From Nitrosomonadales bacterium (lineage in GTDB: Bacteria > Pseudomonadota > Gammaproteobacteria > Burkholderiales > Gallionellaceae), in contig JACPEI010000072.1 of assembly GCA_016183575.1 (NCBI GenBank), positions 1 through 39,563 of the forward strand: DNA of 39,563 nt, given 5' to 3'. The position numbers and the translations under genes are program-made. The notes under the pieces are model-generated. The model was not told the DNA's origin and searched no databases. It saw only the letters and a list, made by a program, of their open reading frames with translations. Positions 1-39,563 of the stretch are shown here, in pieces (within the stretch, counting starts at the first letter, position 1; the number at the start of each line of letters is the position of its first letter).

Positions 1-1241
1 ACCATGCCGATCAGGCCGGTTTTTTCCAGCATCAGGTCGGTGAATTTGTCCATGCGCGTCGCGGTGGTCGGGCCGGCCGGGCCGACCACTTCGTCGCGCA
101 CCGGGTCGACCGGGCCGACGTAGTAGATGAAGCGGCCGGTGAAATCCACCGGCAAGGTTTCGCCGCGCGCCAGCATCTCTGCGATGCGCTTGTGCGCGGC
201 ATCGCGCCCGGTGAGCAGCTTGCCGGACAGCAGCAGCGTCTCGCCCGGCTTCCAGGTGGCGATCTCCTCGCGCGTGACCGTGTCGAGGTTGACGCGGCGC
301 GAGTCGGCGGAGGCTTTCCATTCGACCTTCGGCCACTCGTCGAGCGAGGGCGGAATCAGTTCGGCCGGGCCGCTGCCGTCGAGCGTGAAGTGGATATGGC
401 GCGTGGCGGCGCAGTTGGGAATCATCGCGACCGGCAACCCGGCGGCATGGGTCGGGTAATCCTTGATCTTGACGTCCAGCACGGTGGTAAGGCCGCCCAG
501 CCCCTGCGCGCCGATGCCCAGCGCATTGACCTTCTCGTACAGTTCCAGACGCAGTTCTTCCACCCGGTTGCTCGCGCCGCGCGCCTGCAGTTCGTGGATG
601 TCGATCGGCTCCATCAGCGCTTCCTTGGCGAGCAGCATCGCCTTCTCCGCCGTGCCGCCGATGCCGATGCCGAGCATGCCCGGCGGGCACCACCCCGCGC
701 CCATTTCGGGAACGGTCTCCAGCACCCAGTCGACCAGGCTGTCCGAGGGGTTGAGCACGACGAACTTGGACTTGTTTTCCGAGCCGCCGCCCTTCGCCGC
801 CAGCGTCACTTCGACTTTGTCGCCGGGGACGATCTCGTAATGAATCACCGCCGGCGTGTTGTCGCGGGTGTTCTTGCGCGCTCCGGCCGGGTCTGACAGC
901 ACCGAGGCGCGCAGCAGGTTGTCCGGGTTCGTATAGGCGCGGCGTACTCCCTCGTTGACCATATCGCTGACGCCCATGGTCGCATCATCCCAGCGCACCT
1001 CCATGCCGACCTTGACGAACGCCGCGACGATGCCGGTATCCTGGCATATCGGCCGGTGTCCCTGCGCGCTCATGCGCGAGTTGGTGAGGATCTGCGCGAT
1101 CGCATCGCGCGCCGCGGGCGATTGCTCGCGTTCATAGGCCTTGCCCAGCGCCTGGATGTAGTCGAGCGGATGATAGTAGGAAATGTATTGCAGCGCATCG
1201 GCGACGCTGGCGATCAGGTCTTCTTGGCGGATAGTTGTCAT
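1..1241 (-). CDS. Fumarate hydratase class I (partial, C-terminus off the window)
   Basis: This iron-sulfur fumarase interconverts fumarate and L-malate in the citric acid cycle in the cytosol. The reverse strand reads continuously from the ATG at 1239-1241 to the window edge, about 413 codons; family members run to about 500 residues, so the C-terminal part is missing. Family blocks visible in order are GHRPICQDTGI near residue 66, whose Cys is expected to bind the 4Fe-4S cluster, then GWCPPGMLGIGIGGT, PNCAATRH and, near the edge, VGPAGPTTATRMDKF. The two further Cys residues in the WCPP and PNCA blocks fit the remaining cluster ligands. It is divergent from slyX. No clear Shine-Dalgarno precedes the ATG. 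A malate dehydrogenase fragment lies at the other end of the window, but the two are not linked as an operon. Confidence 0.95.
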   Translation of the reverse strand, partial: MTTIRQEDLIASVADALQYISYYHPLDYIQALGKAYEREQSPAARDAIAQILTNSRMSAQGHRPICQDTGIVAAFVKVGMEVRWDDATMGVSDMVNEGVRRAYTNPDNLLRASVLSDPAGARKNTRDNTPAVIHYEIVPGDKVEVTLAAKGGGSENKSKFVVLNPSDSLVDWVLETVPEMGAGWCPPGMLGIGIGGTAEKAMLLAKEALMEPIDIHELQARGASNRVEELRLELYEKVNALGIGAQGLGGLTTVLDVKIKDYPTHAAGLPVAMIPNCAATRHIHFTLDGSGPAELIPPSLDEWPKVEWKASADSRRVNLDTVTREEIATWKPGETLLLSGKLLTGRDAAHKRIAEMLARGETLPVDFTGRFIYYVGPVDPVRDEVVGPAGPTTATRMDKFTDLMLEKTGLIGM

Positions 1242-1366
1242 GTGATTGGATTCTGGATTGATGTGGGTGTACAAATTCAAGGAGTGATTTTAACGGAATA
1301 CACGGAATGGTTAAAACGATTTGACCAAAACCGGAGCATCTACCCGAAACTCAGGTTAAAAAATAA

Positions 1367-1396
1367 TTCAACCGGACCCTAGCTACACTTTAAAAT
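1367..1396 (+). promoter_or_regulatory. Possible sigma-70 promoter for slyX
   Basis: TTCAAC at 1367-1372 and TAAAAT at 1391-1396 are separated by 18 bp and lie about 45 bp upstream of the slyX start, in the AT-rich gap divergent from the fumarase gene. The -35 match is weak, so this is only a candidate. Confidence 0.3.
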
Positions 1397-1440
1397 AAGC
1401 GCCATTCCCCGGCCAGTCGCCGAACTTTCAGAGCCACCTC

Positions 1441-1647
1441 ATGATTGAAGAACGTATCGTAAACATCGAAGCAAAAATCACCTTCCAGGAAGATCTGATC
1501 GAGGAACTGGACAAAACGGTCTATCAGCAGCAACAAAAGCTGGACCGCCTTGAAGCGACTTGTGCATCGCTCGCAAGACGCATCCAATCGCTGGCTGAAG
1601 CAGGGAATGAGGAAATGCCTGCGAACGAAAGGCCGCCTCATTATTAG
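1441..1647 (+). CDS. slyX: SlyX family protein
   Basis: A 68-residue acidic protein with a heptad-rich N-terminal two thirds (IEERIVNIEAKITFQEDLIE, then LDKTVYQQQQKLDRLEATC), which is the typical SlyX short coiled coil. Length and the polar C-terminal tail ending in PPHY match the family, whose members are usually 65-75 residues. The biochemical role of SlyX is unknown; the name comes from proximity to slyD in enteric bacteria. It is cytosolic and probably oligomerises through the coiled coil. It starts about 200 bp from the divergent fumarase gene and precedes a TerB-like gene by about 110 bp. Confidence 0.85.
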   Translation: MIEERIVNIEAKITFQEDLIEELDKTVYQQQQKLDRLEATCASLARRIQSLAEAGNEEMPANERPPHY

Positions 1648-1756
1648 CGTGCAGTCCCACCGCCAGAATCACCACCCGCATCGAAAAAAGAATAATTGTG
1701 GGCTGGCATCGCGGCACCCCGTTGTTGTCAAAAACCTTGTTGGAAAACGATTAGCC

Positions 1757-2215
1757 ATGCTGAACAAACTAAGTGACTTTCTATCTACAATCATAGCCCC
1801 CACCAGTGTCGAGAGCCGCCCCGAACATACCCTGCAACTGGCAACTGCTGTGCTGCTAATCGAAGTCATGCAGTCAGATGCCGATAGCACAGACGAAGAG
1901 CAGGCCACGATCCTGAATATCCTCAAGGAGAGGTTTCAGCTAGCGGATACAGAAGTGGCGCAACTCTCCGAACTGGGACACCGGACGGCAACGGCCGCCA
2001 ATGATTTCCACCAGTTCACGTCCCTCATCAACCGGGTGCTGGAATTGCCTGAAAAGGTTCGCATCATCGAATACATGTGGCAAGTTGCCTATGCCGACAG
2101 CCAGATCAGCGCACATGAAAACCATTTAATGCGAAGGATGGCCGACCTTCTCCACATTTCTCATGGGGACTACGTTGCCGCAAAAACGCGCGCCAAGCCT
2201 GCTGACCTGAAATAA
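1757..2215 (+). CDS. TerB-like (tellurite resistance TerB family) protein
   Basis: A 152-residue all-helical cytosolic protein. The reading frame is open further upstream, but the ATG at 1757 gives the normal family N-terminus (MLNKLSDFLSTI) and the upstream residues look non-coding. Two similar halves can be seen: LQLATAVLLIEVMQSDADST with DEEQATILNILKERF, and VRIIEYMWQVAYADSQISAH with ENHLMRRMADLLHIS. The acidic D..DS.DEEQ and ADSQISAHE motifs resemble the metal-binding helical repeats of TerB. Stand-alone TerB proteins of this kind are common in proteobacteria and their function is unsettled; no other ter genes are present, so a role in tellurite resistance should not be assumed. A strong terminator follows. 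Confidence 0.8.
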   Translation: MLNKLSDFLSTIIAPTSVESRPEHTLQLATAVLLIEVMQSDADSTDEEQATILNILKERFQLADTEVAQLSELGHRTATAANDFHQFTSLINRVLELPEKVRIIEYMWQVAYADSQISAHENHLMRRMADLLHISHGDYVAAKTRAKPADLK

Positions 2216-2260
2216 CGGGTGCATCTGTGACGGAGCGAATTGTCGCAACGAACGACAGAA

Positions 2261-2290
2261 AAAAGCCTCGCAGCAATGCGAGGCTTTTTG
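2261..2290 (+). terminator. Rho-independent terminator after the TerB-like gene
   Basis: A GC-rich stem (AAAGCCTCGC paired with GCGAGGCTTT) around a 6-nt loop is followed by a T run. It lies about 45 bp after the TerB-like stop codon. Confidence 0.88.
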
Positions 2291-2422
2291 CATGAACAAG
2301 ATTCGTGGGCTGTTCCCGATTATTCCATTCTGATTATTCCGATATGACGGGTTAGAACCCGACTTACAAATTACAACGCTGCCGCGATTTCCCGGAAGCT
2401 ATGACCTTGCCTCCAGATTATC

Positions 2423-2520
2423 GATAATTAATATCTTGTTGCTGAAGCGGTTTACCAGCAACTCCATTTAGAAATAATCAATATCTTGTTGCTGAAAAGA
2501 TTTATCAGCAGCTACACTAA
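2423..2520 (+). repeat. Two tandem degraded copies of the uvrC 3' end
   Basis: Two units about 50 bp apart share the block ATATCTTGTTGCTGAA (2431 and 2481). From 2441 and 2491 each continues as a near-copy of the last 30 bases of the uvrC gene at 9910-11856. The second copy (2491-2520) reads A-E-K-I-Y-Q-Q-L-H-stop, identical to the UvrC C-terminus but with four synonymous third-base changes. The first copy (2441-2470) reads A-E-A-V-Y-Q-Q-L-H with the stop changed to Leu. The only plus-strand gene following is pgsA, the usual neighbour of uvrC in many proteobacteria. Confidence 0.8.
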
Positions 2521-2569
2521 CGGTCATGGAAAGCCACAAACCTTGATGATGAAGCTGCTATACCCGTTT

Positions 2570-2603
2570 CCCTCTCCCCAACCCTCTCCCAGAGGGCGAG
2601 GGA
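2570..2603. repeat. Type A palindromic repeat, intergenic copy
   Basis: A CCTCTCCCCAACCCTCTCCC arm is followed by AGAGGGCGAGGGA, forming an imperfect palindrome just before pgsA. The same family recurs inside the MMPL exporter gene (27971-28008, 29531-29571) and inside the dehydratase gene (15350-15446). Confidence 0.75.
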
Positions 2604-2639
2604 GCGAACGAATCGCTGCGCGAATTTCACGTTAACCGC

Positions 2640-3212
2640 ATGTTCAGCAACATCCCCAATCTGCTCACTTGGTTAAGAATCCTGCTTATCCCGGTATTCG
2701 CTGCGGTTTTCTATCTGCCGGATGCCACGCTTGCGCCTCATTTAAAGAACCTCATTAGCACCGGCGTTTTCCTGCTGGCAGCGATAACCGATTGGCTGGA
2801 TGGCTATCTGGCGCGCAAACTGAACCAGTCTTCCGCGTTCGGCGCGTTCCTCGACCCGGTCGCCGACAAACTGATGGTGGCGGCCGCGTTGATCGTGCTG
2901 GTCAAACTGGGGCGCGCCGACGCGATCATTGCTTTCATCATTATCGGGCGTGAAATCACCATTTCCGCGTTGCGCGAGTGGATGGCCAAGCTCGGCGAAA
3001 GCAGGAGTATCGCGGTTTCCATGTTGGGCAAGATCAAGACCGTTTTTCAGATGATCGCGATATTGCTGCTGCTGTACCATGAACACCTGCTGGGGATCGA
3101 TTGTCAGATGATCGGATCGTTGCTGCTGTATCTTGCCGCGCTGCTCACCTTATGGTCGATGGGTTATTACCTGATGCTGGCCTCGCCAAAGCTGAAAAAA
3201 TACCAAAACTAA
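2640..3212 (+). CDS. pgsA: CDP-diacylglycerol--glycerol-3-phosphate 3-phosphatidyltransferase
   Basis: This inner-membrane enzyme makes phosphatidylglycerol phosphate from CDP-diacylglycerol and sn-glycerol 3-phosphate, the first committed step of phosphatidylglycerol and cardiolipin synthesis. The 190-residue protein has the CDP-alcohol phosphatidyltransferase signature, seen as ITDWLDGYLAR followed by GAFLDPVADK, with the Asp, Gly, Ala and Arg positions intact. It starts with the conserved MFSNIPNLLTWLRI and has several hydrophobic segments (residues 7-27, 36-52, around 85-105, 125-147 and 158-178). The length is normal. No good Shine-Dalgarno is seen; a type A repeat ends 37 bp before the start. 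tRNA genes follow, as often seen after pgsA. Confidence 0.95.
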   Translation: MFSNIPNLLTWLRILLIPVFAAVFYLPDATLAPHLKNLISTGVFLLAAITDWLDGYLARKLNQSSAFGAFLDPVADKLMVAAALIVLVKLGRADAIIAFIIIGREITISALREWMAKLGESRSIAVSMLGKIKTVFQMIAILLLLYHEHLLGIDCQMIGSLLLYLAALLTLWSMGYYLMLASPKLKKYQN

Positions 3213-3213
3213 A

Positions 3214-3241
3214 TTGATTTATAAGCCTGCGTCTGTATAAT
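3214..3241 (+). promoter_or_regulatory. Sigma-70 promoter for the tRNA cluster
   Basis: TTGATT at 3214-3219 and a perfect TATAAT at 3236-3241 are separated by 16 bp. The -10 box ends 10 bp before the mature 5' end of tRNA-Pro. Confidence 0.75.
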
Positions 3242-3251
3242 GCGCAGCCTT

Positions 3252-3328
3252 CGGGGTGTAGCGTAGCCTGGTAGCGCGCCTGCTTTGGGAGCAGGATGTC
3301 GGGAGTTCGAATCTCTCCACCCCGACCA
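3252..3328 (+). tRNA. tRNA-Pro (TGG)
   Basis: A 77-nt cloverleaf beginning CGGGGTG and ending CACCCCG-A-CCA with the CCA encoded. The anticodon stem CCTGC/GCAGG encloses TTTGGGA, giving anticodon TGG at 3286-3288. The T arm contains GTTCGAATC. First gene of a three-tRNA cluster. Confidence 0.97.
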
Positions 3329-3366
3329 GGTTTCAACAAAAATTCAGATAGACTCGAAAAAGAATT

Positions 3367-3443
3367 GTGCCCGTAGCTCAACCGGATAGAGCACCAGCCT
3401 TCTAAGCTGGGGGTTGCAGGTTCGATTCCTGTCGGGCACACCA
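3367..3443 (+). tRNA. tRNA-Arg (TCT)
   Basis: A 77-nt cloverleaf with acceptor stem GTGCCCG/CGGGCAC, discriminator A and encoded CCA. The anticodon stem CCAGC/GCTGG encloses CTTCTAA, giving TCT at 3401-3403. The T arm has GTTCGATTC. Confidence 0.97.
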
Positions 3444-3463
3444 GTGTCGGACAAGCAAAGTTC

Positions 3464-3523
3464 ATAACCAGCGGCTTGCTGATGTCGTTTGTCGGCTTAG
3501 CCGAATGGCTAGTTGTTTTATCA
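3464..3523. repeat. Type B hairpin repeat, intergenic copy beside tRNA-His
   Basis: On the reverse strand this 60-bp unit starts TGATAAAACAACTAGCCATT and ends GCCGCTGGTTAT, the same framework as copies inside uvrC (11301-11361) and a dehydratase gene (15372-15425). The lower stem is CGGCT/AGCCG, whereas it is CGACT/AGTCG in the other two. It ends 2-3 bp before the 5' end of tRNA-His, so it falls in that tRNA's 5' leader. Confidence 0.8.
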
Positions 3524-3525
3524 GT

Positions 3526-3602
3526 GGTGGCTGTAGCTCAGTTGGTAGAGTCCCGGATTGTGATTCCGGTTGTCGTGGGTTCGAGCCCCATCAGTCACCC
3601 CA
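3526..3602 (+). tRNA. tRNA-His (GTG)
   Basis: Acceptor GTGGCTG pairs with CAGTCAC including one G-T pair. A G at 3526 fits the extra G-1 typical of tRNA-His, and CCA is encoded at 3600-3602. The anticodon loop TTGTGAT in stem CCGGA/TCCGG gives GTG. A decayed integrase gene follows 5 bp downstream, so this tRNA gene may have served as an integration site. Confidence 0.95.
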
Positions 3603-3607
3603 TAAAT

Positions 3608-4297
3608 TCAAAGAGTTAGATGAGTTTTGCTCTTTTGTATTTGTGGTAACGTAGCCAAATCGTAGCCACTCACAAGTTGCAATCCAGAAAACTTTTCAAC
3701 GTACCCGGCAAGGTGATCGCTAGAAAGGTGCGCATATCGCCTCACCATCTCCGCCGATTCCCAGCCACCCAGCTCTTGCAACACATGAAGCGGCGTTCCC
3801 GCTTGAACGTGCCAGCTTGCCCATGTATGGCGCAGATTATGCCATCTAAAATCGGCAATTCCTGCACGCGCTAACGCTTTAATCCATGCGCCATTATTGG
3901 GTTGCATTACTGGCTTGCTTCGATAGCTGAATACGTGTGTTTCATGCTTCCCAATTTGTTCCCGCAACACCAATACAGCGGTATTGGATAAAGGGACAGC
4001 AATCGCCTTGCGAGCTTTTGCTTGGTCAGGATGAATCCACGCACAGCGACGAACCAAATCCACTTGCGACCACTACAACCCTGTTACATTGGCTTGCCGC
4101 AAACCTGTTTCCAAGCTAAATTGCACCATCGCTGCCAAATGTTCCGGCAATTCCGCTATGAGGCGTTCAGTTTCGGCATGTGTTAATCAACGCACCCGCC
4201 TTTTCGGTTCAGGCAGTATCTTCACTTTTGGACAGCGGTCTATCCATTCCCAATCGAAAGCAGCTTTTCGAAGGACGGTTCGCAGAACAGAAAGCAT
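3608..4297 (-). pseudogene. Phage-type tyrosine recombinase (integrase), decayed
   Basis: Reading the reverse strand in one frame from about 4297 to 3608 gives a continuous integrase catalytic region broken by two stops. A TGA lies in PEPKRRVR-stop-LTHAE, where Trp would be natural, and a TAG lies in RQANVTGL-stop-WSQVDL, where Gln or Glu would be natural. Catalytic landmarks remain: TGLR before the second stop, then HNLRHTWASWH, LGGW and MVRRYAHLS with the nucleophilic Tyr. Further stops lie upstream of the ATG at 4295-4297, so the N-terminal core-binding region is lost. The longest intact stretch is 3608-4063. The 3' end of the gene faces tRNA-His 5 bp away, typical of an integrated element, but no other mobile genes or second att copy are visible. 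Confidence 0.88.
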
Positions 4298-4374
4298 TCC
4301 TCAGTTAAGAAATACGTTTTTACAGGGCAAGGTCAAGCTAACGAATACCCCCTTTGATGCTTTACAAGACTAGA

Positions 4375-4674
4375 TCATTCAGCGGCAGCAGGGGGTTGAA
4401 GCAGGAGATTTGCCATTTCTTCATTGGTGATGAATGCGCCGCCTGGATCTGAATAGAGCGCTTCAATCTTGTCGCCATCCTTCTTGTAATTGATGACTTT
4501 ATTTGTCACCTCGATGCATTCTTTCAGTGCTTTTTCCGCGCTCTCAAAATAGGTGCCGACGGTGAATGCGGTGATGTTCATCAGGACGAAGATTTTTTGA
4601 TCTTCATCGGCGCAGATGTTGATATAAAGCGGTGTTTTGGATTTCGTTGTAACTCTGATTAACTGGCTTTGCAT
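4375..4674 (-). CDS. Small hypothetical protein
   Basis: I do not recognise this 99-residue protein. It has no signal peptide or membrane segment, is mixed charged and predicted cytosolic. The N-terminal half looks beta-rich (KTPLYINICADEDQKIFVLM) and the middle looks helical (ESAEKALKECIEVTNKVINY), ending in an Ala/Pro tail QPPAAAE. The start is supported by a purine-rich GGGG site about 7 nt upstream of the ATG. It sits between the integrase remnant and the SEC-C/TPR gene on the same strand as both. It could be cargo left from the lost integrated element, but nothing in it proves that. Confidence 0.6.
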   Translation of the reverse strand: MQSQLIRVTTKSKTPLYINICADEDQKIFVLMNITAFTVGTYFESAEKALKECIEVTNKVINYKKDGDKIEALYSDPGGAFITNEEMANLLLQPPAAAE

Positions 4675-4735
4675 TTTATCCCCTGATTGTTATTCAAAAA
4701 CTCGCCGAACTATACTATGGAAAGCGCTATAAGGC

Positions 4736-7069
4736 TTATCCAACTTTCTGAACCCAGAAGTGGTACATGCTGCTGAAGGTGTCCGGGTTTTCGTTCTCGA
4801 AGACTTGCCACTGCGCAAGGCTGGTGGCGGCGTGGTCATCGGGAAATCGCTGCATGTAAGCATGCAGGACAGAGGCGTCGATTTCGAATCCGAGGAACGC
4901 CAGGTTGTTTTTCCGGAGAAACTCATCGATGCCGGTCAGCGTCATGCGCTGTTCCTGAACGTGGAACAGCAGGTCGCGGCAGGTGCTGATGTTGAAGAAA
5001 TCTGCCGAATTCAGGGCCGCCCCGAAATCCGCGTTGTTGCCCGACTCCATCAAGTCCTGGCGGAAGCGCCGAATCTCATCAGCCGAGGAACCGTAACCGC
5101 GCTCGGCGATGAACTCCCATATCCGCACGATATTCCGCCGCGCCGCCGCGCTGTAAAAGCCGAGCTCCATGAAGCCGCCGGGGCGCAGCAGGGACAGCAG
5201 CACTTGCCATCCGGCCCAAGGGTCGGCGAGGTGGTGCAGCACGCCGACCGATTCGATCACATCGAAGCTGCGTCCGAGCGAGCCGAGCTTGAGCAGGTCG
5301 GCCTGCGCATATTCCACTGAGGTCAGGCCCAGTTCCTGCGTCTTGCGTTTGGCGTAGCTCAGGCTGCTCAGGCTCAGGTCGATGGCCAGCACCTGTGCGC
5401 CCTGGATATGCTGCGCCGTGCCGATGGAATGCTGGCCGGTGCCGCAACCGGCGACCAGCACGTCGATGCTGCCGCTCTTGAGGCTGCGCTTGAAGGACGC
5501 CAGCGGGAATTTCTGAAGTAGATCGGCGGTGATGTTCTTTGCCTTCACGGCGGGATCGGGTTTGATCCAGCGCGGGTAGGGGTTTTCTTCGTATTGATTC
5601 TGCACCCGCAGCGACACCTCGTCCTCAATGCCGGTCAGCCGAGGAAGGGTGGCGCGCAGTTGCTGTTCTTCTGCCGGTTCGCGTATCTGCTGTTGCAGGA
5701 TGGCGGCAACTTCTTCGGGCCATTGCCGCTCCAGAAGCCGCGCGGCGGGCGGGAGGGCGCAGAGCGGGAAGTAGGCCGCGACCGCGACCGGCCAGAGGGC
5801 GGGCACCGGGGCGTCGGCTTGCAGCGCCGCCGCCAGCGCATCGCGCAAATCATGCGCTTTCTTGATTTCGTCGCCGGTGTAACAGAACACGTATTCGTTG
5901 ATGAAGCATTGGCGCGCGAGGGCGCTGTAGAAACTTAGCGCCGTTTCATCGGCAGAAATCACCGTGGCGGCTTCGAGCAGGGCATGCCGCGCCAGAGTCA
6001 GGAAGCGTTCCATTTCGATGTCGCAGACGGGCATCGCATCGAGCAGGGCGATGAGCAGCGCATCGGCGGCGAGCGCAACGGGGCCGCTTGCGCCGAACAA
6101 CTCCTGCGCCGCCAGCCGTCGGGGCCATGCGCTGATTGCCCGCGCCACGCACCCCCCGATGTCCGCACCGAGCCTGACGAGGCCGGTGGCAGCCTGCGCC
6201 AGTTCGCTGGGCCGCCCCCAGGGTTCGGTCAAGGCGCGAACCATGGCTGTGCGGATGCCGCTGTCGTCCTGCGTGAAGTGCAGGTGTTTGGCGCAGGCGA
6301 CGAAGATGTTTTTGGCTTCCGCCGTTTCCCTGAGATGCAGGGAGTGGTAGACGATATTCAGGGCCGTTGCCGGGTCGCCTTGCGCATTGAGCAGCAGCGC
6401 GAGGCTGTTCAGTGCCTCGATGAAATCCGGCTTGATCTGTAGCGCCCGGCGCAGGCTGGCCTCGGCATCGACCGGCTGGCACAGTTCGTTGAGGGTATTG
6501 CCGAGGTTGCAATGCGCTTCGGCGTAGTCCAGCCTGATCTGCAGCGCGCGCCGGTAACTGGCGGCGGCCTCGTCGAGCCGACCCATATCCTTGAGGGTGT
6601 TGCCGAGGTTGTTGTGCGCCTCGACGTAATTCGGCTTGAGCGCCAGCGCGCGGCGGTAACCGGTGGCGGCCTCGTCCAGCCGTCCCAGATTATGCAGCGT
6701 GCTGCCCAGGTTGTACTGCACCTCTTCGTCGTCCGGCAACAGCGCCGCCGCTTTCTGCAGCGCGGCCAGCGCATCCGCGCTTCGCCCCAATTGATTGGAC
6801 GCCGCGCCCAATACCTTCCAGCCGAACCCGAAGCGCGGAAAGCTTTCCGTCATCGACCGCGCCAGAAGCTCGGCTTCCATGTAACGCTGCTGGTTGAAGA
6901 GCGACACCAGAGCACCGATCTCCTGGTGGCCGGGCGTCCCCTGCGAAGCGCTTTGGTTTGGTGTTCGTTGGGGCTGGAATGCAGAGGCTGCTTCCGGATT
7001 ATCGGAACAACACTTCTTGTATTTTTTCCCGCTGCCGCAAGGGCAGGGGTCGTTTCTTCCGGGTCTCAC
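4736..7069 (-). CDS. SEC-C / TPR / SAM-dependent methyltransferase fusion protein
   Basis: A 777-residue cytosolic protein with three modules. Residues 1-22 are a SEC-C zinc motif (RNDPCPCGSGKKYKKCC). Residues about 45-235 hold tetratricopeptide repeats, clearest in AHNNLGNTLKDMGRLDEAAA and its neighbours. After a less repetitive middle, residues about 510-777 are a class I methyltransferase: NPYPRW leads in, the SAM-binding loop is VLVAGCGTGQHS, followed by VLAIDLSLSSLSYAK and DVIESVGVLHHLADP. TPR-methyltransferase proteins of this type are known in betaproteobacteria and are thought to modify proteins, but the substrate is unknown. The start is GTG at 7067-7069, preceded by AAGGA about 10 nt upstream. 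It is probably monocistronic. Confidence 0.85.
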   Translation of the reverse strand: MRPGRNDPCPCGSGKKYKKCCSDNPEAASAFQPQRTPNQSASQGTPGHQEIGALVSLFNQQRYMEAELLARSMTESFPRFGFGWKVLGAASNQLGRSADALAALQKAAALLPDDEEVQYNLGSTLHNLGRLDEAATGYRRALALKPNYVEAHNNLGNTLKDMGRLDEAAASYRRALQIRLDYAEAHCNLGNTLNELCQPVDAEASLRRALQIKPDFIEALNSLALLLNAQGDPATALNIVYHSLHLRETAEAKNIFVACAKHLHFTQDDSGIRTAMVRALTEPWGRPSELAQAATGLVRLGADIGGCVARAISAWPRRLAAQELFGASGPVALAADALLIALLDAMPVCDIEMERFLTLARHALLEAATVISADETALSFYSALARQCFINEYVFCYTGDEIKKAHDLRDALAAALQADAPVPALWPVAVAAYFPLCALPPAARLLERQWPEEVAAILQQQIREPAEEQQLRATLPRLTGIEDEVSLRVQNQYEENPYPRWIKPDPAVKAKNITADLLQKFPLASFKRSLKSGSIDVLVAGCGTGQHSIGTAQHIQGAQVLAIDLSLSSLSYAKRKTQELGLTSVEYAQADLLKLGSLGRSFDVIESVGVLHHLADPWAGWQVLLSLLRPGGFMELGFYSAAARRNIVRIWEFIAERGYGSSADEIRRFRQDLMESGNNADFGAALNSADFFNISTCRDLLFHVQEQRMTLTGIDEFLRKNNLAFLGFEIDASVLHAYMQRFPDDHAATSLAQWQVFENENPDTFSSMYHFWVQKVG

Positions 7070-7221
7070 ACTCGCTATCCTTGTCTGTTGAGCACTCCGA
7101 AGGGCGCCTCAAAAACCTGCTGCGCGGCTTGATTCACCCTAGGCTGTGCTCCAAACATGATAGGTGTCGGAGTCGAATTGTTTTCGCGTGCCGAATCAAT
7201 ATTGACTGGCTAGGTAAAAAA

Positions 7222-7524
7222 CTATTTAACCTTGCTGTTATCGATTACGTACTGGCTTAAGCCTTTCAGCTCTTCACCCTTGATGTTGGGGAAGGACGAC
7301 ATTATCTTGCCGCCTTCGGTAACTTTCTTGGCGATAGCCGCAGCGCTCGCATTGTCGGCAGCCAATTCGAAAATCTTGCCGTTTTCTATTTTGTGGCACT
7401 CGAGGCATGCAGCCTTGAAAATATCCGCACCTGAAGCGCCTGCTGCAGGGGTGTAGTTGTTGGGTTTAGAGCAGCCGGCCATCGCCAGAGCCGCCACTGT
7501 AAGAGCTAAATACGCCTTTTTCAT
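7222..7524 (-). CDS. Small monohaem c-type cytochrome lipoprotein
   Basis: A 100-residue exported electron carrier. The N-terminus MKKAYLALTVAALAMAGC is a lipoprotein signal peptide with lipobox MAGC, so it is probably anchored in a membrane facing the periplasm. The haem-binding motif CLECH is near residue 40, and the Met in GGKIMSSFPNI is a likely second axial ligand. The C-terminal helix LKGLSQYVIDNSK is typical of class I cytochromes c. A good Shine-Dalgarno (GAGG) precedes the ATG. No oxidase or reductase gene adjoins it, so its partner is unknown. Confidence 0.9.
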   Translation of the reverse strand: MKKAYLALTVAALAMAGCSKPNNYTPAAGASGADIFKAACLECHKIENGKIFELAADNASAAAIAKKVTEGGKIMSSFPNIKGEELKGLSQYVIDNSKVK

Positions 7525-7729
7525 ATCCAGTTACCTCGGTTGATTAGTCAATCTTGAGGCACGAATACTATCCATTCACTCCTGGAAAACATATCCGCCA
7601 AAATATCTAGTTGCTTCGGTCTAGTTCTACTGGTCAGGATGCGGCAGATAGGGTCAAAGGGGGCGGGTTTGGATTGTTTCTCGAGATCACGCCGCCAGCC
7701 TGCCGCATAACCGCGTTGCGCTGCGGCGC

Positions 7730-8275
7730 TTATTCCGCCACGATCCCCGTGGGTTTGCCGTCAAGGCTTATCTGGTTCTTCTCTTCCCAATATTGCCGGA
7801 TGCCTTCGGGGCCTTTTTTCTCGGCCCACTTTTCCAACTGGTCTCTTTCGGCCCTGAACTCGAAAAATGGCACGCCAAAGCCGCAGGATGTCTGCACCAG
7901 GTCGATCGACATGTCGATGATCTGGCGGGCGCCGGGGATCGCCGGGAAAAGCGTGAGCAGGCTGTCCCATTCCGCGTCGCGCGGGTGGAATATCCGGGCA
8001 TGGCCGTACAGGCGCAGGACCAGCGGGTCGCCTTCGAACGCGCAGAACATCAGGGTGATGCGGTCGTTCTCGCGCAGGTGAGCCGCCGTCTCGTTGCTGC
8101 TTCCGGTGAGATTGAGCCAGACGACCCGGTCTTCGGTGACGACGCGCAGGGTGTCCATGCCTTTCGGCGATACGTTGACCCTGCCGTCATCTGCGGCAGT
8201 GCCGACAAAGAATAGCTTCTGCCGCTGGATGAAGCCCGTCAGATCGTCCGTCAATTGCTTATATAGCTTGCCCAT
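7730..8275 (-). CDS. Pyridoxamine 5'-phosphate oxidase-like flavoprotein
   Basis: A 181-residue cytosolic protein of the PNPOx-like split-barrel fold that usually binds FMN. Visible family features are FIQRQKLFFVGTAADDGRVN at residues 14-33, VSPKGMDTLRVV, VWLNLTGSSNETAAHLREND and the strand LRLYGHARIF. Members of this subgroup (COG3576-like) have no settled substrate; they are not the true PdxH. It is single and convergent to nothing obvious, and divergent from rlmJ. The start is the ATG at 8273-8275 with GGGGAGAGAAT upstream, a plausible ribosome binding site. Confidence 0.85.
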   Translation of the reverse strand: MGKLYKQLTDDLTGFIQRQKLFFVGTAADDGRVNVSPKGMDTLRVVTEDRVVWLNLTGSSNETAAHLRENDRITLMFCAFEGDPLVLRLYGHARIFHPRDAEWDSLLTLFPAIPGARQIIDMSIDLVQTSCGFGVPFFEFRAERDQLEKWAEKKGPEGIRQYWEEKNQISLDGKPTGIVAE

Positions 8276-8400
8276 TATTCTCTCCCCGGAAATTACCCGG
8301 CAGTCAATATACCGGACATCACGACTATTTTGCCAGATGGGGCATTATCCGGGCGGGCGTGGCACAATCGCGCCTTGCACAATTTACGATTCCCGAACCC

Positions 8401-9255
8401 ATGCTGAGTTACCGCCACGCCTTTCATGCAGGCAACCACGCCGATGTGCTGAAGCACTTTATCGAGGTGCAGTTGCTGCGCTATCTGACGCAGAAAGACA
8501 AACCGTTCTGGTACATCGATACCCATGCCGGGGCGGGCTGCTATGCCCTGGATAGCGGCTATGCCACGCAGAACGCGGAATATGAAAGCGGCATCGCGCG
8601 GTTGTGGCTGCGCGACGATCTGCCCGCGCCGCTGGCGGAATATGTAGCACTGGTGCAGCGCCTCAATCCGGACGGGCAGTTGAGGTTCTATCCCGGCTCA
8701 CCGCTGGTCGCGCTGGAGCTGTTGCGCGAACAGGACCGGATGCGGCTGTTCGAGCTGCATCCGAGCGACAGCGAAATCCTGCGCGAAAACTTTGCCGGGC
8801 ATGGCGGGCAGGTGCTGATCCAGGCCGCCGACGGCTTCGGCGCGCTGAAGGCCTTGCTGCCGCCTCCGCCGCGCCGCGCGCTGGTGCTGATCGATCCGCC
8901 GTATGAGGACAAGCAGGATTACCGGCGCGTGACGGCGGCGTTGTGCGAAGGGTTGCAACGCTTCGCCAACGGGATTTATGCGGTGTGGTATCCGCAGTTG
9001 CAGCGCGCCGAGGCGCGGCAGTTGCCGGAGCAACTCAAGCAACTGCCGGTGAAGAGCTGGCTGCATGTTGCGTTCAATGTACAGACTCCGAGCGAGGACG
9101 GCTTCGGCATGCACGGCAGCGGCATGTTCATCGTCAATCCGCCGTGGACCTTGCACGGCACGTTGCAGGAGGTGATGCCGTATCTGGTCAGGATATTGGG
9201 GCAGAATGGCGAGGGCAGTTTCGTGCTGGATTTTGAAGAGAAGGCCGCCGCGTGA
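8401..9255 (+). CDS. rlmJ: 23S rRNA (adenine-2030 N6)-methyltransferase
   Basis: RlmJ methylates A2030 of 23S rRNA using SAM. The 284-residue protein starts MLSYRHAFHAGNHADVLKH, the conserved family N-terminus, so the ATG at 8401 is preferred over an upstream in-frame codon. The SAM region FWYIDTHAGAGCYAL and the catalytic motif LVLIDPPYEDKQDY (DPPY) are intact. The length is normal. Its stop codon overlaps the start of the following uracil-DNA glycosylase gene, so the two are probably cotranscribed and translationally coupled. Confidence 0.95.
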   Translation: MLSYRHAFHAGNHADVLKHFIEVQLLRYLTQKDKPFWYIDTHAGAGCYALDSGYATQNAEYESGIARLWLRDDLPAPLAEYVALVQRLNPDGQLRFYPGSPLVALELLREQDRMRLFELHPSDSEILRENFAGHGGQVLIQAADGFGALKALLPPPPRRALVLIDPPYEDKQDYRRVTAALCEGLQRFANGIYAVWYPQLQRAEARQLPEQLKQLPVKSWLHVAFNVQTPSEDGFGMHGSGMFIVNPPWTLHGTLQEVMPYLVRILGQNGEGSFVLDFEEKAAA

Positions 9256-9923
9256 AACATATGCTTACATTCAATGAAGATTGCCGCCGCTGTTCGCGCC
9301 TGGCCGGGTTTCTCGACCAGGTGCGCGACGAACATCCTGACTACCACGCCTTGCCGGTAAGCTCGTTCGGTGGGGCGGGCAGCCGCTTTTTGATCGTCGG
9401 GCTGGCTCCAGGCATGCACGGCGCAAACCGCACCGGGCGGCCGTTCAGCGGTGATTTTGCCGGAAATCTGCTGTACGGCGCATTGCACGAATACGGCTTT
9501 GCCAGCAGTCCCGAGCCGCTCGATGCGGCGGGGAATGCCAATCCGGCCCTGAGTTTGCTGGGTTGCCGCATCACCAATGCGGTGCGCTGCCTGCCGCCGC
9601 AGAACAAGCCGGAGCCGGGCGAGATCCGCGCCTGCAACGGCTATGTCGCGGAGGAGTTGGCGATGCTGCCGCAGGGTTCGGCGATATTGGCGCTCGGCAC
9701 GATCGCGCACCAGGCGGTACTGATGGCGTTGAACCTGCGCAAGAACAGCTTCGCGTTCGGGCACGGCGCGCGGCACGAGCTACCGGGCGGGCTGACGCTC
9801 TATGACAGTTACCATTGCAGCCGCTACAACACCCAAACCAAACGCCTGACTACGGCGATGTTCAAGGCGGTGATCAACGACATCGCAAAACACATTGTAG
9901 GAGCGGGCCATGCCCGCGATTGA
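9252..9923 (+). CDS. Uracil-DNA glycosylase family protein (family 5-like, UdgB)
   Basis: This enzyme would remove uracil or deaminated bases from DNA as the first step of base excision repair. Motif A is [18 protein letters not shown], close to family 5 (UDGb) rather than to Ung. Motif B appears as [11 protein letters not shown], with the His but with Cys where His-Pro-Ser is usual. Four cysteines (C14 and C17 near the N-terminus, C113 and C123 in the middle) may bind a 4Fe-4S cluster as in families 4 and 5. The start is GTG at 9252, overlapping the rlmJ stop, or ATG at 9261. The last eight residues, VGAGHARD, are encoded by a palindromic repeat and are probably not ancestral. It overlaps uvrC by 14 nt. 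Confidence 0.85.
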
Positions 9924-9948
9924 GAAGGTCGCGGGCAGGGTCCGCTCC
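9896..9948. repeat. Type D palindrome forming the end of the glycosylase gene and start of uvrC
   Basis: Arms GGAGCGGGCCATGCCCGCGA and TCGCGGGCAGGGTCCGCTCC flank a 9-nt loop. The left arm holds the TAGGAG Shine-Dalgarno and the ATG (9910-9912) of uvrC. The loop holds the TGA (9921-9923) of the upstream gene. It encodes VGAGHARD in one frame and the first 13 codons of uvrC in the other. Confidence 0.88.
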
Positions 9949-11856
9949 AAATTCGACCCAAAACCGATACTCGGCAGCCTGCCGTTGCTGCCAGGCGTGT
10001 ATCGCTTTTTCGACGCCAAGGGCGAGGTGCTGTATGTCGGCAAGGCCAGGCAACTGAAAAAACGCGTTGCATCCTACTTTCAGAAAACCAATGTCTCGCC
10101 GCGCATCCGCCTGATGGTGTCGCATATCGCGCGCATCGAAACCACCGTCACGCGCTCGGAAGCCGAGGCGCTGCTGCTCGAAAACAACCTGATAAAATCA
10201 TTAAGACCGCGCTATAACATATTGTTTCGCGATGACAAGTCTTATCCGTATATCGTGCTGACCGGGGAGGAATTTCCGCGTCTGACCTACTATCGCGGCG
10301 CGCCCAATCGCAAGCATCAACACTTCGGTCCCTACCCGAATGCGTATGCCGCCAAGGAAAGCATCCAGCTGTTGCAGAAGATTTTCCGCATCCGCACCTG
10401 CGAGGACAGCGTGTTCAGCAATCGCACGCGCCCCTGTCTGCTGCACCAAATCCACCGCTGCACCGCCCCCTGCGTGAATCTGGTTTCGGCGGAAGATTAC
10501 CAGGCCGATATTCGCAATGCGGTGCTGTTGCTGCAAGGCAAGCATCAGGAGGTCGAGCAGACCTTGCGGGCGGCGATGGAGCGCGCGGCTGAGGCGCAGC
10601 ATTATGAACAGGCCGCCGCGTTGCGCGACCAGTTGCGCGCGTTGCATACCGTGCAGCAGAAGCAGTTCGTCGAATCCACCGGCGGGGCGGCGGATGCCGA
10701 CATCATCGCGCTGGCGCAGCAGGATGATTTGGCCTGCGTGAATCTGGCGATGGTGCGCGGCGGGCGGCATCTGGGCGACAAGAGTTTCTTCCCGGAACAT
10801 GCCGAAGATCTGCCGGCGAATGAGATCGTGCAGGCGTTCATCGCGCAGCATTACCTGAATCGCAGCGTGCCGCCGTTGCTGGTGCTGGATGCCGCATGCG
10901 ATGATGAGACGCTGGCGCAGTTGCTCAGCGAACAGGCCGGACACGCGGTGAAGATCAGCCAGGCCGCGAGCGGCGAGCGCAGGCAGTGGCTGGAGATGGC
11001 GCAGCGCAACGCGAAACTGGCGTTGCAGCAGCGCATCGCGCAGCAGGGCGGGCAGAAGCTGCGGCTGGACAGGCTGCGCGAATGGCTGGATATGCCGGAC
11101 TTGCAGCGTATCGAGTGTTTCGACATCAGCCATACGATGGGTGAGGCGGCACAGGCTTCCTGCGTGGTGTATGAGAATCTCGACATGCGCACCAGCCAAT
11201 ACCGCCGCTACAACATCACCGGCATCACGCCCGGCGACGACTATGCGGCGATGCGCCAGGCGTTGACGCGGCGCTACCAGAAGCTTGCCGAAGCCTGTCC
11301 TGATGAAACTACTAGCCATTCGACTAGGCTATCAAAAGACAATAGCCAAGTCGCTGGTTATGAGTCACATCGAAGGGATGGGCCGAAGGAGGAGGGCACC
11401 AAACAAGAATTGATACGCCCCGATCTGATCTTGATCGACGGCGGCTTGGGGCAATTGCATATCGCAATGGAAGTGATGCAGGAACTGGGTTTGAACGATT
11501 TGGCCCTGGTCGGGGTCGCCAAGGGCGAGGAACGCAAGGCAGGCCTGGAACAACTGGTTTTTCCCGACGGCACGGCAAAGCAGTTGCGCAGCGATGATCC
11601 GGCATTGCATCTGATCCAGCAGATACGCGATGAGGCGCATCGTTTCGCCATCACCGGGCACCGCGCCAGACGCGGCAAGGCGCGCACCGCCTCCAGCCTG
11701 GAGGAAATCAGCGGGGTAGGGGACAAGCGGCGGCGCAGTCTGCTGACCCACTTCGGCGGGCTGCGCGAAGTGGCGCAAGCCAGTGTCGAACAACTCAGTC
11801 AGGTGGAAGGAATTAGCAAAGCGCTTGCTGAAAAGATTTACCAGCAACTCCATTAA
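9910..11856 (+). CDS. uvrC: Excinuclease ABC subunit C, with two repeat-derived segments
   Basis: UvrC makes the two incisions in UvrABC nucleotide excision repair. Modules of the 648-residue protein in order: GIY-YIG nuclease ([20 protein letters not shown], residues about 28-47), Cys cluster near residue 170, UVR motif ([13 protein letters not shown]), RNase H-like second nuclease ([14 protein letters not shown] and DLILIDGG), and a C-terminal tandem helix-hairpin-helix ([29 protein letters not shown]). The first ~13 residues come from a palindromic repeat that also brings the ATG and Shine-Dalgarno; family homology begins at KFDPKP. Between the RRYQK helix and DLILIDGG there are about 49 residues where roughly 11 are usual. 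This surplus includes a type B repeat encoding TTSHST...QVAGY. The nuclease motifs themselves are intact, so the gene is probably functional. Confidence 0.95.
11301..11361 (+). repeat. Type B hairpin repeat inserted in frame in uvrC
   Basis: A 61-bp unit begins TGATGAAACTACTAGCCATT and ends CAAGTCGCTGGTTAT. It folds as CGACT-A-GGCTAT, a 9-nt loop, then ATAGCC-A-AGTCG. It encodes [20 protein letters not shown], roughly residues 464-484 of UvrC, in the same frame as the copy in the dehydratase gene. Confidence 0.88.
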
Positions 11857-11943
11857 AAAATAAGGCAAGATTTCTCGGAGCTAAGCCTGGTTCGCGCGCG
11901 GCTCCGGGTGTGAAGCGGATTTTCATCTCGGGTGCACTCAGTA

Positions 11944-11973
11944 TTGATGGACTGGTATTCATGGCGATACGAT
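11944..11973 (+). promoter_or_regulatory. Candidate promoter for the chorismatase operon
   Basis: TTGATG (11944-11949) and TACGAT (11968-11973) have an 18-bp spacer. An overlapping alternative -10, TACAAT, follows immediately. It lies about 40 bp before a short leader reading frame. Confidence 0.4.
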
Positions 11974-12012
11974 ACAATTCGGGGAGATGAATAACAAGCC
12001 AGAGGTTAAGCC

Positions 12013-12123
12013 ATGAATACTCTCCCTGCAGCGTCCGGCGCACGGGTTTCGGGCTGCGCCGTACGGGTCATCGGTTGCGCAAACCCAACTTCCGGGTTGT
12101 GGATCAAACCGGCGCAGCGGTGA
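12013..12123 (+). CDS. Possible 36-residue leader peptide upstream of the chorismatase
   Basis: ATG at 12013 is preceded by AGAGG at a good distance, and the TGA at 12121-12123 lies 4 nt before the chorismatase ATG, so reinitiation could couple the two. The peptide (MNTLPAASGARVSGCAVRVI then GCANPTSGLWIKPAQR) resembles nothing I know. The DNA contains inverted repeats: AACCC/GGGTT within it, and GCTGCGCC pairing with GGCGCAGC near its two ends. No run of regulatory codons or U-tract is seen, so an attenuator is not shown. Confidence 0.3.
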   Translation: MNTLPAASGARVSGCAVRVIGCANPTSGLWIKPAQR

Positions 12124-12127
12124 GCCG

Positions 12128-13198
12128 ATGCGCGACACAGCACCAAACCCGCATGGCGCAAACCTGTCCATGTCAGCGTTTTTGAAACAACCGGCACAGT
12201 GGAAAAACAGCGTGCTCGGCGCGATCTGTTTTTCTGCGGATGCTGTCGAAAGCCGGATGCAAGCTGACATGGAGGTTCCCTGCATGTGCGTGCCCATGCA
12301 GAGACTGGATGCCGGCGAATCCATCTGTGAAGTCTGGCATGGCAGCGGGCCGCTGACGCAGGGGCGGTGCGGCGATATCCATTACCGCCATGACGATGAA
12401 GTGTTGTTTGGCGTGATTGCGCTGTCTGAAACCCTGTTTGAAGCCGGTGCTGGCAAAACGCCGCTGCAGCAGACCGCCGAGTCGGTCTATCGCCAGGTGT
12501 TTGCGCTGCTCGACACGCTGCATTACCCGTATCTGTTCCGCTTCTGGAATTACATCGCCGACATCAACGCCCACAGCTTCGGGCTGGAGCGCTATCGCCA
12601 GTTCAACCTGGGGCGGCAGGACGCTTTCCTGGCTCACGGGCGCGATGTGGTGGGGAATGTCCCCGCCGCGTGTGCGCTAGGTTTTGGACAAATGGGTTTA
12701 GCTCGGGGGCCGTTGACCATTGCCTTTCTGGCCGGACGCGTGGCGCCGCTGAACATTGAAAACCCGCGCCAGATCAGTGCCTACCAATATCCGCAGCAAT
12801 ATGGCCCGCGCAGCCCGACGTTTTCGCGTGCCAGTCTGGTGCGGCTGGGGCAAGATGAAGTGTTGTTCGTGTCCGGCACCGCCAGTATTGTCGGCCACGC
12901 AACCCTGCACCCCGCCGATGTCGTGGCACAAACCCGCGAAACCATGGCCAATATCGAGGCGGTGCTGGACGAGGCAAATTACCTGGCAAGCAAGCCCGGG
13001 TTCGATCTGGCCAGCCTGCACTACAAGGTCTATGTGCGCCACCCTGCCGATCTGGCGCAGATTCGCGCCGAACTTGAACGCATAGTGGGTATCGCACCCA
13101 ACGCGGTCTATCTGCAGGCTGAGGTGTGCCGCCAGGATTTGCTGCTGGAGATCGAGGCCACTGCCGCGCATCCGTTGCTGTCAGGCCAGCGGGGCTGA
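12128..13198 (+). CDS. Chorismatase (FkbO/Hyg5/XanB2-like)
   Basis: Chorismatases hydrolyse chorismate. XanB2-type enzymes give 3- and 4-hydroxybenzoate, the first being the starter unit of xanthomonadin-type aryl polyenes. This 356-residue protein (342 if the ATG at 12170 is used) has family stretches YLFRFWNYIADINAHSFGLE with RYRQFNLGR, then ISAYQYPQQYGPRSPTFSRA and LFVSGTASIVGHAT. The C-terminal YVRHPADLAQIRAEL region has the RidA-like fold, with a Glu in LQAEVCRQDLLLEIE. It heads a three-gene plus-strand operon, 2 bp before the acyltransferase. The product (3- versus 4-hydroxybenzoate or the dihydrodiol) cannot be told from the sequence. Confidence 0.88.
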   Translation: MRDTAPNPHGANLSMSAFLKQPAQWKNSVLGAICFSADAVESRMQADMEVPCMCVPMQRLDAGESICEVWHGSGPLTQGRCGDIHYRHDDEVLFGVIALSETLFEAGAGKTPLQQTAESVYRQVFALLDTLHYPYLFRFWNYIADINAHSFGLERYRQFNLGRQDAFLAHGRDVVGNVPAACALGFGQMGLARGPLTIAFLAGRVAPLNIENPRQISAYQYPQQYGPRSPTFSRASLVRLGQDEVLFVSGTASIVGHATLHPADVVAQTRETMANIEAVLDEANYLASKPGFDLASLHYKVYVRHPADLAQIRAELERIVGIAPNAVYLQAEVCRQDLLLEIEATAAHPLLSGQRG

Positions 13199-13200
13199 CC

Positions 13201-13989
13201 ATGCGTATCTTGCTGAATGGCTATGATTACCTGGTGCTGTATCTCGGCCTGGCCTGGCTGGGGATACTGTGCCTGGCATGGACGCCGGTTGCGCTGGTTA
13301 TTTACCCGCTGCTGTCCGAGCGCCGGGGGCGGGCGCTGGGGCGTTACGTCACGATGATGGCGTTTCGCTTTTACCTTGCCAGCATTGGCCTGTCGCGCCG
13401 CTGCAGCTTTGACCTGGAGGCGCTGGATGTCCTGCGCGATGAACCGTCGCTGATCATCGCGCCCAATCATCCCTGCCTGCTGGATGCGGTGATGGTGATT
13501 TCACGCTTGCCGAATGTCGCCTGCGTGCTTAAAGCCGATCTGATGAACAATATTTTTCTCGGAGCGGGTGCCCGGCTGGCGCGCTACATCCGCAACGAAC
13601 CGGTGCGGCGCATGGTGCAGCAGGCAATACAGGATTTTGCCAGCGGCAGCCATCTGTTGCTGTTCCCGGAAGGCACCCGCACCACTTCTTGTCCGGTCAA
13701 TCCGCTCAAGGGCAGCATCGGCCTGATCGCGCATCATGCACAGGTGCCGGTGCAGACGGTCCTGATAGAAACCGATTCGGCGTATCTGAGCAAAGGCTGG
13801 CCGCTGTTCCGCAAACCGCCGATGCCGATCCATTACCGGGTGCGCCTGGGACGGCGCTTTGATCCGCCGCAGCATACCCAGCATTTCATGGCTGAGCTGG
13901 AACATTACTTTGCGCATGAGTTGGTTCAAGGCTCGGCATTTTACCCGGCCAACTCCCTGCCCGCGCAGGCCGACCGTACCCTGCCATGA
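13201..13989 (+). CDS. 1-acyl-glycerol-3-phosphate acyltransferase-like protein (PlsC family)
   Basis: A 262-residue membrane-associated acyltransferase. Motif I is NHPCLLDA (the NHx4D block, here ending LLDA) and motif III is LLLFPEGTRTT. A hydrophobic N-terminal segment (residues about 10-45) should anchor it to the inner membrane. The ATG at 13201 lies 2 bp after the chorismatase stop; the open frame extends upstream into that gene but the conserved part begins here. Homologues (ApeD type) occur in aryl-polyene loci, where one acyltransferase is thought to help attach the polyene to a glycerolipid. The stop overlaps the next start as ATGA. Confidence 0.88.
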   Translation: MRILLNGYDYLVLYLGLAWLGILCLAWTPVALVIYPLLSERRGRALGRYVTMMAFRFYLASIGLSRRCSFDLEALDVLRDEPSLIIAPNHPCLLDAVMVISRLPNVACVLKADLMNNIFLGAGARLARYIRNEPVRRMVQQAIQDFASGSHLLLFPEGTRTTSCPVNPLKGSIGLIAHHAQVPVQTVLIETDSAYLSKGWPLFRKPPMPIHYRVRLGRRFDPPQHTQHFMAELEHYFAHELVQGSAFYPANSLPAQADRTLP

Positions 13990-14765
13990 CGACTGCCCCT
14001 GTCATTACGACGCCATCGACCACGCATCTGGTCCTCATTCCCAGCTATAACCCCGGCGCCAGAGTCTATGAAACCGTGCGCGCGGCACGACTATACTGGA
14101 CCCCGGTGTGGGTGGTGGTGGATGGCAGCAGCGACGGCAGCGCCGAAGGCTTGCTGGCGATGGCCGCAGAGGATGCCGGCCTGCGCGTGATGATCCTGCC
14201 GCGCAACCAGGGCAAGGGTGCGGCGGTGCTGCATGGCCTGGAACAGGCGGCGGCGGCGGGATTCAGCCATGTGCTAACCATGGATTCGGACGGCCAGCAT
14301 CCCTCCGAGCTGATCCCCGCATTCATGGCGGAATCCGCGCGTCAGCCGGCGGCGATGATATTGGGCGTGCCGGTATTCGATGCCAGTGCGCCGGGCCTGC
14401 GCGTGCAAGGGCGGCGCGTCTCCAACTGGTGGGCCAACCTGGAAACGCTGTGGGCTGGCATCGGCGACTCGCTGTTCGGTTTCCGCGTGTATCCGGTTGA
14501 ACCGTTGCGGCAGGTGATGCGCACCCAGATGTGGATGCGCCACTTCGACTTCGATCCCGAAGCCGTGGTGCGCCTGTGCTGGCGCGGAATCAGGCCGGTC
14601 AATCTGCCCGCCCCGGTGCGCTACTACCGCGCGGAGGAGGGCGGCGTGTCGCATTTCCGCTACCTGCGCGACAACTTGTTGTTGACCTGGATGCACACGC
14701 GCCTGTTTGTCGGATTTGTGCTGCGCCTGCCCGTTTTGCTGGCAAGACGTGCGCGGGGACGATAA
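13986..14765 (+). CDS. Family 2 glycosyltransferase
   Basis: A 259-residue GT2-type nucleotide-sugar transferase. VLIPSYNPG opens the fold, VVVDGSSDGS is the nucleotide-binding DGSxDGS block, and HVLTMDSDGQH carries the DxD metal site. A C-terminal hydrophobic stretch (LFVGFVLRLPVLLA) may touch the membrane. The ATG overlaps the acyltransferase stop by 4 nt. In aryl-polyene loci a GT2 domain is often fused to an acyltransferase (ApeJ); here the two activities appear as separate genes, this one and the LpxL-like gene at 30940. The likely role is glycosylating the pigment or its lipid anchor, an inference from context. Confidence 0.88.
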   Translation: MTTAPVITTPSTTHLVLIPSYNPGARVYETVRAARLYWTPVWVVVDGSSDGSAEGLLAMAAEDAGLRVMILPRNQGKGAAVLHGLEQAAAAGFSHVLTMDSDGQHPSELIPAFMAESARQPAAMILGVPVFDASAPGLRVQGRRVSNWWANLETLWAGIGDSLFGFRVYPVEPLRQVMRTQMWMRHFDFDPEAVVRLCWRGIRPVNLPAPVRYYRAEEGGVSHFRYLRDNLLLTWMHTRLFVGFVLRLPVLLARRARGR

Positions 14766-14769
14766 ATGA

Positions 14770-14885
14770 TTACTCAGGCTGGCTGGCCTTGACCGCTTGA
14801 TATTCTGAAAAGATGCCGACTTCCAGATGGCGTTTAACCTGGGTCAGCCCCGCGGCACTCAGCGTGGCCAGGACTCGTTCGGGGG
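14770..14885 (-). pseudogene. C-terminal remnant of a class I methyltransferase
   Basis: Reverse-strand reading gives P-E-RVLATLSAAGLTQVKRH followed by LEVGIFSEYQAVKASQPE and a TAA at 14770-14772. The pattern of a helix, V.RH, then GIFSEY and a short tail is typical of the last ~35 residues of UbiE/ApeB-like methyltransferases. No SAM-binding region precedes it; instead its 5' edge runs into the 3' end of the dehydratase gene in another frame. This looks like the scar of a deletion. Confidence 0.65.
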
Positions 14886-15467
14886 TAGCGCGTCGGCATC
14901 GAGCACGACTGCGGCGCGGCCCTCCAGCAGCAGTTGTCCCGCCGCGCTGACGCTGAACTGATAGAGGATATTGTTTTCGCCGCGCGTGATGCAGGTGGCT
15001 TCCACTCGCAGATCGGCGGCGATGCCGTCCAGCCGCGGCACATGCAGCTGTGTGCCGCGCACGCTGACCAGATAACCGACCCGTGCACGGGCACTGTCCG
15101 GCGGCGCCAGCAGGACGCCGTGCACGGCCATGGCCTGCGCCGCATATTCGATACCGCAGGCGGCGCCCAGCCGGCCGTTAGCGCGCAGCGGGTTGTCGGC
15201 GGCGCGATGGCTACTCGCGCGGCACTGGATGCGCTGCTGATCCCATGCCTCAACCTGATCCAGCAGGCACATGCTGCCCTGATGCGGGATATGCCGGGCA
15301 ATCCAGGCGCGGTCCAGCTTGACGTGAAACTCGCGCAGCGAGACTGCGTCCCTCTCGCCCGCTTGCGGGAGATAACCAGCGACTTGCCCGCTTGCGGGCT
15401 TAGTCGAATGGCTAGTCGTTCCATCAGAGTTAGGAGAGAGGGGAATGGGTCTGGTTTGATTTAGCAT
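14859..15467 (-). CDS. 3-hydroxyacyl-ACP dehydratase-like protein (ApeP type) with repeat-derived N-terminus
   Basis: A hot-dog fold dehydratase expected to dehydrate the 3-hydroxyacyl-ACP intermediate of polyene synthesis. The domain begins at about residue 51 (LDRAWIARHIPHQGSMCLLD); GRLGAACGIEYAAQAMAVHG contains the conserved Glu, as in ApeP. Residues about 8-42 are encoded by a type A repeat with a type B repeat nested in it (LSPNS, then TTSHSTK, then QVAGYLPQAGE), so the protein is 202 residues instead of about 150. The last 12 or so residues (ADALPPNESWPR) are also foreign, because the natural stop was lost at a junction with a methyltransferase remnant. The ATG overlaps the preceding ketosynthase-like gene by 7 nt. 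Confidence 0.8.
   Translation of the reverse strand: MLNQTRPIPLSPNSDGTTSHSTKPASGQVAGYLPQAGERDAVSLREFHVKLDRAWIARHIPHQGSMCLLDQVEAWDQQRIQCRASSHRAADNPLRANGRLGAACGIEYAAQAMAVHGVLLAPPDSARARVGYLVSVRGTQLHVPRLDGIAADLRVEATCITRGENNILYQFSVSAAGQLLLEGRAAVVLDADALPPNESWPR
15350..15446. repeat. Type B repeat nested in a type A repeat, inside the dehydratase gene
   Basis: Type B occupies 15372-15425. On the gene strand it starts TGATGGAACGACTAGCCATT and ends CAAGTCGCTGGTTAT, with a GCCCGC-AA-GCGGGC hairpin tip. On either side lie the two halves of a type A unit: CCCCTCTCTCCTAACTC (15426-15446 side) and CTCCCGCAAGCGGGCGAG (15350-15371 side). Joined together they match the type A copies elsewhere in the window. 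The whole block is open in the dehydratase frame. Confidence 0.85.
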
Positions 15468-16255
15468 GGCGCGACTTCCACGGCGAGGCGCGTGCCGCCG
15501 AGGTAATCCAGCACCACGCGCTGGTCTTGCCGCAATGCGATAGCGCGCAACAGCGGCAACCCGCGCGCGGCGGGGATGGCGACACGCAGGGCTTCAAGCG
15601 CGGCATCGTCGAGCCGGTCTGCATCGGCGTCGGTCAGGCTGACGGCGATTTGTGCCAGCGCCTTTGCGCCGCGTTGCGGCGCCAGCACCAGTGCAATGCC
15701 GAACGCATCGGGAATGGGGCGGGCGCTGTAGAGCGGCTCCGGGTAGGCGGTGTCGCACGCCAGCAAGACAGTGCGGGTGTTATCGACCACCACCTGGGTG
15801 AGGGCTTCCAGCAGGCCCGCGCCGAAACTGGCGTCAAACGCACTCAACACCGATGAGCTGGTCATCGCGCCGGTGGCGATACTCCAATACCCGGCGGCGG
15901 CGTTATGCACGGAATTATGGAAACGGGTCGGGGAGATTTGCCGGTCATCCGAGGCGAGCATTTCACAGATGGCGTGACAGTTTTCCCCGTCGCCACCAGA
16001 CGAGGAAAACACGCTGGGCAGGCTGGCCGCATCGAGGCCGGCGGCGGCGATGGCTTCCAGCCCGGTCGCCAGGGTGAGCTTTACGATCGCGCCGCTGCGC
16101 CGGCGTTCCGCCGCAGGCAGCAACGCGGGGGGCGGCAGGACGGTCTGGTGCGGCTGATAGGGCTGCGAACCGCCAAGGACCGCCTGGCCGCTAGTCCAGC
16201 CGGCCAGACCGGGGCCGAGCAGGCCGATGCCTTCGATGTATGCGGTGAGTGTCAT
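15461..16255 (-). CDS. Beta-ketoacyl synthase chain-length-factor-like protein (ApeC type)
   Basis: A 264-residue ketosynthase N-terminal-fold protein without a catalytic Cys: the expected position reads SSVLSAFDASFGAG rather than the ACxS nucleophile elbow. This, with RFHNSVHNAAAGYWS and FSSSGGDGENCHAICEMLAS, matches the short chain-length-factor-like partners in aryl-polyene loci, known there to pair with an active ketosynthase. It would set polyene length as a heterodimer with the product of the next upstream gene (16368-17582). Its start ATG (16253-16255) sits in one copy of a 17-bp duplication made when a palindrome inserted between the two genes. Confidence 0.85.
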   Translation of the reverse strand: MTLTAYIEGIGLLGPGLAGWTSGQAVLGGSQPYQPHQTVLPPPALLPAAERRRSGAIVKLTLATGLEAIAAAGLDAASLPSVFSSSGGDGENCHAICEMLASDDRQISPTRFHNSVHNAAAGYWSIATGAMTSSSVLSAFDASFGAGLLEALTQVVVDNTRTVLLACDTAYPEPLYSARPIPDAFGIALVLAPQRGAKALAQIAVSLTDADADRLDDAALEALRVAIPAARGLPLLRAIALRQDQRVVLDYLGGTRLAVEVAPC

Positions 16256-16377
16256 GGCTTAACGTGAAACTCACGTAGGGCGTCAATAAGCGAAGCGCAT
16301 TGCGCCGTATGCTGCTCGACATGGTGCAATGCGCTTCGCTTATTGCACCCTACATGAACTGTGAGCGTCATGGGTTA
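16245..16377. repeat. Palindrome flanked by a 17-bp direct duplication at the ketosynthase/CLF junction
   Basis: The palindrome spans 16275-16353 with arms containing CAATAAGCGAAGCGCATTGC. Direct repeats lie at 16245-16261 and 16361-16377 (GTGAGYGTCATGGSTTA, 15 of 17 identical). On the gene strand each holds CCATGAC; the upstream copy supplies the ketosynthase TGA stop and the downstream copy supplies the chain-length-factor ATG. A single ancestral copy would give the usual ATGA overlap. Confidence 0.85.
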
Positions 16378-17582
16378 CCCGCCCGGCCAAAAATCAGGCT
16401 GCAATTGGTGCCGCCGAAGCCAAACGAGTTGCTGAGCACGCGCGCCACCGGCTGCTCGCGATTATCCAGCAGATAATCGAGATCCAGCGCGGGGTCGAGT
16501 TGCCGGGTGTTCAGCCCGGCGGGCAGCAGGCCGTGCTGCAGCGCCAGCGAGCAAATCACCGCCTCCACACCGCCGGCAGCGCCCAGCGTGTGGCCGGTCG
16601 CCCCCTTTGTGGAACTGCACGGCGGCGTGCCCGGGCCGAATACGCCAGCAACGGCCTTGCCTTCCGCAGCCTCGTTGCTTTGGGTCGCGGTGCCGTGCAG
16701 GTTGATATAGTCGATTTCAGCCGGATGCAAACCCGCCATTTTCAGCGCATCCTGCATCGCCATGCGCGCACCCAGGCCCTCCGGATGCGGCGATGACATG
16801 TGATAGGCATCGCTGGATTCGCCTATCCCGAGCAGCAGCACCGCATCCGCACTCAAGTTTTCTTCTGGGTGTTCCGGGGTGCGTTCCAGCAGCGCAAAGG
16901 CCGCCGCTTCACCAATCGAGATGCCGTTGCGTTGCGCATCGAAGGGGCGGCATGCCTGATCGGAAATCAGGCCGAGCGAGTTGAAGCCGTACAGCGTCGT
17001 CAGGCACAGCGAATCCACGCCGCCCACCACCGCCGCGTCGATCAGCCCCGCCGCCATCATGCGCCGCGCCGAACTGAACACCTTGGCGCTGGACGAACAC
17101 GCCGATGACACCACGACCGCCGGACCGGTCAGGCCAAGATAATGGCGCGTGAAATCTGCGACGGAAAAAGTATTGTGCGTGGTGCGGTAAATGAAATCGG
17201 CGGGGAGTGCGCCCGTCACCGGGTCGCGCCGCCGGTAGGCCAGCTCGGTTTGCAGAATGCCGGAAGTGCTGGTGCCGAGAAACACACCGATGCGCTGTGC
17301 GCCGTAGGTTGCGATGGCAGCGCGCACCGCCTCGGTAAAGCCATCCTGCATCAGTCCCAGCAACGCGAGCCGGTTGTTGCGGCAATCGAAATCGGCCAGG
17401 TGCGCGGGAAGCTGCACCGCATCCACCCCGGCCACCTCGCCGATGAACGTCGCCAGATCCACCGTATCGAACGCGCAAGGCGCCAGCCCGGCGCGGCGCT
17501 GGCGCAGAGCGTCCAGGGTCCGGTCGAGGCCACGACCGATGCTGCTGGTCGCGGTGAAATGGGAGAGCCAGAGCGGGTTCAA
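16368..17582 (-). CDS. Beta-ketoacyl-ACP synthase (KAS II-like, ApeO type)
   Basis: A 404-residue thiolase-fold condensing enzyme that would elongate the ACP-bound polyene with malonyl-ACP. The catalytic triad is intact: Cys162 in VVSSACSSSAK, His in NLHGTATQS and His in KGATGHTLGAAGG, with the final NSFGFGGTNCS loop. The start appears to be TTG (17580-17582), because an in-frame TAG lies just upstream; MNPLWLSHFTATSSIGRGL is a complete family N-terminus. It begins the minus-strand group ketosynthase, chain-length factor, dehydratase. No FabG-type reductase is found beside it, unlike known aryl-polyene loci. Confidence 0.9.
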   Translation of the reverse strand: MNPLWLSHFTATSSIGRGLDRTLDALRQRRAGLAPCAFDTVDLATFIGEVAGVDAVQLPAHLADFDCRNNRLALLGLMQDGFTEAVRAAIATYGAQRIGVFLGTSTSGILQTELAYRRRDPVTGALPADFIYRTTHNTFSVADFTRHYLGLTGPAVVVSSACSSSAKVFSSARRMMAAGLIDAAVVGGVDSLCLTTLYGFNSLGLISDQACRPFDAQRNGISIGEAAAFALLERTPEHPEENLSADAVLLLGIGESSDAYHMSSPHPEGLGARMAMQDALKMAGLHPAEIDYINLHGTATQSNEAAEGKAVAGVFGPGTPPCSSTKGATGHTLGAAGGVEAVICSLALQHGLLPAGLNTRQLDPALDLDYLLDNREQPVARVLSNSFGFGGTNCSLIFGRAGNP

Positions 17583-17616
17583 GGAAAAGTCAGCCTATCG
17601 CAAGTAAAACAAGTCG

Positions 17617-17901
17617 TTAATAAAAATAGTTGATGTTGAGGGCTTGCCGCCACTTCGTAAGCCATTGTGACAGTCGCGAAACAAAATGGCGGCAAGTATC
17701 CCATAGCACTATGAGTATCCCTATTAGACCGTACAAAATTATGCCTGCGATGACAACATAAATCAGGTCAGCCACTGAGCTTCCGCCGGAGTATGGGAAG
17801 TCACGCCCAGCCTCATTTGGAACCCAGGCTTAAGCAATACCGGACATGTTTAACAGTACGGCGATCACTACAAGAAACCCGAACTTGAGCGACTGTTTCA
17901 T
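17617..17901 (-). pseudogene. Small exported membrane protein gene interrupted by one TAA
   Basis: From the ATG at 17899-17901 the frame reads MKQSLKFGFLVVIAVLLNMS-GIA, then TAA, then AWVPNEAGRDFPYSGGSS, a strong hydrophobic segment (VADLIYVVIAGIILYGLIGI, extending LIVLW) and a basic tail ending NINYFY with TAA at 17617. The part before the TAA is a typical signal peptide, and the codons after it continue a coherent membrane protein, so one mutation (for example CAA to TAA) probably broke a 94-residue protein. I do not recognise the family. It lies upstream of the ketosynthase gene on the same strand. Confidence 0.55.
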
Positions 17902-18242
17902 GATTTTGACCTAACGAAGCTGAAGAAATATTATTTTCATATTCATATCGTGCAGTGAATCAAGGTGAATAGCAACCTTATAGGTTCTTTGGCACTAAGC
18001 AGTCAGCAGCAGATCCTTAATTTGAGCCAAAATAGGCCATTCAGGATGCCTGGATATTTTTTCCATAATACCGATGCCGGATTGTATCTATAATTAACCT
18101 CATGTATTTTCAGCTCCCCGTATTACCTGATTCCGGTGGGTACGAAATTCAATCTTATTGTTTGATCCAACCGCTTCAACTTCACTATGAAATGTGAGCG
18201 GTGCATATGCGTGGTTCACGGGTATTCGGCATAGGAGGCAAC
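17902..18242. other. Gap between the small disrupted gene and msrB
   Basis: About 340 bp of AT-rich DNA, presumably holding divergent promoters for msrB (+) and the small minus-strand gene. I see no RNA gene, repeat or convincing reading frame in it. Confidence 0.5.
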
Positions 18243-18737
18243 ATGGACAGGCGCTCATTCATCAAACTGGCAGCAGGCGGGGTGGGGGTATTCGCCTTGT
18301 CGCAGTTCATCGTGCCGACGCGGGTTGCGGCGGCGGAGCGCATCGGGAAAATCAGCAGAAGCAACGCGGAGTGGAAGAAGCTGCTCACGCCGGAGCAGTA
18401 CGAGGTGCTGCGCGAAGAGGGCACCGAGCGGGCATTCAGCAGTCCGCTTGACCATGAGAAGCGCAACGGCATGTTCGTGTGCGTTGCCTGCGGGCTGGAA
18501 CTATTCCCGTCCAAATACAAATTTGACAGCGGCACCGGCTGGCCGAGTTTTTACGACGTGCTGCCCGGCCATGTCGAAACCAAGACCGATTTCAAGCTGC
18601 TCCTGCCGCGCACCGAATACCATTGCGCGCGCTGCGGCGGCCATCACGGCCATGTGTTCAAGGACGGCCCGAAACCCACCGGGCTGCGCTATTGCAACAA
18701 CGGTGTGGCATTGCGTTTCATTCCGGACAAGGGATGA
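18243..18737 (+). CDS. msrB: Exported peptide-methionine (R)-S-oxide reductase
   Basis: MsrB reduces methionine-R-sulfoxide in proteins. The 164-residue protein starts MDRRSFIKLAAGG, a Tat-type signal peptide ending near VAA-AE, so it works in the periplasm. The zinc site is CVAC plus CARC, GTGWPSFY is present, and the catalytic Cys151 is in RYCNNGVALRF (usually RYCxNSxxLRF). The ATG at 18243 follows an excellent AGGAGG site; the open frame before it is not needed. The DipZ-like gene 104 bp downstream encodes a membrane thiol-disulfide protein that could supply electrons to it, which suggests a periplasmic repair module. Confidence 0.93.
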   Translation: MDRRSFIKLAAGGVGVFALSQFIVPTRVAAAERIGKISRSNAEWKKLLTPEQYEVLREEGTERAFSSPLDHEKRNGMFVCVACGLELFPSKYKFDSGTGWPSFYDVLPGHVETKTDFKLLLPRTEYHCARCGGHHGHVFKDGPKPTGLRYCNNGVALRFIPDKG

Positions 18738-18769
18738 GAGGTGTGCTTGAAAACATTCAGCCATGGATT

Positions 18770-18811
18770 AACACGGATTCACGGATAAAAACCGGGCAGT
18801 GAATCCGTGTT
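18770..18811. repeat. Perfect 13-bp inverted repeat between msrB and the DipZ-like gene
   Basis: AACACGGATTCAC (18770-18782) and GTGAATCCGTGTT (18799-18811) form a hairpin with a 16-nt loop. It looks like a dispersed palindromic repeat, not a terminator, because no T-run follows. Confidence 0.65.
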
Positions 18812-18840
18812 TCATTCGTGACTAATTTAGGAATTTTAAG

Positions 18841-20487
18841 ATGAATGCACTCGACATCGGCCTCGCATTCCTCGAAGGCGTGGCGCTGATCGTCTCTCCC
18901 TGCATCCTGCCAGTGCTGCCGCTGGTGCTGGCCACCTCGGCCGGCGGCGGCAGGCGCAGGCCGTACGGCATCATCATCGGCTTCGTGCTGGCGTTCACCC
19001 TGTTCGCCCTCGCGGCGCGCCAGCTTGTTTCGCTGCTGGGACTGGATCTCGACCTCGTGAAGAATGCCTCGCTGGCGCTGCTCGCGCTGCTGGGGCTGGT
19101 GCTGTTGTCGTCCAGGTTGTCGGAAAGATTCAGCGCGCTGACGCAGGGTTTGGCCGATTTCGGCAACCGGCTTGCCGGAACCGGCGGGGAAGGTCTGCTC
19201 GGCGGCATCGCCATCGGCGCATTGATCGGGCTGGTGTGGACGCCCTGCGCGGGGCCGATTCTCGCCGCCGTGCTGGTGCAGGTGATCCGCCAGCAGACCG
19301 ACCTGGCCGGCAACCTCGTCATTCTTTCGTTCGGTATCGGCGCGGGCGTGCCGATGCTCGTCATCGCGCTGGCCGGGCGCAAGATCATGGGCAAGCTGGG
19401 ATTCTTCGCCCGCCACGCCGAGGCGGTGCGCAAGGCTTTCGGTGTGCTCATCATCCTGTCGGTCGCATACATCGCCTCCGGTGCGGACATCGAGGCGCTG
19501 TTCATGCCGAAAGATTCCGTCGAAGCGCCGCGCGGTGAACTGGCGCTGAAGGATGGCCTGGGCAGCCCCTACGCCGCACCGGAATTTGCCGGCATCGAGG
19601 CGTGGCAGAACTCGCCGCCGCTCACGATGAAGGAGCTGCAAGGCAAGGTCGTGCTGATCGACTTCTGGACCTACTCCTGCATCAACTGCGTGCGCACGCT
19701 GCCTTATCTCACCGACTGGGACAGGAAATACCGCGACATGGGGCTGGTGATCGTCGGCGTGCATTCACCGGAATTCGAGTTCGAAAAGAGGCTGGCCAAC
19801 GTCCAGGCCGCGATCGCGCAGCACGGCATCCATTACCCGGTAGCGCTGGACAACAACCTCTCCACCTGGGTAAATTTCAACAACCGCTACTGGCCCGCGC
19901 ATTACCTCATCGACCGGCAAGGCCGGGTGGTCTACACCCACTTCGGCGAGGGCAAATACAACGTCACGGAGAACAATATCCGCTACCTGCTCGGCCTGAA
20001 GGAGAGGGGTGAGACCATTCAAGCCGAAGCGCCCGTGTTTGTGCCCGGGCAAACGCCGGAAACCTATCTCGGCTATGCGCGAGCAGACACCTTCGGCGGC
20101 AGGGAACGCGTGGTGCGCGATGCGGAAAACTCCTTCCGTTTTCCCGCCTTCCTGCCCGAGCATCAATGGGCGCTGGACGGCAAATGGAAAGTGGGATCCG
20201 AAAAAATCGTCGCGGGGGAGCAGGGCGCGGCATTGCGCCTGAACTTCAAGGCACGCAAGGTATTCCTCGTCCTCGGCACGGCTACCGGCAAGCCGGTGCA
20301 TGCCACGCTCAGCCTGAACGGCGAGGCCGTCGGCGTCAATGCCGGAAAGGACGCTCCGGCAGGAGCAGTCACCATCGAACGCAATACCCTTTATGAACTG
20401 ATAGACCAGAAAAGCCCAAGAAACAGCCTGATCGAAATCAAATCCGATGCACCGGGGCTGGAGGCTTATGCATTTACATTTGGTTAG
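18841..20487 (+). CDS. DipZ-like thiol-disulfide protein (CcdA/DsbD + thioredoxin + C-terminal domain)
   Basis: A 548-residue inner-membrane protein. Residues 1-215 are a CcdA/DsbD-like transmembrane electron carrier: a Cys in VSPCILPVLPLVLA near the N-terminus and a second in WTPCAGPILAAV. Residues about 255-400 are a TlpA/redoxin domain facing the periplasm with active site CINC (Cys280, Cys283) in TYSCINCVRTLPY. Residues about 410-548 form a beta-rich domain as in mycobacterial DipZ. It should pass reducing power from cytosolic thioredoxin to periplasmic partners. The adjacent exported MsrB is the obvious candidate client, by inference. The GGAATTTTAAG leader gives only a fair ribosome site. 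Confidence 0.9.
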   Translation: MNALDIGLAFLEGVALIVSPCILPVLPLVLATSAGGGRRRPYGIIIGFVLAFTLFALAARQLVSLLGLDLDLVKNASLALLALLGLVLLSSRLSERFSALTQGLADFGNRLAGTGGEGLLGGIAIGALIGLVWTPCAGPILAAVLVQVIRQQTDLAGNLVILSFGIGAGVPMLVIALAGRKIMGKLGFFARHAEAVRKAFGVLIILSVAYIASGADIEALFMPKDSVEAPRGELALKDGLGSPYAAPEFAGIEAWQNSPPLTMKELQGKVVLIDFWTYSCINCVRTLPYLTDWDRKYRDMGLVIVGVHSPEFEFEKRLANVQAAIAQHGIHYPVALDNNLSTWVNFNNRYWPAHYLIDRQGRVVYTHFGEGKYNVTENNIRYLLGLKERGETIQAEAPVFVPGQTPETYLGYARADTFGGRERVVRDAENSFRFPAFLPEHQWALDGKWKVGSEKIVAGEQGAALRLNFKARKVFLVLGTATGKPVHATLSLNGEAVGVNAGKDAPAGAVTIERNTLYELIDQKSPRNSLIEIKSDAPGLEAYAFTFG

Positions 20488-20527
20488 AACATCAAAGCAT
20501 GCGTTTGCAAGCGCGCTCAATGCGCGG

Positions 20528-21004
20528 TCAGTAATGCGCGATTTCAACCAGACGTGCGTTGAGCTTATGCGCCAGCGCCTTGCCGCCCTGCTGCATGACG
20601 GCGTTGTGATTCCACTCGATGAATGGGTGCGCAAACAGCGCCAGCAAGTTCATCCAGGCTGGCGTGGTGCGTACCTGCCAGTCGTAGCGCACGACGGTCA
20701 CGGCTCCCTCGACGGAGAATGACCAACGGCCCCTGCCTTCTACATCGCCGCTGGCGATGCCCTCGATGGTGGCCAGCGGCTCGATATGGACAACGCAAAT
20801 ATCGAAAGTGAGCCGATACGGCAAGCGTCCCCGCCATGTGTAGCGGCGCACGCTGCCGATGCCCCGTGCATCGCCGGGGACGAGTTCCTCGACGCTCTCT
20901 ACATTACGCCACCACTGCGGCCAGTTCAGGGAGTGGTAGATGGCATCGCAGACCGCATCAAGCGGTGCTTCGATATGCCAGACAGTGACGAAGCGGTATA
21001 CCAT
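20528..21004 (-). CDS. SRPBCC (START-like) family protein
   Basis: A 158-residue soluble protein of the helix-grip fold that binds hydrophobic ligands in a cavity. Typical features are the N-terminal strand YRFVTVWHIEAPLDAVCDAI (residues 3-22), the WPQWW turn and a long C-terminal helix (HNAVMQQGGKALAHKLNARL). It is related to polyketide cyclase/dehydrase-type proteins, but the ligand is unknown. It starts 14 bp after the stop of the DUF1571-like gene, so it is probably the last gene of the cupredoxin operon. It lies between the two halves of the pigment locus, but nothing ties it to that pathway. Confidence 0.8.
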   Translation of the reverse strand: MVYRFVTVWHIEAPLDAVCDAIYHSLNWPQWWRNVESVEELVPGDARGIGSVRRYTWRGRLPYRLTFDICVVHIEPLATIEGIASGDVEGRGRWSFSVEGAVTVVRYDWQVRTTPAWMNLLALFAHPFIEWNHNAVMQQGGKALAHKLNARLVEIAHY

Positions 21005-21018
21005 CAGCGTTCCCTTTG

Positions 21019-21642
21019 CTATGGATTAAACAGCGTTTCCGGCAGCACGGCGTCGATTTCCAGGGCTTCCATCGTCACGGTTTCGATGATGTCATCCTGC
21101 TGGTTGCGGCTGATTACCTTGACCGGGAACTGGTTCGCCGTATCCAGCCATAGTTCGTAGCGGTACACGCCGGTAACGGCAAAATTGCCTGTGCCGGTCA
21201 CGGCAAGATGCAGGGCCGCGTGTCCATCCACGCTCTCTTCGCCCAATATCTCGGTGGTGCCGCCCCCGCGCAGCATGCGGACATTTTCGAACAGCGCCCC
21301 GACATCCGAGCGATCCACGTGCTGGCCGCGTGAGCTCTGAATCAGCAGATTGCCGGGGCTCAAATTGAATTCCGGAAAATGGCCGGCGCCAAACGGCCAC
21401 AGGCGCACGCGCCGGGTGAGGGGATTGTAAACCAGCACCGCGCCCTCATGCGGACGGATGAATTCCATGCGTACGAAACCGGGTTTCCTGTAGTAATAGC
21501 GGATATGCTCCTCGCCGTCGGTATGGGAGGAATGGATGGTGACGCGGTAGGATTCGACCGACTGATAATGCTCGATGGCGCTGGCCAGCGGGTCCGGAGG
21601 AGTGCCGGTGAGGGCTGCGGCAAGCATCAGGGCTGGAAGCAC
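21019..21642 (-). CDS. DUF1571-like (LolA-fold) exported protein
   Basis: A 207-residue protein with a short signal peptide (MLPALMLAAALTGTPPDP). YRVTIHSSHTDGEEHIRYYY, KPGFVRMEFIRPHEGAVLVY and ELWLDTANQFPVKVISR match the strand pattern of DUF1571/LolA-like lipoprotein-carrier folds, which hold acyl chains in a beta-sheet groove. The start is GTG at 21640-21642, 3 bp after the cupredoxin stop; an ATG 15 bp further in is an alternative. A periplasmic location is likely; the function is unknown. Confidence 0.75.
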   Translation of the reverse strand: MLPALMLAAALTGTPPDPLASAIEHYQSVESYRVTIHSSHTDGEEHIRYYYRKPGFVRMEFIRPHEGAVLVYNPLTRRVRLWPFGAGHFPEFNLSPGNLLIQSSRGQHVDRSDVGALFENVRMLRGGGTTEILGEESVDGHAALHLAVTGTGNFAVTGVYRYELWLDTANQFPVKVISRNQQDDIIETVTMEALEIDAVLPETLFNP

Positions 21643-21645
21643 CGC

Positions 21646-22077
21646 TTATTCCACCACTTCGAGCACGCCTTCCATGCCCTTCTCGCGGTGGCTTTTAAAG
21701 AACAACAGCTTGTTCCTGCAATAAAAAGGGTAATTGCCGACGGCGGTGGGGGTGAAGCGGATAGCCTTGGCTTCACTGGACAGGCCCTCGTCCACTGCGA
21801 TGCCCGCCTCGGGCGATTGGATGACGAGGGTGTGTGGAACTAAACCGCTTTCTACACTGACCGTCAACTCGACCGGCACATTCACATGAACGATCACGCG
21901 GTTCGGCTTGAAGAAATAACTCCCGCCTTCAATCCGTACGTGCTGCACGCCATCGGCGGCAATGGTCGATTGATAAACCGTTTCACTGGGCGTGGGAGTG
22001 TCGGCACGACACGCAACATATCCGGTAATCCCAAGGCAAAACAGAAAAAATGTCACGATGTTTTTCATGGTCGGCAT
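21646..22077 (-). CDS. Periplasmic cupredoxin
   Basis: A 143-residue exported copper-protein-like chain. The N-terminus (MKNIVTFFLFCLGITGYVAC from the second Met) is a signal peptide. A type 1 copper site is suggested by His in VPHTLVI and by Cys, His and Met in FYCRNKLLFFKSHREKGMEG. The strand YFFKPNRVIVHVNVPVELTV is typical of cupredoxins related to CuA/quinol oxidase subunit II folds. The start may be the ATG at 22075-22077 or at 22066-22068. It heads a minus-strand operon with the DUF1571-like and SRPBCC genes. The redox partner is not evident. Confidence 0.8.
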   Translation of the reverse strand: MPTMKNIVTFFLFCLGITGYVACRADTPTPSETVYQSTIAADGVQHVRIEGGSYFFKPNRVIVHVNVPVELTVSVESGLVPHTLVIQSPEAGIAVDEGLSSEAKAIRFTPTAVGNYPFYCRNKLLFFKSHREKGMEGVLEVVE

Positions 22078-22427
22078 AAGTTAGTGGATCGTGGAAAATT
22101 CTGGTGAAGATCGAATGGCTCCTTTTGCATAATAGTACATCCAAATGAAGCTCGCATCTTTCATCAGATACAGGCAGTGTCTTCGGATATCAAATGCCTG
22201 CTTCATATTGCAGTCATTCAGCGTTCCATAAAGCGGTCTGTCACTGATTTCCAACGACTGACAAAATGGCCGACGGTCAGCCATGAAAAGTTTTGGTGTT
22301 CCAGTATCTTTGGTGTTCTGATCGTTGAGGGTTCCTCAGAAAATCTCATTCGAGATTGATGCATTCCCACACTTAGGGCAAGATACGCTCTCTTAATTTT
22401 TTGTATAAACAAAGCAAGAGAATAGCT
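22078..22427. other. Gap between the cupredoxin operon and the YebC-like gene
   Basis: About 350 bp presumably holding divergent promoters. A 67-codon minus-strand frame (22081-22284) is open, but its composition and Cys/Trp/Tyr-rich content look non-coding. I see no structured repeat. Confidence 0.45.
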
Positions 22428-23132
22428 ATGGGCGCACAGTGGAAAGCAAGGCACAAGGAAATCGCAGCGAACGCCAAGGGTAAAATTTTCGGCAAGCTGT
22501 GCAAGGAAATCACGGTCGCCGCGCGCGGTGGGGCCGACCCGGACTCGAACTCGCGTTTGCGCCTCGTGGTCGAGCAAGCCAGGAAAGCCTCCATGCCGCG
22601 TGAAACGCTGGAGCGCGCGATCAAAAAAGGCGCAGGCCTGCTCGACGGAGGCGCGAATCTGGAACGCCTCGTCTATGAAGGTTTCGCGCCGCACCGCGTC
22701 CCCGTGATCGTCGAATGCCTGTCCGACAACATCAACCGCACCATGTCCAGCATGCGCGTACTGTTCCGCAAAGGACAGCTCGGCGCAGAAGGCTCCGTCT
22801 CGTGGGACTTCAACTATGTCGGCATGATTGAAGCCACACCGAACTCCAAGGAAGCTGATGCAGAAGTCGCCGCCATCGAAGCAGGCGCGCAGGATTTTGA
22901 ACCGGCAGACGAAGGCGCAACTCTGTTCATCACCGACGTCACCGACCTCGATACCGTGTGCCGCGCCTTGCCAGCACAAGGATTCACCGTCATCTCCGCC
23001 CAGTTAGGCTATCGCCCGAAGAATTCCGTCACGCTCGGCAATGATGCCGAGCGCGAAGAAGTGGAAGCGTTTTTGGAGGCGATTGATGCGGATGATGACG
23101 CGCAGAATGTTTATGTGGGGTTGGCGGGCTAG
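22428..23132 (+). CDS. YebC/PmpR-like transcriptional regulator
   Basis: A 234-residue YebC family protein. These bind DNA and regulate transcription, and some have been linked to translation of proline-rich stretches. Conserved blocks are [45 protein letters not shown] and the middle-domain [19 protein letters not shown]. The N-terminus MGAQWK and [16 protein letters not shown] resemble the YeeN branch more than canonical YebC. The ATG at 22428 gives the standard N-terminus and has AAGAGA upstream. No ruv genes follow, unlike the usual yebC-ruvC arrangement, which supports a paralogue. Confidence 0.9.
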
Positions 23133-23396
23133 AGGTGTTTCTTGAGAGAGCGGCGTAGTAATTTGATTTTGGTGTATTTTTTCTGTGATTGATTTCTGGA
23201 TAATGTTCTTCCAGAGTTAAGCAACAGGCGGATTCGACGTCAGCTAACTCATTGGAGTGTTGGTGCGCGTTTAAAATAGCCGCTATTTGCAAGCCCATGC
23301 AGTCAGGAACTTGATGTCACTAGAGTACCTGTGAAAAACCATAGAACTCCGTATCAAGCCCGCAGTGCATATCGGCAATATTGGCGGCACTTCCCA

Positions 23397-26003
23397 TTAC
23401 GAAGATCCCGGGTTAATTGCGTCGTCCAATTCTGTTTTCGCATGCTTCAGTGCATCGTCCAGCGCGTTCATGAATTCATTGACCTTGATTGGTTTGGTAA
23501 GATAGCGGAAGAATCCAGCCTCCAGTCCCTTCTCGATATCGCGCAGCATGGCATTGGCACTGAGGGCAATGACCGGGATGTGCGCCGTGGCCGGGTCTGA
23601 GCGCAGAATATTCAGGGCTTCGATGCCGCTGATACCGGGCAGATTGATGTCCATCAGGATCACATCCGGGAGGTGGGCGCGCGCCAGCGCTATGCCGAAA
23701 TTGCCGTCGCGCGCGCTCAACATGTGTACCTGCGGGTGATCCGCAATGATTTGCTCGACCAGCATCAGGTTGGCCGGATTGTCTTCCACATAGAGCAGGG
23801 TGCGCAGCGCCTCGTTCCCCTGGGTTTGCGGCGCAAGCTCTACTGGCAGGGTGTTTTCAGCGGCAAGGTGCGGCGTAACGTCCCGGATCAGCTCGATCCA
23901 GAATTCGCTGCCCGCTCCGACGGTACTTTTCACGCCGAGGGTGCCGCCCATCAGTTCGACCAGTTGCTTGGTGACCACCAGACCGATGCCCGTCCCTTCC
24001 TCGGCGCCGTTCTCCTGTCCGAGACGATTGAACGGCTGAAAAAGCTGCACCAGCTTTTCCGGAGGCAATCCCGCACCGCTGTCTTTGATGCTGATGCGTA
24101 TGCGTTCCGGGGTGCTCATGGTGCATCTCACTTCGACCGTGCCCTGCTCGCGGTTGTATTTGATCGCATTGGAAAGCAGGTTGATCAGAACCTGCTTTAC
24201 CCGGGTTCGATCGGCATGGGCAAACCAAGTGTGGTCAAACGGGAGGAAGTTTATCTGAATGCCGTGTTTTTGCGCCTGCGGTTCGATCATGGCCTGGCAT
24301 TCGAGGATGACATCGATCAGCGACACCGGTTCCCGCGACAGCGACAGCTTGCCGGATTCGATCACCGCGAGATCGAGAATTTCGTTGATCAGTTCCAGCA
24401 GATACCATCCTGCCTTGATAATCTGGTGCAGCCTTGCAATCTGGGCGTCCGTCGGCGGCGGGGAACCGGTCTCCAGCAGCTGGGCGAAGCCGAGGATCGC
24501 ATTGAGCGGTGTACGCAGTTCATGGCTCATTCTGGAAAGGAATTCAGATTTTGCGAGATTGGCTTTTTCCGCTGCAGACTTGGCGCGCTCCAGCTCGGCG
24601 TTCTTTTCCTGCAGTAACTGATCCAGGCGTTTGCGTTCGGTGATGTCGCGCGCCGAGCTGTATACCAGTTGCCGGCCGTCAATCTCCACCCGTGAGGTGT
24701 TGACTTCGACATCAATGATGCTGCCATCGCGGCGGCGATGCTGGGTTTCAAACACCGAATTGCTGCTTCCCAGTGCGTCTATTTTTGCTTTCAATTCCTC
24801 TGCTGACCATTGCGCGTTCCACTGCGCCACATTCATGCCCAGCAGTTCCTCTTTCGTGTAGCCCAGCATGCGGCAAAACGCATCGTTCACCTGTACCAGG
24901 TTGCCGTCGATATCAAAGATGTAAATACCGTCGCCAGCCGTGCGCAGCAGCATCTCGTTCTTGTAGCTTTCGCGCGCTACCGCTGCAGCTGTTTGCAAGG
25001 CGCGCTCCCGGTCACGTATCAGCAGCCAGGCGAGCAGTGTAAACAGCAGGCTCATACTGATACCGGTAGCGGCAATAGTACGGGGTTTCTCCTTGTCGAG
25101 TTGCGCATCGAAACTGGGCAGGGAGTGTACCCCTATCGTCCAGATGTGCTCAGCGATACTGACTTGCGTTAAGCTTCGAAAGCCGGGATGTTGGTGTTGG
25201 ACGAGGGGGGTGGAGTCGTACATCGCCGTCTTGTCCGACGCTTCTTCACCATCGTAGATTTCGATGTCGAGGTTGCCAGCGCGTGCGCCAAGGACCCCGG
25301 CCATCAGGTCATTCATGCGAAACGGAGAATAGACCCAGCCGATGATGTTGGCGCGGCGTTCGGCCAGGGTTTCATGTGGAAGGCCATTGCGGTACACCGG
25401 CGCATACATGAGAAAGCCAGACTGTACTTGCTGTCCGGCTTCCTGCACCAGCGTGACCTTGCCTGACATCGCCGTCTTATCCAAATCGCGTGCCTGCTCC
25501 ATGGCCGCACGGCGCACCGCTTCTGAATACATGTCATAGCCAAAGGCGCGCAAGTTGCGGTCGGTGAACGGCTCCAGAAAGACGATGGAGGTATAGAGGT
25601 CGCGTTCGCCTTCTGGGCGCAGTGTGTAGTTGGGGAAGCCTTCTTTGCGTATTGCTTCGATATGCCTGGCTTTTTCTTGCGGCGGAATGATCAGCGAAAA
25701 ACCGATGCCCTGAATGCCCGGAAAGAGATTGTCCAAGCGCAGGCTGGCCACATAGTCATGGAATGCATTTCGCTCAACACTCTTCGACGCGATATACAGG
25801 CCTTTGACACCGCGCAGGACTTGTTCATAAGCTGCCAGCCGCTGCTCGATGCGCAACGTGATTTCGCGAACATGGTAAGCGAAGTTGTCTTGCTGAGTCT
25901 GATGTGCGGCATTAACGGCTGCCTGCTGCGAAAAATAAGTTACAGTGAACCCGACCACCAGCACCAGCCACGGCAACGATTTACTGAGGCGCAAATAGTT
26001 CAT
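23397..26003 (-). CDS. Hybrid sensor histidine kinase (CHASE-PAS-HisKA-HATPase-REC)
   Basis: An 868-residue inner-membrane signalling protein. A first membrane helix (LPWLVLVVGFTVTYF, residues about 10-25) and a second near 320 (ISMSLLFTLLAWLLI) enclose a periplasmic CHASE domain, seen as FPGIQGIGFSLIIPP and GFLMYAPVYRNGLP. A PAS domain follows (GDGIYIFDIDGNLVQVNDAF), then the dimerisation helix with phospho-accepting His494 in SRMSHELRTPLNAI, and an ATPase domain (DSGAGLPPEKL, GTGIGLVVTKQLVELMGG). A C-terminal receiver has Asp785 in DVILMDINLPG. No response-regulator gene adjoins it; phosphate probably goes to a separate Hpt protein. CHASE ligands are small molecules, unknown here. Confidence 0.93.
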   Translation of the reverse strand: MNYLRLSKSLPWLVLVVGFTVTYFSQQAAVNAAHQTQQDNFAYHVREITLRIEQRLAAYEQVLRGVKGLYIASKSVERNAFHDYVASLRLDNLFPGIQGIGFSLIIPPQEKARHIEAIRKEGFPNYTLRPEGERDLYTSIVFLEPFTDRNLRAFGYDMYSEAVRRAAMEQARDLDKTAMSGKVTLVQEAGQQVQSGFLMYAPVYRNGLPHETLAERRANIIGWVYSPFRMNDLMAGVLGARAGNLDIEIYDGEEASDKTAMYDSTPLVQHQHPGFRSLTQVSIAEHIWTIGVHSLPSFDAQLDKEKPRTIAATGISMSLLFTLLAWLLIRDRERALQTAAAVARESYKNEMLLRTAGDGIYIFDIDGNLVQVNDAFCRMLGYTKEELLGMNVAQWNAQWSAEELKAKIDALGSSNSVFETQHRRRDGSIIDVEVNTSRVEIDGRQLVYSSARDITERKRLDQLLQEKNAELERAKSAAEKANLAKSEFLSRMSHELRTPLNAILGFAQLLETGSPPPTDAQIARLHQIIKAGWYLLELINEILDLAVIESGKLSLSREPVSLIDVILECQAMIEPQAQKHGIQINFLPFDHTWFAHADRTRVKQVLINLLSNAIKYNREQGTVEVRCTMSTPERIRISIKDSGAGLPPEKLVQLFQPFNRLGQENGAEEGTGIGLVVTKQLVELMGGTLGVKSTVGAGSEFWIELIRDVTPHLAAENTLPVELAPQTQGNEALRTLLYVEDNPANLMLVEQIIADHPQVHMLSARDGNFGIALARAHLPDVILMDINLPGISGIEALNILRSDPATAHIPVIALSANAMLRDIEKGLEAGFFRYLTKPIKVNEFMNALDDALKHAKTELDDAINPGSS

Positions 26004-26268
26004 GGCGCGCGCGTAAAAATATGATTGAGGGCGCCGTGCGCACCAAATCTTTTCGGTATCATTCCGGGCAAGAACCTACCTTGAATTTTTCGGATAAGGA
26101 AGTTTACAAGATTTGATGGGCAAGTGACATAGGACAAACACCGATGGCTAACCAATCCTTGATCGAGCCTTGAATGTCTCCTATTGGCGGCGGGTTCAAC
26201 CCTAACTCTTTGAGTTAACTACCCCTAAGTAAAGGAGGGTTTTGGCAAATTCCAGTGCTTGGTTTGAA

Positions 26269-26969
26269 TCAAACAGACGGGTAGCGTACTTTACCGATGA
26301 CGTCCGCGCCTATGCGCTGTCGTAATGGCAGGTAGGCAGCCAGCACCCCCAGCATGAGACCAGCCAACACATCCACCGTCACATGCTGGCGTGTGGCCAG
26401 GGTGGAATAGATGATGCCGATGCACCACGTCCAATTGAAGATGAGCATCCACAGCGGCGCAGCAAGTGATGCAGCCAGATACCCGAAAAAATGGCTGTGG
26501 CGACGTGAAGCGAAGGGCAGGCATTGCCCGAGGCGTCCATGCTTTTAAGGAGCTCCACATCGGGATATTGAGCCCAGTCGATGTTGGCTGCGGGGACTGC
26601 CGTGGGCCAGAAGTAGAAGACGATCAGCCCTGCGAGGCAGGTCCCGGTCATGGCCAACCCATAGTTATACAGTTCGCGCCGTGTCGCCAGCAATGCCGGA
26701 GGCAGGGAAACATAGACCCACAGTAACAGGTACATGGGCAAAGCCAGAGGCTGAAAGCCGATCAGGCGATCCAACAAGGTGATGGGCATCACCGTGGCCG
26801 GGTAGGCCGGGGCTTTGAGCAGATAGAAGTAAGCGCCGAAAAACAGGCTGATGAAAAGCATCGTTCCGATACTTTTGAGATTCATATGCATGGGTATTGC
26901 CGCTGCAGCCTGACGATACCACGGCGTCTGCTGGCTACTTTCGTTCAAGTCCGGCAGGCGGCTGGTCAT
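26269..26969 (-). pseudogene. PAP2-superfamily phosphatase gene with a single-base frameshift
   Basis: The gene starts at the ATG 26967-26969, overlapping the deacetylase stop as ATGA, and encodes MTSRLPDLNES followed by several membrane helices and the PAP2 block NACPSLHVATAIF. In a run of six A (26486-26491, T on the gene strand) the reading shifts. The current frame then ends in an unrelated tail at 26379, while the neighbouring frame continues sensibly as FGYLAASLAAPLW, STLATRQHVTVDVLAGL (the second PAP2 block with catalytic His) and ends RYPSV-TGA at 26269-26271. One extra T would restore a protein of about 233 residues. The family hydrolyses or transfers lipid phosphates. It is the last gene of the second pigment operon. 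Confidence 0.8.
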
Positions 26970-27769
26970 GACAGGGCGTGACGTAGGGTGACCAAGCGCA
27001 GATTGGCTGCCCTGGCTGCGGCCAGAACGGCGGGGAGCACTTCGAGAATAACCGGGGTGCCGCCGGGCGTGCGCGCCGCGTTGCCATCGTGCAGCAGCAA
27101 AATGGCGCCCGCCCGCAGGCCGTTTAACAGCCTGTTTTTGACGCGTTCCGCATCGCCGATCCGGGTGTCGAAACCGCGCGCCGACCAGCCGGCAAGCCGC
27201 AGCTCCAGCCGGGCGAGCACCGGGTCGAGAAAATAATTGCGCAAGCCGGCAGGCGCGCGAAAAAACAACGGGCGCTGGCCGGTAATCGCGGTGAGCGTGT
27301 CCTGGGCGGCCTGCAATTCGCGTGTGATGCCGGAACGGCCCAGCAGTGAAAAATGATGGCGGTGATGCTGGCTGTGGTTTTCCACGGCATGGCCGCGGCG
27401 CACGATTTCGCGGCATAAGTCCGGATGATGTGCGGCTTTTTCACCGATGCAGAAAAAGGTGGCCCGGGCAGCGTAATGATCGAGCAGCTCCAGCACCTGC
27501 GGCGTGACGGCGGGATCGGGGCCGTCGTCGATGGTCAGGGCGATTTCATTCCTGGCCGCAGCGGCGGCAGGCAGCCGCGTCCAGTTCGGCCCCAGCCAGT
27601 GGCTGCGCGGCCACAGCCCGAGCAGCACGAGCAGCGCGTGATTGGCCAGCAAGGCGCCAAGCACCCAGCGCCACTGTCCGGGTTCGGCGATCACTGCCGC
27701 CAGGGCCAGCACATGCAGCGCGAGGGTTGCGCGGATCAGCGGCGTCGGTTGCCAGCGTGCGCTATGCAT
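26966..27769 (-). CDS. Polysaccharide deacetylase family protein (NodB homology)
   Basis: A 267-residue protein with two N-terminal hydrophobic segments (residues about 12-30 and 35-52) and a NodB-like catalytic domain. Motif 1 is TIDDGPD with the metal-binding Asp; motif 2 is HAVENHSQHHRHHF, which supplies the His ligands although it differs from the classical HTxxH; motif 3 is LFFRAPAGLRN; and ILLLHDG is the last block. Substrates of the family are N- or O-acetyl groups on sugars. The gene overlaps the exporter gene by 8 nt and the PAP2 gene by 4 nt, so it belongs to the pigment operon, perhaps trimming the glycosylated product (inference). Confidence 0.88.
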   Translation of the reverse strand: MHSARWQPTPLIRATLALHVLALAAVIAEPGQWRWVLGALLANHALLVLLGLWPRSHWLGPNWTRLPAAAAARNEIALTIDDGPDPAVTPQVLELLDHYAARATFFCIGEKAAHHPDLCREIVRRGHAVENHSQHHRHHFSLLGRSGITRELQAAQDTLTAITGQRPLFFRAPAGLRNYFLDPVLARLELRLAGWSARGFDTRIGDAERVKNRLLNGLRAGAILLLHDGNAARTPGGTPVILEVLPAVLAAARAANLRLVTLRHALS

Positions 27770-30278
27770 GGATCTTCCTGGCGAAAATCGCAGAATAAAT
27801 CAGCGCGAGGATGACGCCCGGCGCCACGGTGACGCCCATGGCCTGCAATATCGACACGTTGGAAAACGCCAGCAGGCCGAAACCCGCGACGGTCGTCAGG
27901 TTGGCGAACAGCATCGAGGCCAGCGTGCGAGGTGAAATGGTGTGGTAAATCTGTTTGGTCTCAGCCATTGTCCCCTCTCCCGCTCGCGGGAGAGGGTTAG
28001 GGGCAGGGTGATCGGCCCGATCAAAAAACAGCGCGTAATTGGAGCCCACCGCAGCCACCAGCAGCAGGCCTACCAGATGCAGAATGATCAGCTGCTGGCC
28101 AAACAAAGCCAACCCAGCCGTGACGGTGATGACCGCGGCCGCCAGCGGCGCGATGATGCGCAGCACGCGCATCGGCGAGCGAAAAACCCATAGCAGCAGC
28201 CCGATGATGGCGACCAGCCCGCCCAGCGACAACAGGATGGCCTCGTGCAAGTAGCCGGAATACAGGCGGTCGGACTCGGCTTTCATGTCCACGAACAGCA
28301 TATCGGGCAACTCGGTGGCGCCCGTGGTGTCCGTGGTACTTAGCGCAGCGCGGATGCGGCTGGCGTCGATGCCGGCACCCTCAGGGGCGGCAAGCGGCAA
28401 CAAGGCACTCCAGTGGCGGTCTTGCCGGATGAGTAGCGCATCCACCGCCATGGCCATCGAGGTCTGCTCAAGATCGGACGCTTGCAGCAGGGGCTGGCTG
28501 CGTGCGGCCGCAACATCGGCAACAAACGGCGCAAACCGTTGCGCTTGCACCGGCAAGCCCCGAACGGCTTGCGTCAGCCGCGTTTCCAGCACGGCGGGGG
28601 CGGGCAGGCTGGCCTGGCGGGCGCGCTGCGTCGCTATGCTGGGAAGATAACGGCTGGGGCTTTCAAATCCGGCAAGTTCGCCCTGATCGACTTGCGCCTG
28701 CAGCACCGTGGAAACCTGTTCGGCAGACTGCAATACGGATTCCCGGCTCGCGCCGGAGATCACCACCAGATAACGCACATCAGGCGCGCCCATGTCGGCG
28801 CGCAGGCTGGCATCCAGTTCCAGATCGGCTTGCGAGACCGGGCTTAATGAGGAAATCTGGTCATTCCACAGACTGGCGCGGTGCTCGACGAGAACGGTGC
28901 AGGCCGCCAGCAGCAGGAGCGCGGCCGCCCAGCGCAGTGCGGCGGCGCGCCGCACCAGACGGGACAGGATCAGGCCGATAGCCGATACGTCATGAATGCG
29001 AAAGTTCGCCGGCAGCAGATAAGGCAGGACGAAGCGGGTCACCGTTGCGGCGGCGATCAGGCCGGCAATCGAATACAGGCCGAGTTGCGCCAGACCGGGA
29101 AAGTCGGACAGCAGCAGCGCGGCAAAGCCGAATATCGAGGTCAGCACGCCGAGGCGGATGGTGGGCCAGAAGCGCCTGATCCAGTCCTGCCGGTCTGCCC
29201 CTCCATGTTCAGATTGCACAAACAGGTAGACTGAATAATCTACCGCCTCGCCGATCAGTGCGGTGCCGAATCCCAGGGTGATGCCATGCACCTCCCCAAA
29301 GCCCAGGCTGACTGCCGCGATGCCGGCCAGCGCGCCGCTGATGACGGGCAAAAAACCCAATGCCAATGCGCTGAAGGAACGATAAACCAGCAACAACAGC
29401 GTCGCGATCAGCACCATGCCGATGACGGACAGGCGGGTGACCTGGCTTTTGATGGTGTCGCGCGAAGTCACCGAAAACACGCCGGGGCCGGTCATCACCA
29501 GATTAAAACAAGCGCCCTTCACGTTTGCTTCCTCGCCCGCTTGCGGGAGAGGGTTGGGGAGAGGGCAGCCCTTTTGGAGAGAGTTGGGGGAGAGAGAAAC
29601 AGCCGTGTCAAACGCCTGGCGGATGGCGGCCATGGCGCGTTGCTGGGCGTCGGTATCGGAGCCCGATGCGCGCGTTTGCATCAGCATCAGGGCGCGCGCG
29701 CCGTCGCGCGATGCACATGTGCCATCGACCATCTGCGGGCGGCTGCCGCTGTTGAGCTGGCCGAGCAATTGCACCATTTCGCCGCTCGGGTCGCGCGGCA
29801 GCAGCGATTTGACCAGCAGTCCGGCAGGCGAGGCGAGCAGGTCGATGCTGTCGCTCAGCGCGGCGTGCAGGCCGTCTGTGCTGAAGCGTGCAGGCGTCAC
29901 TGCGGGGCTGAGCAGGTAGCGGTTGTCGAACAGGAAAGCCCGGTCGCGCTCGGCGCTGACGGGCTCGCCGTTATTGACGCTGACGAAGGCGGGATCGGCG
30001 CGCAGGCGCTGGGCGATTTGCTTGGAAAGCCTGGCGCGGGCGGGCGCATCGGCGCCTTCGATGCCCACCAGAATCAGGCGCGAGGCCAGGCCGTCAGTGA
30101 TCTGCTCGAGGAGTAGTTGCTGTGCCGGCGTGGGGCTGCGCGGCAGAAATGCCGATAAATCGGTAGTGAACTGGCTGCGGCTGATGATGATGCCGCAGGC
30201 GAGGATAAACGCCAGCCACAAGACGATCGAAGTCCGGGCTATCGCTGTCCGGCCGTGCCGCGCTGGAGCTGGACTCAC
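27762..30278 (-). CDS. MMPL/RND-type exporter of the aryl-polyene locus (ApeM type), with two repeat insertions
   Basis: An 838-residue inner-membrane transporter with the RND twofold layout: a membrane helix at residues 15-33, a large periplasmic domain, a helix bundle starting LSVIGMVLIATLLLLVYRSF, a second periplasmic domain and a second bundle (EAILLSLGGLVAIIGLLLWV; TTVAGFGLLAFSN). ALGFGTALIGEAVDYSVYL is the conserved charged helix. It probably extracts the lipid-linked polyene towards the LolA-like carrier. Two type A repeats are read in frame: residues about 236-249 (CPLPNPLPQAGEE), with a degenerate unit before it, and about 757-769 (PAPNPLPRAGEG), in loops just before membrane helices. 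The start is GTG at 30276-30278, overlapping the preceding stop. Confidence 0.9.
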   Translation of the reverse strand: MSPAPARHGRTAIARTSIVLWLAFILACGIIISRSQFTTDLSAFLPRSPTPAQQLLLEQITDGLASRLILVGIEGADAPARARLSKQIAQRLRADPAFVSVNNGEPVSAERDRAFLFDNRYLLSPAVTPARFSTDGLHAALSDSIDLLASPAGLLVKSLLPRDPSGEMVQLLGQLNSGSRPQMVDGTCASRDGARALMLMQTRASGSDTDAQQRAMAAIRQAFDTAVSLSPNSLQKGCPLPNPLPQAGEEANVKGACFNLVMTGPGVFSVTSRDTIKSQVTRLSVIGMVLIATLLLLVYRSFSALALGFLPVISGALAGIAAVSLGFGEVHGITLGFGTALIGEAVDYSVYLFVQSEHGGADRQDWIRRFWPTIRLGVLTSIFGFAALLLSDFPGLAQLGLYSIAGLIAAATVTRFVLPYLLPANFRIHDVSAIGLILSRLVRRAAALRWAAALLLLAACTVLVEHRASLWNDQISSLSPVSQADLELDASLRADMGAPDVRYLVVISGASRESVLQSAEQVSTVLQAQVDQGELAGFESPSRYLPSIATQRARQASLPAPAVLETRLTQAVRGLPVQAQRFAPFVADVAAARSQPLLQASDLEQTSMAMAVDALLIRQDRHWSALLPLAAPEGAGIDASRIRAALSTTDTTGATELPDMLFVDMKAESDRLYSGYLHEAILLSLGGLVAIIGLLLWVFRSPMRVLRIIAPLAAAVITVTAGLALFGQQLIILHLVGLLLVAAVGSNYALFFDRADHPAPNPLPRAGEGTMAETKQIYHTISPRTLASMLFANLTTVAGFGLLAFSNVSILQAMGVTVAPGVILALIYSAIFARKIHA
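27971..28008. repeat. Type A palindrome inside the exporter gene (C-terminal copy)
   Basis: CCCCTCTCCCGCTCGCGGGA continues as GAGGGTTAGGGGCAGGG. The CTCCCGCTCGCGGGAG core is a near-perfect palindrome. On the gene strand it reads PAPNPLPRAGEGT, lengthening the loop before the YHTISPRTLASMLFANL segment. Confidence 0.85.
29531..29600. repeat. Type A palindrome plus a degenerate second unit inside the exporter gene (N-terminal copy)
   Basis: The unit CCTCGCCCGCTTGCGGGAGA continues as GGGTTGGGGAGAGGGC (29531-29566). A degraded unit follows (GAGAGAGTTGGGGGAGAGAG). In the gene frame they read SLSPNSLQKG and CPLPNPLPQAGEE. Confidence 0.82.
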
Positions 30279-30943
30279 GGTGCGGCCAGCTTTTCGATGA
30301 GCATCAGCGAGCTGTCGCCGTCGGCCTGGGTGATTTCGATGCTGCGCACCGCGTCGCGCACCCCGACGATGCGGATGCGCGTTACCACGGCCTGCATTTT
30401 TTCATCCAGCGGCAGCAGTTGCAGGGTCCAGTGTTCGGAAGTGCCGCCCAGACTCAACCGGTAATTGCGTTCCAGCGCCTTGCGGTCGCCCGCCAGGGTG
30501 CCGCGGATGCTGTCGATGAAAGCCGCCAGTTCCGGGTAGCCCTGCAATTGCAAACGGTGTTTCTGGCGGCCGCGCTCGATGACCAGCGTGCCGCCATCCA
30601 CCGTCATGGATTCGGCCTTGGGTTTGAGGGTGCGTTTTTCCAGATGGTCGGGTGCGCTGTAGAATAGTTCGCCGGAGGATTCCACCGGTTTATCGAGCAT
30701 GGCGATGAATTTCTTTTCGACAAAGCTGGCATGGTCGGAGCGGGTCTGCGCCAGGACACTCATGAGTTGGTCGATATCCCAGTCGGCGGCGTGGCTGACG
30801 GCAGGCAACAGCGCCAGTGCAACGAGCAAGTGCCGTAAGGCGCACAGCGCAAAAAGCAGGTGCGAATTTATTCGCACCAACAATGAGTTGCGTGCGAATA
30901 AATTCGCACCTACAAATCCGCCAACTGCTTTTTTCAGGATCAT
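30275..30943 (-). CDS. LolA-like outer-membrane lipid carrier (ApeL type)
   Basis: A 222-residue exported protein of the LolA fold, expected to shuttle the polyene lipid across the periplasm with the MMPL exporter. DWDIDQLMSVLAQTRSDHAS, FVEKKFIAMLDKPVESSGEL and LFYSAPDHLEKRTLKPKAES are typical strands. The signal peptide is odd: MILKKAVGGF, then about 19 residues encoded by a palindromic repeat (VGANLFARNSLLVRINSHL), then the hydrophobic core LLVALALLPAVSHA. The ATG overlaps the preceding stop (ATGA), so translation probably starts there and the repeat lengthens the signal peptide's n-region. A downstream TTG start cannot be excluded. Confidence 0.85.
   Translation of the reverse strand: MILKKAVGGFVGANLFARNSLLVRINSHLLFALCALRHLLVALALLPAVSHAADWDIDQLMSVLAQTRSDHASFVEKKFIAMLDKPVESSGELFYSAPDHLEKRTLKPKAESMTVDGGTLVIERGRQKHRLQLQGYPELAAFIDSIRGTLAGDRKALERNYRLSLGGTSEHWTLQLLPLDEKMQAVVTRIRIVGVRDAVRSIEITQADGDSSLMLIEKLAAP
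30857..30913. repeat. Type C palindrome in the signal-peptide region of the LolA-like gene
   Basis: Two units, AGGTGCGAATTTATTCGCACC and GTGCGAATAAATTCGCACCT, are each palindromic and are inverted relative to one another around CAACAATGAGTTGC. The block is open in the gene frame. Confidence 0.85.
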
Positions 30944-31878
30944 GATTTGGGAGGCATTGTAGTGTCTGCGGGCTGCCAGAAATCGAAAAAATTAAACCAG
31001 TTATACGGTGCCTTGCGGCAGTATTGATCCAGCAGCGTGGCATAACGGGTGATGGCCGCTTGCAGGGCGGCATCGCGCTGGCCGCGCGCCACGGCAGAAA
31101 AATCCGCCAGGGGTTCGAAATGGATGGCGTAGCGGTTGCCGCCCAGATACAGCCCGGTCATGAATACCACCGGCCGCCGCAGCAATGCGGCCATGCGGAA
31201 CGGCCCGATGGGCAAGTTCGCGTCAGCGCCGAGGATCTGCACCGGGTACAGTGTGTCGTTGCCCGGGGTGCGATCGGCCAGCATGCCGACGATACCGCCG
31301 GCATCCAGGCGCTCGCGCACCCTGAGCATGGAATCGATATGCCCCAGGCCGATGATATCCTGCACCGCCTCCGGATTGATCGCGGCCAGCATGGAGTTGA
31401 TCTTTTGCGCGTTGTCCTCGTGCATCAGCATGGCGACGCGCAAATCCTGGTGTTTCCGGCCAATCGCGCGGATCACTTCGAAGCTGCCGAGATGCGCGCC
31501 CATCAGGAACAAGCCCTTGCCGCCGGCAAGCAGGCGATGCAGCGTGTCTTCGCCGTGCACTTCAAAATCGAACAGATCGAAGCGGCGGTTGACCAGATAG
31601 ACACGGTCATGGATGGTGGCGGCAAAGGTGAAAAAATGCCGGTACAGATCGCGCCAGCGGGCAGGGCGGCCCAACGCACGCCCGAGATAATCGCTGGAAG
31701 CGCGGCGGCTGGCCGGTGCGAACAGCAGAAAATAAGCGGCGATCAGGTGCAGCACGCCGCGCGCCGCGCGCCGCCCCAGGCGCAGCGAAATCCAGGTCAT
31801 GACGCGCAACATCAGCATGCTGCTGCGCTCCGGGGTATGCGCCCAGGCGGCCTGGCCGGCTGTCGGATGAGGTGTCAT
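30940..31878 (-). CDS. LpxL-like lysophospholipid/lipid A-type acyltransferase
   Basis: A 312-residue inner-membrane acyltransferase of the LpxL/HtrB family as found in aryl-polyene loci. A hydrophobic segment at residues about 38-55 (ARGVLHLIAAYFLLFAPA) should anchor it. The catalytic motif is GAHLGSFE, where family members have H(x)4(D/E), here His and Glu. ADRTPGNDTLYPVQILG and PIGPFRMAALLRRPVVFMTG are conserved later blocks. It probably adds an acyl chain, or the polyene acyl group itself, to a lipid acceptor. The start is supported by AAGGA upstream of the ATG at 31876-31878. Confidence 0.87.
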   Translation of the reverse strand: MTPHPTAGQAAWAHTPERSSMLMLRVMTWISLRLGRRAARGVLHLIAAYFLLFAPASRRASSDYLGRALGRPARWRDLYRHFFTFAATIHDRVYLVNRRFDLFDFEVHGEDTLHRLLAGGKGLFLMGAHLGSFEVIRAIGRKHQDLRVAMLMHEDNAQKINSMLAAINPEAVQDIIGLGHIDSMLRVRERLDAGGIVGMLADRTPGNDTLYPVQILGADANLPIGPFRMAALLRRPVVFMTGLYLGGNRYAIHFEPLADFSAVARGQRDAALQAAITRYATLLDQYCRKAPYNWFNFFDFWQPADTTMPPKS

Positions 31879-31909
31879 TCCATTTTTCCTTCAAAACAGC
31901 AATAACCAT

Positions 31910-31960
31910 GTAGGGTACATTCCATGCACCATTGCCATTGGTGCATGGAATGCACCCTAC
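31910..31960. repeat. Palindrome between the dehydratase (ApeI-like) and acyltransferase genes
   Basis: GTAGGGTACATTCCATGCACC and GGTGCATGGAATGCACCCTAC pair with one mismatch around a 9-nt loop. It breaks an otherwise overlapping operon by about 110 bp. Confidence 0.88.
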
Positions 31961-31989
31961 GATATTTCATTTTTGATTTAGAAATGGAA

Positions 31990-32295
31990 TCATACAGGCG
32001 ATCCCGGCGCGATACTGCCGCTGGCGATTTTGCGCATCCCCGCCAGGATATCGAAGCGGATCGTGCCGTCGGCCGAGATGCTGTGCCGGATCAGCAGTTC
32101 GTCGCCGGGGCGCGCCGGGCTCAGAAACTTGGCCAAGCTGATCTCGCACAGATCCAGCGCGATCCCAGTGGCAGCGGCAATGATTTGCAGCGCCATGTCC
32201 AGCAGCAAGACGCCGGGGAGGATCGGGGTGCCGGGAAAGTGTCCGGCAAAGGCGGGGTGATCCGGCGGAACAGTCCAGTGCGCGGCGTTATTCAT
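31990..32295 (-). CDS. 3-hydroxyacyl-ACP dehydratase, FabZ/ApeI-like
   Basis: A 101-residue hot-dog protein with the FabA/FabZ signature HPAFAGHFPGTPILPGVLLL (residues 13-32), which includes the catalytic His region. The first 12 residues are short and the chain is at the lower end of family size. In studied aryl-polyene systems the ApeI-type protein forms a heterodimer with ApeP, here the dehydratase gene at 14859-15467. It would dehydrate 3-hydroxyacyl-ACP. Its start overlaps the ligase stop as ATGA. Confidence 0.88.
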   Translation of the reverse strand: MNNAAHWTVPPDHPAFAGHFPGTPILPGVLLLDMALQIIAAATGIALDLCEISLAKFLSPARPGDELLIRHSISADGTIRFDILAGMRKIASGSIAPGSPV

Positions 32296-33662
32296 GCGGA
32301 TTTCCTTGTGCCTTGTGGCTTGCGGCGTGTTTTGAACAGTGCTTGCAACGCTGCGCGCGGCAGTTTTCCGGTGCGGTTGCGCGGCAGCGCATCCACAAAC
32401 AGCAGGGGGCGCGGCAGGAAAACCGGGTCAATATGTTCGCGCAGCGCCGCCAGCAGATGCGGCGCATCCAACCCCGGAGCCACCACGCATGCGGCAAGCC
32501 GGGTGACATGGTCGGGGCTGGTTTCATCGGGCATGTAAAAAGCGCCATCCTTCACGCCGGGAATGCTGTTGAGCAGGTGGTTGAGGCTCGCCAGCGAATG
32601 CCGTTTGCCGGCGATATTGACCAGATCGGCGATGCGCTCGTGCAGCAAAAAATGCTCGCCGCTAAGCGGTTCGATCCTGTCGTTCATCGCGACCGGCGTC
32701 TCGATGTGGCCGCCGCACGCGCGCACGCGGTCGCCCTCGGCGATCAATTTTATCCCGGGAAGCAGCTGCCATTCCGCGCTTTGCGTGGGGCGGCGGGTGG
32801 CAACCTGGCCGGTTTCGGTGCTGCCATAGATTTCCGTCAGCGGCGCATGGCAGCACGCCTCGATGTCCTGCGCGAGTTGGGCAGACAGCGGCGCAGTGGC
32901 GGATACCACCCCTGCGATCTCCGGCAGCGCCAGCCCCGCATCCAGCAAGGCGCGCAGATGCACGGGCGAGGACACCAGCACTCGCGGCGCGGGCACCGCC
33001 GCCAGAGCCTGGCAAATATCGGCCGGGTAAAACGGCTGCGCATGGCTGAGCGCGTTGCCGCTGTGCCATGCCATTAGTAGCGTGGACTCAAGCCCGTACA
33101 TATGTTGCGGCGGCACCGTGCCAACGATGGTGCAGGGTAGGGGCACGGCGCGCCGTGCCCGTACTAGCCCCAGGCGCAATGCCTCGGCCTGCACGCTGCT
33201 GACCAGCGCGCCCCAGGTTTTGGGATGCGGTTGCGGGGTGCCGGTCGAGCCTGAAGTGAAGACCACCGCGATGCGCTGCGTGGCTTCAATTTGCGGAATG
33301 GCAAATGCGCCCGGTGGGCTGACGCCCATGGCCGGGTAGCGCAGCCGGGGCAGATCCACCGTGCATGGGTCGCTGTCCGTCAGACAGAACACATCCGGCG
33401 CAAAACCCCTGATCTGGCGCACCACTTCCGCTGTGTGGGCAGAAGGCAGCAGGCTGACTTTGCCGGACACGATGGCGGCCGCCAGACCCACGCTGAAACG
33501 GTAACGATCGCCGCATAGATTGAGCAGGTGACTCCCCGCGGGAAGCAGGGCGGCAAGCTCGCCGACCTCGGCCAGGAACTGGCGCAGCGAGACGGCGCCA
33601 TCGGCGCGCCAGGCGATGATGCTGTCCGGGGAGATATGGGATACCAGCGGCAGTGAAGGCAT
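32292..33662 (-). CDS. AMP-dependent acyl-CoA ligase-like enzyme (ApeH type)
   Basis: A 456-residue adenylate-forming enzyme that probably activates the hydroxybenzoate starter and loads it on the ACP. The phosphate loop is AVVFTSGSTGTPQPHPKTW, the adenine motif EIYGSTETGQVATR, and the C-terminal lysine motif RNRTGKLPRAAL. The open frame continues upstream, but the ATG at 33660-33662 gives the normal N-terminus (MPSLPLVSHISPDSIIAWRA) and lies 17 bp after the stop of the membrane-protein gene. Paired with a chorismatase, a benzoate-type substrate is likely. Confidence 0.9.
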   Translation of the reverse strand: MPSLPLVSHISPDSIIAWRADGAVSLRQFLAEVGELAALLPAGSHLLNLCGDRYRFSVGLAAAIVSGKVSLLPSAHTAEVVRQIRGFAPDVFCLTDSDPCTVDLPRLRYPAMGVSPPGAFAIPQIEATQRIAVVFTSGSTGTPQPHPKTWGALVSSVQAEALRLGLVRARRAVPLPCTIVGTVPPQHMYGLESTLLMAWHSGNALSHAQPFYPADICQALAAVPAPRVLVSSPVHLRALLDAGLALPEIAGVVSATAPLSAQLAQDIEACCHAPLTEIYGSTETGQVATRRPTQSAEWQLLPGIKLIAEGDRVRACGGHIETPVAMNDRIEPLSGEHFLLHERIADLVNIAGKRHSLASLNHLLNSIPGVKDGAFYMPDETSPDHVTRLAACVVAPGLDAPHLLAALREHIDPVFLPRPLLFVDALPRNRTGKLPRAALQALFKTRRKPQGTRKSA

Positions 33663-33679
33663 GATCGGGGCTGCAACGA

Positions 33680-34318
33680 TCAGCGTGGACGCGCCGGGGT
33701 GTTCCTGAATGCCCGCACCGCATCGAGGATATGCGCATTCTGTATATCGGGCAGCACCCATCTGCGTACCCAGTATTCGGCAATGAACATCGACGCGACC
33801 AAAGGCAGCGTCAGGAAATTGGCAAAAACCGACCATGAGGCCAACGGCGCCAGAAAGAAGAGCAGGGTGGAAGTCAACGCCATCGCGGCAAAAAATAAGC
33901 TCCATGCGACCGTGACCTGACGTGCATAAAGTTCATGCTGCGGCGTCAACGGTGCATGCACCGCCTCGGCGAAGCGGGTGCAGAGCGGTTGCCGCCCGGC
34001 GATCAAAGTGCGACCAAAAGTCATGAACAGTATCAGTTGCATACCCACATGTTGCAGCCAGTAAACCAGCCCGAAATGGAGCTCAAGCGCCGGCCATCCG
34101 GCCCACAGCGCAACACAAGACAGCATCAGCACACCCAGCATGATGGAGCGCCGGGGTGAATTCCACGCCAGCACCAGCGCGATCAATACCACGGGCGCAA
34201 TGGCTACCAATGCACCCAGGCTGCCGCTGTGCGCGGATTCGTTCGTGTAATGCGCCAGCAGCGGATAGCCGATCGCCAGCGCGGCAATGCCCAGCCAGCG
34301 CGCGATGCGGCGTGCCAT
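33680..34318 (-). CDS. COG4648-like membrane protein of the aryl-polyene locus (ApeG type)
   Basis: A 212-residue polytopic inner-membrane protein. Hydrophobic segments lie near residues 8-24, 35-52 (ALVAIAPVVLIALVLAW), 57-75, 83-100, 138-155 and 157-180. YWLQHVGMQLILFMTFGRTL and FFAAMALTSTLLFFLAPLAS match the family found next to ACP and ligase genes in such loci. The molecular role is unknown. Its start overlaps the ACP stop (TGATG). Confidence 0.85.
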   Translation of the reverse strand: MARRIARWLGIAALAIGYPLLAHYTNESAHSGSLGALVAIAPVVLIALVLAWNSPRRSIMLGVLMLSCVALWAGWPALELHFGLVYWLQHVGMQLILFMTFGRTLIAGRQPLCTRFAEAVHAPLTPQHELYARQVTVAWSLFFAAMALTSTLLFFLAPLASWSVFANFLTLPLVASMFIAEYWVRRWVLPDIQNAHILDAVRAFRNTPARPR

Positions 34319-34617
34319 CAGCGGGTTCTCTGCGCTGCGATATAGTCGGAGAGGCTGCGCAGCGAGTTGAAAACTTGCCGGTTGTCTGCGCCGTCGCTGC
34401 GCAGCTGCAGGCCATAACGCTTGGAGACCACCAGCGCGACTTCCAGCACATCGATCGAGTCCAGGCCCAGGCCCTCGCCATACAGCGGGGCATCAGGGAT
34501 GATTTGATCTGCCGTGACCTCGAGGTTCAGACACTCAACCATCAATTCAGCAACTTCGCGTTGCAAATCTGCAGTGCTGGAGATATTAGGTTTCGGGTTA
34601 TCTTGCATGGTGTTCAT
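34318..34617 (-). CDS. Acyl carrier protein
   Basis: Carries the growing polyene on a phosphopantetheine arm. GLGLDSIDVLEVALVVSKRY contains Ser54 in the invariant DSI motif (numbered from the ATG at 34615-34617). Upstream frame codons back to a GTG at 34644 are possible but give an unusual N-terminus. About 99 residues, slightly longer than FabC-type ACP. Aryl-polyene loci usually carry two ACP genes; only this one is seen. It is the first recognisable gene of the nine-gene minus-strand operon. Confidence 0.9.
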   Translation of the reverse strand: MNTMQDNPKPNISSTADLQREVAELMVECLNLEVTADQIIPDAPLYGEGLGLDSIDVLEVALVVSKRYGLQLRSDGADNRQVFNSLRSLSDYIAAQRTR

Positions 34618-34723
34618 AGAAGTGAGCTTCTTGCAAAATTCCACGTCCGGGTGGAATCAAGCGCCGAATGAAGTAGAGATGGATAGCCATTGCCGGCAGG
34701 ATGCAAGTCGTCAGAACAAACAT
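34598..34723 (-). CDS. Possible 41-residue membrane peptide overlapping the ACP start
   Basis: ATG at 34721-34723 to TAA at 34598-34600 encodes MFVLTTCILPAMAIHLYFIR followed by RLIPPGRGILQEAHFYEHHAR. It has one hydrophobic segment with basic residues after it. Upstream codons stay open for about 30 more triplets without a good start. I do not recognise it; it may be the last piece of a gene lost from the head of the operon. Confidence 0.3.
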   Translation of the reverse strand: MFVLTTCILPAMAIHLYFIRRLIPPGRGILQEAHFYEHHAR

Positions 34724-34840
34724 CGCGCTTGAAATGAATACTACGCAACGCACAGAAATAATGCAACGGTGGCAGGTGGACTCAGCCTCGACATTGATCG
34801 AGAAACGAACACCCGGCGGGCGGTTTATGCGCCATTCCGG

Positions 34841-35551
34841 CTAAAACCACTCATGCGGCATCAAGTAGCGCCATTGCCCGGGCGGCAATTTGGCCATTGA
34901 CACACGCCCGATCCGGAGCCGTTTCATCGCCAACACCTGCAGCCCGACACTCTTGCACATATGCGCGATCTGGCCGGGTTGCACCCCCTTGAGGGCGAAA
35001 CGCAGCCGGGTTTCGTTCTGCCAGCTGACCTTGACCGGCGGCAGTGCCCGGCCATTAAAACTGAGCCCGTGGTTGAGCAGCTTGAGCCCATCGGCAGGCA
35101 ATTCACCCGCGACCTCCACCACATATTCCTGCTCGAGCGTGGCGGCATCGTCCTTCAGCTTGCGCGCCACATGCCAGTCCTGGGTAAACACCAGCAGGCC
35201 GGACGCATTCCTCTCCAGCGGTATGCCCTGCGTCAGCCGGACAAAGTGTTGCTTGAGCAGGTGGATGCCGGAAGGATCGTCAGCCGCGCGCGTATCGGCG
35301 CAAATCAGCTGCTGCGCGGCATTGGCATCCATGCCCGGCATCAGGTGAAACAAAATGGTCGCCGGTTCAACCGGCGTGAGGCTGGCTTCGGGATGGAGCT
35401 CGACCTTCTGCTGCGACACCATGAACTGCGGCTCTTCCACCACCTGCCCATCAACCGTTACCCAGCCGCCCGCGATATAAAGCTCGGCCTCCCGGCGAGA
35501 GCAGGGGACTGATTCGGCGAGGCGTTTTGCGAGGCGGACGGGGGCGGTCAT
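34841..35551 (-). CDS. S4-domain rRNA pseudouridine synthase (RsuA/RluF-like)
   Basis: A 236-residue RNA-modifying enzyme homologue. Residues 4-48 form an S4 RNA-binding domain (VRLAKRLAESVPCSRREAEL; AGGWVTVDGQVVEEP). The catalytic domain follows, with LERNASGLLVFTQDWHV where active members have RLDxx(S/T)xGLLLxTND; the catalytic Asp position aligns to Glu113. LEQEYVVEVAGELP and the C-terminal LKGVQPGQIAHMCKSVGLQV, LAMKRLRIG match RluF-like proteins. A subfamily with this Glu seems to exist in betaproteobacteria, so it may be a natural variant rather than a mutation. Activity is uncertain. Confidence 0.82.
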   Translation of the reverse strand: MTAPVRLAKRLAESVPCSRREAELYIAGGWVTVDGQVVEEPQFMVSQQKVELHPEASLTPVEPATILFHLMPGMDANAAQQLICADTRAADDPSGIHLLKQHFVRLTQGIPLERNASGLLVFTQDWHVARKLKDDAATLEQEYVVEVAGELPADGLKLLNHGLSFNGRALPPVKVSWQNETRLRFALKGVQPGQIAHMCKSVGLQVLAMKRLRIGRVSMAKLPPGQWRYLMPHEWF

Positions 35552-35641
35552 GGGAGGTGCGTCTCGGAATCAAGGAGCCGCATTGTAAACGCTCATGCCT
35601 TGTAAACGCCCAGGCTTGGCGATCCCCTGTAAAATGCAGGC

Positions 35642-35878
35642 ATGGACGCCATTAAAAAACCAGCCAACCCTCCCAGCCTGGACGGCATCACCCTCGAAGC
35701 CATCGTCACTTACCTATCCGAAAACATGGGCTGGGAAGCGATGGCTGCCGCCGTGCCAGTGCGCTGCTTCACTCACGATCCCAGCATCAAATCCAGCCTG
35801 AAGTTTTTGCGCAGAACACCGTGGGCGCGCAAGAAGGTGGAGCAGTTGTATCTGAAACAGGCTCAAGCCCCTCGTTAA
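35642..35878 (+). CDS. VF530 family (DUF2132) DNA-binding-like protein
   Basis: A 78-residue basic cytosolic protein. LDGITLEAIVTYLSENMGWE, RCFTHDPSIKSSLKFLRRTP and WARKKVEQLYL are diagnostic of the VF530/DUF2132 family, a small helical fold thought to bind DNA. Length is normal. It is alone on its strand, divergent from the pseudouridine synthase. Function unknown. Confidence 0.9.
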   Translation: MDAIKKPANPPSLDGITLEAIVTYLSENMGWEAMAAAVPVRCFTHDPSIKSSLKFLRRTPWARKKVEQLYLKQAQAPR

Positions 35879-36090
35879 ATCTGATTTTTCACGCAGGGAT
35901 AGCTGGCTGTTGCGACGGGCAACACTCCTTCTGCTTTCGCAAATTCTAGTGTGTTGCATCGACGGGTTGAATCCGCAATTGAAAAGCCGACGTTGGCGAG
36001 TAGACTGTTGAACAGTCGCAACGGCCAGGAACGGACAGCCACTTAACTGTGTTGCTCTATTCCTTATGAACAGGTTGTCGTGAAACTACT

Positions 36091-36120
36091 TGAGAATGAG
36101 GCTACGGTTGTTTTTATAAA
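36091..36120 (+). promoter_or_regulatory. Candidate sigma-70 promoter for the Cys-rich protein gene
   Basis: TTGAGA (36091-36096) and TTATAA (36115-36120) with an 18-bp spacer lie 20 bp before the start codon, which itself has GGGAG as ribosome site. Short leader, so a plausible promoter. Confidence 0.45.
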
Positions 36121-36140
36121 CAAACAAAGGGAGTGGGCAA

Positions 36141-36518
36141 ATGAAAAACTGGAAGATGGCCATACTTGCAGGTGTTTTTTGTTTATCTATGGCGGCTGGG
36201 GTCTCGGCAGCACAAAATGCAAAGCCCTGCGCTGAAGACGTTGCTAAATTTTGCAAGGGTGTGCAACCAGGGCAAGGGAGTTTAGCGCAATGCCTCAAGG
36301 AGCATTCAAACGAATTATCGCCTGCCTGCAAGGAAAATATAAAAATAGTGAAAGAAAAGATTCAGGATTTTGTCCAAGCGTGCAAAACAGATAAAGAAAG
36401 ACTTTGTAAAGACATAAAACCTGGAGCAGGCAGAATCATTCAATGTCTCAAACAACATGAAGGTGAATTGTCCCCAGCGTGCAGAGAAAAGATGGAGCAA
36501 CCTAAAGGTCGGCAGTAA
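36141..36518 (+). CDS. Secreted Cys-rich repeat (GLG1-like) protein
   Basis: A 125-residue exported protein with a clear signal peptide (MKNWKMAILAGVFCLSMAAG, cut near VSAA). The mature part holds two repeats with eight Cys: C-AEDVAKFC-KGVQPGQGSLAQC-LKEHSNELSPAC, and C-KTDKERLC-KDIKPGAGRIIQC-LKQHEGELSPAC. The spacing is that of the cysteine-rich repeat first described in the Golgi protein GLG1 and found in many proteobacterial periplasmic proteins. Four disulfides are expected in the periplasm. The gene is AT-richer than its neighbours, which hints at acquisition. Function unknown. Confidence 0.82.
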   Translation: MKNWKMAILAGVFCLSMAAGVSAAQNAKPCAEDVAKFCKGVQPGQGSLAQCLKEHSNELSPACKENIKIVKEKIQDFVQACKTDKERLCKDIKPGAGRIIQCLKQHEGELSPACREKMEQPKGRQ

Positions 36519-36597
36519 CCTGTAAGTCTAATTTCGGATGTACAAGAGGCGACAAGCGGTAAAATCCCGTTCCCTGCCAACCCCCTGACATGCCGCC

Positions 36598-37143
36598 ATG
36601 CGCCCGAAACCGCCGCCGAATTACCTTGCTGGCTACCCTGTCACCCTGGCAGAGCAGGTGCAGCGGCTGATCGAACAAGGCCTGCTGGCCGACATGCTGC
36701 TGCAGAAGTATCCGCTTGCGCACGCGGTGCGCACCGACAAGGCGCTGTATGACTATGTGCTGGAATGCAAAGGCCGGTTTCTGCGCAACGCTGGTTCACC
36801 GAGCAAGGTGGCGTTCGACGGCAAGCTGCATGTCATCCGGCACGCGCTGGGCACGCACACCAGCATCTCGCGGGTGCAGGGCTTGAAACTCAAGTCCAAA
36901 AATGAAATCCGCATAGCGGCGGTGTTCAGGGAGATGCCGCCGGAATTTTTGCGCATGATCGTGGTTCACGAATTGGCGCATATCAAGGAACGCGAGCACG
37001 ATAAGGCCTTCTATCAGCTGTGCCTGCATATGGAACCCGATTATCACCAGTTGGAGTTTGATCTGCGGGCTTACCTCAGCTATCTCGACGCGGCTGGGGT
37101 GCCGCTGTGGGCTGCTGCGGGTGTAGAGGCTGGCGCGAGTTAG
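36598..37143 (+). CDS. YgjP-like zinc metallopeptidase (DUF45/WLM-type)
   Basis: A 181-residue predicted zinc-dependent hydrolase. The metal site is VVHELAHIKEREHDKAFYQL, with His124, Glu125 and His128 in HELAH and a further His in REHDKAF, the HExxH...H pattern of YgjP/DUF45. The N-terminal stretch (PVTLAEQVQRLIEQGLLADM) is helical and distinct from classical YgjP. No signal peptide, so cytosolic. Substrate unknown. Confidence 0.85.
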   Translation: MRPKPPPNYLAGYPVTLAEQVQRLIEQGLLADMLLQKYPLAHAVRTDKALYDYVLECKGRFLRNAGSPSKVAFDGKLHVIRHALGTHTSISRVQGLKLKSKNEIRIAAVFREMPPEFLRMIVVHELAHIKEREHDKAFYQLCLHMEPDYHQLEFDLRAYLSYLDAAGVPLWAAAGVEAGAS

Positions 37144-37203
37144 GAAATCTGGAAGCAACTAAGCGACTACCGACCTGCCATTTTTGTTATGGAAATAAAC
37201 ATA

Positions 37204-37257
37204 CGTAGGTCGGGCTGTGCCCGACAGCCATATCTGGCGGGTAGAACCCGCCCTACG
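37204..37257. repeat. Double-hairpin intergenic repeat before dbpA's 3' end
   Basis: The unit contains GTCGGGCTGTGCCCGAC and GGCGGGTAGAACCCGCC hairpins and is bounded by CGTAG and CTACG. It lies between the convergent YgjP-like and dbpA genes and may act as a bidirectional stop or a REP-type element. Confidence 0.75.
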
Positions 37258-37311
37258 ATATTGCGCTATTAATTGGGAATTGACTAATCCACTCCCGAGC
37301 CCAACGCTACC

Positions 37312-38727
37312 CTACAGCGCGCGCACCTTGACCGTCTTGCCCTTCACCTTGCCTGCCGACAATTTGCGCACCGCTTCATGGGCGATGTTGCGCGCGACGG
37401 CGACGTAGGTGGACTGGTCGGTCACGGTGATTTTGCCGACCTGCTCGCGCGTGAAGCCCGCTTCGCCGGTGAGCGCGCCCAGCACGTCGCCGGGGCGAAT
37501 TTTTTCCTTGCGTCCGCCGAGTATCAGCAGCGTCACCATCGGTGGCACCAGCGGTGCTTCATTGGCGCTTTGCAGTTCGCCCAGCTCATGCCACTCCGGT
37601 TCGATGCGCATCATCTTGGCGATGCCGATAACGCGATTGCGCTCGCCCGTGCTGCACAGGCTCAGCGCCCAGCCGTTCTCGTCGGCGCGGCCGGTGCGGC
37701 CGATGCGGTGGATGTGTACTTCCGGGTCGGGCGTCACATCGGCATTGATCACCGCTTCGAGCTGCGCGATGTCCAGTCCGCGCGCCGCGACATCGGTCGC
37801 GACCAGCACCGAGCAACTGCGGTTGGCGAACTGGATCAGCACCTGATCGCGCTCGCGCTGTTCCATATCGCCGTTCAGGGTCAGCGCCTTGATGCCCTGC
37901 GCATGCAGCACTTCCAGCAGCGAGCGGCATTGCTGCTTGGTGTTACAGAAGGCCAGCGTGCTGACCGGGCGGTAATGCTTGAGCAACAGGCCGACGGCCT
38001 GCAACCGGTCCCCGTCTTCCACCTTGTAGAAGCGCTGGCGTATCTTGCTTTCCTCGTGCTGTTCCAGCAGCTTCACTTCCTGCGGCGCGCGCATGAACTG
38101 GCGCGCCAGCCGTGCGATGCCTTCGGGATAGGTCGCCGAGAACAGCAGCGTCTGGTGCTCGGCCGGGCAACGCTTCGCGACATAAGCGATGTCATCAACA
38201 AAGCCCATGTCCAGCATGCGATCCGCCTCGTCGAGCACCAGCGTGTTGAGCGCGTCCAGGTTCAACGTGCCGCGCTCCATGTGATCCATGATGCGCCCCG
38301 GTGTGCCGACGACGATATGCGCACCGTGCTCCAGGCTGGCGATCTGCGGGCGCATCGTGCTGCCGCCGCACAGCGTCAGTATCTTGATGTTGTCGGCGGA
38401 GCGCGCCAGGCGGCGGATCTCCTGCGTCACCTGATCGGCCAACTCACGCGTCGGACACAGCACCATCGCCTGCACCGCAAAGCGGCGCGGGTTCAGGCGG
38501 GTCAACAGGGGCAGCGCGAACGCCGCGGTCTTGCCGCTGCCGGTCTTCGCCTGCGCGATCAGGTCATGGCCCGCCAAAGCGATCGGCAGGCTGGCCGCCT
38601 GTATCGGGGTCATCGTCAAGTAGCCGAGCTGAAGCAAGGTCGCCAGCATGCCGGGCGACAGCGGCAGTTCATTGAAAGAGCGCCCGGCAGCGCTGGCCGG
38701 GGAGGAGGGTTGGATAATATCGGTCAT
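37312..38727 (-). CDS. dbpA: ATP-dependent RNA helicase DbpA
   Basis: A DEAD-box helicase in 50S ribosome assembly, activated by a hairpin of 23S rRNA. Motifs: Q motif (FNELPLSPGML..LGYLTMTPIQ), I AKTGSGKTAAF, Ia PTRELADQ, II VLDEADRMLDMG, III LLFSATYPEG, V VATDVAARGLD, VI HRIGRTGRA. The C-terminal domain (KEKIRPGDVLGALTGEAGFT; VGKITVTDQSTYVAVAR) is the DbpA-specific RNA-binding domain. 471 residues from the ATG at 38725-38727; a TTG two codons upstream is also open. Confidence 0.95.
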   Translation of the reverse strand: MTDIIQPSSPASAAGRSFNELPLSPGMLATLLQLGYLTMTPIQAASLPIALAGHDLIAQAKTGSGKTAAFALPLLTRLNPRRFAVQAMVLCPTRELADQVTQEIRRLARSADNIKILTLCGGSTMRPQIASLEHGAHIVVGTPGRIMDHMERGTLNLDALNTLVLDEADRMLDMGFVDDIAYVAKRCPAEHQTLLFSATYPEGIARLARQFMRAPQEVKLLEQHEESKIRQRFYKVEDGDRLQAVGLLLKHYRPVSTLAFCNTKQQCRSLLEVLHAQGIKALTLNGDMEQRERDQVLIQFANRSCSVLVATDVAARGLDIAQLEAVINADVTPDPEVHIHRIGRTGRADENGWALSLCSTGERNRVIGIAKMMRIEPEWHELGELQSANEAPLVPPMVTLLILGGRKEKIRPGDVLGALTGEAGFTREQVGKITVTDQSTYVAVARNIAHEAVRKLSAGKVKGKTVKVRAL

Positions 38728-38760
38728 GCGCAATTATTCCCTCTACGGCGCGGAATGGAT

Positions 38761-38810
38761 GCCGGGAGCGCGGACATCCTGTCCGCATGCGGGCTGGAAG
38801 CCCGCGTTCC
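38761..38810. repeat. Double-hairpin repeat upstream of dbpA
   Basis: Contains GCGGACATCCTGTCCGC and GCGGGCTGGAAGCCCGC, two neighbouring palindromes of a dispersed type, between dbpA and the ferredoxin gene. Confidence 0.72.
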
Positions 38811-38854
38811 AATTAAACCATGGCTTGAACTTTTCAAAGGGGAAGGCGAAGCCC

Positions 38855-39073
38855 TTACGTGAGCGGCAAGCGAAACGGCTTGCCGTTGGCATCCAGGAAA
38901 CAATCCACCGGGCCCACAATGACGCAGCGCGGCTGGTCAAAGTAGCCTACGCACTCGTTGCATTTATCGGGGTCGATTTCATAAACATAATCGCCTTCGG
39001 ATATCGCACCGGTCGGGCACTCCGCCTCGCAAAGGCCGCAATTGATGCAATCATCGGTAATCGATAGCGCCAT
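38855..39073 (-). CDS. YfhL-family 2[4Fe-4S] ferredoxin
   Basis: A 72-residue electron carrier with two cluster motifs: CINCGLCEAECPTGAI (CxxCxxC...CP) and CNECVGYFDQPRCVIVGPVD followed by CF. The long gap between the second and third Cys of the second motif is typical of the YfhL/Alvin-type ferredoxins. Length normal. Cytosolic; partners not evident. It probably has its own promoter in the repeat-rich stretch upstream. Confidence 0.93.
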   Translation of the reverse strand: MALSITDDCINCGLCEAECPTGAISEGDYVYEIDPDKCNECVGYFDQPRCVIVGPVDCFLDANGKPFRLPLT

Positions 39074-39119
39074 TCACACTTCTCCATGCTTTGATTCGTT
39101 AAAAGCTGCCCCGCCGGTT

Positions 39120-39140
39120 GGTCAGGCGAGAAGCCTGACC
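39120..39140. repeat. Short hairpin GGTCAGGC/GCCTGACC downstream of mdh
   Basis: An 8-bp perfect stem with a 5-nt loop lies between the ferredoxin and mdh genes. A further small hairpin, CCGGGT/ACCCGG, lies at 39166-39184. No role can be assigned. Confidence 0.5.
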
Positions 39141-39196
39141 TTGGTTACCTTACGGGATGGTTTGGCCGGGTAGTGCTCACCCGGTGCTACGCTTCG

Positions 39197-39226
39197 GAAA
39201 AATCAGACAGTGGCTGGTCTGATTTG
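39197..39226 (-). terminator. Probable Rho-independent terminator of mdh
   Basis: Reverse-strand AAATCAGAC and GTCTGATTT pair around an 8-nt loop, followed by further T. It lies about 70 bp after the mdh stop codon. Confidence 0.65.
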
Positions 39227-39293
39227 GTTGCATCTGCCGGGCAAGTTTTTTACTTGTGAGGGCTAGCCGGGTCGATTTTTACACCCGCAATCC

Positions 39294-39563
39294 TTACTCC
39301 AGCAAATGCTTCACATGGTCGCGTTCCTCGACCAGTTCGCGGTAGCTGTATTCCATGTGGTCGCGCCCCCGTTCGCTGATCGACAGGCCTTGCACGATGT
39401 GATATTCGCCCTGTTTACACCTCACCGGAAAACCGTAGATCACGCCCTCGGGGATTCCGTAGCTGCCGTCGGACGGTACGCCCATGGTCACCCAGTTGTT
39501 GTGATGTGCGCCGAGCATCCAATCGTGGACATGGTAGATGGCGGCATTCGCGGCGCTCGCTGC
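39294..39563 (-). CDS. mdh: Malate dehydrogenase (partial, C-terminal part)
   Basis: NAD-dependent malate dehydrogenase of the citric acid cycle. Only the last 89 residues are in the window: [36 protein letters not shown] and the final [19 protein letters not shown] followed by [13 protein letters not shown] is typical of the long betaproteobacterial/cytosolic-type family. The stop is TAA at 39294-39296; the N-terminus lies beyond 39563. Confidence 0.95.

Follow-up and report, generated by a model that had tools for sequence, protein, structure and literature searches.

The window, which is the whole stretch of 39,563 nucleotides analysed here and corresponds to contig C101 of a Gallionella-type MAG (G000; 1.55 Mb, 79% complete), carries three copies of a short hairpin element, and these are members of a large dispersed family. 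With a probability of about 0.7, the family is a selfish, non-autonomous hairpin element of the Gallionellaceae, among them the iron-oxidising Gallionella, and of some relatives in the order; by comparison it is inserted as one unit, and it would move as a single-stranded hairpin. In-frame palindromic parasites are best known from Rickettsia, and hairpin repeats within genes have been described in other groups; what appears to be new is the present family, with its structure and its rule of insertion. Open-licence PMC papers on palindromic or mobile repeats of Gallionella were screened by title and the start of the abstract, and none dealt with this family.

The limits of the three copies were set by comparison with empty sites, which left the places given in the earlier note as they were and refined the ends to those listed here. 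Copy 1 (60 bp; 11302-11361, forward strand) lies in frame in uvrC (9910-11856, forward strand), the gene for excinuclease ABC subunit C, which NCBIfam TIGR00194 matches in two parts, with residue 461 as the last of the first part. The copy encodes 20 residues, and its site is empty in G013 and G064. An older host palindrome is split by it into a left part (..GAAGCCTGTCCT; 11288-11301) and a right part (GAGTCACATCGAAGGGATGGGCC..; 11362-11385), both on the forward strand and with approximate outer limits; the unbroken palindrome reads GCCTGTCCTGAGTCCAGTCGAAGGG in G013 (L092). Copy 2 (54 bp; 15372-15425, reverse strand; tip GCCCGCAAGCGGGC) is read in frame close to the N-terminal end of a dehydratase-like ORF (14859-15467, reverse strand; name taken from the earlier note), encodes DGTTSHSTKPASGQVAGY and is probably also nested in an older palindrome. 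This ORF had no Pfam or NCBIfam match. Its matches in 11 other genomes start at residue 35 or beyond, and the four of these relatives that were read have the start and a HIPHQG motif and are without the insert. Copy 3 (59 bp; 3464-3522, reverse strand) lies between tRNA-Arg and tRNA-His and has an imperfectly paired tip; decayed look-alikes stand beside similar flanks in L092, L093 and L109, and at the tRNA flank of the first two much of the pairing is gone. The three copies have the fixed ends in common, a compensatory change in the middle stem (CGACT/AGTCG and CGGCT/AGCCG) and, in the two genic copies, tips that differ and still pair, all as first described. Folding of the three copies gave z-scores of -4.2, -3.2 and -2.2 for the element strand; the complementary strand gave -3.1, -2.6 and -1.9. 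At gathering scores, Rfam models matched three tRNAs in the window and nothing else.

A covariance model (A2) was built from 27 copies and used to search the genome and its relatives, as the earlier note had proposed; its family proved to extend well beyond the window, with 58 matches in G000 at E ≤ 0.01. A 16-base core with up to two mismatches gave 43 matches in the 1.55 Mb genome and 6 with a reversed control. Among 60 relatives searched with the model, 35 of the 36 congeners had matches, the number ranging from 1 to at least 86; since 86 candidates were scored per genome, the two genomes that reached 86 may hold more. The 24 genomes from other families gave one weak match in all. A broader sample took in 349 genomes of the order, under stricter filters and with no more than 15 candidates scored in each; matches at E ≤ 1e-5 were obtained in 27 of these genomes, from 13 of 147 genera, the own genus included. 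Copy number is very uneven between congeners (none in G022, 130 in G064); G063 has 27 copies, and G375 has nine, eight of them inside about 55 kb. Judged from at least 116 stretches, 80 with names among those listed, the element is carried chiefly by MAGs of Gallionella, Gallionellaceae, Nitrosomonadales, Sideroxydans and Ferrigenium; a few records are labelled Sulfuricella, Sulfuricaulis, Betaproteobacteria or Gammaproteobacteria. Sets of identical copies, several with near-identical flanks, were seen in G062 (L368-L371) and G388 (L372-L375), where they perhaps sit inside larger repeats. Two IMG/VR contigs filed as viral (L276 and L277) both carry the element core.

The anatomy of the unit was derived from 213 distinct copies in 277 loci chosen by the core pattern, a set that favours intact copies. 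The unit measures 60 bp (137 copies), 54 bp (35), 59 bp (31) or another length (10). It consists of an 11-base leader (GATRRAACNAC), a foot (CTAG), an outer stem (TAGCCA/TGGTTA, with a G.T pair constant in 124 of 127), a two-base bulge, a middle stem and a tip stem of about six pairs closed by a constant loop near AAAnnAC. The middle stem is CGACT/AGTCG, with the covarying forms TGACT/AGTCA (14), CCACT/AGTGG (10) and CGGCT/AGCCG (8 of 213), and is mismatched in five of the 213 copies. The tip stem takes 87 forms by our parsing, and its pairs comprise 1272 Watson-Crick, 9 G.T and 35 other mismatches. Changes on both sides of a pair filled 41 cells, against a shuffled mean of 11.3 and a value reached by none of 500 shuffles; in a larger, model-fitted alignment of 131 matches, which came from 100 of the 116 named loci, 211 such cells were counted against 54.7 in shuffles. 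Some tips recur as subfamilies, such as GGCCGT...ACGGCC in several G063 copies, and common tips differ from one another by one compensated pair; stepwise change in mobile lineages can therefore explain the exchangeable tip. Of 260 collected copies, 230 passed the filter for full copies, and 221 of these have the CTAG foot. As to a constraint of the frame on length, 44 of the 48 copies flanked on each side by 100 or more open codons are 60 or 54 bp long; among the remainder, 152 of 182 are multiples of three in length, with no clear difference from the open-frame set by eye.

Filled and empty sites were compared in three genes. For uvrC, 30 loci were fetched, out of 39 genomes with some match, and the linker was readable in 29, that of G000 included. 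The element is present in two of the 29 (G000 and G020), the host palindrome alone in two (G013 and G064), and the element is absent from the other 25; in most readable congeners the linker is short or filled otherwise. The residues encoded by the insert are thus not an ancestral part of UvrC. In G000 and G020 the 60-bp element lies within the older palindrome after CCT, and the order of events can be read from these alignments as palindrome first and element later. In gatB (29 of 30 loci read; element in G000 alone), G020 reads CCTCCCCT^GACAAGGGGAGG and G000 is identical plus 60 bp at the caret. For CysRS, G026 reads GAGCCT[element]GTCGAAGG and G013 reads GAGCTTGTCGAAGG. The downstream flank in the uvrC and gatB pairs also starts with GA, which leaves the limit ambiguous by two bases. 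GA is taken as part of the element and not as a duplication because of the CysRS pair and because, over the family, the GA of the leader is constant while the right flank opens with C in 111 and with G in 82 of 213 copies. On the left, the last base but one is C in 153 and T in 47 of 211 copies, and the last base is T in 171 of 211. These comparisons at the sequence level show a target rule of CT (less often TT) on the left and C or G on the right, with clean insertion and no target duplication. A target-site duplication, as in DDE-type MITEs, is absent from the uvrC, gatB and CysRS pairs, the two-base ambiguity applying to the first two.

In CysRS the element was found in 4 of 30 loci; three copies share a host palindrome, and the fourth sits in a different one. 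Those that share a palindrome look like separate insertions, since each is nearer to copies elsewhere than to the other two; gene conversion is an alternative. Copies also nest in one another, with an element in the foot of another copy in L054 and L168 and one of a second type inside another's loop in L023. By eye, the GatB and CysRS linkers of other congeners (L278-L337) hold at least three other palindrome families, read for example as SPSPASGRGGE, PELVEG and SPDKGRAGG. Palindromes are not claimed as a preferred target of the main type: the pairing across the insertion point was no different from that at YT^S sites taken at random (p=0.64). Folding energy at insertion sites was slightly lower than at those random sites (p=0.00025). 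In other families of the order (L376-L378 and L343), the outer stem is compensated (TAAGC.../...GCTTA), the foot is CTAA and the leader is kept; the CT insertion site is also kept in L376-L378. The idea that the CTAG foot is a simple guide that chooses CT is weakened, because relatives outside the genus with CTAA use the same CT site.

The distribution between genes and intergenic DNA, a count also suggested at the outset, was determined in G000. All but one of the 58 matches could be assigned to loci; the exception, the dehydratase copy, was read directly in the window. A read-through ORF of at least 100 codons (chance ORFs counted) contains 29 of the 57 assigned matches, and the other 28 have none. 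At least eight of the 58 interrupt genes with Pfam or NCBIfam domains on either side of the insert or across it, which encode UvrC, GatB, CysRS, BioF, ComEC, CobB, an AddA-like helicase and a phosphoesterase. Under half of the G000 copies are shown to be in genes. Copies near protein ends, for example in ApbE, ZipA, GlnD, CoaE, MlaC, an LptD_N-domain protein and a PHP protein, are less certain as genuine in-gene insertions. In 10 chosen long ORFs of other genomes, the element was found inside MutS (in two genomes), IleRS, Mfd, GlnE and a transporter. An in-gene copy adds about 20 amino acids. Both window genes read the unit as TTSHST...QVAGY, as the earlier note had seen; the common frame does not hold as a family rule, because elsewhere the unit is also read in a second sense frame (LAIRL..KSLV) and in an antisense one (ITSDLA..SRMASS), which makes three frames with the sense frame TTSHST..QVAGY.

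The protein regions that bear inserts look like flexible loops. Alignments to solved CysRS (1li5), GatB (4wj3) and MutS (5yk4) structures break around the insert. In an AlphaFold model of UvrC, residues 463-500 have a pLDDT below 50 and lie between blocks above 80; the model was built from 23 rows, few of which cover the insert, has a mean pLDDT of 66 and a pTM of 0.53, and is also below 50 at residues 1-110, so the prediction gives weak support to a disordered UvrC insert. The added peptide is probably disordered and without a function of its own. Users of Gallionella CysRS, GatB, UvrC and MutS sequences should be aware that some of these contain stretches that are not ancestral protein.

Sequence comparison shows that the unit (mostly 60, 54 or 59 bp) is inserted whole into intergenic palindromes, into its own copies and, in frame, into protein genes, and that its tip stem changes while pairing is kept. 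In the mechanism proposed, it likely transfers as a single-stranded DNA hairpin, and an enzyme acting in trans may cut and rejoin it at CT in the manner of REPs or IS200/IS605. In-gene copies would be retained at sites that can accommodate a loop and where translation can read through. The IS200/IS605 family transposes as single strands, keeps the target on the 5' side, makes no duplication and has a hairpin. Strand preference was assessed in G063, a single contig that starts from dnaA and whose GC skew changes sign between about 1.32 and 1.43 Mb. The element strand was on the lagging-strand template in 18 of 22 full-model matches (p=0.004; part of the G063 list was already known when the bias was looked for). 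Twenty of the 22 were fetched and the other two counted as main type; two of the 18 bear another leader, and without them the count is 16 of 20 (p=0.012). The bias was not significant in G026 (16/27) or G007 (21/37), and the total for the three genomes was 55 of 86 (p=0.013), with 24 matches skipped for unclear skew. Core-only matches had no bias (8/21), and ORFs neighbouring the G063 copies run both ways by eye. Separated half-elements, as expected of an autonomous copy, were searched for in 277 loci, and none was convincing.

Insertion at CT with no duplication is reminiscent of TnpA-REP, an enzyme described in PMC8266576 as cutting at CT next to the hairpins of REPs. The element may be another REP family of a resident RAYT (a Y1 transposase) with CTAG in place of the GTAG foot, a reading we consider possible, if on the doubtful side. 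It would account for the CT target, the hairpin, the lack of a target duplication and the CTAG foot of nearly all full copies, and Y1_Tnp (PF01797) was matched in 35 of 41 genomes of the genus, G000 included. Yet G063 and G375 (99% complete), both with copies, gave no Y1_Tnp match, and all 18 RAYT genes read by eye are flanked by GTAG-footed repeats of other sequence. RAYT was rejected as the partner on this ground and because no more than one of 30 Y1 loci in other genomes had an element copy. Of two sets of 20 Y1 loci, one gave a single weak, unrelated match; the other gave eight matches in five loci over 123 kb, about the genome's own density, a comparison without statistics in which two of the matching stretches had been drawn to include known copies. 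The weak match (15 bits, in L120) looks like an unrelated hairpin, and the idea of an IS200 end was rejected. By eye, Gallionella has many divergent RAYT genes (L140-L159) with GTAG-footed repeats in their flanks. The REP reading gains from subtype B', which has a second leader, GCTTTGCA (or GCTCTGCA), on the same core. GTAG or CTAC was found within about 45 bases in 17 of 20 B' copies and 19 of 235 main-type copies; flanking stems of 7 bp or more accompany 12 of the 20 and 47 of the 235, respectively. To the right, 45 bases were inspected for B' and 35 for the main type, and the B' set includes some near-identical copies. REP hairpins thus seem to be a frequent location of B' copies and may carry them along when they move. 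L148 (G013; 5935, 8072 and 8373) is the exception among the RAYT loci, with B' within GTAG-footed repeats and one copy in the 3' end of the RAYT reading frame. A pair of copies in G102 has the B' leader, and further B' loci are L029, L186, L355, L360 and L444.

A structured RNA or cis-regulatory element, with a stem that covaries through RNA function, would fit the strong covariation, the conserved loop and the constant G-U pair of the outer stem; we regard it as highly improbable, given that G-U pairs are few in the variable stem, that copies occur in either orientation relative to open frames, that no Rfam model other than those of tRNAs matched in the window and that insertions into genes are clean. 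At the three most variable pairs, G-U occurs in 0, 2 and 3 of 127 copies and unpaired bases in 7, 6 and 12; per mismatch type, G.T (two types) is about as rare as the other ten. Since more G-U would be expected in the stem of a functional RNA, we lean to a DNA hairpin, the argument being that G.T is not favoured. Constant stem boxes with a variable tip also resemble attC-like hairpins of integron cassettes moved by site-specific recombination, and the close spacing of copies in G375 would suit them. The G375 stretches fetched hold no cassette array, the copies there lie in other intergenic repeats, and single copies stand in genes after CT; the integron idea was dropped for the G375 cluster and is scarcely credible for the family. 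The in-frame copies might instead be adaptive linkers, exapted for function, as the recurrence in the CysRS linker and in MutS of two genomes could indicate. This too seems improbable: in other congeners the same linkers hold other palindromes or are short, the three CysRS copies have their nearest relatives elsewhere, and the UvrC insert is predicted to be disordered. The reading as a selfish mobile hairpin is preferred over all of these. A more specific form of it is put forward quite tentatively, namely a parasite outside the GTAG and CGTC classes, moved by a non-Y1 enzyme or by host replication and repair alone, in which the constant boxes and loop would be recognised, the tip would drift under pairing, and housekeeping proteins would be entered repeatedly in a free-living lineage with at least three other palindrome families.

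The resemblance to rickettsial palindromic elements proposed in the earlier note is borne out by the many further copies and the clean in-gene insertions. Like RPE-1, RPE-4 and RPE-6, in the accounts of them in PMC3733652 and PMC10969869 (RPEs are reviewed in the latter), the element is a short palindrome placed in frame in unrelated protein genes, and this recurrent insertion is found here. Those accounts give no dedicated transposase for CGTC-tagged RPEs, and here likewise no partner was found. The element differs from RPEs in its host group, its usual length of 60, 54 or 59 bp, the CT^S target and the variable tip stem; the likeness holds for the in-frame palindrome and not for the CGTC tag. 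A CGTC tag has been reported for RPE sequences and a GTAG tag for REPs, and in-frame REPs and RPEs in repair and tRNA-synthetase genes have been described (PMC3733652). CGTC was found at the very ends of none of the 230 full copies, and GTAG in the leader of two and at the very ends of none; the element is filed under neither REP nor RPE because both tag tests failed. With GTAG-tagged REPs and their RAYT/TnpA-REP, as far as these are treated in PMC8266576 and PMC3733652, the element shares the hairpin, the CT dinucleotide and an occasional location within repair or tRNA-synthetase genes. In contrast to them, it has a CTAG foot, an 11-base leader and a constant loop, is the own repeat of none of the 18 RAYT genes and coexists with GTAG REPs of other sequence. 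The features shared with IS200/IS605 (a family also treated in PMC8266576) are the target kept on the 5' side, the lack of duplication and the hairpin; a strand bias of the element, as such transposition would give, was seen in the closed genome G063 and was not significant in G026 and G007. Unlike that family, the element is one hairpin and not two ends, and has no gene and no autonomous partner among the sequences searched. Palindromic amphipathic repeat coding elements are also palindromic repeats read as protein and, in the description opening PMC2996958, are intragenic tandem repeats, by which description alone they are set apart.

The free-living, many-species host group offers empty and filled sites, a target rule, nested insertions that can be ordered and many tip variants; with these it becomes possible to test how insertion proceeds, how much proteins tolerate and how a mobile DNA hairpin covaries. 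Two further features of the window were recorded. Beside tRNA-His, an ORF (3608-4063, reverse strand) has a motif resembling the C-terminal portion of phage-type integrases and may be what is left of an integrated element. The window also holds another repeat (GCTTGCTGAA..ACCAGCAACTCCA), with two copies close to each other at 2424-2516 and one at the end of uvrC (11810-11852).
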